From Photobacterium sp. TY1-4 (GTDB lineage Bacteria; Pseudomonadota; Gammaproteobacteria; Enterobacterales; Vibrionaceae): DNA of 64,000 nucleotides. The DNA is taken from NCBI RefSeq assembly GCF_025398175.1, contig NZ_CP099735.1, forward strand, positions 1,736,001-1,800,000, read 5' to 3'. Made by a program: the position numbers and the translations under genes. Positions 1 through 64,000 of this stretch are shown here, in pieces; positions within the stretch are counted from its first letter, which is position 1, and each line of letters begins with the position of its first letter. Under the pieces are notes generated by a model. It was not told where the DNA came from, made no database searches, and saw only the letters and a program-made list of their open reading frames with translations.

Positions 1-1
1 A

Positions 2-436
2 TTTGCTTCCGTCATTTACGTGCTGTTTGACCAGTTCCCGCTGTCCTCGGTTGTCAGCACCCTGTTTGTCCTGGTCTGTTTCATTACCTTCATTACGGCG
101 GCGGACTCCAACACCGATGCCATTGGCGGCCTGTGCACGGAAGGCACCGATGCCGAGCACCTGACATCGCCGCTGTGGATCAAAGCGTTCTGGGGCCTGT
201 CGATTGCGTTCGTTGCCTGGATCAGTGCCAGTTACATCGGCGTCGATGCCGTGAAAATGCTGTTCAACCTGGCCGGCCTGCCCGGGATGCTGATTGTGAT
301 TGGCGCCGGACTGTCACTCATCAAATTGATTTCTATGGTTAAGGTTGTCGACGGGAAAGCGATCCTCGAGCCCGCAACAGAGCCCGACACGGCGACCAAC
401 GTCACGCGAAACATCGCTTCATTATTTGGTAAATAA
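2..436 (+). CDS. BCCT-family osmolyte transporter, C-terminal part (5' end outside window)
   Basis: The open frame is already running at base 2 and ends with TAA at 434-436, so only about the last 144 residues are visible. They contain the BCCT segment VCFITFITAADSNTDAIGG, which matches the helix with a conserved T-x-x-D-S seen in betaine/carnitine/choline carriers, followed by two more hydrophobic helices and a short polar cytoplasmic tail. This is an inner-membrane secondary transporter for a quaternary ammonium or sulfonium compound. The aldo/keto reductase begins 12 bp after the stop, so the two are probably co-transcribed. Substrate cannot be read from this fragment; the nearby DMSP lyase makes DMSP or glycine betaine reasonable guesses. 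Confidence 0.8.
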   Translation, partial: FASVIYVLFDQFPLSSVVSTLFVLVCFITFITAADSNTDAIGGLCTEGTDAEHLTSPLWIKAFWGLSIAFVAWISASYIGVDAVKMLFNLAGLPGMLIVIGAGLSLIKLISMVKVVDGKAILEPATEPDTATNVTRNIASLFGK

Positions 437-448
437 CAAGGATTTCAC

Positions 449-1465
449 ATGGAATACGTACAACTTGGACAATCAGGGCTTCGCGTCTCCCGCCTGTGCC
501 TGGGCACCATGAACATGGGATCGAAAGCGTGGAAACCTTGGATCTTCGATGAAAAAGAAAGTGAGCCGATTATCCGTCATGCGCTGGATCACGGGGTGAA
601 CTTCATCGACCTGGCGGATTTCTACTCCACAGGGGCGGGGGAAGAGGTGGTGTGTAATGTGCTGAACCGGATTGGCCAGCGTGACCGCATGATCATTACC
701 ACCAAAGTCGGTTATGCTATGAATGATGATGTGAATGGCTACGGTCACTCACGTAAGCACATCATGGACTCGATTGACGCGTCGCTCAAGCGGATGAACA
801 TGGATTATGTCGATATCTACATGCTGCACTACTTTGATACATCGACGCCGATTGAAGAGACCATGGGCGCACTGAACGATATTGTTCGCAGCGGAAAAGC
901 GCGCTATATCGGGGTATCAACCATGTACACCTGGCAGCTGGCGAAAATCCTCCAGGTGTGTGAGCGCAATGGCTGGGCGAAGCCGATTAACATGCAGTTG
1001 CAGCTCAACTGTGCTTACCGGGAAGAAGAGCGGGAAATGATCCCATTCTGTATGGATCAGGGAATCGGGGTGTCCGTGTTTAGCCCGTTGGCGCGCGGTA
1101 TTCTGACCAATGATTTGCAATCGACCCGCAATCAGACCGACTTCTTTACCACTGAAATGTACAACGACAAAGTCTCGTTTGAGATTGCCCAGTCAGTGGC
1201 CCGAGTGGCAGAGCACCGGGGCTGCACGCCGGCGCAGATTGCGCAGGCCTGGGTGCTGTCCAAACCTCAGGTCTCTTCCATGCTGGTGGGGGCGGATACC
1301 CAAGCCCAGTTCGACAGTGCGCTGGCCGCGCTGGAAACCAGACTGACTGAGGAAGAGCTGTATGAGCTGGATCGCAACTACACTCCGTGTGATCTGATTA
1401 ATGATTACACGGCCGGGAAACGGATCCCACGCGACCCGCGTCCGGCAAAAGGTCTGTTTGCTTAA
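449..1465 (+). CDS. Aldo/keto reductase
   Basis: A 338-residue protein with a complete NAD(P)H-dependent aldo/keto reductase barrel. The catalytic tetrad is visible as D54 and Y59 (NFIDLADFYS), K86 (ITTKVGY) and H127 (YMLHYFD). The ATG has AAGGA about 8 bp upstream. Length is normal for the bacterial AKR families that reduce small aldehydes or ketones. It lies between a BCCT carrier fragment and the DMSP lyase, 12 bp after the carrier, and is closed by a clear terminator. The natural substrate is unknown; reduction of an aldehyde from osmolyte breakdown is an inference from context only. Confidence 0.85.
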   Translation: MEYVQLGQSGLRVSRLCLGTMNMGSKAWKPWIFDEKESEPIIRHALDHGVNFIDLADFYSTGAGEEVVCNVLNRIGQRDRMIITTKVGYAMNDDVNGYGHSRKHIMDSIDASLKRMNMDYVDIYMLHYFDTSTPIEETMGALNDIVRSGKARYIGVSTMYTWQLAKILQVCERNGWAKPINMQLQLNCAYREEEREMIPFCMDQGIGVSVFSPLARGILTNDLQSTRNQTDFFTTEMYNDKVSFEIAQSVARVAEHRGCTPAQIAQAWVLSKPQVSSMLVGADTQAQFDSALAALETRLTEEELYELDRNYTPCDLINDYTAGKRIPRDPRPAKGLFA

Positions 1466-1505
1466 GCCCCGCTTGGATAGTGATTACAGAGTTACCCTCT
1501 CTTTT

Positions 1506-1530
1506 GCCCCGGTTTCGCCGGGGCTTTTTT
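1506..1530 (+). terminator. Rho-independent terminator after the aldo/keto reductase
   Basis: A perfect 7-bp G+C stem (GCCCCGG at 1506-1512 with CCGGGGC at 1518-1524), a 5-nt loop and six T residues. It ends the BCCT/AKR unit. The remaining space to 1834 holds no gene and is the presumed promoter region of the dddP operon. Confidence 0.9.
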
Positions 1531-1834
1531 CGTTTCAGGATCCGCTCTGCGAGCCCGTTTCATCCACCGCCCTGGTGAGCTGCCGATAATTTACGAAATT
1601 GTTGGTTTTTTGTTTTGATTTGGCTTGTTAAAACGCTCAGCCCGAAAGTGACGGCCATCACCTTTTGTTCAAGTTTCCTGTCAGTACCTCCCCATATTGC
1701 CTGCGTTTTTACGTGAGTTCATGCGAACGATGACTTTAGCTGATTAGCCCATGAGAATTTATGAGTGTCTGGTTTGTTACATATCAATAACAATTGATGT
1801 CACTAACAAACAGCAAACATAACAAGGACAAGTG

Positions 1835-3178
1835 ATGACAATGTTAGAGACAAAATTCAGCAGTTCGAACCGTAAAATTGACCCGTCCAGACGACGCGCG
1901 ACGCAGTTTAAGCCGGACGGTTCAGCCAATGATAATGACCGCGTCGAAATTGGTCCGACGGATTTGGCTTTTGCCGAATGGGAGGCGTTAGGCCTGACCC
2001 CGCCGAACCTGGCGACCATGCGTGAATACCGTCTCGGACGCATTGTTCAGCAACTGCAGCAAAGGGATTTAGCCGGTATTTTGCTGTTTGATCCGCTCAA
2101 TATTCGCTATGCGACCGACTCCACTAACATGCAGCTGTGGATCACCCATAACCATGCACGTGCCTGCTTTGTTTCTGCCAGTGGCTATATCGTGCTGTGG
2201 GATTTCCATAACTGTGAGCACCTGTCCGCGCACCTGCCGCTGGTGAAAGAAATTCGCGGTGGGGCTTCGTTCTTTTATTTTGAAACGGGTGATCGCACCC
2301 ATGAGCATGCCGCGCACTTTGCCAAAGAAATTCAATCTCTGGTGAAAACCCATGGCGGCGACAACCAACGCATTGCGGTCGATAAAATCGAAATTGCCGG
2401 TCTGCGTGAACTGGACAAGCTGGGACTGTCCATTTTCGACGGTCAGGAAGTAATGGAGCTTGCCCGGGCGGTGAAGAATGAAGATGAGATTAACGCCATG
2501 CGTTGCTCCATTGCTTCAACCGAAATTGCGATGCGAGAAATGCAGAAAGCCACGGTGCCGGGTGTGACCGAGAATGACATCTGGTCAGTTTTGCACGCCG
2601 AGAACATCAAGCGGGGCGGGGAATGGATTGAATGCCGGATCCTGTCATCCGGTCCGAGAACCAACCCGTGGTTCCAGGAATGCGGCCCACGGGTGGTGAA
2701 AGCAGGGGAGCTGCTGGCGTTTGATACCGATCTGATCGGGCCTTATGGCTTCTGCGCTGATATCTCCCGCACCTGGCTGATTGGGAATGTGGAAGCAACA
2801 CAAGAGCAGCGGCACCTGTACCGCACTGCTTACGAGCATATCCAGCACAACATGGAGATCCTCAAACCTGGTATGACGTTCAGTGAAGTCACTGAATCGG
2901 GCTTACTGCTGCCGCCGGAATTCCGCGCGCAGCGGTATGGCGTGATGATGCACGGGGTCGGCTTGTGCGACGAATACCCGTCGATCCGTTACCCCGAAGA
3001 TCTGGCTGAGCACGGCTACAGCGGTGTCCTGGAGCCGGGGATGGCGTTGTGCGTCGAAGCTTATGTGGGTGAAGTCGGGGGGCTGGAAGGGGTCAAGCTG
3101 GAAGATCAGGTGATTATTACCGAAGACGGCTTCGAAAACCTGACCAACTATCCGTTTGAAGCTGAGCTGCTGAAATAA
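1835..3178 (+). CDS. dddP: DddP-type dimethylsulfoniopropionate (DMSP) lyase, M24 fold
   Basis: A 447-residue protein of the M24 metallopeptidase fold that I recognise as DddP, which cleaves DMSP to dimethyl sulfide and acrylate in the cytoplasm. Long stretches match the roseobacterial enzyme as I remember it, for example FDPLNIRYATDSTNMQLW and GPRTNPWFQECGPR. The six metal-ligand positions of DddP are all present: D297, D299, D309, H373, E408 and E423, each offset by two from the published Ruegeria numbering as I recall it. The ATG at 1835 is preferred over the overlapping GTG at 1832 because AAGGA then sits at the right distance. The BCCT carrier follows after 12 bp and forms an operon with it. 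A generic Xaa-Pro peptidase is the alternative but is unlikely given the match along the whole length. Confidence 0.9.
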   Translation: MTMLETKFSSSNRKIDPSRRRATQFKPDGSANDNDRVEIGPTDLAFAEWEALGLTPPNLATMREYRLGRIVQQLQQRDLAGILLFDPLNIRYATDSTNMQLWITHNHARACFVSASGYIVLWDFHNCEHLSAHLPLVKEIRGGASFFYFETGDRTHEHAAHFAKEIQSLVKTHGGDNQRIAVDKIEIAGLRELDKLGLSIFDGQEVMELARAVKNEDEINAMRCSIASTEIAMREMQKATVPGVTENDIWSVLHAENIKRGGEWIECRILSSGPRTNPWFQECGPRVVKAGELLAFDTDLIGPYGFCADISRTWLIGNVEATQEQRHLYRTAYEHIQHNMEILKPGMTFSEVTESGLLLPPEFRAQRYGVMMHGVGLCDEYPSIRYPEDLAEHGYSGVLEPGMALCVEAYVGEVGGLEGVKLEDQVIITEDGFENLTNYPFEAELLK

Positions 3179-3190
3179 GGGGAAGGGAAG

Positions 3191-4744
3191 ATGAAAGTTT
3201 CACCATGGAAGTTGCATCATAAGTCGCTGGTTTGTCTGGGGTCGCTAAGTGTGCTGGCGGTCTTTTTTGTGGCGGTCATTATTGCCCCGCAAGCCAGTAC
3301 CCAATTGTTTAACGAAATTAAAGACACCATCAGTGTTCATTTTTCCTGGTTCTATATGGGCAGTGTGGCGCTGTTTATGGCGATTCTGGCCTACTGCGCG
3401 TTCAGTTCTGCCGGGAACATCAAGCTTGGCCAGCCCGGCGATCGGCCGGAGTTTAGTTATTTTTCCTGGGGGGCGATGCTGTTCAGCACCGGGATGGGGA
3501 TTGGGTTGGTGTTCTTCGGCGTCGCTGAGCCGGTGATGCATTATATGAGCCCGCCTGTCGTGGATGCACAGTCTGACGTCGCGGTCCGCGATGCCATCAA
3601 TATTACCTTTTTCCACTGGGGCGTGAATGCCTGGGCAATCTATACCATTGTAGCTTTGGTGATCTCATATTCGGCCTATCGCAAAGGGCTGCCGATTGAA
3701 ATGAGAAGCGCGTTGTATCCGGTTCTTGGAAATAAGATTCACGGGCCGATTGGTCAATTTGTCGATATCTTTGCGGTGCTGGCAACTGTGGTGGGCATTG
3801 TGACCCCGCTTGGGTTCGGGGTGCAGCAGATCAACGCCGGGCTGGAATATGTCTTTGGCTTTGAGCAGAGCATCGACCATCAGATCTTACTGATTGCGAT
3901 CATCGGGTTTGTCACCTGCATCTCTTTGATCCTGGGCCTCAAGCGCGGCATCAAACTGCTGTCAGTGGTCAATATTGCCGTGGCGGTTGCCTTGATGCTG
4001 TACGTGTTCCTGGTTTCTGAGAGCACCTATATTCTGAACTCAACCATAGAGAATGTCGGGAACTACCTGACCAGCTTTATTCCGCTCACCTTTGAAACTT
4101 ACAGTTACAGCAACCCGGACTGGTTTTATGGCTGGACGTTATTCTACTGGGCTTGGTGGATTGCCTTTGCGGCCCCGACCGGTTTGTTCATTGCCCGTAT
4201 TTCCAAAGGCCGTACAATTCGCGAGTTTGTGGTCGGTGTGCTGGTGATCCCGGTCGGCTTTTCTATCGCCTGGATCACGGTGTTTGGCAACAGTGCGATT
4301 GATCTGATCCATAACCAGGGCGTTACCGAGCTGGGAACGGCAGTGATGGAGAACTCCTCGACAGCTTTGTTTAAGTTCTTTGAGGTGCTGTCTGAGTGGA
4401 ATATTGCCAGCTACCTGGCCCTGTTCAGTATCTTTGTCTTTTTCATTACCACCTCGGATTCCGGCACCCTGGTGATTAACACGCTGACTTCTGAGCAGCA
4501 GGAAAATGCGCCGATTTACCAGCGTGTGTTTTGGGTTGTGGCTATTTCGGTGATCACCATCATGCTGCTCCAGTCCGGTGGGATGGGGGCCATTCAGTCG
4601 GTGCTGGTGATTCTGGGATGCCCGTTCGCGGTGATTGTTACTGTGATGTGTATCGGTTTTATGAAAGATATCTTCCGGCAAGCCAAAGCGTCAGAGGCGC
4701 TGAAGTTGAGCCACGAACGGTACGCTTCAGATAAAATTTCCTAA
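3191..4744 (+). CDS. BCCT-family transporter, probable DMSP/betaine carrier
   Basis: A 517-residue, about 12-TM carrier of the betaine/choline/carnitine family. The family signature is clear: GWTLFYWAWWIAFAAPTG followed by FIARISKGRTIREF, plus GMGIGLVFFGVAEPV in the early helices. In most glycine betaine carriers the signature helix reads WWISW.PFVG; here it reads WWIAFAAPTG, so the binding region differs from the textbook version and from the other BCCT in this window. It starts 12 bp after dddP with a good ribosome site (AAGGGAAG) and ends in a strong terminator. Import of DMSP for the lyase is the obvious inference. Confidence 0.87.
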   Translation: MKVSPWKLHHKSLVCLGSLSVLAVFFVAVIIAPQASTQLFNEIKDTISVHFSWFYMGSVALFMAILAYCAFSSAGNIKLGQPGDRPEFSYFSWGAMLFSTGMGIGLVFFGVAEPVMHYMSPPVVDAQSDVAVRDAINITFFHWGVNAWAIYTIVALVISYSAYRKGLPIEMRSALYPVLGNKIHGPIGQFVDIFAVLATVVGIVTPLGFGVQQINAGLEYVFGFEQSIDHQILLIAIIGFVTCISLILGLKRGIKLLSVVNIAVAVALMLYVFLVSESTYILNSTIENVGNYLTSFIPLTFETYSYSNPDWFYGWTLFYWAWWIAFAAPTGLFIARISKGRTIREFVVGVLVIPVGFSIAWITVFGNSAIDLIHNQGVTELGTAVMENSSTALFKFFEVLSEWNIASYLALFSIFVFFITTSDSGTLVINTLTSEQQENAPIYQRVFWVVAISVITIMLLQSGGMGAIQSVLVILGCPFAVIVTVMCIGFMKDIFRQAKASEALKLSHERYASDKIS

Positions 4745-4769
4745 CTCCCGTGACGGTTGACGTCACTCC

Positions 4770-4796
4770 GATCGGCCCGGTTGGGCCGATCTTCTT
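4770..4796. terminator. Terminator between the BCCT gene and the LysR gene
   Basis: A perfect 9-bp stem, GATCGGCCC at 4770-4778 and GGGCCGATC at 4783-4791, with a 4-nt loop and a T-rich tail. It sits between convergent genes and probably serves mainly the plus-strand dddP operon. Confidence 0.85.
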
Positions 4797-5675
4797 TCAA
4801 AACAAATCCAGTGCCCGGTCTTTGAGCCACTCGCAGAAGTTATCGACTTTGCCGATCCCCAGTTTGGCGGGAGACACTTTCAGGGTGTAGCCGTAGCGGC
4901 TGCGCGCCTGCAGCGGACTGAACTGGATCAACGCCCCGCTTTTCAGTGAAAAATCAACCATATTCTGATCGACAATCGCATAGCCACTGCCGGCAATAGC
5001 CGCGTTGATCACCTGCTCCTGGGTACTCATGGTGATCCCGGGCGGGTGCCCGGCGGGCAGGGGAATATCGGCTGCCGCCAGCCAGTCGGCCCAACTGGGC
5101 AGGTGATCGCCTTTATGGCGGATATGCAGCATCCGGTGCGCATTCTGCTCCAGCTTCATGCAATCAGACAGCAGGTCCTGATTACACACCGCAATATACT
5201 TTTCGACGAACAGGATGCGATCTTTTTCGAGATGGCGGTTAATTTCCTCGAAACAGATCTCCAGATCAAAACTGACCCCTTCTTCTTTATCGGTATACAG
5301 GTGCAACTCGTACTGGGGAAAGAGCTGGGCAAAACTGCCGATCCGCGGGCTGAGCCAGCGCGAGCAGAAGGTCGGCGGGGCCAGAATCGTCAGTCGCTGG
5401 CGCAAGTTCGGATCGCGAATGGACGCGATCTCTTTCTCGATTTCAGAAAAGGACCCCTGAATGACCTGGAGCAGTTCGAGTCCGGCGGCAGTCAGTCCCA
5501 GTTTGCCGGGCGTGCGGGTAAACAGGCTGACGCCCAGGTACTCTTCCAGCTGGCGGATCTGTCGGCTGACGGCACCTTGGGTGACATTCAGGTTTCTGGC
5601 GGCCAGGGTAAAGTTCAGGCACTCGCCTGCGGCTTCAAAGACTTTCAGTGAATTGAGCGGGGGAAGTGTTCTCAC
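4797..5675 (-). CDS. LysR-family transcriptional regulator (GcvA-like)
   Basis: A 292-residue LysR regulator. The N-terminal winged helix (PPLNSLKVFEAAGECLNFT then AARNLNVTQGAVSRQIRQLE, residues about 5-45) resembles the GcvA subgroup, followed by a periplasmic-binding-like effector domain. The start is GTG at 5675, supported by AAGGA 8 bp upstream; no in-frame ATG fits. It lies between the dddP operon and the divergent aldehyde dehydrogenase, so it likely controls one or both, with an osmolyte-derived effector. The effector itself cannot be read from the sequence. Confidence 0.85.
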   Translation of the reverse strand: MRTLPPLNSLKVFEAAGECLNFTLAARNLNVTQGAVSRQIRQLEEYLGVSLFTRTPGKLGLTAAGLELLQVIQGSFSEIEKEIASIRDPNLRQRLTILAPPTFCSRWLSPRIGSFAQLFPQYELHLYTDKEEGVSFDLEICFEEINRHLEKDRILFVEKYIAVCNQDLLSDCMKLEQNAHRMLHIRHKGDHLPSWADWLAAADIPLPAGHPPGITMSTQEQVINAAIAGSGYAIVDQNMVDFSLKSGALIQFSPLQARSRYGYTLKVSPAKLGIGKVDNFCEWLKDRALDLF

Positions 5676-5813
5676 GCGAATTATCCTTCATCACAAAATG
5701 AGTACGTACAGGGTCGGCCATCGCTGTGCAGTGGGAGACACGCCTTTGAGAAGTTCAAAGAGATCAGTGTGTTAAACATAGCCCCTTTGAAGGTGCCGGG
5801 GGCATGATTATAT

Positions 5814-5829
5814 GTCATTCCGGTATGAC
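5814..5829. promoter_or_regulatory. Possible LysR operator upstream of the aldehyde dehydrogenase
   Basis: GTCAT at 5814-5818 and ATGAC at 5825-5829 form a short inverted repeat in the 238-bp divergent region between the LysR gene and the aldehyde dehydrogenase. Size and position suit a LysR binding site, but short dyads are common and this is only suggestive. Confidence 0.3.
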
Positions 5830-5913
5830 TTAGACTCGTTTGTTGCGGATATGTGAACTCACTATATTGAACCTGTTTATTACACAGGCAATGCCGGATG
5901 AGGAGAAAGCAAG

Positions 5914-7419
5914 ATGGAACAGACCCTGGCACAGGCAAAACAATGGGCGCAGGAATGGCTCGGAAAAGAAAAGCAGCAATATGTCGGTGGCCAATGGGTG
6001 TCCGGCAGCGCTGAGCTGGCGTGGGAGATCATTGACCCGAGTAACCAGCAAACCTTGTGTTCAATTGCGCTGGCTTCGGAGCAACTGGTCGAAGAAACCG
6101 CGCAGATCGCTAACGCATGTCATCAATCCGGTGTCTGGCAGGAAACCAGCCGTACAGCGCGGGCACAGATCTTACGCCAGATTGCCCAGCTCATTCGCGA
6201 CCATACCGAGCAGCTGGCGGTGCTGGAGACACTGGCCAACGGCAAGCTCATTGGGGAGTCACTGGTTGATGATATCCCGACCTGCGCCGATATTTTCGAT
6301 TACTACGCTGGTTGGACCGACAAATACTACGGGGAAACGTCGCCGGTCGATAAAGACTACCTCAACTTTACCAGCCAGGAGCCGGTGGGGGCCTGTGCGC
6401 TGATCGCGCCATGGAACTTCCCGCTGTACCAGGCGGCATTGAAACTAGCCCCGGCGCTGGCGATGGGCAATACCGTGATCCTCAAGCCGTCGGAGTTCAC
6501 CCCGCTGACTGCCATTTATCTGTTTGAACTGATCGACGCGCATCTGGAGCTGCCGGCCGGGGTGCTGAACCTGTTGGTGGCCGATGGCAAGGCCTCGAAC
6601 CATCTGACCCTGAGCGAGCATATCCACAAAGTTTCGTTCACCGGCAGTACCCCGGTGGGCCGCAAAATCATCCAGAACAGCGGGGCGTCGAACCTTAAGG
6701 CCACCACGCTGGAGCTGGGCGGCAAGTCGCCGTGTATCTTCTTTGCCGATACGCCGGATCTGGACAAAGCCGTTGATCGCGCGTTTACCGTGATGTTCTC
6801 GCACAAAGGCGAAAAATGCTCGGAGCCGACCCGCTTCCTGATCCAGGAATCAATCTACGATCAGGTGGTTGAGAAGCTCATTGCCAAAGCGGAAGCCGTT
6901 CAGTGCGGTAACCCGTTTGATCCGGCGAGCCAGCAAGGGCCGCAGTGTAACCAGGCTCAGTTCGACAAAATCATGCAGTACATCGAGATTGGCAAGCAGG
7001 AAGCCGAGCTGGTTGCCGGTGGTTATCGCGATACCACGGGCGATAACGCTGAGGGGTTCTATATCCGTCCGACGATATTCTCGCGGGTTTCGCCGACTGC
7101 GCGGATTGCCCAGGAAGAGATTTTCGGCCCGGTGCTGTGCTGTATTGCCTTTGAATCTGAGCAGGAAGCGATCGAGATTGCCAACGCGACCCCTTACGGT
7201 CTGGCAGCCGGTGTCTACACCGCGGATGTCAAACGGGCCCACCGCATGGCCAATAAGATTGATGCCGGGATGTTCTTTATCAATCGCTATGGCTGTTACG
7301 GCCTGAGCAGCCCGTTCGGCGGCTTCCGCCAGAGCGGCTGGGGCAAGGAAATGGCGATTCATTCCCTGTCGTCTTACACCAAAACCAAATGTATCTGGGT
7401 GTATCACGGCGACGATTGA
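5914..7419 (+). CDS. NAD(P)-dependent aldehyde dehydrogenase
   Basis: A 501-residue ALDH superfamily enzyme. It has the Rossmann segment APWNFPLYQA, the FTGSTPVGRKI loop, the general base glutamate near residue 267 (LELGGKSP) and the catalytic cysteine at residue 302 (HKGEKCSEPTRF). AGGAG lies 8 bp before the ATG. The region around the active cysteine resembles betaine-aldehyde-type ALDHs more than the CoA-acylating methylmalonate-semialdehyde type (DddC) of DMSP pathways. Divergent from the LysR regulator and followed by the lyase gene, it probably oxidises an aldehyde in the osmolyte pathway; the substrate is unknown. Confidence 0.85.
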   Translation: MEQTLAQAKQWAQEWLGKEKQQYVGGQWVSGSAELAWEIIDPSNQQTLCSIALASEQLVEETAQIANACHQSGVWQETSRTARAQILRQIAQLIRDHTEQLAVLETLANGKLIGESLVDDIPTCADIFDYYAGWTDKYYGETSPVDKDYLNFTSQEPVGACALIAPWNFPLYQAALKLAPALAMGNTVILKPSEFTPLTAIYLFELIDAHLELPAGVLNLLVADGKASNHLTLSEHIHKVSFTGSTPVGRKIIQNSGASNLKATTLELGGKSPCIFFADTPDLDKAVDRAFTVMFSHKGEKCSEPTRFLIQESIYDQVVEKLIAKAEAVQCGNPFDPASQQGPQCNQAQFDKIMQYIEIGKQEAELVAGGYRDTTGDNAEGFYIRPTIFSRVSPTARIAQEEIFGPVLCCIAFESEQEAIEIANATPYGLAAGVYTADVKRAHRMANKIDAGMFFINRYGCYGLSSPFGGFRQSGWGKEMAIHSLSSYTKTKCIWVYHGDD

Positions 7420-7452
7420 TCCGCCGGTCTGAAACCGTCACCAAAAAACCAA

Positions 7453-7478
7453 AGGCGCGGCAAATCCCTGTCGCGCCT
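7453..7478. other. Stem-loop between the ALDH and lyase genes
   Basis: AGGCGCG at 7453-7459 pairs with CGCGCCT at 7472-7478 across a 12-nt loop. A-runs lie upstream but there is no T-run downstream, so on the plus strand it is more likely an RNA processing or attenuating hairpin than a full terminator. Confidence 0.4.
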
Positions 7479-7497
7479 GACTGTTAGGGGGAAAGAG

Positions 7498-8844
7498 ATG
7501 ACATTTCGAACGGAAACGGACGGGATCGGCCCGATCCCGGTGCCGGAAAATGCGCTTTACGGCGCCCAGACCCAGCGCGCCCTGAACTTGTACCCGGTCG
7601 CGGGGCAGAAGACCCTGGGTGATTATCCGGCGCTCGTTAAAGGGCTGCTGGCGGTCAAAGCGACCGCGGCCCGGGTGAACCGGAATCATGGTGAGCTGGA
7701 TGCGGTGTTGGGGATGAACATTGAGATTGTGTGCCAGTCCCTGATGGAGGATTTTTCCCCCGCGCTTTTCCCGGTCCATGCCTTTCACGGCGGTGGCGGG
7801 ATTTCCACCAACATGAACCTCAATGAAGTGGTTGCCAATCTGGTCAACAGCAAGTTCTACAACCAGCCGCCGGGCAGCTATACACCGGCGCACCCCAATG
7901 ATCACATCAATCTCAACCACTCGACCAGCGATGCCCTGCAAACCGCCTGTCATCTTGCCGCGCGCGCCGAAGGTCTGGCACTGATTGAAGCGATGCACCG
8001 GCTTGAACATGCCCTGAAGTGCCTGCAACGGCAGCACCGGGGGCAGCAAAAGATTGCCCGGACCTGCCTGCAGGACGCGGTGGCGATTGATTTTGCCGAT
8101 TTTTGGGGCGGGATGCTGGCCTCTGTCGAATCGTATCGCGACAAACTGGCCCGGGCCTGCGATGGGTTGCTGGCAGTGAATCTCGGCGCCAACATCATCG
8201 GCCGGGCTGGGGATTGCTCCCCGGCGTTTGCGGCCGAGTGTATCGAGGCGCTGAACCAGACCACCAGCGGGCATTACACCCGGCACTGTAATTTCTATCA
8301 GTGCAGCCAGTCGCTTGATGCGCAGGTGGCCTTAGCGGCAGAAGTGGAAAACCTGGCGGGCTTTTTGATCAAAATGGCCAAGGATATCCGCTTGATGGCG
8401 TCCGGGCCGGAAACCGGTCTGGCCGAAATTGTACTACCGGCTGTGCAGCCGGGCTCCAGTGCGATGCCCGGCAAAGTGAATCCGACCATTCCGGAGTTCA
8501 TGGTCCAGTGCGCGATGCAGGCGATTGGGCATTGTACGACGGTGAAGCTGAGTCATGGCCACGGTGAGTTGGACTACACACCCTGGGGCATGTTGGTGAT
8601 CACCAACCTGCTTGATGCTGTTGATCACCTGACCAAAGGTGTGGCGGTGTTTGCCGATCAGTGTGTGATTGGGATCCGGCTTCATCCCGAGACCAATCAG
8701 CAGAATGTTGATTCGCTGATCCCGACCGTGATTGAACTGAAAAAGCGAATGGGTTACCAGCAAACATCGGCACTGGTGAAGCAGCTCAACGGCGACAAAG
8801 TTGCCTTGAAAGCACATCTGGCGTCGCTGATGATTTGTGAATAA
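7498..8844 (+). CDS. Fumarase/aspartase-superfamily lyase
   Basis: A 448-residue member of the fumarase/aspartase superfamily, whose enzymes eliminate fumarate (or a related acid) from a C-N or C-O bond. The signature loop GSSAMPGKVNPTIPE with its catalytic serine is intact, and MNLNEVVAN and NDHINLNHSTSDA occupy the other two conserved regions. These differ from ordinary FumC or AspA (MNVNEVIAN or MNTNEVLAN; SQS.ND replaced by NHSTSD), so it is a divergent branch and may use another substrate. The start has a strong AGGGGG ribosome site. It follows the aldehyde dehydrogenase by 78 bp and may be read with it. Confidence 0.75.
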   Translation: MTFRTETDGIGPIPVPENALYGAQTQRALNLYPVAGQKTLGDYPALVKGLLAVKATAARVNRNHGELDAVLGMNIEIVCQSLMEDFSPALFPVHAFHGGGGISTNMNLNEVVANLVNSKFYNQPPGSYTPAHPNDHINLNHSTSDALQTACHLAARAEGLALIEAMHRLEHALKCLQRQHRGQQKIARTCLQDAVAIDFADFWGGMLASVESYRDKLARACDGLLAVNLGANIIGRAGDCSPAFAAECIEALNQTTSGHYTRHCNFYQCSQSLDAQVALAAEVENLAGFLIKMAKDIRLMASGPETGLAEIVLPAVQPGSSAMPGKVNPTIPEFMVQCAMQAIGHCTTVKLSHGHGELDYTPWGMLVITNLLDAVDHLTKGVAVFADQCVIGIRLHPETNQQNVDSLIPTVIELKKRMGYQQTSALVKQLNGDKVALKAHLASLMICE

Positions 8845-8929
8845 CCAACAAACAGCGTACCCAGTCCGCCAGGTGTATTTGCCATCCGGCGGAAGGCGGG
8901 TGGGACGTTGTCGTGTGTGTGGTTCTGGC

Positions 8930-9073
8930 TTGGTGCGAAGCCCCTTGTTGGTATGAAGGCATGCCTTGGTGCGAAGCCCCTTGTTGGTATGAAGGCATGC
9001 CTTGGTGCGAAGCCTCTTGTTGGTATGAAGGCATGCCTTGGTGCGAAGCCTCTTGTTGGTATGAAGCCATGCC
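8930..9073. repeat. Four tandem copies of a 36-bp repeat
   Basis: Units at 8930-8965, 8966-9001, 9002-9037 and 9038-9073, almost identical to each other, with a degraded fifth start at 9074. Each unit begins TTGGTGCGAAGCC and ends in GGCATGCC; at most junctions a 12-bp palindrome AAGGCATGCCTT is formed (the last copy carries a change). The block fills the gap between the convergent lyase and AraC genes. There are no spacers, so it is not a CRISPR array. The open frames crossing it on both strands are by-products, since 36 is a multiple of three. Confidence 0.9.
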
Positions 9074-9084
9074 TCGGTGAAAAG

Positions 9085-10065
9085 CTATGCCTTTGTGAGG
9101 ATCGGAATCTGCATCGCAAACGTGGCACTGCCGGTGGCGGTGAGTTCGACCTCGCGGATCATTTCAATGTGATAGCCTTCGAGGTCGATCGGCAGGTTAT
9201 GCTTCTCGGCATAATCAAACAGCCCTGCTTGCGCGGTGAGATAGCCGATATCCGAGGCGATCGAGACCTCACAGCACAAATAGTTACCCGCTTTGACCGT
9301 GCAGTTGCCCCGGGCCGCTTGGCTGACCCATTCTCCGACATGATAGGGGATGGCGTGCCAGGGTTGGTCCAGCTCGGCCACCGGGGCCAGACACACCAGC
9401 CGGGTCACCTTATGGCCCAGCTTTTCGCACATTCTCTCCCATTCAAAATCCGGGATCGGGCGGGGTTTGACATATCGCTCCGGGAAACGGATCAGCGCGC
9501 AGGGGAGGTTGTCGGCGAGCTGAAATTCAATGGCTTGCTCAGTGCTCGGATGGGCCAGCCGGGCCAGTAGCTCTGTGGTCTGAGCCGGTGTTCCGGCATG
9601 GGCGAGGTGGCGAACGACTTTCGCGGTGGTCCCCAACTGTCGGCGCAGCGCCTTGGCCAGCGCTTGGGATGACGAAAAGCCAGCTTCGAGCGCAATCTCG
9701 GTGATCGTTTTCGATGGGGCATCCAGCAACAGGGAGACTGCAACTTGCAGCCGGATCCGGCTGAGATACTGTCCCGGCGTTTCGTGAAACAGTTGGGAAA
9801 ACTGGCGGTGGAAATGAAAGGGGGAGATCGCACTTTGCTCGGCCACGGCCTCCCAGGTCAGCCCTTCACTGTAATCGTGATGCATGATTTCCAGCGCCCG
9901 TGCAAACCGCTGTTGCAGGTGCTCAGGCAGTGAGCTGAGTAAAGCGACTTCCGGCACCAGGTTATACGGAGAACTGGGTTGATCCGACATCATATGCAAT
10001 ACAGTTGGTTGAGTTGATTTACTATGCCGGGTGTCGGACATAAACGCAACTTGGGGGCTTAGCAT
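9085..10065 (-). CDS. AraC-family regulator with GyrI-like effector domain
   Basis: A 326-residue regulator. Residues about 50-145 form the double helix-turn-helix of AraC proteins (LTWEAVAEQSAISPFHFHRQF and ITEIALEAGFSSSQALAKAL), and the C-terminal half resembles GyrI/SOUL-like small-molecule binding domains of the Rob/SbmC type. Its ATG at 10065 overlaps the RND pump stop by one base (TGATG) with GGAG upstream, so it is the last gene of the efflux operon. Such regulators usually sense the drug or amphipathic compound that the pump exports and activate their own operon. Confidence 0.85.
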   Translation of the reverse strand: MLSPQVAFMSDTRHSKSTQPTVLHMMSDQPSSPYNLVPEVALLSSLPEHLQQRFARALEIMHHDYSEGLTWEAVAEQSAISPFHFHRQFSQLFHETPGQYLSRIRLQVAVSLLLDAPSKTITEIALEAGFSSSQALAKALRRQLGTTAKVVRHLAHAGTPAQTTELLARLAHPSTEQAIEFQLADNLPCALIRFPERYVKPRPIPDFEWERMCEKLGHKVTRLVCLAPVAELDQPWHAIPYHVGEWVSQAARGNCTVKAGNYLCCEVSIASDIGYLTAQAGLFDYAEKHNLPIDLEGYHIEMIREVELTATGSATFAMQIPILTKA

Positions 10066-13000
10066 CAGGGCTCACTCCGTACGCTTGAATCTGGTGTTCG
10101 GGCCTGGGAAGCGGTTGGTTCAGGCGCTTCTGCTTCTGTTTCTGGTGCAGCAACTTCAGCTGCAGCGATTGGGTACGGCGTTGACTCTTGGGCTATTGGG
10201 GATGACGCCGCTTTCTGTGGCGCTTTCTGTGGCGCTTGCGACCGGCTAAAGCAGGCCAGCAATACCGGCGTGAGGATCAGGGTGATCGCCGTTGCCAGCA
10301 GTTCGCCGAACACTAACGAGACAGCAGCTGGTTTGAGGTATTGCGCTTGCTCAGCACTTTCTGACAATAACGGCAGCAGGCCGCACACTGTGGTGATGGT
10401 GGTCAGGAAAATCGCCCTGAATCGCCCGGTGCATGCCTCAGACAGTGCCGCGTGCAGCGTCATGCCGGATCGAACGTTGGCATTGAACTGTGTCAGCAGG
10501 ACCAGCGAGTCATTCACCACGATCCCCGTCATGGCCATCATGCCGAGCATGGAGAGCAGGCTGATCGGCAGCCCCATCAGGCCATGCCCAAGAATTGCCC
10601 CGGCAACACCAAAAGGAATCACCGCCATGATCAACAGCGGCTGCCAGTAAGATTGCAGCGGGATCGCCAGTAAAATGTAGATCAGCAAGATTGTCAGGAT
10701 GAAGGCCGACGTCAGCCCTTGCTGAATGTCGCTGATTTCTTCGAACTCACCTGCGGCGTGAATGCGAACACCGGGAAAGCGCGACTCGATGGCCTGAATC
10801 TCGGCGTCGAGTTGTTGCAAGGTCTGCTCCGGTGACTGGATGGTTCGGTCCTGCCGCCAGTACAGGTTGATCACCTGCTCCCGATTGCGCCGATACAGTA
10901 CTTCCGGCTCGCGCTCGACCGTGAAGGTCGCGACATCTTCAAGTAAGACGGCCTGCCCGTTGTCCAGTATCACCGGCGTCTGGCGCAATTGTGCCAGGCT
11001 GCGTTTGCTTTCGATCGGATAGCGCAGAATGATCTGGGTCTCCCGGCCGTGATCCAGGATCCGGTGTAGCTCTCTTTGGCCAAATGCTTCGCCGGTCAGC
11101 TTGGCGATGTGATGCTGGGTTAACCCCAACTGGCGACCAAACGCATTGAGCCGGATCCGCAGTTGATCTTGTCCGCCGTTGCCATCGTCATACACATCGT
11201 CAACGCCCGCAAGTCGGGTAAGTTGCTCAGCTAATGCGGTCGCTGCTTGCTGTGCCAGCGCTCTATCTGGTGCGGAGACCGACAGCAGCGTGCCGCCAGC
11301 CGGGGCATCTGCGGCGGAGAAGCGCAGAGAATCGGCGCCTTCGATCGGACCGGTGAATGTGCACCAGTCATGGAGGAGCTGATTGCCAGGCAACTGGCGC
11401 AGCGCCTCGGCAGACAGCTCTGCGGTGACCTCAATGTCGCCATAGCCGTCGGACCAGGCCAAGAGGTTGGTGAGCGGTGGGCTCGCCAGTGAAAATTCTT
11501 GTGTCAGCTGCTGGCTGAGTTGCAGCGCCGTGCGTTCAAGTTGTGCCAGCGCCTTTTCCTGCAGCGGGATCGGCGCTCCCTGTTGCAGCGTGACTTTGGC
11601 GGTGATGTAGCGGCCGGGGATTTCCGGAAAGAGGGCACTGCGGATGGTGCCGTTGGCCCACAGGCCGTAGGCCAGCACAACGACCGCGCTGAAGCTGAGC
11701 AATGTCGCCAGCTTGTGATGCAGGGCGCGTTGCAGCAACGGACGGTAGATCGCCTGAATGAACCGCTCCAACAGCTGCTGTGCCGACTGTTGCGTCCGGG
11801 TGACGAATGACGGCAAGCGAAGCTGTACGGACGCCCCGGCCAGATGCGCCGGTAAGATCCACTTGCTTTCGATCAAGGAGAACAGCAGGGCAATGATCAC
11901 GATGGCGGAAAAACTCGCGAACAGCCGGCCAAAATCGTTGTTCAGCCACAACATGGGCGAAAAGGCGACGATCGTTGTCAGTACCCCGAAGACCGTCGCG
12001 ACGGAAACCGCGTGGACGCCTTGCCAGGCTGCTTCCTTCGGGGGGCGGTGCGGGTGTTGCCGGGCATGGATACTTTCGCCCACCACCACCGCATCGTCGA
12101 CCAGAATGCCCAGCACCAGAATGAACCCGAACAGGGTAATGTCATTGATGCTGTAATCGAGCCCGTTCATCGCGCCGAGGGTGCCGCACAGCGCAACCGG
12201 GATCCCGAGCGCCACCCAGAAGGCCAGCTTGAGATCCAGAAACAGCCCGAGCAGGAGCAGCACGATCAACAGCCCCTGCCAGGCGTTGGTGGTCAGGCGG
12301 TCGAGTTGATCTTCGATGTAGGGCGCCATGTCGGCCATGGTGGAGAGGGTGATATCGGCCGGTAAGCGCTGGCGCTGGCGCTGGCGGGCTAAGGTGTTCT
12401 CAATGGCCTGACTGATTCGCAGTAGGTTGTCCTGCTGGCTGGTACTGATGAGCAGGGCGATCGCATTGTCGCCGTTGTTGCGGACAATTGCCCCGGTGGT
12501 TTCATAACCCCGGCGCAATGTTGCCAGTTCCCCCAACGTTAGCGTCCCCGCAGCCGTGGAGAGCACTTCAAGGCCGCTCAGGCGCGATAAATCGTCGGCG
12601 TAACCGTCTCCCCGCAGCACCAAGCGGCCGCTGCTGCGTTTTAGCTCGCCGCTGCGGGTCTCCAGCGACATCTGTTCAAGGATCCCGGCCAGGCTTTCCA
12701 GGTTGAGTCCGTAGTGACGTAGTTTGTCGATATCCGGCTCAATGATGAGTTGCGGCGCTCTCGCCCCCCAGTTCGAAACATTAGAGATGTCCGGGTGTTG
12801 TTTTAATGCCAGTTCAACCTGCCGGGCGATGGGTTGCAGCTCGCGGTCCGGACGGGCACCGGAGATCACAACGAACGCCGCAAGGTTGGTGAACGCATCA
12901 CGGCGGATGATCGGTTTTTCGGCGAGTGCCGGCCAGCTCTCGATACTGTTGATCTGATCGCGGACGTCTTCGAGCAGGTGATCCAAATCGGTGGCCGCAG

Positions 13001-13289
13001 TCTTGCGTACCCGGATCGTCGCTAGGCCTGCCGATGACTGACTGGTGATCTGTTTGATCCCGGCCAGCCCGCTGACGGCTTCTTCTACACGTTGAGTAAT
13101 GCTTTGGTCAATCTGTCGGGCGGTGCCTCCCGGATAAGCCACTTCAATCACCAGGCTGGACGGGGCCATCTGCGGAAAAGACTCGACCCTGAGCTGTCCG
13201 GCGGTCAGTAATCCGGCGGCCAGAATTGCCACCATCAGCAGGTTGGCGGCGATGGGATGATCGATAAACCAGCGGGTCAGTCCGTTCAT
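10065..13289 (-). CDS. RND-family efflux pump, inner-membrane permease
   Basis: A 1074-residue resistance-nodulation-division permease of the AcrB/MdtB superfamily: one N-terminal TM helix, a large periplasmic loop, and repeated TM bundles. The paired aspartates of the proton relay are seen in GILVDDAVVVGESIHA in TM4. The C-terminus ends in a low-complexity tail rich in A, P, E and T after APQKAPQKAA, encoded by a short 12-bp direct repeat near 10210-10233. The start overlaps the adaptor stop as ATGA. It works with the adaptor downstream of it in protein order and an outer-membrane channel not encoded here. Confidence 0.9.
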   Translation of the reverse strand: MNGLTRWFIDHPIAANLLMVAILAAGLLTAGQLRVESFPQMAPSSLVIEVAYPGGTARQIDQSITQRVEEAVSGLAGIKQITSQSSAGLATIRVRKTAATDLDHLLEDVRDQINSIESWPALAEKPIIRRDAFTNLAAFVVISGARPDRELQPIARQVELALKQHPDISNVSNWGARAPQLIIEPDIDKLRHYGLNLESLAGILEQMSLETRSGELKRSSGRLVLRGDGYADDLSRLSGLEVLSTAAGTLTLGELATLRRGYETTGAIVRNNGDNAIALLISTSQQDNLLRISQAIENTLARQRQRQRLPADITLSTMADMAPYIEDQLDRLTTNAWQGLLIVLLLLGLFLDLKLAFWVALGIPVALCGTLGAMNGLDYSINDITLFGFILVLGILVDDAVVVGESIHARQHPHRPPKEAAWQGVHAVSVATVFGVLTTIVAFSPMLWLNNDFGRLFASFSAIVIIALLFSLIESKWILPAHLAGASVQLRLPSFVTRTQQSAQQLLERFIQAIYRPLLQRALHHKLATLLSFSAVVVLAYGLWANGTIRSALFPEIPGRYITAKVTLQQGAPIPLQEKALAQLERTALQLSQQLTQEFSLASPPLTNLLAWSDGYGDIEVTAELSAEALRQLPGNQLLHDWCTFTGPIEGADSLRFSAADAPAGGTLLSVSAPDRALAQQAATALAEQLTRLAGVDDVYDDGNGGQDQLRIRLNAFGRQLGLTQHHIAKLTGEAFGQRELHRILDHGRETQIILRYPIESKRSLAQLRQTPVILDNGQAVLLEDVATFTVEREPEVLYRRNREQVINLYWRQDRTIQSPEQTLQQLDAEIQAIESRFPGVRIHAAGEFEEISDIQQGLTSAFILTILLIYILLAIPLQSYWQPLLIMAVIPFGVAGAILGHGLMGLPISLLSMLGMMAMTGIVVNDSLVLLTQFNANVRSGMTLHAALSEACTGRFRAIFLTTITTVCGLLPLLSESAEQAQYLKPAAVSLVFGELLATAITLILTPVLLACFSRSQAPQKAPQKAASSPIAQESTPYPIAAAEVAAPETEAEAPEPTASQARTPDSSVRSEP

Positions 13290-14587
13290 GGTCGGCGCTC
13301 CATATCCGTATTCGCTAAATCAGTATTGTTCAAACCAGTCTCCGTCAAATCAGGACTTTCTATATCAGGACTATCTACATCAGGGGTCTTTGCATCAGGG
13401 CTTTTCAAATTAGTCCTGCCTGACAACACCGGCATTACGGCTTGTCCGGGGAGCATGCTGTCCAGCGGATAGACCACGATACGACGGGGCTCAGCAGGGC
13501 GCTGCGCGAACGCAACCCAAACGCCCTGGCTTTCTCCGTGCAACGGATTCTGAAAACCTGCCTGCAATCGCGTGACCGGCTCACGCCGTAGCTGATTGTC
13601 TGTGGTGATTGACCAGACTTCGTTATCCCGGGTCAGCGCACTGGACGGGAGCAAAAAAGCGGCGGGATGCTCGTTTAACCGGATGTCGACGTTGACCTGC
13701 TGCCGGGGCAGCAAACGCGGTTGGGCGCGGTACGGATCCGAAACAGAAAACACGACCTGGCGCTGGCGTGAGGTGGCATCGGCTTGCGGCACGAGGTAGC
13801 GAAAAGTGCCCGGCCAGCGGTATTGCTGTCGGTCCCGGACCATCACTTCAGCATCAGGCTGGTCCGGGAACTGGGCTTGGGGCAAGGTTTGAGACAAGGC
13901 TTGAGACAGGGCCTGCCACTGGCGTTCGGAAACCGGTACCTGAATATCGATGGCGTCGCTGGCGATCAGTTCAAACAGGGCCTGACCCTGTTCGACAAAC
14001 TGTCCCGGACTGACGGCGCGGCTGAGGATCAGGGCATCAAAGGGCGCAATGAGTTTCGCGTCCGCAAGTTGTTGCCGGGCAAACTGATCGGTGGCCCGAG
14101 CCTGTGTGAGCGCGGCGCTGGCGGCTGCAAGCTGAGGCTCCCGCCGGGCGTAGGCGGAACTGTGTTTACCAGCCAGCATTTTTAACGCCACAGTTTGTTC
14201 ATGCTGCGCTTGCTGGAGTTCTAACTCGGCGGTTTTGAGCTGGTGGGTGGCCTGCGCGAGCTGGCTTTCCAGTTGCGAGGTGTCCAGTTGCACCAGCGGT
14301 TCGCCACGGGCGACCAGCGTGCCGGGTTCGAGCTGCGGGCTGATCGAGGTTACCTTGGCGCCAAGCGGCGCTCGAACTTCGCTGAACCAGCGCGGTGTGG
14401 TGGTGCCGATCAGCGTCATCACCGGCCGGAACGCCGTGGGTGTCGCCGTGATATAGGTGACCGGTTGTGCCGTGAATCGGGGCGGCTCCGGGGGAATGTT
14501 GTCCGGTTGCACCAGCGTCACTGCGGCAATAGCGGCAAGCAAGAGCAAGGTAGCCCAGAACAGGGGCAGGCGTTTTACTCGCTTCAT
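13286..14587 (-). CDS. RND efflux periplasmic adaptor (membrane fusion protein)
   Basis: A 433-residue HlyD/AcrA-type adaptor: one N-terminal membrane anchor, a lipoyl-like half-motif (GAKVTSISPQLEPGTLVARGEPL), a helical hairpin rich in Q and A, the second half-motif (LIAPFDALILSRAVSPGQFVEQG) and beta-barrel domains. It bridges the RND permease to an outer-membrane channel. The start overlaps the upstream gene stop as ATGA and its own stop overlaps the permease start in the same way, so translation is coupled. An unusual C-terminal tail of about 45 residues has a five-residue period (SPD, TPD, SPD, TGL, NTD), encoded by degenerate 15-bp repeats at about 13300-13410. Confidence 0.88.
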   Translation of the reverse strand: MKRVKRLPLFWATLLLLAAIAAVTLVQPDNIPPEPPRFTAQPVTYITATPTAFRPVMTLIGTTTPRWFSEVRAPLGAKVTSISPQLEPGTLVARGEPLVQLDTSQLESQLAQATHQLKTAELELQQAQHEQTVALKMLAGKHSSAYARREPQLAAASAALTQARATDQFARQQLADAKLIAPFDALILSRAVSPGQFVEQGQALFELIASDAIDIQVPVSERQWQALSQALSQTLPQAQFPDQPDAEVMVRDRQQYRWPGTFRYLVPQADATSRQRQVVFSVSDPYRAQPRLLPRQQVNVDIRLNEHPAAFLLPSSALTRDNEVWSITTDNQLRREPVTRLQAGFQNPLHGESQGVWVAFAQRPAEPRRIVVYPLDSMLPGQAVMPVLSGRTNLKSPDAKTPDVDSPDIESPDLTETGLNNTDLANTDMERRP

Positions 14588-15453
14588 GATTCGACTCCTG
14601 GCAAGGGGTGGGTGGATAAACGCTGGCTGATCTCACTGAGCCGGGACAGGGTTTGCAGTGTCGTGGGCAACAGAATGGCGGCTTCCACGAATTCCAGGGA
14701 ATAGGAAACAATCGCAAACAACTCCCCGGCACTCGGCCCGGCGGTGTGGGTGATTTGCCACAGGTTGGCGAGGACAAAGCCAAACAGGATCAGAAAGATC
14801 AGTCCGTAAGTCAGTGCTTCGGTATCAGAGAGATAGATCTCGCGTGTTCTGAGTTTTTGCAGGTGCGAGCGGATGCTGATGCCGGGTGCCAGGGACAGCA
14901 GTTTGACCTGACGCTCCAGCTGGTTATTGAGCATGGTGTTCAACCGCATGAAGTGGCGGTGAAAGCAGGCATAAGTCAGCAGCATGGCAAGCGCAGCGCC
15001 GCCGGCATGCAGGGCCAGCACCGGATGAAATCCGGCGAGGATCACGATGGATGCGATCAACTGGATCAACGCCGTCAGCAGCGGCGGGAGATCATGCTCC
15101 AGAAAGTCGACCAGCTCGCGGGACATCGTCAGGCGCGCATTGCGACGGGTGATCGGACAGTGCTGAAGGTCGCGGGCTACCTGCTTGCCGACGTTAACAC
15201 GCATCGTCCCGTAGGCCCGGGTATCGTAAAAGCGGCGTACCACCGACACGATGACCAGCAGCAACAGGGTGATCGCCAGGACTTTGAAATCGTGCAGGTC
15301 ATGGTTGAGCAAGCCGTCGATGGAAAACCCGATCAACAGCGGTAAGAGCACCATCAGGATATTTTCAACCGCCACCATGAACCAGGTGACGGCCACCACA
15401 TACGGATGGGCGCGGATAATCGACCGGACGGTCATTGCAGGGTGTGTTGCCAT
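14584..15453 (-). CDS. ABC-transporter six-TM domain protein lacking an ATPase domain
   Basis: A 289-residue membrane protein with about six TM helices arranged as in an ABC exporter half-transporter, but with no Walker A, signature or Walker B motif. The start at 15453 (MATHPAMTV) is chosen because AGGAG lies 8 bp before it; a longer frame to 15762 would overlap the next gene's start region and has no ribosome site. It is the first gene of the four-gene efflux operon and overlaps the adaptor by 4 bp. A role as accessory membrane component of the pump, or as a partner for an ATPase coded elsewhere, is possible; neither is shown by the sequence. Confidence 0.75.
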   Translation of the reverse strand: MATHPAMTVRSIIRAHPYVVAVTWFMVAVENILMVLLPLLIGFSIDGLLNHDLHDFKVLAITLLLLVIVSVVRRFYDTRAYGTMRVNVGKQVARDLQHCPITRRNARLTMSRELVDFLEHDLPPLLTALIQLIASIVILAGFHPVLALHAGGAALAMLLTYACFHRHFMRLNTMLNNQLERQVKLLSLAPGISIRSHLQKLRTREIYLSDTEALTYGLIFLILFGFVLANLWQITHTAGPSAGELFAIVSYSLEFVEAAILLPTTLQTLSRLSEISQRLSTHPLPGVES

Positions 15454-15715
15454 CGGTTGTCTCCTGAATGAAATCAGGAGAAGTATGTTGGCAGCCGGGA
15501 TGGAAAAACGTGTCCCAGACTGCTGAGCGTGCGCTGAACGCCTGCATGAGGGGCAATGTTTGCTTCGATAGTCAGAACAGCAAGTTGAGACACTTTTTCT
15601 TTTTGCCTCAGGGGAATAATCACTCCACCAAAACGCATGGCGACGGCATTGTGGCTCAATACCAAACAGCACAACCAGCGCATGGGTCGATAACCAGTGG
15701 AATTTGAGGTGAATT

Positions 15716-16672
15716 GTGAAACACACATTATCCGCAATCGCGACGGGATTGCTGGCGTTCAATATGGCTTGCGCCGCGCAGGCATCTCAGGGGCTGAGCG
15801 GGGAGATCGGGTTCTTGCTGGGAGAGAGTGAGGTCCGGAGTAATTTTAATACCGATCACGCGGTGAAAACCGGCGATTTAAACAGCGAAGGGAAGTCAGA
15901 GACGGAGGAGATCACCACAATCTTCGGCCAGCTGCGCTATGACTTTGGCGATCATCAGCTGTTTGCCGGGACCAGTGATGAAGATATTGTCCGGGGTGTG
16001 TTCGCACTGGAGTTGGGGTATCGCTACACCCTGGCACCGGAGAGTCACCTCTCCCTGGCGTTCTTGCCGTCTGTTGTTGACGGTAAAACCTGGGTCGATC
16101 CTTATCTTGTCAATGTTGCCCGGCAGGAAACGGACGTTTCCGGCAATGCGCTGCGCTTACAGTACGATGTCAGTATTTTCTCAGCGGACCTGATTGTCTA
16201 TGAAAGGGAGCTGGATCGCGAGCGGTCGGGACAGCAACTGAACGTGCCACGTCAGTCGTTGGTGCGAGACGGGGACGGGGTTCTTGCCCGCTTAGCGCTG
16301 GGGCTGCCGTTGGGGAGCACTTCTTATCTCGAGCCGGCCTTGATCTATCGCGACGACAACGCGGAAGGAAAAGCGTTGGCCTATCAGCGCCTTGGGATTG
16401 AGCTGACTTATCATTTTTCTGTGGGGCCCCATCAGTTTGCACTGGACGGCCGGTATGCCCGATCAGAATATGACGCCGTCCATCCGGTGTTTGGCAAAAC
16501 GCGGGATGAAGATCATCTCAGCACCGTGTTGACCTATGAATATCAGGACATTGCCGGCTGGCAAGGGGTCAGCTTACTGGCGATGGCGATGTATCAGCAA
16601 ACCGATGCCAATATCGCTTTTTATGATCAGGACACCGTCAGCATGATGGTTGGGGCCACCTATACGTTTTAA
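15716..16672 (+). CDS. DUF2860-type outer-membrane beta-barrel-like protein
   Basis: A 318-residue protein with a signal peptide (cleavage near AQAS at about residue 23) and alternating beta-strand pattern ending in an aromatic residue (GATYTF), typical of an outer-membrane barrel. I recognise the family as DUF2860, found in vibrios, function unknown. The GTG start is supported by GAGGTG 6 bp upstream. It shares blocks such as GLSGE, NFNTDHAVK, LNSE and QETDVSGNALRLQY with a second copy at 28009-28992. It is divergent from the efflux operon and may be co-regulated with it. Confidence 0.75.
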   Translation: MKHTLSAIATGLLAFNMACAAQASQGLSGEIGFLLGESEVRSNFNTDHAVKTGDLNSEGKSETEEITTIFGQLRYDFGDHQLFAGTSDEDIVRGVFALELGYRYTLAPESHLSLAFLPSVVDGKTWVDPYLVNVARQETDVSGNALRLQYDVSIFSADLIVYERELDRERSGQQLNVPRQSLVRDGDGVLARLALGLPLGSTSYLEPALIYRDDNAEGKALAYQRLGIELTYHFSVGPHQFALDGRYARSEYDAVHPVFGKTRDEDHLSTVLTYEYQDIAGWQGVSLLAMAMYQQTDANIAFYDQDTVSMMVGATYTF

Positions 16673-16746
16673 GTGCGCGGCGCGTTATCAGGGCGCTCAG
16701 TGCTTTTGGCCTGTGAAGTGAGTCAGAACAATCAGGGAGAGTGAAG

Positions 16747-17802
16747 ATGAAAACTGTGATGTTGATGTTGTGTTGGTTCGGGATGATTTTGTCGAGCGCC
16801 CATGCTGCGCCTTTTCAATTACCGCATGACGGCAAGCAGCTGTCGGGACAGTATTTACCGCCACTTGGTGATGCGGTGCCAAGTGCCGTGGTGCTGTTTG
16901 TCCATGGTGATGGCGCGATGCCTGCGGATGCCCATGGTTATTATCCGCTCATTTGGCAAACCCTGCGGCGACATGGGATCGCGGTGGTGAGTTGGGCGAA
17001 ACCGGGTGTCGATGAGTCGGAAGGCAACTGGCTGGCGCAGACCATGGCTCAGCGGCAACAGGAAGTGCTGGCGGTGGCGAAGTGGGTCCAGGAGACCCAT
17101 GGGATTTCGCCGCAGCGCACCGGGCTGATCGGCTTTAGTCAGGCGGGCTGGGTGGTCCCGGCGCTGGCGGCCCGTGAAGATCGGTTCGGATTCGCAATCG
17201 GGATCGGATATGCAGTGAGCTGGATCGATCAGGGTCGCTATTACACCCGGCAAAAATATACACAACAAAGACTGAGTCCGGCGCAGATCGCTGCAAAGTT
17301 ACGTGAGTATGATGAGGAAATTGCATTTTTCCAAACCGAGCCGACTTACGCTGAGTATGCCGCCCTAGTTGGTGAGGCTGCAATGACGCCGGAGCGGTTC
17401 ACCTTTGTGATGAAGAACTTTCTCACGGATGCGCGGCAGGATTATCCGCGCATCCGCATCCCGACGTTACTCCTGTGGGGAGAAGACGATCTGAACGTCG
17501 ATGCTCGTCACGAATATCAATTCTGGCAGCGCCAGCCACATCCGAAGGTCACCACGGCATTGCTCACGCAAGCCAATCATGGCCTGTTCGATTCAGAAAT
17601 GTTTCCGCGGCAAGCCTTTAGCTGGTGGGAATGGCTGAAAATGACCTGGTTGCAGGAAGAAGCACTCGCGGAAGCGTTTTTGCCCACCCTGATGGGCTGG
17701 CTTGAGGGGCAGGGGATGCTCAACGGCCCTGACACAGCAGCGAATAAAAACGGCTGGGCGGTCGGTGTATGGGTGGGGGAGCGAAACAACACCACGCTTT
17801 AG
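16747..17802 (+). CDS. Exported alpha/beta hydrolase
   Basis: A 351-residue serine hydrolase with an N-terminal signal peptide ending in SSAHA. The nucleophile elbow is GFSQAGW, the acid is likely in LLWGEDDLNVDA, and the histidine in ANHGLFD. The oxyanion region VLFVHGDG is also present. The ATG at 16747 is used; the GTG 6 bp upstream is too close to the AGGGAG ribosome site. It probably acts in the periplasm on an ester or peptide-like compound. The neighbouring TetR/MFS pair and DUF2860 gene suggest detoxification, which is inference. Confidence 0.75.
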   Translation: MKTVMLMLCWFGMILSSAHAAPFQLPHDGKQLSGQYLPPLGDAVPSAVVLFVHGDGAMPADAHGYYPLIWQTLRRHGIAVVSWAKPGVDESEGNWLAQTMAQRQQEVLAVAKWVQETHGISPQRTGLIGFSQAGWVVPALAAREDRFGFAIGIGYAVSWIDQGRYYTRQKYTQQRLSPAQIAAKLREYDEEIAFFQTEPTYAEYAALVGEAAMTPERFTFVMKNFLTDARQDYPRIRIPTLLLWGEDDLNVDARHEYQFWQRQPHPKVTTALLTQANHGLFDSEMFPRQAFSWWEWLKMTWLQEEALAEAFLPTLMGWLEGQGMLNGPDTAANKNGWAVGVWVGERNNTTL

Positions 17803-17864
17803 CCATCAGCCCCGCTCGTTATGAAGCGGTCATATTCTAAGCCGTTTATTCTAGGTAGCTTGTC

Positions 17865-18497
17865 CTAAGCGGGATTTTCCTCGACGCCGACCAAGCGTAA
17901 GCAATCGGCAATCACCCCACGGATAAAGGCCTGATGGTCCGCTTCCTGCGAGGCGATAAGGTCGTCAGTTGCGCCGTGAACGCCCGCATAAATCAATAAT
18001 GCGGTAATTCGCGGTTGCGCCACAGTCCATGCGCCTGAGCGGGTCCCGTCTTCAAGCATGGCCTGGAGCTGATCGAGCATCGCGTTCTTATCCGGGTTGC
18101 TGCGGTTGTGGTGATGATGGTTGGTATACACAATGTCATGCAGGCGGTATGTCTCTGCATAGGCCTCAATCGTTTCCCGGATCCACGCCGCGAGTTTGCC
18201 AAGCCAGTCATCAGCTTCACAGTGGCTCATGCTGGTTTCAAGCCGGTTCAGAAACTGAGCGGTATAGCGCGCTCGCATCGCGGCCAGCAGCTCATTTTTG
18301 GACGCAAAGTAGTGATAGAAGGTGCCTTTGGCGACCCCTGCCAGCGCCACAATGTCATTGATCGGTGTTGAATCCACCCCTTTGGCAAGAAACAGCTGCT
18401 CAGCAGCGGACATCAACTCATCCAGACGGACTTCAGCAGGCTTGATACGCCGGGTTTTCGGGGCTTCCGGCTCCGGCCGGTTCGTTCTGTCTTCCAT
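17865..18497 (-). CDS. TetR-family transcriptional repressor
   Basis: A 210-residue TetR regulator. The N-terminal helix-turn-helix is clear (ELMSAAEQLFLAKG then INDIVALAGVAKGTFYHYFASKNELL), followed by a helical ligand-binding domain. I use the ATG at 18497 (MEDRTNRPE, AAGG upstream) because the longer frame begins inside the palindromic operator. An HHHH run in the ligand domain is unusual but may be chance. The divergent MFS exporter and the shared palindrome indicate that it represses that exporter and itself until a substrate binds. Confidence 0.85.
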   Translation of the reverse strand: MEDRTNRPEPEAPKTRRIKPAEVRLDELMSAAEQLFLAKGVDSTPINDIVALAGVAKGTFYHYFASKNELLAAMRARYTAQFLNRLETSMSHCEADDWLGKLAAWIRETIEAYAETYRLHDIVYTNHHHHNRSNPDKNAMLDQLQAMLEDGTRSGAWTVAQPRITALLIYAGVHGATDDLIASQEADHQAFIRGVIADCLRLVGVEENPA

Positions 18498-18555
18498 GGG
18501 CTTTGGCCTTGTTGTATCCGGTGATGCCTTGAATGCAATAAGTTGAATAATATTG

Positions 18556-18576
18556 ATTGACCGACGGTCGGTCAAT
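18556..18576. promoter_or_regulatory. Perfect palindromic operator of the TetR/MFS pair
   Basis: A 21-bp perfect dyad: ATTGACCGAC, a central G, then GTCGGTCAAT. It lies in the divergent region 46 bp upstream of the MFS start and 59 bp upstream of the TetR start. Size, symmetry and position are those of a TetR-family binding site. Confidence 0.85.
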
Positions 18577-18621
18577 GATTATTGTTGATATCTATTCTCA
18601 TTTGAGAGGGGGGGAGATCAA

Positions 18622-20166
18622 ATGCAACGCTATCAACTTCATGCACTGGTCATTGCGGCCTATCTCGGCACATTCTTAGCGACGTTGGACATCAGCATTG
18701 TCAACGTTGCCTTGCCGACGTTGCAGACCGCGCTTCATGCAGAGATGGCAGGGCTCCAGTGGATTGTGAACATTTACGCGATTGCCCTGTCGGCAGTGAT
18801 GCTGTCGGCCGGCCCGCTGGGAGATAAATATGGTCATAAGCGGGTATGGTTGGGGAGTGTCGCCCTGTTTGTATTTGGCTCGGTGATTTGCGCCGGTGCG
18901 GCTGAGCTGTCCACGCTGTTATGGGGCCGCGCCGTGCAGGGCATTGCGGGGGCGCTGTTGATCCCGGGGGCCATGCCGATTCTGACCCACGCCTTTCCGG
19001 ATCCCCGTCAGCGAGCCCGGGTGATTGGCGGATGGTCGGCATGCAGTGCGCTGGCGCTGATTTCCGGTCCGCTGCTTGGCGGGTTGCTGCTGGAACGCAG
19101 TGGTTGGTCGAGTATCTTTCTGGTTAACGTCCCGATTGGTCTGATTGCCCTTGTGCTGGGCGCCTGGGGGATCGCGGAGCGTCAACATCCCGATCAGGCG
19201 GCCTTTGATCCTGCCGGACAGGTCTTGAGTATGATCTGGCTTGGGCTGCTCAGCTATGGCTTGATTGAAATTGGCGAGCACGGCGCATCCACAACGCAAG
19301 TGCTGATGCCGCTCCTCGGCGCTGCGGTGGCTTTTGCTGCCTTTGTCTGGGTTGAATCAAGTGTCAAACGACCACTGTTTCCGATCGATCTGTTTCGTCA
19401 TCGTTCGCTGGCCGTGGCCAACCTGGCTTCCTTTGCTTTGGGCTTTTCGGCATATGCCAGTCTGTTCTTCCTGTCCCTGTATTTGCAGCAGGCGCAGGGG
19501 GACACCCCATCGATGGCCGGGTGGCATCTGATGCCACAATTTGCGGTGATGGGGATTTCATCGTTGCTGTTCGGCCGGATGGCGCATCGCTTTACGCTGA
19601 AAACACTGATGGTCGGCGGGTACGCTTTGGTTGGCATTTCCCTGTGCGCGATGGCCCTGTTTACGGCGAATACCCCTTATGTTGTGGTCGGCAGTGCCCT
19701 GGCTGTGTTGGGGCTGGGCATGGGGCTGTCTGTTCCCGCAACCGGGTTGATGGTCATGGGGCTGGCACCGGCAGAGCGCGCCGGGATTGCATCGGCCACC
19801 ATGAATGCGCTGCGGCAAATTGGCATGACGCTGGGCATCGCCGTGTTAGGCAGCCTCATGAGCCTTTACGCGATCCAGCAAATGGCAGAGGCAGCCAGCT
19901 CCGGCAATTTGCAGGATGCGGTTGCGCTTGCCCGGCGCGCCATTGTCCATTCCGAACTGCCTTCCGGGAACGAAGGGCTGTTGTCTGCTTATCGCACCGC
20001 CATGGCGAGCGGGTTCGGCATCGCCATGTTCTGCGCGGGCTTACTGAGCCTGCTGGCGGCTGGCCTGTTGGTGCTGTTTACCGAGGAGCGCCAAACCGTG
20101 CCGGTTGGCACTGAGGTTGAAAGCCAAACTACAGTTCATGAGAAACAGGAACATGCCCAGAGTTAG
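18622..20166 (+). CDS. MFS drug exporter, DHA2 (14-TM, EmrB/QacA) family
   Basis: A 514-residue major facilitator with about 14 TM helices. DHA2 hallmarks are TFLATLDISIVNVALPTL in TM1, GPLGDKYGHKRVWLG after TM2, and the antiporter motif in TM5 (ISGPLLGGLLLE). It exports hydrophobic drugs or signals across the inner membrane using the proton gradient. GGGGGAG precedes the ATG. Expression is likely governed by the divergent TetR through the 21-bp palindrome. The C-terminal tail runs into the edge of the mobile island, but no break in the reading frame is seen. Confidence 0.88.
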   Translation: MQRYQLHALVIAAYLGTFLATLDISIVNVALPTLQTALHAEMAGLQWIVNIYAIALSAVMLSAGPLGDKYGHKRVWLGSVALFVFGSVICAGAAELSTLLWGRAVQGIAGALLIPGAMPILTHAFPDPRQRARVIGGWSACSALALISGPLLGGLLLERSGWSSIFLVNVPIGLIALVLGAWGIAERQHPDQAAFDPAGQVLSMIWLGLLSYGLIEIGEHGASTTQVLMPLLGAAVAFAAFVWVESSVKRPLFPIDLFRHRSLAVANLASFALGFSAYASLFFLSLYLQQAQGDTPSMAGWHLMPQFAVMGISSLLFGRMAHRFTLKTLMVGGYALVGISLCAMALFTANTPYVVVGSALAVLGLGMGLSVPATGLMVMGLAPAERAGIASATMNALRQIGMTLGIAVLGSLMSLYAIQQMAEAASSGNLQDAVALARRAIVHSELPSGNEGLLSAYRTAMASGFGIAMFCAGLLSLLAAGLLVLFTEERQTVPVGTEVESQTTVHEKQEHAQS

Positions 20167-20235
20167 GGGGGTTAGTATAGAAAGGTTTAAAGTTTGGCTT
20201 GAGGGGCAGGGATTGCTCAGCTCCTGTTGGCACAG

Positions 20236-20426
20236 CGGTGCACCTCAGTTCCGAAAATTGACTAAAACCAAGGGTGGCTTCGCCAACTTAACCAGCTTGC
20301 TGAAGCTGCTCTATGCGGGGATGTTGAAGGCCCCCGAGAAGTGGACGCATCCTGTGCAAAACTGGAACCTGACGCTATCCCAGTTGAGCATCCACTTCCC
20401 GGACAGGGTGGATCAATATGTGGATC
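20236..20426 (+). pseudogene. Truncated IS256-family transposase relic (3' end)
   Basis: This segment encodes the last 60 or so residues of an IS256 transposase (KLTKTKGGFANLTSLLKLL and following) and is nearly identical to the end of the intact copy downstream. The 5' part is missing. Its remaining right end lies beyond the intact element at 21726-21769, so the intact element has inserted into this relic. The 69 bp between the MFS stop and this relic hold no gene. Confidence 0.85.
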
Positions 20427-21725
20427 GGTAGTGTTCAAAGTTTTGTGTCTTTTCCTACACTTACTGAAAAAGGGAGAGACACATCATGGCTGATAAATAC
20501 GAAATCGATATCCAGGCCTTTGCTAAGGCACTCCAATCCGGTCAAAATCTCAATGGCAAGGATGGCCTGCTCACGCCGCTGATCAAGCAGATCACTGAAG
20601 CTGCTCTGGGGGCAGAGCTGGACGAACACCTGACTAAAGAGACCTCGACCAACCGCAGAAATGGCTCATCTAAAAAGACCGTCAAGACATCTTCTGGTGA
20701 GTTTGAGTTGGAAACACCGAGAGACCGAAACGGCTCATTCGAGCCGCAGACGGTCAGGAAATACCAGACCCGCCTGACAGACGAAATGGAAGGTAAGATC
20801 CTCTCCCTGTTCGCTCTGGGTAACAGCTATCAGAACATCCGAGAGCATCTCTTAGATCTATACGGCATGCGCATCTCAAATGGCACGATCAACGCCATCA
20901 CCGACCGCCTAGTGCCTGAACTCAGAGCATGGCAGGAAAGGGATCTGGAGCCGCTTTATCCCTTCGTCTGGTTAGATGCAATTCACTATAAAATCAAGGA
21001 GAACGGTCGCTTCATCTCCAAAGCTGTATACACCATTTTGGGCCTGACCGTTGAGGGCAAGAAGGAGCTTCTGGGACTGTATCTGTCTGAAAATGAAGGT
21101 GCACATTACTGGCTCAGTGTATTGACCGACTTGCAGAACCGCGGCGTTAAAGACATTCTGATCGCCTCAGTTGATGGCCTGAAAGGCTTCCCTGAAGCAA
21201 TCGAAACCATTTATCCCGAGACAGAGGTGCAGGTCTGTGTCATTCACCAGATCCGCAACTCCATGAAGTACGTCGCTAGCAAAAACCAGAAGGCCTTTAT
21301 GGCCGATCTCAAGTGTGTCTACAAGGCTGCAACACAGAATGCTGCGGAGCAGGCGCTGGACGAGCTGGAAGCAAAATGGGGCAAGCAGTACCCGTTAGTC
21401 ATCAAATCCTGGCGCAGCAAGTGGGACAATCTGTCGGTATACTTCAAGTATCCCGAGCAGATCCGGCGGGCCATCTACACTACCAATGCGGTTGAGGCGG
21501 TGCACCGGCAGTTCCGCAAGCTGACTAAAACCAAGGGCGGATTCGCCAACGAAACCAGCTTGCTGAAGCTGCTCTATGCGGGGATGTTGAAGGCCTCCGA
21601 AAAGTGGACGCATCCGGTTCAGAACTGGAACCTGACACTATCCCAGTTGAGCATCCACTTCCCGGACAGGGTCGATCAATATGTGGATCTGTGACTTACA
21701 CTGACACAGAACTATGAACACCCTC
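20427..21725 (+). mobile_element. IS256-family insertion sequence, intact, with 8-bp target duplication
   Basis: A 1299-bp element. The left terminal repeat includes GTGTTCAAAGTTTTGTGTC (20431-20449) and the right end GACACAGAACTATGAACAC (21703-21721), inverted with few mismatches. An 8-bp direct repeat TGTGGATC flanks it at 20419-20426 and 21726-21733, as expected for this family. The target lies inside the 3' end of a related IS256 copy. Confidence 0.88.
20486..21694 (+). CDS. IS256-family transposase
   Basis: A full-length 402-residue mutator-type transposase. The DDE residues are visible in FVWLDAIHYK, IASVDGLKGF and TNAVEAVHRQF. The ATG has GGGAGAG upstream, and the frame is uninterrupted, so the element may be active. 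It moves its own DNA by recognising the 20-odd-bp terminal repeats described for the element. Confidence 0.92.
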   Translation: MADKYEIDIQAFAKALQSGQNLNGKDGLLTPLIKQITEAALGAELDEHLTKETSTNRRNGSSKKTVKTSSGEFELETPRDRNGSFEPQTVRKYQTRLTDEMEGKILSLFALGNSYQNIREHLLDLYGMRISNGTINAITDRLVPELRAWQERDLEPLYPFVWLDAIHYKIKENGRFISKAVYTILGLTVEGKKELLGLYLSENEGAHYWLSVLTDLQNRGVKDILIASVDGLKGFPEAIETIYPETEVQVCVIHQIRNSMKYVASKNQKAFMADLKCVYKAATQNAAEQALDELEAKWGKQYPLVIKSWRSKWDNLSVYFKYPEQIRRAIYTTNAVEAVHRQFRKLTKTKGGFANETSLLKLLYAGMLKASEKWTHPVQNWNLTLSQLSIHFPDRVDQYVDL

Positions 21726-21769
21726 TGTGGATCTGTGACTTACGCAGACACAGAACTATGAACACCCTC
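21726..21769 (+). repeat. Right end of the older IS256 relic
   Basis: This stretch repeats the last 44 bp or so of the intact element almost exactly, including a second copy of the terminal repeat at 21747-21765. It is the part of the older copy that ended up beyond the younger insertion; the first 8 bp are the target duplication. From 21770 to 21847 nothing is recognised. Confidence 0.85.
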
Positions 21770-21847
21770 TTAGTGTCTAGTATTGATAGTGCAGATTATT
21801 TACAGAGTCAAAAGTTTTGCCATTGCCTCTCCCGATTTACTTTAAAA

Positions 21848-22528
21848 TTAATACTGAATTTTGTTTGGGGTTAAAGGCTTTCGAGACCAGTGTTCGTCAA
21901 TAGTTTGAGTAAAATCAGCCCTTACTAATTTGGCTCTTTTCTCAAGCCAGTTCCCTTTATCCTTCCTCAAATAAATACCTTCAATTTTATTAGCACCATA
22001 ATATGACGGTTGGTCTAACATCAATTTCAAGCCTTTGAGACTAAATCTACCTTGATTCAACGGTGAAATAATGGGAATACCTACAGTCGCTAGAACCTCA
22101 TTCCTTCTTTTAACAGAATAAAATTTGCCTGCTGAACGACTATAAAGATCAAAGCAAATAAACCAATTTGGTAGCTTTTCATAACCAATTGAGTGCTCGG
22201 CATAACACCATTCACCAAACAGTATTAGATCTTTATCAAGCACTAGTTTAAGTTGATACTCATATTGTTTTATCCATTTCCACAAATGCTTAAACTGACC
22301 ACCTACATCTTTATCTATCCAAGCCCCTCGATTTTGTGCTCTTAATTCCCCACGCTGATCAATTGAGAAGCCCACATTAGCCCCATCGACCTTCTCTTCA
22401 ATAACTAGCTCTGAAGATAAGAAAGATTCCACATCGAATGGTGGCAATATTTTATCATCCCTAGGTTCCCTATCACCTAACCAATCTATATGAGGAGTAT
22501 GAGGAAATCTGAAAAAATCTGGCATCAT
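21848..22528 (-). CDS. RNA ligase family nucleotidyltransferase (Rnl-like)
   Basis: A 226-residue protein with all core nucleotidyltransferase motifs of ATP-dependent RNA ligases: motif I EEKVDGANVGF with adenylation lysine K46, motif Ia region ELRAQNRG (61-68), motif III ILFGEWCY (102-109), IIIa FICFDLYS (123-130), motif IV EGIYLRKD (183-190) and motif V KRAKLVRADF (197-206). It would join RNA ends through enzyme-AMP and RNA-adenylate steps. There is no extra C-terminal domain. The start at 22528 overlaps the PIN gene stop as ATGA, so it is the third gene of a coupled operon. The longer frame to 22564 is less likely. An RNA ligase next to a nuclease suggests RNA repair or end modification; the target is unknown. 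Confidence 0.82.
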   Translation of the reverse strand: MMPDFFRFPHTPHIDWLGDREPRDDKILPPFDVESFLSSELVIEEKVDGANVGFSIDQRGELRAQNRGAWIDKDVGGQFKHLWKWIKQYEYQLKLVLDKDLILFGEWCYAEHSIGYEKLPNWFICFDLYSRSAGKFYSVKRRNEVLATVGIPIISPLNQGRFSLKGLKLMLDQPSYYGANKIEGIYLRKDKGNWLEKRAKLVRADFTQTIDEHWSRKPLTPNKIQY

Positions 22529-23067
22529 TTTGCCTTCTTCTTTTCCCAGTTTTGTTTGTTCCACTCATCAATAATTTGGTGAACATGAACGTTAGCTGCA
22601 ACTAACTCGGTCTCCCAATCATACCAATCGGTATCGCAAGCATTGATTATCTTGCATTCAGGATCGTCTTCATTTGCCTTAATACAAGCGGCGACCATTT
22701 TTGTATCTGCCAGGTCATGAACCACTGTTTTCAAAGGCTCATTCAAGACGGCAACTTTGTCAGTGTATGCGGGATTGGCATCCCATTCAATATCGATATA
22801 GTCAATCTGTTGTCTATCTATCTTATCGAATAGAACGCGCCTACCGTAATCTTGGGCGGTTAGCTTATTTTCGTATTCGCCTATTATTTCATAATCGAAA
22901 TCCACGACCATACGATGACTGCTCATATCAAACTCTACGAGCCAATCAAGTACTTTCTTGGCCTCATCCGGGTCTTCAACTGGATGATTTTCTGAGCGGA
23001 AAGGAGATTCAGGATGCTCTCCACTTGCAACAATGAGCACGTTAGTATCAATCACCTGGCTACTCAT
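22525..23067 (-). CDS. PIN-like domain nuclease
   Basis: A 180-residue protein with a PIN-like arrangement of acidic residues: D7 in QVIDTNVLI at the end of the first strand, E60/E64 after FDYEIIGEYENKL, D121 in HDLADTKMVAA and D145/D147 in NACDTDWYDW. PIN domains are metal-dependent ribonucleases, often toxic effectors that cut tRNA or mRNA. It is longer than a typical VapC (about 130) and has no adjacent antitoxin gene; instead it overlaps an ATPase upstream and an RNA ligase downstream, both by ATGA. I infer an RNase controlled by the ATPase. Activity is not shown by sequence alone. Confidence 0.7.
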   Translation of the reverse strand: MSSQVIDTNVLIVASGEHPESPFRSENHPVEDPDEAKKVLDWLVEFDMSSHRMVVDFDYEIIGEYENKLTAQDYGRRVLFDKIDRQQIDYIDIEWDANPAYTDKVAVLNEPLKTVVHDLADTKMVAACIKANEDDPECKIINACDTDWYDWETELVAANVHVHQIIDEWNKQNWEKKKAK

Positions 23068-24341
23068 GGGCGAGCTCTCTCTGCTTTCATTCGTTGCATT
23101 GTCTCTTGGACTTGCTTTCTCACTTCACCGGTAGCATCGCCGAAGAAATTTTTTGGCCATTCATCAATTCGCCCAAACTTATCCATCTTCAGAGTTTTCA
23201 ATACAGCATCAGATTCTTCACGCTCAACAAAATACAATGCACATTGATCTGGCTTGGCTTTTTGGGTAGCAACTAAAGTCTGCATACGTCTGAATAAGTG
23301 TTCGGAATGTGTCTCAACGATAAATTGAACATCACGTTCTAAGCTGACTTCCAAGAACAACTCAGCAAGTAATGACTGAGCCAGAGGATGCAAATGGATT
23401 TCAGGTTCTTCTAAGATAATCGTTGACTTTTCTGGTGCGAAATATGCCAATACAAGCACAGGAAGCACTTGCGACACCCCTGTACCAACATCAATTAGAT
23501 TTGCCGCTACACCATCTCGATGAACAAGTATGTTGTAGTTACCAGCACCAATATGTTTGACCTCAAGCTTATCGGCGATGCGCATTTTTTTTAGCCACTT
23601 TGATACTGCTTCAACTAGGCCATCGCTCTTTTTGCCTGATGTATTATTACTAGTTAACAATGCAAAAACGGCCTCGTTACCATCAACGCCGATGATTCCT
23701 GGTCGAGTTCTATTCCATATATACGTTCTTCTAGGCTTGCTTCTGAGAGGGCCTAAGTAAGAGATAGCTTCAAGTTCTCTTATGATCGACAAGCTGATAT
23801 CTTCTACGTCACTTCCACTTGGCCCCATATTATAAAGTGCGTCTTTAGAAAACGATACACCACGTTCAGGTGAATACTCCCTACTCTTCAGACTAGTTCG
23901 AGTTTCATTAGGCAAATAAATATTAAAAGCCCCCTTATCCGAACGTTGGGCTCTATACCAATTTTTGCCATCATTACTGAGTTGAAGTAGATCAATTACT
24001 GGGCTTTGCTTCGAGTCCTGTTTATAGTCAACTTTCAGAAAACTTCTACCTTGTCTTCCGTCAACATCCATTTCAATAGAAATTTTCCTGTTTTCAGGAT
24101 CTTTCGTTAATAGATCGTCAAATGATCCCATGTCCACATAGTCATTTGCCTCGTCTCCACCCAGATTTAAATGAATCGTTCTATCTGGGGATGTCGCAGT
24201 CTGCTTCATTAGCAACAGGCTTTGTAAGAGGCTCGACTTCCCTGTTGAGTTTTCACCAAGCAACAGTGTTACCGGAGAAAAGTAAACATCATCAGAACTT
24301 CGCCATGCCTTGAAATTCTCTAATTTGATTCTTTTAAACAT
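23064..24341 (-). CDS. AAA/OLD-like ATPase with DUF3696-type C-terminus
   Basis: A 425-residue SMC/OLD-like ATPase. Walker A is GENSTGKSS (29-37), the ABC-type signature is DVGTGVSQVLP (282-292), Walker B is STIILEEPEIHLHP (304-317) and the H-loop is FIVETHSEHL (338-347). The C-terminus (FVEREESDA...GRIDEWPKNFF) fits DUF3696. There is no TOPRIM nuclease domain, so the effector is likely the PIN protein encoded 4 bp overlapping downstream. AAAGGA precedes the ATG. It is the first gene of the ATPase-PIN-ligase operon. ATPases of this kind act as sensors in several anti-phage systems (Septu and PARIS use related ones). Confidence 0.85.
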   Translation of the reverse strand: MFKRIKLENFKAWRSSDDVYFSPVTLLLGENSTGKSSLLQSLLLMKQTATSPDRTIHLNLGGDEANDYVDMGSFDDLLTKDPENRKISIEMDVDGRQGRSFLKVDYKQDSKQSPVIDLLQLSNDGKNWYRAQRSDKGAFNIYLPNETRTSLKSREYSPERGVSFSKDALYNMGPSGSDVEDISLSIIRELEAISYLGPLRSKPRRTYIWNRTRPGIIGVDGNEAVFALLTSNNTSGKKSDGLVEAVSKWLKKMRIADKLEVKHIGAGNYNILVHRDGVAANLIDVGTGVSQVLPVLVLAYFAPEKSTIILEEPEIHLHPLAQSLLAELFLEVSLERDVQFIVETHSEHLFRRMQTLVATQKAKPDQCALYFVEREESDAVLKTLKMDKFGRIDEWPKNFFGDATGEVRKQVQETMQRMKAERARP

Positions 24342-24660
24342 TAAATTTCCTTTGTTCTCTATAGTGTCGCTCGTTCAACGATGACGCTAGTAAGACTTTG
24401 CTGTGTGAAACCCACTCTACCGCTTAACACTGAGCACTTCAAAGTAACTATTCTCTTAATATACAAATAGTTTGCTGCTATTCAGTATATCGTAAAGCCA
24501 ATATAAATCCGAGTGCGCATTATTCACTGTACAACTAGTTGAATTCAGGGGGAGTAAAAGCTCCAAGGCGAGAGCGTGAGTTAATTAATTGTAAAATCAC
24601 TACTCAAAAGGCATATTTGAATCTACAAGAAGAGTGATTTTGAACCATCTGCCACTGGTG
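24342..24660. other. Upstream region of the ATPase-PIN-ligase operon
   Basis: A 319-bp A+T-rich stretch without a convincing gene. It must contain the minus-strand promoter of the three-gene operon. I could not pick out one promoter with confidence. Confidence 0.5.
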
Positions 24661-25775
24661 CCAGGTGTACAGCCTGGTCAATAATTGAACAGTTGATGCG
24701 TAAATATTTACTTGATTACCCCTAATACTCAGCCCCCTGAACTATACTAAATGTAGGTGAGTTCATGAGGGTAAAGTCATGGCTAAAAATCAAGTTCAGT
24801 TTCAAAAAGGCATTTCTATTCATCAGTTTATGACTATGTATGGTACTGAGGAACAATGCCAGAAACGATTGTTCGAGATGCGTTGGCCGACGGGCTACCG
24901 TTGCCCTAACTGCCGCCATGATAAATATTGTCAGTTGAAATCACGCGCCTTATTTCAGTGTAATCAGTGCCATCATCAAGCTTCGTTGATATCAGGGACG
25001 CTATTTGCCCACTCTAAACTGTCTTTAACGGTCTGGTTTCTGGCCATTTACCTGATAACACAAGAAAAGAACGGTATCTCTGCTCTTGAGTTGTCCAGAC
25101 AACTCGGTGTTTCATACAACACGGCATGGCGAGTAAAACAGAAACTCATGCAGGCCATGAAAGAGCGAGATGATGAAACGCCTTTAGATGGTTACGTCCA
25201 AATTGACGATGCCTACTGGGGCGGTGTGAAGCGTGGTGTCCGTGGCCGTGGCGCTAAAGGGAAGCGTCCATTTGTTGCAGCCGTATCCATGAACGAAGAG
25301 GGTCACCCAATACGAATGCGCTTTACCGCTGTTGATGGGTTTAAGAAAGCAGAGCTGACGCGTTGGGCTAAGGCTCATTTAAGGCCGAAATCGCTGGTCA
25401 TTTCTGATGGGTTGGCTTGTTTCCGTGGTATCGAAGATGCAAAAATCTTTCACCATGCCATTGTAACTGGCGGTGGTGCGGATTGCGTAGAATTGCCCTA
25501 TTTCAAGTGGGTTAACACCATGATAAGTAATGTGAAAAATGCAATGCATGGCACTTATCACTCAATCAAAAACAAACATTTACCGCGCTATCTTGCCGAG
25601 TTTTGCTTCAAGTTTAATCGACGGTTTGATTTAGAAAAGATGCTTGAGCAGTTAGTTTATTCCAGTATTCAAACAGCGCCGATGCCTCAGCGTCTTCTTA
25701 AGCTAGCTGAGGTTCGATGGTAATCAAGAATATTTATTGGTGAGCAAAAAGTGAACATACGTGCTATCACCCTGG
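24661..25775 (+). mobile_element. IS1595-family (ISXO2-like) insertion sequence
   Basis: The element encloses the transposase gene. Likely ends are CCAGGTGTACAGC at 24661-24673 and GCTATCACCCTGG at 25763-25775, which are inverted with 10 of 13 matches, and the inner flanks share TTGATTACC in inverted orientation. No target duplication could be identified, so the ends are approximate. Confidence 0.6.
24779..25723 (+). CDS. IS1595-family transposase
   Basis: A 314-residue ISXO2-type transposase. The N-terminal zinc ribbon has CPNC (positions about 42-45) and CNQC pairs, followed by a helix-turn-helix and the catalytic domain with QIDDAYWGG and VISDGLACF acidic residues and the NVKNAMHGTYHSI region. 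GAGGG precedes the ATG at 24779. The frame is intact. The element flanks the ATPase-PIN-ligase operon on the side opposite to the IS256 copies. Confidence 0.9.
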   Translation: MAKNQVQFQKGISIHQFMTMYGTEEQCQKRLFEMRWPTGYRCPNCRHDKYCQLKSRALFQCNQCHHQASLISGTLFAHSKLSLTVWFLAIYLITQEKNGISALELSRQLGVSYNTAWRVKQKLMQAMKERDDETPLDGYVQIDDAYWGGVKRGVRGRGAKGKRPFVAAVSMNEEGHPIRMRFTAVDGFKKAELTRWAKAHLRPKSLVISDGLACFRGIEDAKIFHHAIVTGGGADCVELPYFKWVNTMISNVKNAMHGTYHSIKNKHLPRYLAEFCFKFNRRFDLEKMLEQLVYSSIQTAPMPQRLLKLAEVRW

Positions 25776-25824
25776 TGTAAGATCTAAGCAGGAATGGGGC
25801 ATTTTCAAGTTAGAGCGTTATGCT

Positions 25825-26148
25825 TTACTTAGCGACTCGCTCAATCGTGAAGCCAGACTCATCACTACAGTGAATAAAAATGGTGCCATCTCCTTTGAGT
25901 GGATGGTCAAACTCGATTTTGCCTCGGCCGCACAGTTCATCCCCTTCACATATGCCCTGCCAGCTAAACTCTAACACTGGAAATCGAGTTGAAACTCGGA
26001 CGTCCATCCATCCTTTAACAGCCCCAAAAACGAATTGTCCTAATCCATCGTTACTGAATTCAAAGTAGCCCGGTTCAACCAAGTCGACATATTCCTGGCT
26101 CCAATTCGACATCGACGTTATTTTCCATCTACCAATGAAATCATGCAT
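25825..26148 (-). CDS. Small hypothetical protein (about 107 aa)
   Basis: A 107-residue protein beginning MHDFIGRWKITSMSNW, with a likely beta-rich fold (FEFSNDGLGQFVFGAV, FPVLEFSWQG, GTIFIHCSDESGF). I recall similar small bacterial proteins of unknown function. The start at 26148 is chosen over longer options because GGGG lies 8 bp upstream and family members begin at this point. It stands alone between the IS1595 element and rsgA, in the same A+T-rich island, so it is probably cargo. Confidence 0.6.
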   Translation of the reverse strand: MHDFIGRWKITSMSNWSQEYVDLVEPGYFEFSNDGLGQFVFGAVKGWMDVRVSTRFPVLEFSWQGICEGDELCGRGKIEFDHPLKGDGTIFIHCSDESGFTIERVAK

Positions 26149-26383
26149 GACGTTATCCCCAAATAAATGCTCCGTTCTAGGCACTTTATATTCATTAGAG
26201 ACGCTTGTGCAAATCAATGGCGGCTGAAGTGTGACTTCGAATTGTGGTTGCAAGTAACAGGGGATTTTCATGAGGGAAATACCTGCCTCCGCTCCAATAA
26301 AACGAAGACAGGCATATGAGTTAACGGCGAGGCCGAGCGACCTCGCCAAGGACTGAATCGTCCTGATTGGTTTTGCTTGTCGT

Positions 26384-27427
26384 TTAGTATCCCTTCTTCA
26401 TCAGGCGTTTCTCCGACACGATGATGCGGTTCGATTTGTGGATCTGCTTAAATCGGGCGCGTTGTTCATGCAAAGCACTGCTATTTCTCGCTTGCTCGCG
26501 GAGCAGTTTGAAATAGTTGTTCAGTCGGCGCTGGTCAAGGGCGCCGGTTTCCAGTGCATCTTGAATGGCGCAGCCCGGCTCGCTTTGATGCTGACAGTCA
26601 CTGAATCGGCACGCTTTGCTGAGTGCTTCGACATCGGCGAAGGTTTCACTCACCCCGGTTTCGCAGTCGGCGAGCTGCAATTCGCGCATTCCGGGGGTAT
26701 CGATCAGTACCGCGCCTGATGGCATGAAATGCAGCGACCGCGACGTCGTGGTGTGGCGTCCCTTGCTGTCGTCTTCGCGGATTGAGCCGGTTTGCTGAAT
26801 TGACTCGCCCATCAGGGTATTGACCAGCGTGGATTTCCCCACGCCGGATGAGCCCATGAAGGCGACGGTTTTGCCGCTTTTACACCAGAGGTTTAAGCCA
26901 TCGCAGCTGGTGGGCTCTAGCGCATTGACGGCTTCTACCATCAGCATCGGGTCGATGGCCTGGACGGCAGCGCGTTTGTCATCAGCGTCCTCACACAAGT
27001 CGGCTTTGGTCAGTACCACCACGGGCTCGACGTTGTATTCGCGCGCCAGGGCCAGGTAGCGTTCAATCCGGCTGAGGTTAAAGTCGTCATTGAGCGAGCA
27101 GACGATAAACAGGGTATCGACGTTGGCGGCGATATACTGCTCGGCCACTTTGCTGCCGGGCGCCCGGCGGCTGAACAGCGAGGTTCGTTCCAGTTGCCGG
27201 ACAAACTGGTGGTCGTGATCGAGCAAGATCCAGTCGCCGACGGTCATCGCGGGCAGGCGATGGTGGATCGGCAGTTGGTGCTCACCTTGCTCGGTCTGAA
27301 CCACGTAGCCGCTGCGGTGATGGGCCAGGATCCGACCGGTGATGCTGGTTTCCAGATCGTCGAGTGTCAGTTGTTGTTGAAACACAGGTTGCCAGCCAAG
27401 TTGGCTGAGTGTCATGGTTGAATTCAT
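26384..27427 (-). CDS. rsgA: RsgA-type circularly permuted GTPase
   Basis: A 347-residue YjeQ/RsgA GTPase, which helps mature the 30S ribosomal subunit. An N-terminal OB-like part is followed by a circularly permuted G domain in the order G4 (VVLTKADL), G1 ([12 protein letters not shown]) and G3 (DTPGMREL), and by the zinc knuckle [14 protein letters not shown]. Many gammaproteobacteria have a second rsgA-like gene besides the core one; whether this is the core or the extra copy cannot be told from the window. It marks the return to backbone-like base composition after the island. Confidence 0.88.
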
Positions 27428-27571
27428 TGCTTTTCCCTACGCATGCAGAATCGCATTGCAAAGCGCTCTGCGCGCAATCAACAGAAAGTATGAGGGTCAA
27501 ATGAATAGGCATAGACCCCGGTCAGAAAACACCGGGCAAGAGGGAAGGAGAGAGGGGAAGAAGTTGCTGTT

Positions 27572-27733
27572 ATACCAATCAAAGTCAGTCAGTGATCAGA
27601 AATAGCGCAGGAAAAATGTTTGAGAACAAGGCAGAATTTTTCGATAAGTAGTTATTCTACAATCAAAAATTCTAACGCAGTTATCGAGCATTTTAACAAG
27701 CTAGGATGACCAGTGATTTACTGCGATTGGTAT
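27572..27733. mobile_element. MITE-like palindromic element with ATACCAATC ends
   Basis: A 162-bp non-coding element with perfect 9-bp inverted ends (ATACCAATC at 27572-27580 and GATTGGTAT at 27725-27733). The similarity between arms continues inward with mismatches, through GAATTTTT and AAAAATTC, so the whole element can fold into one long hairpin. It sits upstream of rsgA. I recall similar sequences repeated in Vibrionaceae genomes, but the copy number here cannot be judged. Confidence 0.75.
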
Positions 27734-27853
27734 TAGTTCAGCGTTGAGTGTCCGCTCTGCTTCTCAATATTTGCCGGGTGGGTTTTGAATACAATCATCA
27801 GAATCTCCTTACAGGTATGAATGGGTGTGTGCAGATAGTAGCACATTTGTTAC

Positions 27854-27953
27854 AAGATGCCAGCCATTGGCTTAAGGTGTCAGCTTTTGACCCAAGGTAT
27901 CGGCCATTGACTCAAGGTGTTCGCTTTTGACTCAAGGCTTCAACCGTTGGCTC
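27854..27953. repeat. Five tandem copies of a degenerate 20-bp repeat
   Basis: Units start at 27854, 27874, 27894, 27914 and 27934, each beginning AAGG or AAGA and ending in TTGACTC-like sequence (for example AAGGTGTTCGCTTTTGACTC). A sixth partial unit begins at 27954. The block lies in the 581-bp space between rsgA and the second DUF2860 gene and codes for nothing convincing. Confidence 0.8.
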
Positions 27954-28008
27954 AAGGTGCGTGTGTTGGGCAACACTGGCACCTTAAGCGCATGTGGATC
28001 AGAGCGGA

Positions 28009-28992
28009 TTAAAACTTATAGCTCAGACCGACACCCAAAAACAGCTGGGTTTCATTGTAGAAATCGATATTGGAGTCGACCACACTGTAGCCGGCCAGGG
28101 CGTTCAGGCCCCAGTTTTCCCAGTCCATGAACTGGTCGTATTCGTAGGCGAAGTTGAGCCCGACTTCATGGTCTTCCTGCGTTTTGCCGAACACCGGATT
28201 GGCTTCATCAAAATCGGCCAATGCATATTCCCCGGAAATCGCGTAGCCGTGGCGTCCCTGCTTGGTCAGATAGGTTAAACCGACGCCGTAGCGGGTCATC
28301 GACATCGCATCGCCATCGGCGGAAAAGCGATTGATGGTCAGCTCTGGTTGGAGGGTGGAAGTCTCCCCGGTGCTTACTGCCCAGGCGAGCCGGGAATAAA
28401 TACCGTCGCCGTCGCGCTGAAGCTGGTTGAGATCGCTTGGCGTCAGTCCGGGAATACTGGTGCCGGATTGCTCGCTGTCTATATCCCGGTCATAGATGGC
28501 CAGATCGAGCGAAATCCCCTGGTCCAGAATATTGTTGTACTGGAATCGCAGCGCATTCCCGGAAACATCCGTTTCTTTTCTGGCCTGATTGACGACAAAG
28601 GGATCCTGCCAGGTTTCATCATCCACAATGGTCGGCAAGACAGAAAAGGCCATGGTTGAGTTGTGGGCGGTTTCGAACTGATAGCCAATTTCGAAGGCAA
28701 TTAAGCCGGTGGCAATATCTTCCCGCGACGTCCCGAGGTAGACCAGCTGGTTGTTCTCGGCCCCGAAGGTGTAGCGAAACTGGCCCAGCGGGAACAGGGT
28801 GACGCCGGATTCAGTGTCAGCTTCGCTGTTGAGCGGCGCTTCTTTCACGGCATTATCGGTATCAAAATTGGTTTCTTGCTGGGCATATCCAAGCAGTAGC
28901 GAGACTTCGCCACTGAGCCCGGGTGGCCCGAGTGCGGCCGTCGCCTGTGCGCTGACCATGGCGGTGAGCCCTGCTAGCCAATAATATTTCAT
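28009..28992 (-). CDS. DUF2860-type outer-membrane beta-barrel-like protein, second copy
   Basis: A 327-residue paralogue of the protein at 15716-16672. It has a signal peptide (cut after about ATA at residue 19), the shared blocks GLSGE, TNFDTDNAVKE, LNSE and KETDVSGNALRFQY, and ends in an aromatic residue (SYKF) as outer-membrane barrels do. CAGGAG precedes the ATG. It is divergent from the BCCT gene at 29347. Function is unknown. Confidence 0.75.
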   Translation of the reverse strand: MKYYWLAGLTAMVSAQATAALGPPGLSGEVSLLLGYAQQETNFDTDNAVKEAPLNSEADTESGVTLFPLGQFRYTFGAENNQLVYLGTSREDIATGLIAFEIGYQFETAHNSTMAFSVLPTIVDDETWQDPFVVNQARKETDVSGNALRFQYNNILDQGISLDLAIYDRDIDSEQSGTSIPGLTPSDLNQLQRDGDGIYSRLAWAVSTGETSTLQPELTINRFSADGDAMSMTRYGVGLTYLTKQGRHGYAISGEYALADFDEANPVFGKTQEDHEVGLNFAYEYDQFMDWENWGLNALAGYSVVDSNIDFYNETQLFLGVGLSYKF

Positions 28993-29346
28993 ATGGTCTC
29001 CTGTTCACGGTTCACAAATGCAATACGTTTATTCAACAAAGTGCCTAGATATACGTGATCCAGGGCAAATTGAAAAGTGTTTGCGCCGCGCGAGAATATA
29101 AAATTTAACCCGGTATACGTTTTGAGCCTTCTTTTTGTTTTATTGAAGGAATTCCAATCCGTTCAGTGAATCTATCGCCTGAAAAACATACGAAAACTCG
29201 ACTTGATTCACTAAACGGCGAAATATTCTTTTTGACATCAAACCTTCACGCCGTTTCGACCGTTTTCACCTTGCATTGCAAAAACGCATCGTTTTTCATG
29301 AACTATCTCAACAGATAGGCAACAAATTGCGAACTAAGAGTATTCT
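28993..29346. other. Divergent promoter region with an inverted repeat
   Basis: This 354-bp gap between the DUF2860 and BCCT genes contains CCGTTCAGTGAATC at 29159-29172 and GATTCACTAAACGG at 29205-29218, inverted with one mismatch and 32 bp apart. It may bind a regulator of either gene. No gene is seen. Confidence 0.45.
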
Positions 29347-30816
29347 ATGCAGATTCTAACGCACCAATCCCAGCGCTTGATGCTGGTCTCGGCACTGGTC
29401 GCCGTGCTGTTTACTGTGTTTCCCGCCGTGAGTGTGTATCAGTTAGCTGAATTTACCCAGTGGGTGATTGAACGGTTTGATGATCAGGTGATTCAGCTCT
29501 CGACCCTGGCGCTGCTGGCTTGTCTGGCGATTGCCTTGAGCCCGCTTGGCGAGAAGCGACTGGGGCAGACGACACCGGAGTTTGGTTTTTTGCCTTGGAT
29601 AATCATGCTGTTTACTACCGGCATGGGCTCCGGGCTGATTTTCTGGGGCGTGGCCGAGCCGGTGTTTCACCTTGCCAATATGCCGCCGGTGACCCAGTAC
29701 GGCGACAGCAAAGATACGGCGCTGGCGCTGACCTATTTTCATTGGGGTGTGCATGCCTGGAGTCTGTATGCGCTGGCGGGGCTGGTGATGGCCTGGCTGG
29801 CCTATGAAAAACAGCGCCCGATGCGGGTCAGTGCGTCCTTTATCGGTGAGCATCGGCCGAAATGGCTCTCCGTGGTCGACTTGATTGCGGTGTTGGCGAT
29901 TTTGTTCGGCATTGCCGGGGTACTGGCCAACACCATGGCGCTGGTGGAGCAGGGTGTACGCCATGTGTTTGGCCTGGAAGGGGATTTAACCGCTTTTCGG
30001 ATTGTGATGACCGGTTTGATTGGCGTGCTGTTTACCACCTCAAGTGCGCTGGGGCTGAAAAAGGGGATCAAGCGCCTGAGCAGCTTCAACCTCTGGCTGA
30101 TGGTGCTGCTGTTTGTGGTGGTGTTTCTCAATGTCGATGGCGGCGCGGTGTTGTCGCGGATGGGCAGCTCACTGCTGGCGTACGTGCAGATGATGCCGGA
30201 GGTGTCGGTCGGGGTGATTGACGGCGGCCGGCAGTGGAGCCAGGGCTGGACGGTGATTTACCTGGTGTGGTGGATTGCCTGGACGCCGTTCGTCGGACCG
30301 TTTATTGCCCGGATCAGCCGCGGCCGTACCATCCGTCAGTTTCTGCTCTGCACGGTGATCATTCCGACCCTGGCCTCTGTGGTGTGGTTCTCCGGCTTTG
30401 CCGGGGCAGTGTTTGAAAGCGCGTATCTGACCGAGGTGGTCAACGCGGTGAATCAGGATTACACCAAAGGCCTGTTTACCTTCTTCTCGTATCTGCCCTG
30501 GAGCGATGTGCTGTCGGTCGGCGCGTTGCTGCTGTTGCTGACCTTCGTGATTTCCAGCGCCGATTCGGCGATTTATGCTGCCGGGATGCTGACCGACGAT
30601 ACCCGGACCAGCAGCAAAGTGAGCTGGTCGGTGATTGTCGTGACCATGGGTATGGCGTTGGCGGTGTTTAACGATGTGGATTTGAACAAACAGGTGGCCA
30701 TTGCCGGGGCAATCCCGTTTACGCTGGTGTTGCTGGGTCAGGCGGTTGCAGCCCTGGCAGAGCACTGGGTGCCGTCTTACCGGCGCTATATTCTCAGCGC
30801 TCCGGACAAGGCGTAG
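29347..30816 (+). CDS. BCCT-family osmolyte transporter
   Basis: A 489-residue, 12-TM BCCT carrier. The signature region reads GWTVIYLVWWIAWTPFVG then FIARISRGRTIRQF, closer to typical glycine betaine/choline carriers than the DddP-linked one (it keeps PFVG). GMGSGLIFWGVAEPV in the early helices fits. The N- and C-terminal tails are short, so a long osmosensing tail is absent. No enzyme gene is linked; it probably imports a compatible solute. A strong terminator follows. Confidence 0.87.
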   Translation: MQILTHQSQRLMLVSALVAVLFTVFPAVSVYQLAEFTQWVIERFDDQVIQLSTLALLACLAIALSPLGEKRLGQTTPEFGFLPWIIMLFTTGMGSGLIFWGVAEPVFHLANMPPVTQYGDSKDTALALTYFHWGVHAWSLYALAGLVMAWLAYEKQRPMRVSASFIGEHRPKWLSVVDLIAVLAILFGIAGVLANTMALVEQGVRHVFGLEGDLTAFRIVMTGLIGVLFTTSSALGLKKGIKRLSSFNLWLMVLLFVVVFLNVDGGAVLSRMGSSLLAYVQMMPEVSVGVIDGGRQWSQGWTVIYLVWWIAWTPFVGPFIARISRGRTIRQFLLCTVIIPTLASVVWFSGFAGAVFESAYLTEVVNAVNQDYTKGLFTFFSYLPWSDVLSVGALLLLLTFVISSADSAIYAAGMLTDDTRTSSKVSWSVIVVTMGMALAVFNDVDLNKQVAIAGAIPFTLVLLGQAVAALAEHWVPSYRRYILSAPDKA

Positions 30817-30856
30817 CGCCCGTCTGACGGTGTAATCCATTGAGTCATACCGCTGC

Positions 30857-30896
30857 AAAACGGCTGATACCGGATGTTTCCGTATCAGCCGTTTTT
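30857..30896. terminator. Strong terminator after the BCCT gene
   Basis: A 14-bp stem: AAAACGGCTGATAC at 30857-30870 with GTATCAGCCGTTTT at 30882-30895, with an A-run before and T-run after. It lies between convergent genes and can serve both strands. Confidence 0.9.
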
Positions 30897-30977
30897 GATG
30901 GTGAGCTGACTGCTTGGCTGTTGAACTGACGAATTTGTTAGTCCATTCACTGATGAAACTGCTGAACGTCCAAGCGG

Positions 30978-31709
30978 TTACGCCATGACACGCGCATGGT
31001 GGCTTTGATAGGCCTGCACCAGCTGGTCAAGAAAGTCGCCCAGTAACAGGTTCATTCGCTCAGGCGCATGGGCCAGAATGGCGTCGGGCGCCTGGACATA
31101 GGGTTTTGGCGTAGCAAACGTTGCTGCGTCATGTTCAATCAGCGGCGGCAGGTCGGCGCGCTGAAATTCCAGGTGGCACTGAAAACCGTACACCAGATCG
31201 GCATAGCGGACGATCTGCCGCGGGCACCCGGCACTGCTGGCCAGCACGGTGCTGTGCGGGGTCAGGCCGGGCATGTCGTTGTGCCAGTGGCCAACGATTT
31301 CCTCATGTGCCCATGCCGCCAGCTTGGGATCGGCCTGACCGGCGGAGGTGAGCTGAATGGGAAAGTAACCGACTTCAGGTTCGGGGCTGACGGTATAGCG
31401 TGCGCCGAGTGCTTCGCCAATGAGCTGCGCCCCCAGACACACGCCGACCACGGCTTTTTGCCGGGCAATGGCTGCCCGGATCACCGCTTGCTCTGCCTGG
31501 CTGTCAAAGTGTGGGCATTCCGCAACCGATGTGCTTGGGTTTTGCGGGCCGCCGAGGATCACCAGTAGATCGAATGGGGCGTCCTCAGCAGGTAACGCCT
31601 CACCCAGATACAGCCGGGTAGCGCTGAGTGTATAGCCGTGATGGGTGGCCCAGGTGGCAAAATAGCCCGGCCCTTCAAAGGATTCATGGATCAAAAAATG
31701 AATATGCAT
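30978..31709 (-). CDS. Class I glutamine amidotransferase-like protein
   Basis: A 243-residue protein of the GMP-synthase-type glutamine amidotransferase family. The nucleophile is in GVCLGAQLIGEALG, and FQCHLEF supplies the histidine and glutamate. It starts MHIHFLIHESFEGPGYF; the ATG at 31709 has GGGAG 7 bp upstream, whereas the frame upstream to 32042 overlaps the divergent AraC gene and is rejected. As a stand-alone amidotransferase it may act on glutamine-linked amines such as gamma-glutamyl compounds. The divergent AraC gene is a likely regulator. Confidence 0.82.
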   Translation of the reverse strand: MHIHFLIHESFEGPGYFATWATHHGYTLSATRLYLGEALPAEDAPFDLLVILGGPQNPSTSVAECPHFDSQAEQAVIRAAIARQKAVVGVCLGAQLIGEALGARYTVSPEPEVGYFPIQLTSAGQADPKLAAWAHEEIVGHWHNDMPGLTPHSTVLASSAGCPRQIVRYADLVYGFQCHLEFQRADLPPLIEHDAATFATPKPYVQAPDAILAHAPERMNLLLGDFLDQLVQAYQSHHARVMA

Positions 31710-31811
31710 GGTTTTTCTCCCGGATTGTGATGCGTGGTGGCAGGGTTGCCGATGCGCACTATGGTACGATGGACGCCGAATGACCGAATAAGGCCATATG
31801 GACGATAAATA

Positions 31812-32705
31812 ATGCCAAACAGTCAACACTTGCCGGCCAACGAATTCATGGCGCGTTACCCGAATGTGCCGGTGTGGGTAAAGACCATCGCCATGCCGAG
31901 AGGCTGGGTGGATGAAATGCACAGCCATGACTGGCACCAGCTGATCTTTCCGGTACGCGGGATAGTTCAGACTCAGGCCAATCAACGCCAGTTTCTGGTG
32001 CCCCATACTTCTGCGCTGTTCGTTCCGGCGGGCGTGCCGCATGAGTCGGTGGCGATCACCGAGACGAAGTTTATCGGGCTGTATCTGAATCCGGCCTATG
32101 GGCGTCGGTATGCTTCGCAGTTAAGAGCCGTGGAGATGACACCTTTCTTTAAAGCCCTGGTGCTGGAGTTGCGACAAACGTGTCAGGCTATGCCAGACGA
32201 AATGTCGGACGAGATGCCAGATGGGAGACCAGAGCGGAGCACGATCGAACGGGTACTGGCGGAGCACGAAGAAAGTAAGTACAAACCAACACTGCGGTTG
32301 CTGGATGTGCTGCATGATCAAATTCACACCGACACGTCCTGCTCTTTCCAGTTGCTGCTGCCTGAAGATCGGCGGGTGAAGCTGATGTTTGAGCGGTTGA
32401 CGGCGGATCCGGCTATGAACTGGTCGCTGGCGCAATGGGGGGAAGTGGTCGGCGCGTCGGAGCGAACTTTGTCCCGGCTGTTCCTGAAAGAGTTCAACAC
32501 CACGTTTGCCTTGTGGCGTCAGCACCTGCGTCTGGTCTATTCGCTGTCGTTGCTGGATTCCTCACTGCCGGTGCAGGCGATTGCTCATCAGGTGGGCTAT
32601 CAGAATGACTCTTCTTACATTAAAGCGTTTAAAGCCCGGTTCGGGATGACACCGCAGCAGTTCCGGCAACAAGGTCAGCAGGCGGCGGCGATCCTACCTG
32701 GCTGA
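31812..32705 (+). CDS. AraC-family regulator with cupin-like sensor
   Basis: A 297-residue regulator: an N-terminal cupin-like region (MHSHDWHQLIFPVRGIVQTQ and PHTSALFVPAGVPHE) and a C-terminal AraC double helix-turn-helix (WSLAQWGEVVGASERTLSRLF and IAHQVGYQNDSSYIKAF, then FGMTPQQFR). A Met-rich insert (DEMSDEMPDGRPE) between the domains is unusual. It is divergent from the amidotransferase gene and may control it. Confidence 0.85.
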   Translation: MPNSQHLPANEFMARYPNVPVWVKTIAMPRGWVDEMHSHDWHQLIFPVRGIVQTQANQRQFLVPHTSALFVPAGVPHESVAITETKFIGLYLNPAYGRRYASQLRAVEMTPFFKALVLELRQTCQAMPDEMSDEMPDGRPERSTIERVLAEHEESKYKPTLRLLDVLHDQIHTDTSCSFQLLLPEDRRVKLMFERLTADPAMNWSLAQWGEVVGASERTLSRLFLKEFNTTFALWRQHLRLVYSLSLLDSSLPVQAIAHQVGYQNDSSYIKAFKARFGMTPQQFRQQGQQAAAILPG

Positions 32706-32710
32706 AAAAA

Positions 32711-32736
32711 CGGGCGTCTGATCCAGACGCCCGGTT
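32711..32736. terminator. Bidirectional terminator between AraC and katG
   Basis: CGGGCGTCTG at 32711-32720 pairs perfectly with CAGACGCCCG at 32724-32733 across a 3-nt loop, with A-run before and T-rich stretch after. Between it and katG, 32740-32815 has imperfect repeats built on GCAAAAGC. Confidence 0.88.
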
Positions 32737-32823
32737 TGGTTAGCAAAAAGCTCGATTAGCCAATAGCTAGCTTGGTTCGCAAAAGCTCAGTTTGCAAAAG
32801 CCTGGCTAGCAACATGCACTAGG

Positions 32824-35025
<2,202 letters not shown>

Positions 35026-35165
35026 CTATTTGCTGCCAGTCCACAAATTCCACAAGAAAAGTGTGTCAGTTCGATAACTCAGTAATGACTATAGACGCAG
35101 CTTCTCTGAGCCACTGATGTTTTTATCAATGGCTCTCATCGGATTTTTCTATTCAGGCGCATGGG

Positions 35166-36926
35166 TTATGTCGATGGCTGTGGCGTGATCGTCACGGTAT
35201 TAAAATCGATCCAGCCGTTGGCCAGCAGGTCGGTGGCGCTGACGGTTTCAGAAAAGTTCAGGTTCTGCCGGGCATGAAATACCGGGAGATACAGGTGCTT
35301 GGCGATGAGCTGTTTTTCCAGCTTCTCAAAGCCTTTCAGCCGGCTGGCGATGTTGTCGCGTTGCATCAGGGAGAGGATGCTGTCTTTCAACCCTTGGCGC
35401 TGTGCTTCATTCAGACAGATTTCCAGCGGCAGGTTGGCGCAAAACCAGTCCAGCCAGCTCATTTCCCAATCATCGCCGAACACTTCGCCGGAGAGGATAA
35501 TGTCGGCTGTTTTCAGGGTGTCCCGTTGGTTAAAGACCGGGAATTCGACCACCCGGTATTCGCAGGCGATACCGAGCTGGGTCAGTTCTGAAGCCAGATG
35601 TTGGGCCAGCTCAAGATGATGATCCAACTGATAGGTGAGCAGCTGGAGCGGCTGCTCCGGTTTGGGCACTGAGTGCAGGGCGTGCGCAGCGGCTGCCGGA
35701 TCACAGTCGGGGGCCGGGCCCGGAACGGAGAGCATGCCGGTGGCTTGTCCGATCCCGTCTTCGCGAAGCGCGTCTGAAACGCCTAGTGCTTTGAGCGCGG
35801 TCATCAGCGCCTTGCGGTGGGCCGGTTTTTTCAGCCAGCGGTGCGGGCGGTTGGGGTTGAGCAGCAGATACTCGGCGCCCCGCTCCCACTGGGTTTTGGC
35901 ATCAAACCGTTCGGTACTTCGGTGTTTGAGGTGGCTACTGTGCACCACATCGCTGTTGAGTTCAAAATCCGTCGCCTGATCGCCGACGTTCCAGATGGCG
36001 ACCCCGTCGACCCAAGGCCGGTAGCCGTGATAGTAAGGCGAGGCTTTGAGCAGGGTGCGCCATTCTGTCTGCTCAGTCAGCATGAAAGAGCCGGAGCCGA
36101 CCAGGGTACTGTTGCCGGGTTGGCCGGAGCATTTGGCGATCCCCATCGGGCCATTGGCGAGCAGCTTTTCAAGCTGGGCCGGGAGCACCTGGCTGGTAAA
36201 GGCGATGCGGTAAGGATCCAACACCTCAACCCGGTCAATCAACTGGTACAGGGCGGCGTTCTGGTGGCCGGAGTGGATCAATCGTTCAAAGTGAGCCCGG
36301 ATGTCTTTGGCGGTGATCGGGCTGGCGTCATGAAACTTGAGTCCTTTGCGCAGGGTGACGGTGAGTGTATTGCCGTCGCGCTGCCAGTGCTGGGCCAGAT
36401 CGCCCCGAAAGCGCCCGTTTACCGGGTCAAACTGCAACAGTTTGGCATACAGATAACCGGCAATATGTTGCTCGGTGCGGCGATTGATCGAGATGGGATC
36501 CAGATTGTGGGTGCCGCGATAAAACGGGATCTTAAGGATATCCTCCTGAGCGTTGGCGGTCTGGTATTGGGCGACATAGTTGGCGATAAACGTATCGCGC
36601 TGCGTTGCCTCGATGAGGGACAACGCCTGCTCGATCTTGTCTTCTGCCAGCAGCAACCGGGCCTGTTGCACCAGTGTTTCCGCGACCGGTTGCCGCAGGG
36701 TGATCACCGGTAAATTGCCCCGGCCGATCCCGGGTTGCCAGTCGATGATTTCTTCCAGGCACAACCGCTTGATCACCAGCTGGGTGTTGCGTTTGGTGCA
36801 GGCGAGGGCGGCGGTGAACGCATCCAGCGATAGCGGTTGCGGCGTGTGGAGCTTGAGGTGATCACGTAAGAATACCAAGGCCATCCAATAGCGCATAAAG
36901 GTGAAATCCTTATTAAATTTTTCCAT
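35166..36926 (-). CDS. SgrR-like regulator (HTH plus solute-binding domain)
   Basis: A 586-residue protein: an N-terminal winged-helix region (residues about 30-80, FTAALACTKRNTQLVIKRLC) followed by a peptide/solute-binding-protein-like domain (RFRGDLAQHWQRDGNTLTVTLRKGLKFHDASPITAKDIRAHFERL), with no signal peptide. This is the layout of SgrR, which in enterobacteria senses sugar-phosphate stress and activates the small RNA SgrS. The start could be 36926 or an internal Met at 36896. It is divergent from an MFS exporter, as sgrR is near a sugar exporter in E. coli. The actual ligand here is unknown. Confidence 0.8.
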   Translation of the reverse strand: MEKFNKDFTFMRYWMALVFLRDHLKLHTPQPLSLDAFTAALACTKRNTQLVIKRLCLEEIIDWQPGIGRGNLPVITLRQPVAETLVQQARLLLAEDKIEQALSLIEATQRDTFIANYVAQYQTANAQEDILKIPFYRGTHNLDPISINRRTEQHIAGYLYAKLLQFDPVNGRFRGDLAQHWQRDGNTLTVTLRKGLKFHDASPITAKDIRAHFERLIHSGHQNAALYQLIDRVEVLDPYRIAFTSQVLPAQLEKLLANGPMGIAKCSGQPGNSTLVGSGSFMLTEQTEWRTLLKASPYYHGYRPWVDGVAIWNVGDQATDFELNSDVVHSSHLKHRSTERFDAKTQWERGAEYLLLNPNRPHRWLKKPAHRKALMTALKALGVSDALREDGIGQATGMLSVPGPAPDCDPAAAAHALHSVPKPEQPLQLLTYQLDHHLELAQHLASELTQLGIACEYRVVEFPVFNQRDTLKTADIILSGEVFGDDWEMSWLDWFCANLPLEICLNEAQRQGLKDSILSLMQRDNIASRLKGFEKLEKQLIAKHLYLPVFHARQNLNFSETVSATDLLANGWIDFNTVTITPQPST

Positions 36927-36987
36927 TTTTATTCATCTTTTAATTTCGATAATAGCGGTATCTGAGATGAGATAAAAGGAATTACAG

Positions 36988-38199
36988 ATGAATACGTTAG
37001 CGCAACCACACCGATCGATCTGGCGCAGTGAGCGCTTCATGATTTTATTCTCCAGCGCATTTTTTGTAGCCTTCGGCTCGAAGATTTATGACCTGGCGTT
37101 GCCGTTGTTGGTGTACGAACTGACCCAGTCGTCGGAAATGATGGGCTGGATGCGGGCGGTAGAATTCTTGCCGAATTTGTTGCTGGCATTGTTCATCGGC
37201 GTGTGGGTTGATCGGTTCGACAAGAAGCACTGGTCGCAGGCCATGTTGCTGGGGCAAATGCTGGTGGTGCTGTGCTCTTACAGTGCGGTTCAGAGGCTGG
37301 CGGACCCGCTGGTGGTGCTGTTTCCTTGCGCCTTTTTGATGATGGCGTTTAACTATGGCTATCACAATGCGCGCATGAGCATGATGAAAAGTGCGCTGCC
37401 GCAAGATCAGCAGAATACCGCCACCGCCCGGATGAGTTCACTCTACAGCTTTATGGAAACCGTGGGGCCGGTGCTTTCGGGGGCTCTGCTGTTGCTTTCG
37501 GCGATCCACAATGTCTTCCTGGGCGTTGCGCTGCTTCTGCTGCTGGCCTACTGGCAACTGAGCCGACTCGAGCTGCAACCGGCTGCGCAACAAACGCACG
37601 CGCCGGTTTTCCAGGCGTTGAAAGAAGGCTGGCACATTCTCTACGCCAACCGGAATATGTGGTACATCACGCTGGCGGTGATGGTGATCAATACCACCGG
37701 GTCGGTGTTCTGGATCCAAGCGATTTATTATGCCAAGGCATCGCTGGCGATGACGGCGCTGGAAGTCAGCTGGCTGGTGGCAGCATCCGGGATCGGCGGT
37801 TTGCTGGGCTCTTTTACTGCCGATAAAGTGCGCCGACATATGGGCCTCGGCCAGTTGCTGATTCTCTCGATTGCGCTGGAATCGGTCGGCTTCGTGATGC
37901 CGGTCCTCTTCGACGGCCAGTGGGCGCTGGTGCTGGCCTTCTTCTGGGTCTCTGCGGTGGGTCTGTACAGCAATATCTGCATCTGGAGTTACCGCCAGGA
38001 AGCGTTTGATGCCCAGCACCTGGGGCGCGTCACCGGGATCACCGGCTCGCTGTTCAAGCTGTTGATGCCGGTTGGGCTGGCGTCTTCAGGATATCTGGTC
38101 TCCGGGCTGGGCATTGAAGCGATTTTCGGGCTCTGCTTCGGGGTGCAGCTGATGGTGGCGCTGGTACTGGCCATGGGCCGGGTCCGGCGCATCGCTTAG
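36988..38199 (+). CDS. MFS exporter (EntS/MFS_3-like)
   Basis: A 403-residue, about 12-TM major facilitator. It resembles the MFS_3 group (AFFVAFGSKIYDLALPLLVYEL, GVWVDRFDKKHWSQ, GLLGSFTADKVRRHMGLGQL), which includes siderophore and macrolide exporters. AAGGAATTACAG precedes the ATG. It is divergent from the SgrR-like gene with only 61 bp between them, so that regulator probably controls it. The exported compound is unknown. Confidence 0.8.
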   Translation: MNTLAQPHRSIWRSERFMILFSSAFFVAFGSKIYDLALPLLVYELTQSSEMMGWMRAVEFLPNLLLALFIGVWVDRFDKKHWSQAMLLGQMLVVLCSYSAVQRLADPLVVLFPCAFLMMAFNYGYHNARMSMMKSALPQDQQNTATARMSSLYSFMETVGPVLSGALLLLSAIHNVFLGVALLLLLAYWQLSRLELQPAAQQTHAPVFQALKEGWHILYANRNMWYITLAVMVINTTGSVFWIQAIYYAKASLAMTALEVSWLVAASGIGGLLGSFTADKVRRHMGLGQLLILSIALESVGFVMPVLFDGQWALVLAFFWVSAVGLYSNICIWSYRQEAFDAQHLGRVTGITGSLFKLLMPVGLASSGYLVSGLGIEAIFGLCFGVQLMVALVLAMGRVRRIA

Positions 38200-38275
38200 G
38201 TGTCCACGATTCGTCGGGCTGGTGAGGTTGCCCGGCGAATCCCAATCCATCATCGCATCACATCATTACAGGTCA

Positions 38276-39667
38276 TCAGTGATAGCCTGTTTCCGTAAAT
38301 CGGTTCAGCAGAGCGATCAACTTATCCAGCTCGGGTTTGACCATTTCATCCAGCGGATAGCCGATATTGATCCGCAGGCAGTCCTGATAGTGGCCGAGCG
38401 AGGTGAACAACGGGCCGAGACGGATATCGACCTGCGCTTCCGCAATTGCCTGCGCCAGCCCTGCTGAATCCAGCCCGGGAAATTGCAGCCACAACACCAA
38501 CCCGCCTTGCGGCACACTGATCCGGGTTTGCGCCGGGAGGTGCTGACGCAAATAGTCGAGATAGGCCTGTTTTTGTCCCAGCAATTGCATGCGCTTTTTT
38601 CTCAGAAACCGGGCGTAATGGCCGGTGTCGATGAAGTCGGCAATCGCCAGCTGGATCTGTGTCGCCACGCCGTAAGACCCGGCCGCGAACTTCGCCAGAT
38701 AGGCCTCTTTGAACCGTCCCGGCAGGCACCAGCCCAGACGGTAGCTGGGGGAGAGGGTTTTCGACACTGAGCCGCACCACAACAGATAGCCGTCTGCATC
38801 GTAATACTTGGCCGGCAGCACAAAATCCCCCTGATGAGAGAGCTCCAGGTAGACATCATCTTCGATGATCGGCGTCTGGTAACGCCGGGCCAGCTCGGCC
38901 AGTTGCTGCTTCTGGGCCACCGACAGGGTGATGCCCTGCGGGTTCATGAACGAGGTGCTGAACAGTCCGGCCTGAATGGTGCCGGCTTGCAGGTGGTGTT
39001 CGAGCTGGACCAGATCCAGCCCGTCCTCCAGCGTTGGGATTTCGACGATGTTCAGCGACATTTGCGCCAACAGCTCCAGTAATCCGTTAAAACAGGGCGA
39101 GTTGACCGCTACGGCATCGCCCGGCCGAGTGCAGGTTTCGAGCGCGGTTTTGACCGCCGACAAACAGCCGTGGGTGATCACCAGCTCGTCGGCCAGTACC
39201 GGGAAGCCCTGGCCGGTCAGGTGTGTGGCCAGGCTTTGGCGCAGCGGGACTTCGCCCTGATAGTCCGGATAGCGAGACAGGCGGTTGCCGATGCGTTTCA
39301 GGGCGCGGCGGAAACAGACATCCAAATCCTGCACATCCTGCTCACTGAGCGGCGAATGAGAAACCCCTAACGGCCCCCGCTCGACGGTGGTCTGTGTGCG
39401 GGCCGGGGTGGAGACCCGGCTGGCAAAGGAGCGCCACTCCGGGAGTGGGTGCGACGTATCCAGGGCGGTGATATAGAACCCGGACTGCGGGCGGGCACAG
39501 AGCCAGCCCAGAGCCGTCAATTCCTGATAGCAGCTGACGGCGGTGGAGACGCTGATCTGCTGTTGCCGGGCAAATTGCCGCAGGGATGGCATCCGGGTGC
39601 CCGGTTTGAGTCGTCCGGCCTGAATATCGGCGACGCATTTGTCCGCAAGCTGTTTATATCGAGACAC
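38276..39667 (-). CDS. MocR-family regulator (GntR HTH plus aminotransferase-like domain)
   Basis: A 463-residue MocR/PdxR-type regulator. The N-terminal GntR helix-turn-helix (GTRMPSLRQFARQQQISVSTAVSCYQEL) is fused to a fold-type I aminotransferase domain with the PLP lysine in CGSVSKTLSPSYRLGW and the region FMNPQGITLS. The GTG start at 39667 has AAGGAT upstream. It is divergent from the EamA exporter at 39770 and probably controls it, sensing an amino acid or PLP adduct. Confidence 0.87.
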   Translation of the reverse strand: MSRYKQLADKCVADIQAGRLKPGTRMPSLRQFARQQQISVSTAVSCYQELTALGWLCARPQSGFYITALDTSHPLPEWRSFASRVSTPARTQTTVERGPLGVSHSPLSEQDVQDLDVCFRRALKRIGNRLSRYPDYQGEVPLRQSLATHLTGQGFPVLADELVITHGCLSAVKTALETCTRPGDAVAVNSPCFNGLLELLAQMSLNIVEIPTLEDGLDLVQLEHHLQAGTIQAGLFSTSFMNPQGITLSVAQKQQLAELARRYQTPIIEDDVYLELSHQGDFVLPAKYYDADGYLLWCGSVSKTLSPSYRLGWCLPGRFKEAYLAKFAAGSYGVATQIQLAIADFIDTGHYARFLRKKRMQLLGQKQAYLDYLRQHLPAQTRISVPQGGLVLWLQFPGLDSAGLAQAIAEAQVDIRLGPLFTSLGHYQDCLRINIGYPLDEMVKPELDKLIALLNRFTETGYH

Positions 39668-39680
39668 GTCTGATCCTTAA

Positions 39681-39720
39681 CTGTATTGGTTCCTTTGTTA
39701 AAAATTGTATCTGTACTGGA
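39681..39720. promoter_or_regulatory. Direct repeats in the MocR/EamA divergent region
   Basis: CTGTATTGGT at 39681-39690 and CTGTACTGGA at 39711-39720 are near-identical, 30 bp apart (three helical turns). MocR proteins often bind spaced direct repeats, so this is a candidate operator. Confidence 0.4.
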
Positions 39721-39769
39721 TTTGATGCTCAAGCCACACTGTATCAAAAGGTTCAGGAGACAAGAAAAT

Positions 39770-40681
39770 ATGACTCGGCGAGATTTGGGATGGATTTCAC
39801 TGGTGATGATGATCTGGGGGTTTAACTTCTCGATGATCAAAATGGGTGTGACTGACGTCGATCCCTTGCTGATGGTCGCGGCACGGTTTGGGCTGGCGGT
39901 GTTCCCGATCATTTTCTTTATCCCGAAGCCGGACGTGCCTTGGAAGTATCTGGTGGGTTACGGGCTGGCGTTCGGGGTCGGGGTGTGGGGGATGGCTTCG
40001 TGGTCAATTAGCGCCGGGGTGTCATCGGGCATGGCGTCGGTGTTGTTGCAGTCGAAGGTGCTGCTCAGCATTGTCATCGGGGTGTTGGTTTACCGCGAAA
40101 CCGTCGGCAGGGCTAAGGCGTTCGGCAGCATGCTGGCGCTGGCCGGGCTGGTGGTGGCTGTGACCGGCACCGAGGGGAATGTGACCCTGTCAGGCCTGGT
40201 GCTGATCCTGATTGCCACTTGCTCCTGGCTGGCCGCGAACATGATTGTAAAACAAGCCAAGGTGACGCGGGTGTTTGCTTTTAATGTTTGGGGCATGCTG
40301 TTTGCGCCGTTGCCGCTGGTAGGGCTGAGCATCGGGCTGAATGGCACCGAGGTGCTGTCTCAGGCATATCAGGCGTGGGATATGAAAACGTCTGTTGCCG
40401 TGTTGTTTCAGGCGTACCCGACCACTTTGTTCGGGTACTGGCTGTGGAACCGGATGATGCTCAAGTACCCGATGAGCACGGTCGCGCCGCTCAGTTTGCT
40501 GGTGCCGGTGTTTGGCCTGCTCAGCGGATGGCTGATTTATGACGAGGCGCTGTCGGGGATCCAGATTGCGGCTTCCGCCATCTTCCTGGCCGGCACCCTG
40601 TTGATCACGGCCCCGGCAGGATGGACGGTTCGGATCCGCAAAGTGCGTCCGTGTGAAGGCGACGCGGTGACTTCCGGCTGA
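39770..40681 (+). CDS. EamA-family (DMT) transporter
   Basis: A 303-residue drug/metabolite transporter with about ten TM helices in two EamA repeats (IWGFNFSMIKMGV in the first; FQAYPTTLFGYWLWNRMML in the second). AGGAG lies 9 bp before the ATG at 39770; the upstream extension has no ribosome site. It is divergent from the MocR regulator. Amino-acid or metabolite export is typical for such pairs. Confidence 0.83.
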   Translation: MTRRDLGWISLVMMIWGFNFSMIKMGVTDVDPLLMVAARFGLAVFPIIFFIPKPDVPWKYLVGYGLAFGVGVWGMASWSISAGVSSGMASVLLQSKVLLSIVIGVLVYRETVGRAKAFGSMLALAGLVVAVTGTEGNVTLSGLVLILIATCSWLAANMIVKQAKVTRVFAFNVWGMLFAPLPLVGLSIGLNGTEVLSQAYQAWDMKTSVAVLFQAYPTTLFGYWLWNRMMLKYPMSTVAPLSLLVPVFGLLSGWLIYDEALSGIQIAASAIFLAGTLLITAPAGWTVRIRKVRPCEGDAVTSG

Positions 40682-40798
40682 AGGCGATAAGTAAACTGAT
40701 CTGCCCCTGCCCGATTTGACTGTTTCATTTAACTTTTTGAATCAAATCAGTGAAACGGCGGGGGCACAGGATGGAAACGGATAACAGAAAAGGATGAT

Positions 40799-41737
40799 AT
40801 GAAAATTTACGGTGGATTACTGGCAGTGCTGGCTGCCTTGTTTAACGGCACGGTGGGGCTATTTAGTGTGAATTTGTTTCAACTGGGACTCTCCTCCGAA
40901 GCGGTGGCATTTTACAAATGCCTCATTGCGTTAATGACGCTGGGCGTTTGGGCGGTGATGACCGGGCAACTGGGCGTGCTGGGTCGTTATCTTCGGCAGT
41001 TCTGGCCACGTATCGCAGTCTGTGCATTCTTTGGTTTTTTCGTGCTCTATTATTTCGAAACGGCAGCTTACCAGCACATCAATGTGGCGGTGGTGGTGTT
41101 TTGCCTGTTTGGCGCCTCGACCATTGCTACTTTCCTGTTGAATGCAGCGCTTGCCCGTCGTTGGATCAACAAGCATGAGCTGGTGGCGATGCTGCTTTCG
41201 CTGGGCGGTTTGTATCTGGTCTTCGTCGAAACCCAGCAGCTCTCTGGACAGGAAAGCACGGGATTGCTGCTGGCGGTGGTGGCCGGGCTGGGTTATGCCT
41301 GTTTCCTGGTGCTGACCAAGAAACTTGGTCTGGGGGGCGGGCTGATCCCGGTGGCAGCACTGTTGCTGTTCGGGGTGATTTATCTGTCGATCCCGCTGGC
41401 ACTGTCCGGCTGGTCGGTGCCGTCAAGCGATAGCTTGTTTGCTTTATTGATGCTGGCGATCTTACCCACCATTGGCGGGTTCTGGTGTACCACTAAGTCT
41501 TTGACGCTGATCGAAAGCCAGTCGGTGCAGTTGATTGAACTGACCGAACCCATCTTCGCCCTGATCATCGGCTTTGTCTTTTTGGGACAACTGGTGACCG
41601 GTCCCCAGATGCTGGGCGGCGGGCTGATTATGGCGGCTATCGTGATCCATGAGTTTGCTGTATTAGATCGGTTGGTGCTGTTCCGCTCAAGTGTCGGCGG
41701 GAAACGGTTTCGTTGGAAATGGCACGAACACCAGTAG
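40799..41737 (+). CDS. EamA-family (DMT) transporter
   Basis: A 312-residue, about ten-TM EamA transporter (GGLLAVLAALFNGTVGLFSV near the start; ESQSVQLIELTEPIFALIIG in the second repeat). AAGGATGAT precedes the ATG. It follows the other EamA gene by 117 bp on the same strand but is not close to it in sequence. Substrate unknown. Confidence 0.82.
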   Translation: MKIYGGLLAVLAALFNGTVGLFSVNLFQLGLSSEAVAFYKCLIALMTLGVWAVMTGQLGVLGRYLRQFWPRIAVCAFFGFFVLYYFETAAYQHINVAVVVFCLFGASTIATFLLNAALARRWINKHELVAMLLSLGGLYLVFVETQQLSGQESTGLLLAVVAGLGYACFLVLTKKLGLGGGLIPVAALLLFGVIYLSIPLALSGWSVPSSDSLFALLMLAILPTIGGFWCTTKSLTLIESQSVQLIELTEPIFALIIGFVFLGQLVTGPQMLGGGLIMAAIVIHEFAVLDRLVLFRSSVGGKRFRWKWHEHQ

Positions 41738-41820
41738 CCTCAGCTAGGCAAAAGCGCGTGATGGGATTTGACGTTGCAATATTGAATCCCCAAAATGCGT
41801 CGTTTTACATGATCTTAATG

Positions 41821-41887
41821 AGTGTCATTTTAGGTCCAGAAATGACACTTACCCAGCAGTAGAAGAGAACAATTCATGATTGTTCTC
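41821..41887. other. Two perfect hairpins in the gap before the siderophore island
   Basis: AGTGTCATTT (41821-41830) pairs with AAATGACACT (41840-41849), and GAGAACAAT (41865-41873) with ATTGTTCTC (41879-41887). They lie in the 373-bp gap between the EamA gene and the ABC pair. They may be terminators of the EamA transcript or mark the island edge. No gene is seen in the gap. Confidence 0.6.
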
Positions 41888-42110
41888 TGTTGTTTGAATA
41901 GGGTTGTTGAGGATTTAACGGTTGGTTTTTTATTCGAAGAAGCGTTTACAACATTATTCAGGAGTATCGTCGCGATAACAGAAATGTCCCTCGATTTACT
42001 ACTATGGAAGTGAATCAGCAAGAAAGCCTAATAGGATGAAAATTAAGTCTTATTTCGCTAGAAAGCCAGCGCAAAGTAACTGAAGCTATAGAAATTTAAT
42101 AGGCTGTTAT

Positions 42111-43763
42111 ATGTTACTTTCAAAGGATATGAGCCGTACGGGCGCGTTTAGAACCATGTTGCAAAGCGAACGTCGTCAAGTCGCCCTCTCTTTGGGCTGC
42201 GCAGTCGCGTGTAGTCTGGTAGAAGTCGTGCCTTGGCTATGTCTGTTTTTCTCTCTCGAAACCGTGGCTTCTGGAGAATCTCCAATTCCTTATCTGATTG
42301 TTTTCGTTGTTGCGTTGTTGGGGCGCTACGGGCTGTACGCCTTTGCGGTTTGGCTGGCGCATTTAGCGGCGTATCAGATTATCCAGAAGACACGTCAACA
42401 CATTGTTCGTGCTTTGGCATCCATGAAGATCGAACAGCTCCGAAGCATGAAACGAGGTGATATAGAAAAACGACTCTCCGATGACTGTCAGAGTCTTGAA
42501 CCGCTCATTGCCCATCATGGTACGGATGTGATTAACGGTCTTATGATGCCAGTGCTGCTCACCATACTGATGGGTTACATAGACTGGCGTCTAGCGCTGA
42601 TCGCACTGCTGCCTTTGCCTGTTGCACTGATTGTTCAGATTATGTTGATGAGTGGCTTCCGTCATCGGCAAGAAAAGTACATGCAGATCGTTGCCGATAT
42701 GCACCAAGCGCAGATGGAGTTTTTGCGTAGCATTGGTGCCATGAAATTGTTCTCAGTCGATGCAGATTCCTATTTGGCGCTTAGCCGCACGATTCGTTCC
42801 CACAATAAAATCGTAACTGGCTACACCCGCATCATGGTTGGGGCTTGGGTGACTTTTGTCACACTGGCTCAGGCGTCACTCATGTTGGTTGTGCCTGCTG
42901 CCATCGCATTGGTTCAAATGGGACAGTTGTCGCATGCTGAGCTGGTTATGGTGGTTTGTATCAGTGCGGGTATTTTAAAACCTTGGCTCGATCTGACTCA
43001 GGTCTTTTCTCAGATTCAGCAATCTTTCGTCGCAGTTGACCGCCTCATACCCTTCTTCCATTCATCCCTACCAGTAGCATCAAATTATGGTAAGCCTTTA
43101 GTTAGCTTATCTTGCAACCAGTTGAGCCTTTCTCGCGCCGGAAACCAGTTGCTAAGCAATGTAAATACTGAGTTTCACCCCGGTGAGCGCATCACTATCG
43201 AGGGGGAATCTGGGGCAGGCAAGAGTTCCTGGTTGATGACATTGAGTGGGTCTCTGACAGCGGACAGCGGTGATTGGCATATCAATGGTGTACCAATTAA
43301 GGATTGGGATGACGAATCACGCAGTCACTACATTGCATCTGTTGATCAACAAACAGTGTTCTTCTCTGGTTCATTGCGTGACAATCTTTCGTTGGTTAAT
43401 AGGGCGTTAAAAGATGAAGAGCTGTGGTCATTGCTATCGCTGATGGGACTGAAAAGCTTAGTCATGGATTTGCCTTACGGCTTAGATTCGTCTATCGGAG
43501 AAGCTCAGCGTTTATTCAGTGGTGGAGAGATGCAGCGATTAGCGATCGTTAGGGCCGCATTAGCTAAAACGCCGGTTCTTATCTTGGATGAAGCAACCGC
43601 TCATCTTGATCAAATCTCTGAAAAAAACGTGTTGGAAGGCCTTCGCGATTATTACCCCGAGCAGATTCAGTTGATTATCAGCCACAGAGCAACACGTGTT
43701 CAGCAGGTTGATCGTCGTTTATGTGTTAAAGCTGGACAAGTGCAGGAGTATAGCCATGACTAA
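42111..43763 (+). CDS. ABC exporter-type half-transporter, YbtP/IrtA-like
   Basis: A 550-residue protein with about six TM helices followed by an ATPase: Walker A GESGAGKSS, signature FSGGEMQR, Walker B VLILDEATAH and the switch histidine in LIISHRATR. Siderophore systems such as yersiniabactin (YbtP/YbtQ) use a heterodimer of this architecture for import. The gene overlaps the next one by 8 bp. No clear ribosome site was found at 42111; a start a few codons later is possible. Its place in an iron locus supports ferric-siderophore import. Confidence 0.8.
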   Translation: MLLSKDMSRTGAFRTMLQSERRQVALSLGCAVACSLVEVVPWLCLFFSLETVASGESPIPYLIVFVVALLGRYGLYAFAVWLAHLAAYQIIQKTRQHIVRALASMKIEQLRSMKRGDIEKRLSDDCQSLEPLIAHHGTDVINGLMMPVLLTILMGYIDWRLALIALLPLPVALIVQIMLMSGFRHRQEKYMQIVADMHQAQMEFLRSIGAMKLFSVDADSYLALSRTIRSHNKIVTGYTRIMVGAWVTFVTLAQASLMLVVPAAIALVQMGQLSHAELVMVVCISAGILKPWLDLTQVFSQIQQSFVAVDRLIPFFHSSLPVASNYGKPLVSLSCNQLSLSRAGNQLLSNVNTEFHPGERITIEGESGAGKSSWLMTLSGSLTADSGDWHINGVPIKDWDDESRSHYIASVDQQTVFFSGSLRDNLSLVNRALKDEELWSLLSLMGLKSLVMDLPYGLDSSIGEAQRLFSGGEMQRLAIVRAALAKTPVLILDEATAHLDQISEKNVLEGLRDYYPEQIQLIISHRATRVQQVDRRLCVKAGQVQEYSHD

Positions 43764-45444
43764 TATTCAGATTCTGATTCATCATAGTGGTATCAGTGCG
43801 CGGCAATTCTGGGTTGGGCTCGCTGGAAAGCTCGTAGTTGAGGCATTGCCTCTGTTGATGTTTGGGGCATTATTTTTTTGGCTTTTGGTTCCTGAGTCAA
43901 TCTCTTGGGTGACGATAGGGGCAATATCACTGGTGGTGGTGGCGGGCCAGTGGTGGGTTGGTCAGAGTGCCAAGCAGACGTTTCTCGGTGCTTATGGCAT
44001 CACTCAGGGGCTGAGAAGCCAGCTGTTGACGGATATTCGAAGACAACCTCTTGCTGCACTGAAAGGAAAGCGTTTAGGAGAAAAAATGAAACTTCTGACT
44101 GCAGATTTGAAGCAGTTTGAAGATATATTCAGTCATCTGTTAGCGGATTTCATTTCAGCGTGGGTTGTGCCATTTGCGATGCTATTGGTGATTGGCTTGA
44201 TTCACCCTGTTTTAGGTGCTGTTACTTTGGGGATATTTATTCTGGCGCTGGGGGTGTTAATGCTCGCGGAAAGCACATTCAGTCAGCGAGCACAGCACCA
44301 TCACAGTATGAATGGTGAGGTCTCCAGTCGACTTCTAGAATATGTCGATTGTCTGCCTATGCTACGTGGTTTTGCCCAAAGTGAACGTCTGGCGGAACCA
44401 TTGTGTGACAAAATAGAGCAACAACGAGCAGCTGGCCTTGGTCTGGAATGGGCTGGTGGAATGGGGGTTCTTATCGCTACATTGATCACTGAGCTTGCAT
44501 TGGTTTTAAATCTTGGTCTCGCAAGTCTGTTTTTGCAATCTGATCAGCTGACATGGCCAGAATGTTTAGTGGTGATTGTGGCTAGCGTGGTTTGTATTCG
44601 CCCTTTAACCCGAATGACGGTCTATGCTGCGTTATTGCGATATATGCTCAATGCCGCCGACCGTTTGCTGGCGCTCGCTCAATTGCCTCAACAAGCAGCG
44701 AAAGGGGAGGCTCCGGCTGGGCACGATATCGTCATTGATGACCTGCATCTTACCATTGATGAGCAAAAGATACTGAGTGGCGTTAACCTTACCATCCCCA
44801 AAGGGCATCGTATCGCTTTTGTGGGACCAAGTGGTGCGGGAAAATCCAGTCTTCTGGATGCCATTGCTGCTTTCCATATTCCCTCTTCGGGTTCGGTAAA
44901 TATTGGCGGACGCAGCATCGATGAGATCGGAACTCAACACTGGTATAAACTGATTTCCTATGTCACACAAGATGTTCAACTGCTCGGCGGCAGTTTACGA
45001 GACAACTTGTTGCTTGCGAAACCAGAAGCAAGCAGTGAAGAGTTGCAACAAGCGATTGAGGCCGTCGGTTTGTCTGCCTTAGTGGCGGGTTTACCAAAAG
45101 GTCTGGATAGTCATATTGGTGAAAACGGCAACCAATTATCCGGAGGTGAGCGCCAGAGAGTATCCATTGCTCGTGCCTTGCTGCATGATGCGCCGATTCT
45201 CCTATTGGATGAGATTACTTCGGCGCTGGATGAGGCCACGCAAAATGAAGTATTGGCGTCGATTGCCAGATTGTCTGAAGGGAAGACCGTGATTACTATC
45301 GCCCATCGCTTAGACACCGTTCAACATGCCGATACTATTTACTATTTAGAGGATGGCAAAATTGTTGATTCAGGAGCCCATGATACCTTGATGGCTGAAG
45401 GAGGGGGCTATCAGCAATTGTGGCTTGCTGGCCAAGTCGCCTAG
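43756..45444 (+). CDS. ABC exporter-type half-transporter, YbtQ/IrtB-like
   Basis: A 562-residue partner of the preceding ABC protein: about six TM helices, Walker A GPSGAGKSS, signature LSGGERQR, Walker B ILLLDEITSALD and the switch histidine in ITIAHRLDT. The start at 43756 has AGGAG upstream and overlaps the first gene by 8 bp, so the two are translated together and likely form a heterodimer. Its transcript ended at a terminator that is now split by an IS4 element. Confidence 0.82.
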   Translation: MTNIQILIHHSGISARQFWVGLAGKLVVEALPLLMFGALFFWLLVPESISWVTIGAISLVVVAGQWWVGQSAKQTFLGAYGITQGLRSQLLTDIRRQPLAALKGKRLGEKMKLLTADLKQFEDIFSHLLADFISAWVVPFAMLLVIGLIHPVLGAVTLGIFILALGVLMLAESTFSQRAQHHHSMNGEVSSRLLEYVDCLPMLRGFAQSERLAEPLCDKIEQQRAAGLGLEWAGGMGVLIATLITELALVLNLGLASLFLQSDQLTWPECLVVIVASVVCIRPLTRMTVYAALLRYMLNAADRLLALAQLPQQAAKGEAPAGHDIVIDDLHLTIDEQKILSGVNLTIPKGHRIAFVGPSGAGKSSLLDAIAAFHIPSSGSVNIGGRSIDEIGTQHWYKLISYVTQDVQLLGGSLRDNLLLAKPEASSEELQQAIEAVGLSALVAGLPKGLDSHIGENGNQLSGGERQRVSIARALLHDAPILLLDEITSALDEATQNEVLASIARLSEGKTVITIAHRLDTVQHADTIYYLEDGKIVDSGAHDTLMAEGGGYQQLWLAGQVA

Positions 45445-45483
45445 AAATCCCGGACAGCAAAGTAAAAGCCTCGCTGTAAAGCG

Positions 45484-46912
45484 CAATGCAGTTCACTTAA
45501 GCGGAGCGGCATGGCGATTAACCGGATAGCGGGTCTTTGATATCTTAACTGCCCTGGGCCTAGATGGCCTGGGGCGATTTTCCTTGAAGAGCACGGACAG
45601 GTCCCCCCGTAGTGCCTTTAGCCTCTTGGGCGTGTTTCCCGGTGACAGTGCCTTACTCATTACCCTGAGCTGACTTGCAATAAACTGGCAGGCGTACTTG
45701 AAGCTTATTTCTGTGGGGGCTCTGTCATGCGCCACAGCCGCCTGGCTTGCCTCTCTCCTGACCAGGTTGTAGCCGAGAAGCAACCCCCATAACTCTTGAT
45801 AAACCAGCTCGACCGTTTTGCTCCGCAAGGTAAGAGAATTGTGCTGCATGGAGCTCTTTATATCGCGGTAGCCCAGTTCAATCTCCCAGCGTTCGTGGTA
45901 TAGGGTGGCAACCTGCTCGGCGCTGTACATCTCTCTTGGCAGGGAGGTGAAAACCGTTTTCTCTTTCCCGTCTACCTCATAGGTGACTGCCCGTACCTGC
46001 CATTTCTCAGGAAGGGTCGGATTCTTCTTTCTCGCTTGGGGCGAGACCTTCATCTCGATAAGGTTGTCATTGGTTTCCTCCTCGTCGAGAAGTGTGTATA
46101 CCACGCCTTTTTTAGCAGGAATAAGCCAATGTCGGTTTGCCCCGCTGGCAGAGATGCCCAGCAACAGGCTTGCTCCGTAAAATCCCTTATCCAGCAAAGT
46201 CACCGAGTTATCCGGCAGCGAGTTGATAAAGGGTTGGGCCAGCGGTATTTCACCTCGGCGATAAGGGCTGATATCGGCATCAATGATGATATGGGAACGC
46301 ACGTTCATCATGGTGACAAGACGGAGTACAGGGTAAGGTGTCTGGCGCTTTCCGGATGTGTTTCCCGAACCGAAGTGTTCGCGAAGCCCGGGGGTATCCG
46401 GGGTCCTGAACAGAGCCCCATCAACAGCAAAAACCTGAAGTTTATTCCAGCTGTCTTCCGGGTACCTTTCTTTACCCCATACCTGAGCACACTGTTTGAA
46501 CAGCCATTTAGGCGCTTCCTTTCCCAGTCGCTGACGGGCTTGTGTCAGAGCACTCTTGGCCAGGAGTTCCTCGTTTGCCAACCCTTCGGCACAGACATTC
46601 ATACGGCGGGCCACTTCAGCTATAGGCTCATTGCGGAAAAAGGCCATACCGACAATAAGCCAGAGCACCATATCACTGGGGAGCCGTCTTCGTCTGATGG
46701 TTGCCTGAGTCGATAAAGATGTAGCTCTGGCAACCCACTCGTCGGGAACGTGTTCAGAGAAAGTGGTCAGCTGGGAGATATCGACAGGAGACTCTTCAAG
46801 AAAATCTGTGAGTGCGGAAGCTACGGGCATAAAAAACCGGAAACCAGTAAATGATTTCCGATTCTGACGCATCAGAAGGATCAGTCAACCGATCCTTAAC
46901 TGATCAGCATTG
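45484..46912 (-). mobile_element. IS4-family insertion sequence, 1429 bp, with 12-bp target duplication
   Basis: The ends are CAATGCAGTTCACTTAAG (45484-45501) and CTTAACTGATCAGCATTG (46895-46912), inverted with four mismatches and similar to E. coli IS4 ends as I recall them. It is flanked by the perfect 12-bp direct repeat CGCTGTAAAGCG. Length is close to that of IS4. Confidence 0.9.
45493..46872 (-). CDS. IS4-family transposase
   Basis: A full-length 459-residue transposase. The DDE residues are in VFAVDGALFR, TLLDKGFYGA and the YHERWEIELGYRDIKS motif (Y-2-R-3-E-6-K). The reading frame is intact, so the element may be active. Confidence 0.93.
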   Translation of the reverse strand: MRQNRKSFTGFRFFMPVASALTDFLEESPVDISQLTTFSEHVPDEWVARATSLSTQATIRRRRLPSDMVLWLIVGMAFFRNEPIAEVARRMNVCAEGLANEELLAKSALTQARQRLGKEAPKWLFKQCAQVWGKERYPEDSWNKLQVFAVDGALFRTPDTPGLREHFGSGNTSGKRQTPYPVLRLVTMMNVRSHIIIDADISPYRRGEIPLAQPFINSLPDNSVTLLDKGFYGASLLLGISASGANRHWLIPAKKGVVYTLLDEEETNDNLIEMKVSPQARKKNPTLPEKWQVRAVTYEVDGKEKTVFTSLPREMYSAEQVATLYHERWEIELGYRDIKSSMQHNSLTLRSKTVELVYQELWGLLLGYNLVRREASQAAVAHDRAPTEISFKYACQFIASQLRVMSKALSPGNTPKRLKALRGDLSVLFKENRPRPSRPRAVKISKTRYPVNRHAAPLK

Positions 46913-46932
46913 CGCTGTAAAGCGAGGCTTTT

Positions 46933-48073
46933 TTATGGTTCATCTCGGATCTCCGGAGAAGACGGATCGAATTTTCAGAAAGAAATAATCAGTATCTCGA
47001 TAGCTATAAGCTATTCGTTTCATTACTTTGATCCTGTTGTTCATTCCTTCCAGGCGACAAGTATGAAGCGCATGTACCGCAGAGGAAGTGATTCCCGCCC
47101 GGTACTTTTTAAGCTTTTAGGCAAACTGGATGAGCGGTTGAACACCGCTCTCCATGACCTGTCGCCACCAGACTTCCCACAGTCTCTGGCTTTCCTCTTC
47201 AGTGCGGCAATACCAAAGTTCCTTCAGTTGCTCTTTCATTAAGTAGGCCACCATTAAGTCTTTGTTCGCGGCGAGCAATTCTTCCAGATATCCGACTTGC
47301 TTATCATTCAGGTTGTTTCGGTTTTTCAGCAACACCCACCGCCCCCGCTTGACCCGACGACGAGCAGGTTTGTCGTGCTTAAGTTGGTTAGCGCAGTCAA
47401 CCCGCACACGGTCAATCACCTCCCGGCCATACTTGGCAACAACATGGAATAAGTCATAAACAACCATGGCTTTAGGACAATGCGCTTGTACTTCTAAATC
47501 AAACGCTGTGTTCATATCCATTGCAACGGCTTCAATCTGCTTGCAATGGTCACCCAGCTGTTCAAAAAACGGGCGGATGGATTCTCGACTGCACCCTTCG
47601 TTAATCCAGAGAACTTGGTGTGTATCGGCATCAGCGATGACCGTGGCATAGCGGTGCCCTTTGAATAGGGCAAATTCATCCATAACCAAGCGCTTTACTT
47701 TGCTCCAGTCTGGCTCTTTGACCTCTCGTGCCAAACGCCTCTTATCGATGTTTTTGATGGTCGTCCAGTGGAGCTTCACCAGTTCAGAAATGTGTTTGAT
47801 GGGAAGCCTGGTGAGCAGCTTTTCGACAAAGCGGACTAAACGGGTTGTTTGCCTGGAATAAGGTTCAAGCCAAGTGATTTGTTCAGTCAGGATGCCACAC
47901 TGAGGACATCGTAATCTCCTCGCTGGAACCTTCAGGGTTACCGCATAGTCCATAATGTTTCTGTCCGAGATTGTCCGGATGGAAGTATCATGCACTTCAG
48001 CAGAAATTGAGCCGCACTGGCATCTTGGGTGGCTGGTTGGAGACAAGTGAATGGTCAGGGAGTTGCTATGCTG
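46933..48073 (-). mobile_element. ISL3-family element remnant
   Basis: A remnant carrying a broken ISL3 transposase. The 5' end of the gene is cut by the IS3 element at 48074 and the reading frame contains a stop. The left end just after the terminator half could not be defined exactly because the matching right end is gone. Confidence 0.75.
46940..48073 (-). pseudogene. ISL3-family transposase, truncated and with an internal stop
   Basis: The visible frame has a zinc-finger region (HPRCQCG and RRLRCPQCG) and DDE-domain residues in LVMDEFALFKG and VAMDMNTAF. The frame meets TAA at 47117-47119 after LIQFA, then continues in the same frame (KLKKYRAG then RLEGMNNRIKVMKR) to a natural stop at 46940-46942. 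The stop removes the region holding the third catalytic acid (LEGMNNR). At the other end the first 30 or so codons are missing, because the IS3 element begins at 48074; upstream of the TTG at 48046 the frame runs on without a Met. The gene is therefore dead. Confidence 0.85.
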
Positions 48074-48088
48074 TGAATAGCCACCGAC

Positions 48089-48913
48089 TCAGTAGACACT
48101 AATTAACCTTTCTTCATACCGCTTTTCATACTCTACTGGTGACAACTGATTATTGGAACCGTGTCTGCGTTTGACGTTGTAGAATATCTCGACATATTCG
48201 AAGATATCCATCCGCGCTTCTTCCCGAGTGGAATAGATCTTTCGCTTCACTCTTTCTCTTTTCAGTAACTGGAAAAAACTTTCAGCTACCGCATTGTCAT
48301 GGCAGTTACCCCGACGGCTCATGCTTGATTCCAGACCGTGCTGCTTTAAAAATTTATCCCAGTCATGACTTGTATACTGGCTTCCTTGATCGGAATGCAC
48401 GAGTACCTTCTCTGACGGTGAGCGTCGCCATATCGCCATCAGAAGCGCGTCCAATACCAGCTCTTTCGTTATTCTGCTTTTCATCGACCAACCAATCACT
48501 CTCCGAGAGAACAGGTCAACGACGACTGCGAGGTATAGCCAACCTTCGTGAGTTTTTATATACGTGATATCGGTCACCCAAGACTGATTTGGAGCAGTCG
48601 GGTTGAACTCCCTGGCCAACTTATTCGCAACAACGACATTCTCTGTGCCCACTTTGGGCCTGGGTTTTCGATATCCTCTTTGCGACTGTAAGCCTTCTCG
48701 TTTCATCAAGCGGTGAACTTGGTTGATACCGCAACATTCACCTTCATCACGTAAATCACTGTATATTTTTCGATAGCCATAAACGCCGCCAGATTCCAGC
48801 CAGAACTGCTTGATGAGTCCGAGAAGGTATTTACGCCGTTTCTCCTGTCTGCTGTCGGGTTGCTTAAGCCAAGCATAATAACCACTTGGGTGGATGCTAA
48901 GGACTTTACACAT
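48089..48913 (-). CDS. IS3-family transposase OrfB
   Basis: A 274-residue integrase-type DDE protein: WVTDITYI, VHSDQGSQYTS and NAVAESFFQLLK give the catalytic triad. It is normally made as an OrfAB fusion by minus-one frameshifting at the A7 run (48994-49000 on the plus strand as T7), since its frame continues upstream of the Met into the OrfA region. Confidence 0.9.
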   Translation of the reverse strand: MCKVLSIHPSGYYAWLKQPDSRQEKRRKYLLGLIKQFWLESGGVYGYRKIYSDLRDEGECCGINQVHRLMKREGLQSQRGYRKPRPKVGTENVVVANKLAREFNPTAPNQSWVTDITYIKTHEGWLYLAVVVDLFSRRVIGWSMKSRITKELVLDALLMAIWRRSPSEKVLVHSDQGSQYTSHDWDKFLKQHGLESSMSRRGNCHDNAVAESFFQLLKRERVKRKIYSTREEARMDIFEYVEIFYNVKRRHGSNNQLSPVEYEKRYEERLISVY

Positions 48914-48960
48914 ACGTCGAACAGGCCAAACAGCCTGATTGGCTTTGATAAAGGCGTACC

Positions 48961-49239
48961 TCAGTCGGACTGGCTTGCGAAGTACACCGCGGCTTTTTTT
49001 AATATGTCCCTTTCTTCGGTGACTCTTTGCAGCTCCTTTTTGAGTCGACGAATTTCGGCACTTTCATCGGACTTGGCTTGATATTGGGAGGAATCTGGGC
49101 CGTAGCGTTTAATCCAAGCATAAAGGCTATGCGTGGTAGTCCCTAAACGATTTGCCACATCGGCTACACTATGGCCTTTTTCAGTAACCTGTTTGACGGC
49201 TTCAACTTTGAATTCTTCTGGGTATCGCTTGTTGCTCAT
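48961..49239 (-). CDS. IS3-family transposase OrfA
   Basis: A 92-residue helix-turn-helix protein (MSNKRYPEEFKVEAVKQVTE and TTTHSLYAWIKRYG) with a leucine-zipper-like coiled coil (EIRRLKKELQRVTEERDIL). The start at 49239 has GAGGTG upstream. Near its end the sequence A-AAA-AAA-G is the slippery site for fusion with OrfB. Confidence 0.9.
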   Translation of the reverse strand: MSNKRYPEEFKVEAVKQVTEKGHSVADVANRLGTTTHSLYAWIKRYGPDSSQYQAKSDESAEIRRLKKELQRVTEERDILKKAAVYFASQSD

Positions 49240-49370
49240 AAGCACCTCTCTGCTAGTCATTTTGTCTAACTAAAAGGTGTCTATCAAGTCGGTGGCTATT
49301 CAGTAATTAGATCAGTGTTATTGGACATGTTGGCATCTTACTTTTATCAAATTTAGGTTGAGCCTCCCTA

Positions 49371-49428
49371 AGCCACATGCGTTCATGTGGCTGATGGGAG
49401 AGGGTAAGTTTGCCCACCATCGGTGGGC
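49371..49428 (-). terminator. Hairpins after the siderophore MFS gene
   Basis: GCCCACC at 49412-49418 pairs with GGTGGGC at 49422-49428 just beyond the stop of the minus-strand MFS gene, and AGCCACATG (49371-49379) with CATGTGGCT (49384-49392) beyond that. Neither has a clear T-run, so termination strength is uncertain. Confidence 0.5.
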
Positions 49429-49437
49429 GTTATGGGA

Positions 49438-50679
49438 TTAGGTAGCTTGAGGTTGAGGTGATGACCTTGGTATAGAGAGGCGAAGAAAACCAAGCCCAAA
49501 AGCAATGACAGTTGCAATAACCGCAATGCCATAGTGGGCACCATAACCTAAGTTGGCGATGACAATGCCACTTGCCAGTGCCATCAGAATGGCAACCGCC
49601 ATGTCTGTGGACTGGAAGAGGGTGAAGTCAACACCAGCTTGCTTGCCGTATGCCCATTCCATCATCAGGGTATAAAGGGCAACAAACTTCGCGGCGGCTA
49701 CTGCTGAACTGAGCACGTAGAGGATCGGTAAATGGAATGCGCTTATGATGAGCTCTAGCGTATCGAGGAAGAAGCAGGCAAAGACCAAGGCTTCTAAACT
49801 TAAACAGGTCAGCAGCATGGTACGAGCAGAAAAGTGTTTCATTAATATGGCACTGACTAGCACCCCGATCAGTCCAGTGATGGCGCCACCTCCTGCGGCA
49901 AGTATACCTAGATCGGTCAATTGAAGACCTTGATCAAACAGGTAAGGTATCATCATTGATTGCACGCCTCGTGTCCCTATTTGGCATACTACTACCATGA
50001 GTAACCCCAAACGAACGCTGGAACTGTTCCAGGCTCTGCGCAATGAAGGGTGGCACGTTTCGATTTGAAGTTGTGGTGAAGGCACCTCTTTACGAAACAA
50101 TGCAATTGTTGGTAGTGACATCGCAACAATGAGTGTCATCAGAACATACAGCGCCGTTTGCCATTGGTAGACCCCCATCATATAGATGAAAAGTCCACCA
50201 CCAAATAGAGCACCGATGTAAGCGCCTCCGACTTGCATTGAGTTGCCTAAATGACGACTTCTTTGCGGCAATCGATCGACCGCTAAGCCATCCGTACTGA
50301 TATCTGCAACAGTAGAGAATAAAGCCAGAGCAAACACGCTGATAAACAACAGGGCAGGGAGCTGTATCGCTGAAGTTAAAGCCATTCCAGTGAGGATGAC
50401 AACAACGCCTAATTGGGCAAAACCAATCAGTTTCCCATGGCTCAACAGTCCGCGGCGCTTTCGCATTGCTTCCACATAGGGTGCCCATAAGAATTTCAAC
50501 GCCCATGGTAGCATCGCTAAATAAAACAAGCCGATTTGAGAGGTTGAGATACCCTCAGAGCGCAACACGGCAGGTAGCCCTTGCAGTGTAAACATCCCAA
50601 CGAGGCTTTGTATGGTGTATACGCCAGCAAGAACCGCCAATAGTGGTTTGAGGCCCAGCGTCGTTTGAGCGGTGTTCAT
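49438..50679 (-). CDS. MFS transporter, YbtX/Irp8-like
   Basis: A 413-residue, about 12-TM major facilitator of the group found in siderophore loci (VLAGVYTIQSLVGMFTLQGLPAVLRSEG, WALKFLWAPYVEAM). YbtX of the yersiniabactin locus and Irp8 of the piscibactin locus are the comparisons I would make from memory. It starts 4 bp after the TonB receptor stop, so the two form an operon. It may export the siderophore or recycle it; in this locus without synthesis genes the role is unclear. Confidence 0.75.
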   Translation of the reverse strand: MNTAQTTLGLKPLLAVLAGVYTIQSLVGMFTLQGLPAVLRSEGISTSQIGLFYLAMLPWALKFLWAPYVEAMRKRRGLLSHGKLIGFAQLGVVVILTGMALTSAIQLPALLFISVFALALFSTVADISTDGLAVDRLPQRSRHLGNSMQVGGAYIGALFGGGLFIYMMGVYQWQTALYVLMTLIVAMSLPTIALFRKEVPSPQLQIETCHPSLRRAWNSSSVRLGLLMVVVCQIGTRGVQSMMIPYLFDQGLQLTDLGILAAGGGAITGLIGVLVSAILMKHFSARTMLLTCLSLEALVFACFFLDTLELIISAFHLPILYVLSSAVAAAKFVALYTLMMEWAYGKQAGVDFTLFQSTDMAVAILMALASGIVIANLGYGAHYGIAVIATVIAFGLGFLRLSIPRSSPQPQAT

Positions 50680-50683
50680 GGTA

Positions 50684-52651
50684 TTACCACTCCAGCTTCA
50701 TGTTCAAGCCAACCTCTCGCGCTGTACCGTAGTTGCTGTAGCGCGTGTTGCTTCGAGTGTACGCATAGGTGACGTACTCTTTGTCGGTCAAGTTATGACT
50801 GAACAAGCGCAGAGAGAGGTTGTCATTGATGGCATACTGAATAGCTAAGTCGACCAGAGTATATCCGTCTTGTGCCACCGTGTTGTTTTCATCAAAGTAG
50901 ATTTTTGAGGTGTATCGTGCGTTGGTAATGATTGAAATGTCGCCGTCTACCCACGTTTGAGGCAAGTAATACTCAAGCCCAGCTACAGCGGTTGTATCCG
51001 GTGCATAAGGCAGAGTGTTGCCTTGAATACCATTGTTGCCCGATTCGAATGTCGACTGACCGAAGGTGGCACCTAGTGTCAGAGTCAGATCATCTGTTGG
51101 GTAGTAAGCAAGGTCGAGTTCAATTCCTTTACTTTGAGCATCGCCCATATTGGTTAGGACCTGACTGTTGGGGTTGCCCGTGTACAATTGAATATCTTTT
51201 GTGTCGATCCAGTATAGAGCGCCACTAAAGTGTAGGGTATGATCGAGCAAGATGGTTCGCCACCCCAATTCACCATTTAGAGATTTCTCTGCATCATAGC
51301 CATTGGTATCGCCTGAGCTGCGTGGAACTGGACTAAAGCTACCAGGTCTGTAACCGCTGGTTATTGAGGCAAATATTCTTGAATCTTCATCCACTTGCCA
51401 GCCAAGCGCCGCTTTTGGTGAAACCACACTTTCCGACTTGTCCGATTGGTAACTGTCAATCATCCAAGCGGAGTTACCGCCAAAGTCGGACTCAGAAGCG
51501 AATCTTGATGCGCGTAATCCGCCAGTGAGGTCGACACTTTGTGTTAGCGCATAAGTCGCTTGGCCAAATAGAGCATAGGTATCGGTCTTGATGTCATTCT
51601 GAGCACCCGTGTTAACATCAAAGCGCCGATTTTCGTAGTAGCCACCAACTAATGTTGAAAGGTCATCGTTGAATTGGGTGTTAGCGCGTACCTCTTGGCT
51701 GAAGGTGTTTTGGTCTTCCACCCATTTTCCACCGACAAACTGACGGTCAACGTTGCGATTCTGGTACGCCGTGATACTGGTTAACTGGGTAGCCCCAAGA
51801 TCGTAACCCACATTTAAAGCATAGCTATTGACGACACGTTTAAGTTCAGGGATGTCTTGGCTGGTCGCCTTGTTGTTATATTCTTCTTGAGTTAAATACC
51901 ACTCTTCATGGCTGTCTAAGTGCGCAGAAGATACTGAAAAGGTGAGGGAGAGTGGTGATTGCTCAGGCAGATAGTGGAATCGGGCAGTACCGCTAAAGTC
52001 TTCGGTTTCATTGGCATCATCCGTATTGCTTGGAATATGACGAATGTTTCCTTCGTCTTTTAATGAGCGGATTGCAACATCAGCATAGGTTGTTTCGCTA
52101 ATCGCGACGGCGGCTGAGCCATCAAGCTGTTGACTTCGATTGCTGTAGGTAACACCTGCTGAAGCTACGGTCTCATCGGTAGCCTTTTTTGTCGTAATGT
52201 TGATGACACCACCTTGAGCATTGCCTCCGTATAGCGTGCCTTGAGGACCTCTGAGTAATTCGACTTGTTCTACGTTCAATAACTGCTGGGTGAGGAATGC
52301 ACTGTCTTGCAGTACACCATCAACGTAGATACTGATTGTGGGTGAATAATAGTCGGGTGAGCTAACGCCTCGTACGGTTGTATTGGCATACGTGCGGTTA
52401 CCTCGTGTCTGAATCATCAGCCCCGGAAATGCTTTCTCTAAATCTTTCACTTCGTGGATCCCCGCTTTCTCAAGCTCTTCACCAGTTTTAATCAACACTG
52501 AATTATCGACGCGCTCCAGAGGAATATCCTGCTTAGTGGACTCGATGATCATGATTTCCTGATACGTACTTTGAGCCGTTGCAATCGGGCTGATGGTGGC
52601 GGCAATAATGGCTAATGTGATGGGAGAAAGTAAGAAACTGTGCCTGTACAT
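50684..52651 (-). CDS. TonB-dependent siderophore receptor, FyuA/FrpA-like
   Basis: A 655-residue outer-membrane receptor. Signal peptide to about residue 27 (ending PIATAQS), a TonB-box-like EIMIIES, the plug (VKDLEKAFPGLMIQTRGN, VEQVELLRGPQGTLYGGNAQGG) and a 22-strand barrel ending in an aromatic residue (LEW). The plug and strands resemble FyuA, the yersiniabactin receptor, and hence FrpA of piscibactin systems. The ATG at 52651 has AAGGA 9 bp upstream. The MFS gene follows by 4 bp. In the promoter region an imperfect dyad at 52702-52738 (GCTTTTTTCC...GGAAAAAAAAGC) might bind the AraC proteins. Confidence 0.88.
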   Translation of the reverse strand: MYRHSFLLSPITLAIIAATISPIATAQSTYQEIMIIESTKQDIPLERVDNSVLIKTGEELEKAGIHEVKDLEKAFPGLMIQTRGNRTYANTTVRGVSSPDYYSPTISIYVDGVLQDSAFLTQQLLNVEQVELLRGPQGTLYGGNAQGGVINITTKKATDETVASAGVTYSNRSQQLDGSAAVAISETTYADVAIRSLKDEGNIRHIPSNTDDANETEDFSGTARFHYLPEQSPLSLTFSVSSAHLDSHEEWYLTQEEYNNKATSQDIPELKRVVNSYALNVGYDLGATQLTSITAYQNRNVDRQFVGGKWVEDQNTFSQEVRANTQFNDDLSTLVGGYYENRRFDVNTGAQNDIKTDTYALFGQATYALTQSVDLTGGLRASRFASESDFGGNSAWMIDSYQSDKSESVVSPKAALGWQVDEDSRIFASITSGYRPGSFSPVPRSSGDTNGYDAEKSLNGELGWRTILLDHTLHFSGALYWIDTKDIQLYTGNPNSQVLTNMGDAQSKGIELDLAYYPTDDLTLTLGATFGQSTFESGNNGIQGNTLPYAPDTTAVAGLEYYLPQTWVDGDISIITNARYTSKIYFDENNTVAQDGYTLVDLAIQYAINDNLSLRLFSHNLTDKEYVTYAYTRSNTRYSNYGTAREVGLNMKLEW

Positions 52652-52909
52652 CTTGCGGGATCCTTCAAATGACAATTTTATCGTCTATGGTGCAAATTTT
52701 GGCTTTTTTCCGCTAACTCAATGAGGGGAAAAAAAAGCGCGAACCGACGTTTTCTGTTTTTCGTGGGGTTTAAACAAATCACCCTTAGTATTTTTACACG
52801 AGCAAAGACTCGATTTCGTAATTAACCCATTGTTTAAAAATGATAAATCATGCATCTATTTAGGTGCTGTGCGGTTGAAATTAAAACGGACATTAGGTTT
52901 GTGGGTTGG

Positions 52910-53878
52910 CTATTGGTTCGGTAAAGTCATGCGATTAGGCGACTCTTTGCGTAATGAAAGATAGGCTGACGGCGGGCAGCCAAATTCACGCTTAAATGCA
53001 GCGGAAAAGTGACCATGATTTGCGTAGCCTACTTCTTGCGCGATATGGGAAATGTTCAATGTACTGAAATTGAGTAGTTCTGCTGCTTTTGCCATTCGTT
53101 GTTGAACGATATATTGATGGATTGTGGTGTTGAGTTCTTTCCTAAACCATTGTTTTAATGAGTTTTCATTGGTGCCAATACGATGTGCTAGTTGAGTGAT
53201 AGTCGGGGGGGTAATAAACTCTTTATCTAGAATGTCAATTGCTTTTCCCAGACTATTACTGTTATCAACTTGCTGAGGATAGGCATTGTCTTCAATTAAA
53301 TAGCGAGTGGCATCACTCATAAAGCTGTAAGACAAGTGGCGATGGATGCTGTCACACTGGTCGATGGCCATAGATAACCGGACTGAAAAACGAAGGAATT
53401 GAGCCGTGGCAGGTTTTATGATGATAAAGGGTTCGCGGTTTTTTAGCTGTCGTTGTGTCTTCTGGCCAATTTGCATAACATCGAGGTATTCGAGTATAAC
53501 TTGTCTCGGGATTTGCAGTGCAAACATTTGAGTCGCTTGTGGCTGATATCGACACAGCCCGGTCCGAGCATCTGAATAGCACAATGCGATCGTGTTGCTT
53601 GGTAAAATTCGCGGTTCTGACAAGCTGTGAATGTGATAGTAAACCGCGTTGCCGAGGTTGAGCATGATTGTCACAGAATCGTATTCGGCTGTGTCTGGGG
53701 TGTCCAACTGAGTCGGGGCGCAAAAATGTCCATGGAACTGGCTCAGTACGATTTCGTCGTTCAATTTGTTGCATCGCAGTGAAAATTTACATCGTGGATG
53801 TTTGAAGACAATGTTACCGTTCGTTTGGATGGACTCTTCTATGAGATCTAAATGAAAGGGAAGTCGATAGTAAGCCAT
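52910..53878 (-). CDS. AraC-family regulator of the siderophore locus
   Basis: A 322-residue regulator with C-terminal AraC helix-turn-helices (ITQLAHRIGTNENSLKQWFRKEL and ISHIAQEVGYANHGHFSAAFKREFG). It resembles YbtA/PchR-type proteins, which bind the ferric siderophore and activate the receptor gene. A Fur-box-like site lies 21 bp upstream of its start. It is placed directly upstream of the receptor operon on the same strand. Confidence 0.85.
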   Translation of the reverse strand: MAYYRLPFHLDLIEESIQTNGNIVFKHPRCKFSLRCNKLNDEIVLSQFHGHFCAPTQLDTPDTAEYDSVTIMLNLGNAVYYHIHSLSEPRILPSNTIALCYSDARTGLCRYQPQATQMFALQIPRQVILEYLDVMQIGQKTQRQLKNREPFIIIKPATAQFLRFSVRLSMAIDQCDSIHRHLSYSFMSDATRYLIEDNAYPQQVDNSNSLGKAIDILDKEFITPPTITQLAHRIGTNENSLKQWFRKELNTTIHQYIVQQRMAKAAELLNFSTLNISHIAQEVGYANHGHFSAAFKREFGCPPSAYLSLRKESPNRMTLPNQ

Positions 53879-53898
53879 AGTAATTACACCAATAAAAC

Positions 53899-53917
53899 GA
53901 TAATGAGAAACATTATC
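53899..53917. promoter_or_regulatory. Fur-box-like site
   Basis: GATAATGAGAAACATTATC matches 17 of 19 positions of the classical Fur consensus. It lies just upstream of the AraC gene at 53878, so iron-replete conditions would shut down the activator and with it the uptake genes. Confidence 0.75.
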
Positions 53918-54020
53918 ACCATTGAGTTGTTATGTCTATGGTTGCATTATTCGAGACTCTTCTGGTAAATAAACCCCAGTTGACTGGGGCGTTTAAATGA
54001 TGGGGCGTGGAAGGGAATAC

Positions 54021-55019
54021 TTAGGCGCTTTGATGGGATTTCCGATACTGAAGTGGGTTCTGGCCAAAGTGTTGTTTAAACAACTTCGTAAAGTGCGAAG
54101 GGCTGGAGTATCCGACTTTGTATACGATATCAATGATCGGGCGATCAGTAGATTTGAGCTCGCTGGCTGCAATGTCCATACGGGCTTGCTGTAGCAATTT
54201 AGAGAACGTTGTATTAAATAGCAGTTTAAAACCGCGTTTGAAGCTGGTTTCATTGGTACCGACTTCCTGGCACAACGCACCGATACTCCAGTTTCGGCCA
54301 GGGTCTGACTCGATCAATGTGTGCGCTTTCCGGATTTTGTTTAAGGTTCGGCTCGAAAGGCAAGGGCATTCTTCGGCTTTCTTGTGTGATTTGAATGCCT
54401 CGAGTTGACCGAGTAGTTTGGATAAGCACAGATAGGCCTGTGATGCGTTGTAAAGGCGATCTGTGACATCTGACATCTTTCGTTCTGCTTCTGTGCTTAA
54501 CTGTCGGATAAAATGCTGAATTTCAAAGCTTGTATCAAAAATTATGGGTTGGTTTTCAGTAAAAGGATAGTTTTCTCCCATTTCTGCCTGTTCTTTCATT
54601 TGCTGATAGATAGGACTCAAATATTGACAGTCAAATCGAATATCGGCTATCTCGATGAAGCTTTCTTCCTCGCTGATGAACACGTCATTGAAAGTGTTGG
54701 CTGAGAAAATAAGGACACTTTTTCCTTTTCCTATATGCGTTGGGTGCTCGGAGCCATTGTGCCAGAGAAGGCGTTCGCCTCGAAGTACTGTGAGGAGTCT
54801 CAGGCAATGGTGCTGTTCATCTTTATGAGGTTCATTTGAAATACATCCACCGTACCCTGAAAGAGTGTGTATTTGGCAACCTAGGCAGCCACTCATGGAT
54901 TGGCTGAGTGAAGTGGGGCGAAGCGCTGAATTCGTCGTTTTGCCTTTCGTACAATACGTCCTTATTTGGAAGTGAGTGGATCGAGATTTTGAGTAAACGC
55001 TGTTCATATTTGGTCCCAT
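54021..55019 (-). CDS. Second AraC-family regulator of the siderophore locus
   Basis: A 332-residue AraC/PchR-like regulator: N-terminal ligand-type domain (RLLTVLRGERLLWHNGSEH) and C-terminal helix-turn-helices (IGALCQEVGTNETSFKRGFKLLF and IDIVYKVGYSSPSHFTKLFKQHFG). The start may be 55019 or 55007 (second Met, better spaced GGGA). Paired AraC genes beside a FyuA-type receptor are what I recall from piscibactin loci (araC1, araC2). Confidence 0.82.
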   Translation of the reverse strand: MGPNMNSVYSKSRSTHFQIRTYCTKGKTTNSALRPTSLSQSMSGCLGCQIHTLSGYGGCISNEPHKDEQHHCLRLLTVLRGERLLWHNGSEHPTHIGKGKSVLIFSANTFNDVFISEEESFIEIADIRFDCQYLSPIYQQMKEQAEMGENYPFTENQPIIFDTSFEIQHFIRQLSTEAERKMSDVTDRLYNASQAYLCLSKLLGQLEAFKSHKKAEECPCLSSRTLNKIRKAHTLIESDPGRNWSIGALCQEVGTNETSFKRGFKLLFNTTFSKLLQQARMDIAASELKSTDRPIIDIVYKVGYSSPSHFTKLFKQHFGQNPLQYRKSHQSA

Positions 55020-55425
55020 TTAAAACGGCTTGGTCAGCTTACTGCTCACAATTTCCACTAAGATTTTGAGATGTGGGCCACACGATGAGGTTTCGTGTTA
55101 TATGCGTCGTCTCATGTTTTTGTTTTATTCTCGTCGTATGATTAGTCGTAGGGACGATAGGACTATTTTGTTGAGCGCCTATGTTCTTGTCTACTCACAT
55201 CGGGACTGATTTACTTCCATCTTGAGCCAGAATTGAGTAGCGATGTTGTGGTCGTTACATCTCATTTCTTGTTTCGTTGGTAGGTGGCATTGAGCGAAAC
55301 AGTTTTGAAACCTTTCGATAGTCGATGTTGGAGTGATGGGGCCCAAGATACAATCAATTAAGTGGCACTGATTTTATTCAATTGTATGGGATGGCCGGGC
55401 AGAATGCCCGGCGGTATGAGCATCG
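55020..55425. other. Gene-free right edge of the siderophore island
   Basis: No gene, repeat or integrase is seen in these 406 bp. Base composition changes back to the G+C-richer backbone near 55390. It would hold the promoter of the second AraC gene. Confidence 0.5.
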
Positions 55426-56073
55426 TTAATCTGCTGACAGAAACTCTTGCAGCAGCTGCTTATACATTGCTACTGGCTGGGCACCTGTCAGGGCGTCGGT
55501 CTGGTTGAACACCACGGTCGGCACTGCCGTCACGCCGTAGCGCGGCCAGTCGTGCAGGGTGGCTTCGATGTCGGCGATGGTTGCTTTGTCGTCAAGCTGC
55601 GCCATGGCAGGTTGCGGATCCAGGCCGACGGCTTCGAGTTCTTTGGCCAGCACGGTGCGGTCGGAAATGTCTTTGCGTTCGCCGAAGAAAGCGGTGAACA
55701 GGCGCATGGCCAGCTCGGTCTGTTTGTCGAAGGCCTTGGCATAGTCGAGCAGGATATGGGCATCGCGGGTATTGACGGTTTTCATCTCGTCAAAATAATC
55801 AAAAGCAAAGCCGAGCTCGGCACCCAACTGGGTCAGCTGGTCCCGGGCGTGCACACTGTCGGCCACGCTGGTGCCGTATTTCTTCGCCAGGTGTTCACGC
55901 AGGTTTTCGCCTTCCGGCGGAATGTCCGGATTGAGCTGGAAAGGTTGCCAGGTGATGGTCACTTTATCCTGAGCACCCAACTCGGTAATGGCTTGCTCCA
56001 GGCGTTTAAAGCCAATGATGCACCAGGGACACACCACATCCGAAATGATATCTAACCGTAATTGTTCCGCCAT
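55426..56073 (-). CDS. DsbA-family oxidoreductase (FrnE-like)
   Basis: A 215-residue cytoplasmic thioredoxin-fold protein with CPWC at residues 15-18 (ISDVVCPWCIIG), a helical insert, and the cis-proline region GVTAVPTVVF. No signal peptide. FrnE-type proteins act as dithiol oxidoreductases or isomerases. GAGGAACACA precedes the ATG. It is the first backbone gene after the siderophore island. Confidence 0.85.
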   Translation of the reverse strand: MAEQLRLDIISDVVCPWCIIGFKRLEQAITELGAQDKVTITWQPFQLNPDIPPEGENLREHLAKKYGTSVADSVHARDQLTQLGAELGFAFDYFDEMKTVNTRDAHILLDYAKAFDKQTELAMRLFTAFFGERKDISDRTVLAKELEAVGLDPQPAMAQLDDKATIADIEATLHDWPRYGVTAVPTVVFNQTDALTGAQPVAMYKQLLQEFLSAD

Positions 56074-56210
56074 TGTGTTCCTCTTCCTGTTGTGAACCAG
56101 TTTTTCATGTGCCGCAGCCTTTATAACAGCTTAGTTGTTAAAATGCTTGTGTCGGTTTCTTACCACCGGCGGGACGGAAAGGGTTGATTTTCAGCTCGGA
56201 AAAGTAAAGC

Positions 56211-56233
56211 AGGGAGCCGAGACGTGGCTCCCT
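56211..56233 (-). terminator. Terminator after the nucleoside hydrolase
   Basis: AGGGAGCC (56211-56218) pairs with GGCTCCCT (56226-56233) just past the end of the minus-strand hydrolase gene, with a T-rich stretch on the minus strand after it. Confidence 0.65.
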
Positions 56234-56274
56234 GAGCAGGAATAACGGGGAATAAAAACGGCTGTCAGCCAGTC

Positions 56275-57255
56275 TTACCTGCCGGACGTTCCCTGACCAT
56301 AGTTGATGATGGCCTCGCGATACAGCGCCAGCAGCGCGTCGCTGTTGACCTGAACGCCGACGCGTTGGCTGCGGTTGTCCTGCCAGTCGTCTGTTTGATA
56401 GCGGCGGCCATCATATTTTTGCAGCGTCATGCCTTCGGCAGGGCCGTCGGTGACGACCCGGACCGGTCCTTTGCGCAGGGTAAACAGCGCCGGGTCGATG
56501 ACATAGGCAATGGCGGATGGATCGTGAACATGACAGCCGTCCATTCCGAGTTTCTGGGCATAAAACCGCAGGTAGTAGCGGCTGACATCCCAGATAAATT
56601 CGCCAACATGACCCGCTTCGGCTTTCAGCGCATCCAGGTATGCCGAGGAGAACATGCTCTCTTGAGTGACATCCAGACCAATCACCACCACCGGCCAGTC
56701 GGCGGTCAGCACTTTGTCTGCCGCATGGGGATCGTCATGGATATTGGCTTCAGCGTATGGGGTGACGTTGCCGCGATGGCCGTTTTCGCCGAATGCACCG
56801 CCCATAATCACCACTTCTTTCACTAGCGAGGTAATTTCAGGGGCGGCTTCCAGTGCCAGTGCCAGATTGGTGAGCGGGCCGACGGCAACCAGGGTGATTT
56901 CACCCGGGTTGGCTTTGAGGGTGTCAATGATGTACTGATACGCCGGGCGGGGATCGGCTGTGGCGTGCTGTGGCTCGCTGGCATGGCAATCGCCGAATCC
57001 GGTTTCGCCGTGAACCACGACGGTTGCGCCGACAGGTGGACGAATCAAGGGTTTGTCAGTGCCTTTGGCGACGTCGGCGTTGAGCTGAAATTGCTCTTTC
57101 AGATACAGGGCATTGCGCATGCCGTTGTCGATGGTTGCGTTGCCGTAGACGGTGGTGATGCCGATCAGGTCAATGGCCGGGTGTGCTTCGGCAAACAGGA
57201 TCGCCATTGCATCATCGATGCCCGGATCGGTATCCAGAATAATTTTTTGTGGCAT
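56275..57255 (-). CDS. Inosine/uridine-preferring nucleoside hydrolase
   Basis: A 326-residue nucleoside hydrolase that splits ribonucleosides into base and ribose. The calcium-binding aspartate motif ILDTDPGIDDAMA is at the N-terminus, with VVIMGGAF and the EANIHDDPHAADKVL region typical for the family. The enzyme is cytoplasmic. It stands alone between two terminators, so it has its own promoter. Preference between purine and pyrimidine nucleosides cannot be told. Confidence 0.88.
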   Translation of the reverse strand: MPQKIILDTDPGIDDAMAILFAEAHPAIDLIGITTVYGNATIDNGMRNALYLKEQFQLNADVAKGTDKPLIRPPVGATVVVHGETGFGDCHASEPQHATADPRPAYQYIIDTLKANPGEITLVAVGPLTNLALALEAAPEITSLVKEVVIMGGAFGENGHRGNVTPYAEANIHDDPHAADKVLTADWPVVVIGLDVTQESMFSSAYLDALKAEAGHVGEFIWDVSRYYLRFYAQKLGMDGCHVHDPSAIAYVIDPALFTLRKGPVRVVTDGPAEGMTLQKYDGRRYQTDDWQDNRSQRVGVQVNSDALLALYREAIINYGQGTSGR

Positions 57256-57469
57256 AGGGTGAAGTGTTCTGTTTACGGTTATTGGTATGACAATTGTAAC
57301 CGGTTTCGGATGAGCCTCCTGTGAGTCAATTCACGGGAATGTGAAAAAATATGATGGGTTTTGTTTTGTGTTCGTGACATAAACCGGAACTTTGTGACGG
57401 GCAGCCCGGACGAAGAAGTGTTGTGTGTGTGCTGTCTGTTCTCCGAACTTCGGGGAGTTCAGATGAGAA

Positions 57470-57493
57470 AGCGCCCGGGGAAACCCGGGCGCT
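57470..57493 (-). terminator. Terminator of the ectoine operon
   Basis: AGCGCCCGGG (57470-57479) and CCCGGGCGCT (57484-57493) form a perfect 10-bp stem with a GAAA loop; on the minus strand TTTC follows. It lies 46 bp after the end of ask. Confidence 0.85.
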
Positions 57494-57538
57494 GAGGACG
57501 TTTGATGCTGACCGGGCGAACCGGTGTTGACTGTTGGG

Positions 57539-58963
57539 CTATGCGGCCAGTGATTTCTTTTGTTTTCGGCCCGACTGGTTGGCGATCAGGGTTTCGTGCA
57601 GGGTCCGGATCGTCACCGCATAATCCTCATCGGCCACCACAAACTGGACATCGACATTTCGCAGCGATGAGTGCGCTGCTTTCGGGGTGATATTTTGTGC
57701 CATCAGCCCGCTCATGCCGCTGCGTAACACTTCGTTGGTGTCGATACAGGCACCGATGGCCGAGATCAAGGCGACCATATTGCCGGTGATTTGGGCGTCC
57801 GGTAGCATTTGCTCGGCTTGCGTCAGTACCCGGTTATGGGACGTCGATGAACCGGCCAGATAATAGGTGATTGAGTTGGCGTTCATCTCTTTGCCGATGA
57901 GCTGGACCCGCTCGTTGCGGATGATCTGCATCAGGTCATAACCGATGTTATCTGCTTTCCCGACCATGGACTGATCGAAAATATTCAGTGCAAACACCTT
58001 GTCGCGACCGGCAATGATTTCAACTTTCTGAGTCTCCGGCTGGTGATCCGGGGTGATCCAAGTGCCTTTGTGTTCCGGCTCGAAGGTGTTTTTTACCACC
58101 AGTTGGATCTCTGCCCGGCGCAGGCCGGAAGCGGCATTGGGGTGAATCGCTTCCATCCCCAGGTTGGCGAGTTGATCGGCAACATCGTAGTTGGAGATCC
58201 CCATCGGCATCACTACATCCGGGCCGACAATGCGTGGGTCAGCAGTACTGAGGTGATACTCTTTATGGATCACCGCTTGTTTGGCCTGGGTCAGCACCGC
58301 CAGGCGGCTGAAGGTCATCTCGCTGTAGCCGCGATCATAGGTCTTCATCAGCCCTTCATCGCAGTAGACATAGCCGGTGACAATCGGCAGTTCTTTGGAC
58401 AGGTCGATGTCACTCATTGCCTGAGTGATCACGTCATCGAGTGAGCCTGCGGGTTTGTCGTCCCAACCCGACAAGTCGACAAACCGGGCGTTGACGCCGT
58501 GTTTTTTCAATTTCAGGACAGTATTAAATGCGCTGTGCGCTTCCCCGATCGAAGACAGGAACTCCCGGATTTGCGGCAGGTAGGCCGACAGGGAAAACTG
58601 CTTGAACTGGCAGGTCTCCAGAATATTGTCGATACAATCCCGGGCCTGGCTCAACCGATCGGTGACGAATTTATCAGCCCGCTTGCGGCACAGGGGATCG
58701 GCAAAAATATTGTCGTTGATCAGCAGCATCCGCTGCTTCAGATCGTCGAGTTTTTCTTTCCAGATCGCATTGCGGTCGGCAATGTGCTGGTAGATGCCCG
58801 GCTCGCCGGAGCGCTTACACTCCAGCAGGGCATCGGTGATCCCGCCGTAGGCCGACACTACGAAGATGCGTTGGTAGGGGGATTGCGGGTAAAACATAAT
58901 ATTATCAAGCACTGCGTCGAACGCAGACATGGATGTACCACCGATCTTTTCGACGGTATGCAT
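57539..58963 (-). CDS. ask: Aspartate kinase of the ectoine operon
   Basis: A 474-residue aspartokinase (VEKIGGTSMSAFDAVLDNI at the N-terminus, ACT-type C-terminal region with SLRNVDVQFVVADEDYAV). It makes aspartyl phosphate, the precursor of aspartate semialdehyde used by EctB. The ATG at 58963 has AAGGAG 7 bp upstream; the longer TTG start is rejected. Ectoine-linked kinases of this branch are thought to escape feedback by lysine and threonine, so flux to ectoine continues under salt stress. Confidence 0.9.
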   Translation of the reverse strand: MHTVEKIGGTSMSAFDAVLDNIMFYPQSPYQRIFVVSAYGGITDALLECKRSGEPGIYQHIADRNAIWKEKLDDLKQRMLLINDNIFADPLCRKRADKFVTDRLSQARDCIDNILETCQFKQFSLSAYLPQIREFLSSIGEAHSAFNTVLKLKKHGVNARFVDLSGWDDKPAGSLDDVITQAMSDIDLSKELPIVTGYVYCDEGLMKTYDRGYSEMTFSRLAVLTQAKQAVIHKEYHLSTADPRIVGPDVVMPMGISNYDVADQLANLGMEAIHPNAASGLRRAEIQLVVKNTFEPEHKGTWITPDHQPETQKVEIIAGRDKVFALNIFDQSMVGKADNIGYDLMQIIRNERVQLIGKEMNANSITYYLAGSSTSHNRVLTQAEQMLPDAQITGNMVALISAIGACIDTNEVLRSGMSGLMAQNITPKAAHSSLRNVDVQFVVADEDYAVTIRTLHETLIANQSGRKQKKSLAA

Positions 58964-59014
58964 TATAGGCTCCTTAGTGGCTTTGGCCGTTGCCAAAGCC
59001 AGATTGATGAGAAT

Positions 59015-59404
59015 TTATTCGCTCAGCGGATAAACGCCGTTTTTGTCATGCACTTCCTGGCCGGTCAGCGGCGGGTTGAAGACACATGCCATGACCATAT
59101 CTTCGTCTTTATAGGCACGCAGCTGGTGCTCATCGTTCTGATCCAGGATGTACAGGGTGCCCGGCTCAATCGGATAGACTTTACCATCGGCCAGGGTTTC
59201 AATTTCCCCGCGGCCCGACACGCAGTAAACCGACTCCAGATGGTTTTTGTAATGAATGTGGGTGTCGGTATTTTTGAAAATGGTGGTGATATGGAAGGAA
59301 AAACCCATGTTGTCATCCTTGAGCAACATCCGGGTACTTTCCCAGTTCTCCGCAACCACGCGACGTTCACTTTGGCGACATTCTTCTAATGTTCTGACAA
59401 TCAT
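59015..59404 (-). CDS. ectC: L-ectoine synthase
   Basis: A 129-residue cupin enzyme that closes the ring of N-gamma-acetyl-diaminobutyrate to give ectoine. Cupin core [19 protein letters not shown] and [26 protein letters not shown] precedes the ATG. It is third in the ectABC-ask operon. Confidence 0.95.
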
Positions 59405-59419
59405 TGTGATCCCTTTTCT

Positions 59420-60685
59420 TTATGATGCTTTTTTCAGTCGTGATGAAATGGTTTTCTCAACCGCGTCGGTGAAGATGGCGATCCCCTGAGCCATCTCTTC
59501 TTCCGTAATGGTCAGCGGACAGAAGAACTTGAGCACTTCGTCATCCGGTCCGGCTGTTTCGATGATCATGCCGGCGTCAAAACAGGCACGGGCAACCAAA
59601 TGGGCAAACTGACCGTCGTGGCAGGCGATGCCTTGCATCAGGCCACGACCTTTGATCTGATCGAAGTGAGCCGGGTAGCGTGCCAGCAAGGGGTCGAGTG
59701 CTGCTGTTAGCTGCTCGGCGCGGGCCTGGATATGTTGCTGGAACTGGTTATCCTGCCAGTAGGTTTCAATCGCCTTGGCGGCGGTGACAAAGGCGTGGTT
59801 GTTGCCTCGGAAGGTGCCGTTATGCTCGCCCGGCAGCCACTGATCCAACTCGGGTTTGAGTAGCACGATAGCCATCGGCAAGCCGTAACCGCCGATCGAT
59901 TTCGACAGGGTGACCATATCTGGTTGGATGCCGGCAGGCTCGAAGCTGAAGAAGTGGCCGGTGCGGCCGCAACCCGCCTGGATGTCATCGACAATCAGCA
60001 AAATGTCATGCTGCTTACAGAGAGTGTCCAGTTTTTGCAGCCAAGGGGTTGAGGCGACGTTCAGTCCCCCTTCGCCCTGGACCACTTCCAGGATCACGGC
60101 GGCGGGTTTATCCATCCCGCTGGAGTTGTCGTTGAGCATGGTTTCGAACAGCGCCAGGCCATCGACACCGGCGTAGCCGTCATACGGCAGGCGGGTCACG
60201 CCTTGCAGCGGCATCCCGGCACCACCACGGTGGTGCTGGTTACCGGTGGCAGCCAGTGCGCCGTACGACACGCCGTGGAAGCCGTTGGTAAAGGCGACGA
60301 TTGAGTGACGGCCGGTCACTTTGCGCGCCAGTTTCAGCGCGGCTTCAACGGCATTGGTACCGGTCGGGCCGGTGAACTGCACTTTGTAGTCCAGACCGCG
60401 TGGTTTGAGGATCGTCTGCTCCAACTGGGTTAAAAACTCGCCCTTGGCTTCAGAGTACATGTCGAGGCCGTGGGTCAGGCCGTCGGCATCAATGTAATCC
60501 ATCAGGGCTTTTTTCAGGACAGAGTTGTTGTGGCCGTAATTGAGCGCACCCGCACCGGCGAGAAAGTCGAGATATGCTTCACCGTCCGCGGTATACAGCC
60601 AGCTTCCTTTTGCCTTTTGAAAGACGACGGGGAAGTTTCGGGCGTAACATTGTACGTTTGACTCTTGGTCTTTGAAGATATTCAT
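59420..60685 (-). CDS. ectB: Diaminobutyrate--2-oxoglutarate transaminase
   Basis: A 421-residue class III PLP aminotransferase that makes 2,4-diaminobutyrate from aspartate semialdehyde. The PLP lysine is in MVTLSKSIGGYGLPMA, with QFTGPTGTNAVEAALKLA and LIVDDIQAGCGRTG. Second gene of the operon, 19 bp after ectA; TAGGA precedes the ATG. Confidence 0.95.
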   Translation of the reverse strand: MNIFKDQESNVQCYARNFPVVFQKAKGSWLYTADGEAYLDFLAGAGALNYGHNNSVLKKALMDYIDADGLTHGLDMYSEAKGEFLTQLEQTILKPRGLDYKVQFTGPTGTNAVEAALKLARKVTGRHSIVAFTNGFHGVSYGALAATGNQHHRGGAGMPLQGVTRLPYDGYAGVDGLALFETMLNDNSSGMDKPAAVILEVVQGEGGLNVASTPWLQKLDTLCKQHDILLIVDDIQAGCGRTGHFFSFEPAGIQPDMVTLSKSIGGYGLPMAIVLLKPELDQWLPGEHNGTFRGNNHAFVTAAKAIETYWQDNQFQQHIQARAEQLTAALDPLLARYPAHFDQIKGRGLMQGIACHDGQFAHLVARACFDAGMIIETAGPDDEVLKFFCPLTITEEEMAQGIAIFTDAVEKTISSRLKKAS

Positions 60686-60704
60686 TTGAATTCCTATTCA
60701 GGTC

Positions 60705-61253
60705 TCATTTTCTTAATTGGATGCGGTACAGGTATTCGCTGTCGTGCGCACTGGAAAAGTGTCGGTGTTTATCTAAAAACGTCGTCACTTCCCCGCGCAG
60801 GTTCGACTGTGAGTTCAGCTTGTCGAACAGGGCCCAGGAACCTTTGTTGTCGTCTGTGATGGTGGTCTCCAGGAACCGGATGTCGCGAGTACACTCCCGG
60901 CTCAGGATCTTGTTCAGCATTTGCAGCCCAAGGCCCTTGCCGCGCTCGGAAGCGCTGACGGCAACTTGCCAGACAAACAGGGTGTCGGTGGTGTCCGGGC
61001 GTATATACGCTGAGGTGAATGCTACGACTGTGCCTTCTCGTTCCACGACTACACAGGTGTCGCGAAAGTGCGTGGTTTGTAAAAAGTTGCAATAAGAGGA
61101 GTTCGTATCCAGAGGCGGGCATGAATCGATGAGTTCATGAACACGTAAACCGTCCTCCTTATTGGGTTTGCGAAAGCAGTAGTCTTCCTGACTATCAGTT
61201 GATGGATTAGAGGTCATCACCCATGGTGCCATGGTAATCATTGGTCGCCACAT
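60705..61253 (-). CDS. ectA: L-2,4-diaminobutyric acid acetyltransferase
   Basis: A GNAT-fold acetyltransferase, first enzyme specific to ectoine. Family blocks: YCFRKPNKEDGLRVHELI, CPPLDTNSSYCNFLQTTHF and the acetyl-CoA loop VSASERGKGLGLQML. The longest frame gives 182 residues from 61253; a start at 61217 (MTSNPST, 170 residues) also fits family lengths. First gene of the operon; the 169 bp upstream hold the osmotic promoter, whose boxes I cannot place firmly. Confidence 0.93.
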   Translation of the reverse strand: MWRPMITMAPWVMTSNPSTDSQEDYCFRKPNKEDGLRVHELIDSCPPLDTNSSYCNFLQTTHFRDTCVVVEREGTVVAFTSAYIRPDTTDTLFVWQVAVSASERGKGLGLQMLNKILSRECTRDIRFLETTITDDNKGSWALFDKLNSQSNLRGEVTTFLDKHRHFSSAHDSEYLYRIQLRK

Positions 61254-61422
61254 TGTTTAGTGCTCTAATTAATTCCATTAATATACTAGCGATTGATTTA
61301 AGTATTTCAACCTTGAATTGATGTTAAACAGATGGGTGATTAGTTATCTTGTTGATTTTAAAGCGTATAAAAGTGTGAATTTTTTGCTGTGCTGGTTTTG
61401 TGCTGGGTTTTTATTTATAGCT

Positions 61423-62040
61423 CTAATGATTGTGGTGCGATGGATGATCCGGCCCTGTGCCGGTCATGCCTGCGGTCAGGGTAAACCGCATGGCTTCTTC
61501 AACGCTCATGTCGAGGGGGCGAATGGCGTTGCGGGGAATGAGGACGGCGTAGCCGCCAATCATGTAGCTGAGCGGCAGATAGACCAGAACGCTTTTGTCA
61601 TCACGAAAGGATGCGGGCAGGCGTTCGGGGATCGGCTGGGTGACAAAGCCGATCACCTGCATGCCGGTGTCACCCAGGGTGACGGCGACCACTTGCTTGA
61701 ATTCTTTACGGGTGGTGGGGGAGAAATAATCGAAAAAGTCGCGGATGGCCGGGTACACCGAGCGGACAATCGGCATGTGATACAACACTTGCTCCCCTTT
61801 GGCGAACAGGCGTTGGACTAGGTAGGCGTTCATCATCAGGCCGGTCATGAAAATCACGAACAAGCCGGTGATCAACCCCATTCCCGGCCAGTACCAATCG
61901 TGTGGCAAAATGGCTTGGATCAGGCTGCCCAACAGGGCTTCGGCGGACATCGCCAGCCAATACAGCAGATATAGCGTTAAAACCACAGGAAGCAGGGTAA
62001 TGAGTCCGGTGATGATGTTTCTGCTGATAAATCCAAACAT
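61423..62040 (-). CDS. DUF502 family membrane protein
   Basis: A 205-residue protein with two N-terminal TM helices (NIITGLITLLPVVLTLYLLYW; GLITGLFVIFMTGLMMNAYL) and a conserved soluble part (HMPIVRSVYPAIRDFFDYF). DUF502 proteins are widespread and of unknown function. GGGAG precedes the ATG. It is not linked to a pathway here. Confidence 0.8.
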   Translation of the reverse strand: MFGFISRNIITGLITLLPVVLTLYLLYWLAMSAEALLGSLIQAILPHDWYWPGMGLITGLFVIFMTGLMMNAYLVQRLFAKGEQVLYHMPIVRSVYPAIRDFFDYFSPTTRKEFKQVVAVTLGDTGMQVIGFVTQPIPERLPASFRDDKSVLVYLPLSYMIGGYAVLIPRNAIRPLDMSVEEAMRFTLTAGMTGTGPDHPSHHNH

Positions 62041-62160
62041 GGTAAAGCTCCCTTGGCCTGAGCGGAAAACCGAGGAAGAGTCGGGCCACCTCGATACCGT
62101 GGCGCTTTCTCTTCAGCTCTCTGGTTTAATCATAGGCCTGCCCGGTCGGGATTACCTTGC

Positions 62161-62925
62161 TCACAATGGGTTGCGTTGTTTCTCCTGGCCGAACTTATCG
62201 GCGTCCACCCCTTTTTTCCAGTAGCCGGTGACGTGAATTTGCTGACGTGGGATCCCGGCGTCACCCTGTAACACATTGCGCAGGGTACGGATTTGCCGCG
62301 CTTCCAGTCCGAGGAAGATGTGAGTGTCAGCCGGCAGTTGGCTGAGGTGGCTCAGGATGGCATCGGCCAGTCGATCCGGGCTGTCGCTGTCATCAACCAA
62401 CCACTGGACTTCGGCGCGCTCATCAATATCGAGGTCAATCAAGTCTTCAGCGGTCGGTGTTTGGATCAGGGCCCGGATCTCCGCTTGCGGGTGGATCCAT
62501 TTGCCGTAGCCGTTTACAGCATTAACCGAGGTCAGATCGCCGACCAGCAAATAGGCCGGGGCGTTAAAATCTGTCAGCTTCATTGGCCCGGGACCGGCAA
62601 TCCCCACCGGATCCCCGGGTTGCGCTGTGGCGGCCCAGTCAGTCGCCGGGCCTTGATGGCGATGAACCACGAAGTCCAACACCAGACGGTTGGTCTGGGG
62701 ATCGAACTCGCGGATGGTGTAAGAGCGCATCAATGGGCGTTGCTCACCGTGAAGGTCAAGGTTCGGCTGCTTGGTCGCGGCTTCGGGCAGGATCACTTTG
62801 ACATACGCCCCGTCCTGATCGGCGGGAAAGCCATTCAGGTCGTCGCCGGTGACAATAATTCGCCGCAGGTGCGGGGTCAGATCGATGATCTCGGCGACGT
62901 GCGCCAGTCTTGCTTTGGGTTTCAT
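62161..62925 (-). CDS. Siderophore-interacting FAD-binding protein (ferric-siderophore reductase)
   Basis: A 254-residue ViuB/YqjH-type flavoprotein that reduces ferric siderophores in the cytoplasm to release iron. The FAD-binding motif MRSYTIRE and the NAD(P)H domain segment THIFLGLEARQIRTLRNVL are visible. It is divergent from a MarR gene, and twin operator-like repeats lie between them. It could handle the siderophore taken up by the island at 42-55 kb, but the two loci are 7 kb apart. Confidence 0.85.
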   Translation of the reverse strand: MKPKARLAHVAEIIDLTPHLRRIIVTGDDLNGFPADQDGAYVKVILPEAATKQPNLDLHGEQRPLMRSYTIREFDPQTNRLVLDFVVHRHQGPATDWAATAQPGDPVGIAGPGPMKLTDFNAPAYLLVGDLTSVNAVNGYGKWIHPQAEIRALIQTPTAEDLIDLDIDERAEVQWLVDDSDSPDRLADAILSHLSQLPADTHIFLGLEARQIRTLRNVLQGDAGIPRQQIHVTGYWKKGVDADKFGQEKQRNPL

Positions 62926-62950
62926 GAATTGGTTTGCCTGATTGGAATAT

Positions 62951-62997
62951 GGTTGATAAAATCAACTATAATTTAAAGGTTGATAAAGTCAACTATA
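62951..62997. promoter_or_regulatory. Twin MarR-type operator repeats
   Basis: GGTTGATAAAATCAACTATA at 62951-62970 and the near-identical copy at 62978-62997 (one change, A to G) are direct repeats, each holding a TTGAT-N3-ATCAA dyad. They are 27 bp apart in the divergent space between the siderophore reductase and the MarR gene. Confidence 0.75.
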
Positions 62998-63022
62998 TTT
63001 ATGCTCATCATATGAGGTGCAG

Positions 63023-63475
63023 ATGTCGCGTCAAACCCCGATCACCGAGTCGATTTGGACACTTTCCCATCATTACCGAGTCGCGATCCGCAAGGCGATC
63101 CAGGCCAAAGAGCTCGGACTCAACGGCATGGTTGTCCGCTGCTTGCACATCATTGATGGGCACCCGCAGTGCACGGCCAATGTCATTGTGCAAACCATGG
63201 CGCGAGACAAAGCGCAAATTGCCCGTTTGGTAAAAGAGATGATGGCCTTGAACCTGATCGAGAAGCAGCCGAACCCGGATGATAAGCGCAGCCACTTGCT
63301 GGCGCTGACCGGGCAGGGCGCACAGCTCGTTGCCCGGATCCGCGCGGCTGAACTGGCACTGGATCAGCAGATGCGGCGTGGCATCAGTGAGGATGATTTG
63401 TCGGCTTTTCGTCGTGTTTCCCGTGCAATGGCCGATAATATCCGGAATATCGCAGAAGATAGCGGCAAAGGGTGA
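63023..63475 (+). CDS. MarR-family transcriptional regulator
   Basis: A 150-residue winged-helix regulator: the recognition region MARDKAQIARLVKEMMALNLI, the wing KQPNPDDKRSHLLALTGQG and the helical dimer ends. The ATG at 63023 has AGGTG upstream. It is divergent from the siderophore reductase, and the twin repeats between them make it the likely repressor of both genes. Confidence 0.85.
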   Translation: MSRQTPITESIWTLSHHYRVAIRKAIQAKELGLNGMVVRCLHIIDGHPQCTANVIVQTMARDKAQIARLVKEMMALNLIEKQPNPDDKRSHLLALTGQGAQLVARIRAAELALDQQMRRGISEDDLSAFRRVSRAMADNIRNIAEDSGKG

Positions 63476-63516
63476 ACGGGTCACCGTATGCCCGGAGAGT
63501 TGTCATTCATGAACAG

Positions 63517-63543
63517 AGCGCCGGTGAAACGACCGGCGCTTTT
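63517..63543. terminator. Bidirectional terminator after the MarR gene
   Basis: AGCGCCGGT (63517-63525) and ACCGGCGCT (63532-63540) form a perfect 9-bp stem, with T-run after, between the MarR gene and the convergent partial gene. Confidence 0.88.
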
Positions 63544-63571
63544 GGGTTGGTGGATACGACCACCGCGGACA

Positions 63572-64000
63572 TCAGAGGTGCTTGTACATGCGGATCCGTT
63601 CGCCGCGGAAGTAGCCGGACAGGACCACGGTTTTGACGTCGCTGGCAGCGGTCGCATTGGCAGGGAGCCACTCGACATCGAGATTACTGAAGTGGCCACT
63701 GATAGAGGCTTCAGCCCCAGTTGTTTCGAGCAGATAGCTCAGTGTGGTCGGGCTGAACGGATGGCTGGCTTTTGCAGCCCAGGTGTGAATCAAGTCCCGG
63801 GTGATCAACTGGTAGCCGACTTTTGCCGGGCTGCCGATCAGATTGCCGAATTGAATATAGTCCAGCGCGCCGTAGCGAGAGATGATGACTTTATCGTTCA
63901 GCATGCTCATGCCGTATGGGTATGCATGTTGGTAAGCTTGCGACAGGATCACCTGGCGGCTTTGGTTGTCGATGATGTACAGGCGTTTCCCGGCCAATGC
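63572..64000 (-). CDS. Hypothetical protein, C-terminal part (5' end outside window)
   Basis: A frame of about 142 residues that runs to the window edge without a start codon. It contains RLYIIDNQSRQVILSQAYQ and later mixed beta-strand sequence (IISRYGALDYIQFGN). I do not recognise the family. The stop is just past the bidirectional terminator. Confidence 0.55.
   Translation of the reverse strand, partial: ALAGKRLYIIDNQSRQVILSQAYQHAYPYGMSMLNDKVIISRYGALDYIQFGNLIGSPAKVGYQLITRDLIHTWAAKASHPFSPTTLSYLLETTGAEASISGHFSNLDVEWLPANATAASDVKTVVLSGYFRGERIRMYKHL

Follow-up and report, generated by a model that had tools for sequence, protein, structure and literature searches.

RNA-cutting defence is usually seen as a form of suicide or of dormancy, with RNA ligases being the means by which phages counter it. 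As set out in the portions of PMC2610378 drawn on here, PrrC is kept silent by a linked type I restriction-modification (R-M) enzyme and is countered by phage RNA repair, T4 mending PrrC damage with Pnk and Rnl1, while RloC excises a nucleotide, which is proposed to defeat such repair. A second source, PMC12839542, reports in the part drawn on here that AriB of PARIS cuts tRNA, and it places pairs of an OLD-ABC ATPase and a PIN-endoRNase inside BREX operons, where they are proposed to be backup effectors; from its main text the word "ligase" is absent. The pairing of an OLD-ABC ATPase with a PIN protein is already known, both from this source, as far as the part drawn on here goes, and as the PADLOC candidate HEC-03.

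In the locus described here the same two partners are followed by a gene for an ATP-dependent RNA ligase. It lies in a stretch of 64,000 nucleotides from Photobacterium sp. TY1-4, hereafter the window, and its features are collected in Table 1. An initial annotation of this DNA had claimed three translationally coupled reading frames, and the ORF coordinates confirm all three together with a 4-bp ATGA overlap at both the ATPase/PIN and the PIN/ligase junctions; the numbering of D7 in the PIN protein and K46 in the ligase is likewise correct. An alternative GTG start for the ligase lies further upstream at 22564, and it is the ATG at 22528 that yields the 4-bp overlap. The operon had also been called A+T-rich, and its G+C content of 0.36-0.43 does lie below the 0.50-0.62 of the left flank between 16000 and 21749; on the right, G+C climbs from 0.38 to 0.49 and reaches at least 0.54 only past 26250 (all in 500-base windows). 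The IS256 and IS1595 elements said to flank the operon are borne out by the domains of their transposases. The IS256-type element, in the region 20246-21769, has three further full-length copies in the genome that are 100% identical to it; a 184-base fragment stands immediately before the element in the window, and on its far side a 44-base end repeat occurs twice. A candidate RNA element at the operon was rejected, as the two Rfam matches found between 19500 and 27600 both lie far under their gathering scores. Between 21600 and 24800, six promoter-like sites were found against 7.6 expected, and six terminator-like sites against 2.0 expected, the latter on both strands with none placed at the operon end.

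Table 1. Positions in the window of the three-gene operon and of genes flanking it
Feature	Position	Strand	Remarks
OLD-type ABC ATPase with DUF3696	23064..24341	-	425 aa; predicted sensor/regulator
PIN-fold RNase candidate	22525..23067	-	180 aa; predicted effector
ATP-dependent RNA ligase	21848..22528	-	226 aa; catalytic domain only
IS256-type (Mutator family) transposase	20486..21694	+	downstream of operon; PF00872 2e-100
IS1595-type transposase	24779..25723	+	upstream of operon; PF12762 1.3e-33, PF12760 2.4e-14
RsgA-type GTPase gene	26384..27427	-	beyond IS1595 element; PF03193 1.1e-50

The identities proposed for the three proteins are supported by Pfam, PADLOC and predicted folds taken together. 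In Pfam the ATPase matches AAA_15 (1.4e-26), AAA_21 (1.2e-20) and DUF3696 (1e-14), and among 142 PADLOC families its top match is HEC-03B (1.9e-90), the AriA models of PARIS also being matched (2.7e-29); its best sequence match in the PDB is the OLD family nuclease 6p74 (6.3e-10). The Walker and H-loop residues are invariant, or almost so, across 96 sequences, that of the window included. In a tree the ATPases fall into two deep classes, and the window copy belongs to class I.

The second protein finds few relatives by sequence. Pfam gives no match in the 180-aa protein, in three of its relatives or in the small protein of locus L053 described below, a PDB sequence profile search with the 180-aa protein found no PIN entry, and the sole PADLOC match at E values up to 1 is a weak one to HEC-03A (3.2e-6). 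As these sequence searches give no PIN match, the assignment rests on the predicted structure, which has the PIN fold that had been proposed for it and VapC proteins as its best structural matches, and on the acidic residues D7, E64, D121 and D145, invariant in 97 alignment rows. The protein is predicted to be a PIN-fold RNase candidate.

The third protein is an RNA ligase with its core motifs, as had been claimed. It matches PF09414 (1.8e-29), and residues K46, D48, G49, E106, E183 and K200, the core of the nucleotidyltransferase motifs, are invariant in 64 alignment rows. Its AlphaFold2 model (mean pLDDT 92.7) has the RNA ligase fold, with 53 Foldseek matches at E values of 0.001 or below and a probability of 1.00 to RNA ligases; the top match is 1xdn, the trypanosome RNA editing ligase 1 (5.3e-8), accompanied by the Naegleria nick-sealing ligase and archaeal RNA ligases and then by T4 RNA ligases 2 and 1. 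At its length the protein extends scarcely beyond the catalytic domain.

To follow the trio through other genomes, a scan for relatives of the ligase was used. It gave 348 loci, of which the best 80 were taken, and their genes were called with profiles built for each of the three proteins. The expectation that the trio stays together in homologues is upheld, as 71 of these best 80 of 348 loci keep the order ATPase, PIN, ligase; all three genes are also found in order in four loci from a 99-genome scan, the window included. This recurrence of gene order is more than chance would give, and the possibility that the three are chance neighbours was ruled out on this basis. The taxon labels of the 71 trio loci cover 12 phyla, one of them archaeal (Methanolobus), with three loci unlabelled. 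A clear PIN gene is present in 63 loci. Their first junction, scorable in 62, is a 4-bp overlap in 43, another overlap in 10 and no overlap in 9, and the second is a 4-bp overlap in 49, another overlap in 11 and none in 3.

The exceptions differ in kind: two keep PIN sequence on contigs that begin inside or just upstream of the PIN gene, a third is on a contig starting 574 bases ahead of the ligase, two have partial ATPase matches and no PIN, and three have different neighbours, without ATPase and PIN. In another (L053:1891-4389), the genes ahead of a relative of the ligase encode a different OLD-type ATPase, one without DUF3696, and a 165-aa protein that begins with a DTS motif and may be PIN-like as well; in this case the ligase may have joined another type of system. 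Between the ATPase and PIN genes at L008:6081-7492 lies an additional frame, about 297 aa long and transposase-like by eye.

The view from the PIN gene is somewhat different. In six scans, PIN-family matches were found in 4/99, 16/398, 6/369, 8/282, 4/294 and 2/196 genomes, each count including the genome of the window or of a seed. Thirty PIN loci were sampled from the 398-, 369-, 282-, 294- and 196-genome scans (15, 3, 8, 3 and 1, respectively), leaving out window and seed genomes, repeats and the 99-genome scan. An ATPase adjoins the PIN gene in all 30, and a ligase adjoins it in 19 (10, 1, 6, 1 and 1 per scan) and is absent in 11. The concern that homologues might occur separately is thus answered in two ways: ATPase and PIN hold together throughout, but the ligase is not obligate. 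ATPase-PIN pairs without ligase are evidently viable, and their existence fits the two-gene PADLOC candidate HEC-03; the ligase is a conserved add-on and not an obligate antitoxin. Ten of the 11 ligase-less loci could be seen in the ATPase tree, five of them forming one branch (support 95) and the rest being scattered. A replacement gene for the missing ligase was sought by eye and rejected, no plus-strand frame of at least 80 aa after PIN being shared by the 11 loci.

The histories of the three genes differ as well. Across 83 three-gene loci, pairwise distances of ATPase and PIN are closely correlated (Spearman 0.85), against 0.38 for ATPase and ligase and 0.35 for PIN and ligase, and none of 500 permutations attained any of the three values. 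Median identity between the two classes is 0.33 for the ATPase, 0.25 for the PIN protein and 0.49 for the ligase, the last being about the same as the ligase median within a class (0.50). On trees of 85 loci, 18 of which belong to class I, the number of changes in class label is one for the ATPase, three for PIN and nine for the ligase. Placing all class I ligases in a single clade is rejected (log-likelihood lower by 411, p 5.2e-88), and doing so for the class I PIN proteins is not (p 0.33). ATPase and PIN form a single unit of inheritance, and the conflict in trees and distances means that the ligase has been swapped several times between ATPase-PIN lineages while being retained as the third gene. 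Such free movement would not be expected of a tight partner binder, and suggests that the ligase could act on the RNA product of its partners.

Genomic neighbourhoods were surveyed by running PADLOC on 20 chosen flanking proteins and then BLAST with 15 as seeds. The defence-island setting that had been proposed holds for part of the family: restriction or defence genes occur in the flanks of 29 of the best 80 of 348 loci, a raw count in which 9 of the 29 themselves supplied seeds. BREX genes adjoin the trio in seven loci, on both sides in six, and in L073 the order is BrxC, PglX, ATPase, PIN, ligase, BrxHI, PglZ, BrxA. Six loci have type I R-M genes ahead of the ligase (two of them without ATPase and PIN), three have type III-like genes in that position, and three have a DruE-like gene behind the ligase (one without ATPase and PIN). 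In the remaining 51 of the best 80 of 348 loci the seeds matched no restriction or defence gene, and in a scan of 80 of the 81 neighbours picked there no PADLOC or Pfam family matched more than 2 of these 80, so that no defence family recurs among them; several are metabolic genes. The setting does not extend to the window copy, as a PADLOC scan of the seven proteins neighbouring the operon (16741-30816) gave no match at 1e-10, which places this copy outside the company of known defence systems. In the archaeal BREX locus, a second OLD-type ATPase (L043:3381-4682; PADLOC HEC-01A, 3.4e-201) is seen just upstream of the trio, so that two ATPase modules lie side by side.

The related claim of mobile defence cargo fared similarly. 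In the same-genus genome G043 (L085:3634-15923) TraN and TraG genes flank the trio, which is cargo of a conjugative element; nearby is an integrase that adjoins a dusA-like gene; for the window copy, however, the two flanking transposons are the sole sign of mobility. On viral contigs, 51 loci with ligase relatives were found, 22 of them on contigs longer than 100 kb, and within the fetched flanks the trio is present in only three (L127, L129 and L130); L177 is on the same contig as L127, and L126 begins at the ligase. The large IMG/VR viral contigs L131-L161 carry ligase relatives without the trio in the fetched flanks. Such relatives on large viral contigs are as expected of phage RNA repair enzymes.

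Taken together, these data allow a working model to be drawn, in which the trio is a backup anti-phage module resembling PrrC and PARIS, made of an obligate ATPase-PIN pair and an RNA ligase able to reseal RNA cuts; we favour this reading over the others, at about even odds. The ATPase would hold the PIN RNase silent and free it on sensing infection. For copies embedded in restriction or BREX operons, the trigger would probably be the blocking of DNA restriction by a phage, on the pattern of PrrC and PARIS; the position of these copies suggests firing when the restriction or BREX systems are inhibited. The freed PIN enzyme would then cut an RNA of the cell, most probably a tRNA or rRNA, and translation would stop. 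Cleavage by a metal-dependent PIN nuclease yields 5'-phosphate and 3'-hydroxyl ends. ATP-grasp ligases require such ends according to the section of PMC7824862 drawn on here. An ATP-dependent ligase could join the products without end healing, which would explain why the operon holds no kinase or phosphatase, unlike the repair by T4 Pnk and Rnl1. The ligase would act on the cut RNA and not on its partner proteins, either mending leaky cuts or enabling a cell to recover once its phage is cleared.

Processing or circularisation of cellular RNA, in a stress or RNA-turnover module with no anti-phage role, would agree with most of the sampled loci having no recurrent defence neighbour (51 of the best 80 of 348), with archaeal RNA ligases being among the closest solved ligases, and with the link between an archaeal ligase and sRNA circularisation given in the part of PMC9014305 drawn on here. 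This reading is nonetheless unlikely, as occurrence in the six scans is patchy even with window and seed genomes included, the G043 trio is situated between transfer genes, and copies lie beside BREX and R-M genes. Damage could also be permanent by design, the PIN nuclease removing at least one nucleotide and the ligase sealing the shortened RNA, so that a defective tRNA beyond phage repair would result. Cutting once is the usual description of PIN nucleases, and ATPase-PIN pairs without ligase exist, both of which make this quite improbable. In its favour, the ligase is kept in 19 of the 30 sampled loci with its catalytic motif residues intact, its relatives on large viral contigs imply that phages likely carry sealing enzymes, and the removal of a nucleotide by RloC is proposed, in the cited portions of PMC2610378, to defeat phage repair.

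Another possibility is that the ligase is a protein antitoxin that binds and silences PIN in toxin-antitoxin style. A small gene beside a toxin-like RNase, with reading frames that overlap in most loci, has this appearance, but such a role is very improbable: an obligate antitoxin is ruled out by the 11 of 30 PIN genes with no ligase beside them, the PIN distances are tracked by those of the ATPase (0.85) and not of the ligase (0.35), and the enzyme motifs of the ligase are invariant throughout its 64 rows. Returning to the backup anti-phage module, recurrence of the trio in distant bacteria and an archaeon, sometimes within anti-virus clusters, suggests a defence system that may repair its own damage. 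That it is a self-healing immune module, in which an RNase is deployed with its own ligase, damage is reversible by design and the ligase is an exchangeable cassette recruited several times, is put forward tentatively, as somewhat less than an even chance. If true, a widespread host operon would combine a cutting with a sealing enzyme, in some cases within BREX or restriction operons, and reversal would be built into the weapon. Two questions become testable: whether it is the ligase that determines if a cell dies or recovers, and which RNA is the target.

Among the literature matches listed, none describes the ATPase-PIN-ligase trio, and an earlier mention is quite possible: Burroughs and Aravind (2016) reportedly deal with RNA repair, and Krishnan (2020) is said to treat ABC ATPases. 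The combination had not been recognised as a named system, which stands for the ligase, matched by no PADLOC model, but not for the ATPase-PIN half, which matches the candidate HEC-03 and for which pairs are in print in the part of PMC12839542 drawn on here.

In comparing the trio with described systems, VapBC shares the PIN fold, VapC proteins being the best structural matches; however, the PIN partner in the window is a 425-aa ATPase, the neighbours of PIN being this ATPase and the ligase, with no small VapB-like gene between the three genes. PARIS is similar in combining an OLD-type ATPase sensor, whose AriA models match the window ATPase, with a separate nuclease, but AriB is a Toprim nuclease, whereas the nuclease here is a PIN-like model with no PADLOC AriB match and is joined by a ligase. 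PrrC and RloC likewise place an RNase under ABC ATPase control, and PrrC is R-M-linked with damage reversible by an RNA ligase; in the cited portions of PMC2610378, however, both functions of PrrC reside in one polypeptide and the ligase is phage-encoded. Here there are three separate genes, a PIN nuclease and a host-encoded ligase, and the Pfam matches of the ATPase are to ATPase models and DUF3696. There is likeness too to PADLOC HEC-03, with the window ATPase resembling HEC-03B and the adjacent PIN protein weakly resembling HEC-03A, and to the OLD-ABC/PIN pairs of BREX operons in the cited part of PMC12839542, which have the same two partners; in the present locus an RNA ligase follows the PIN gene.
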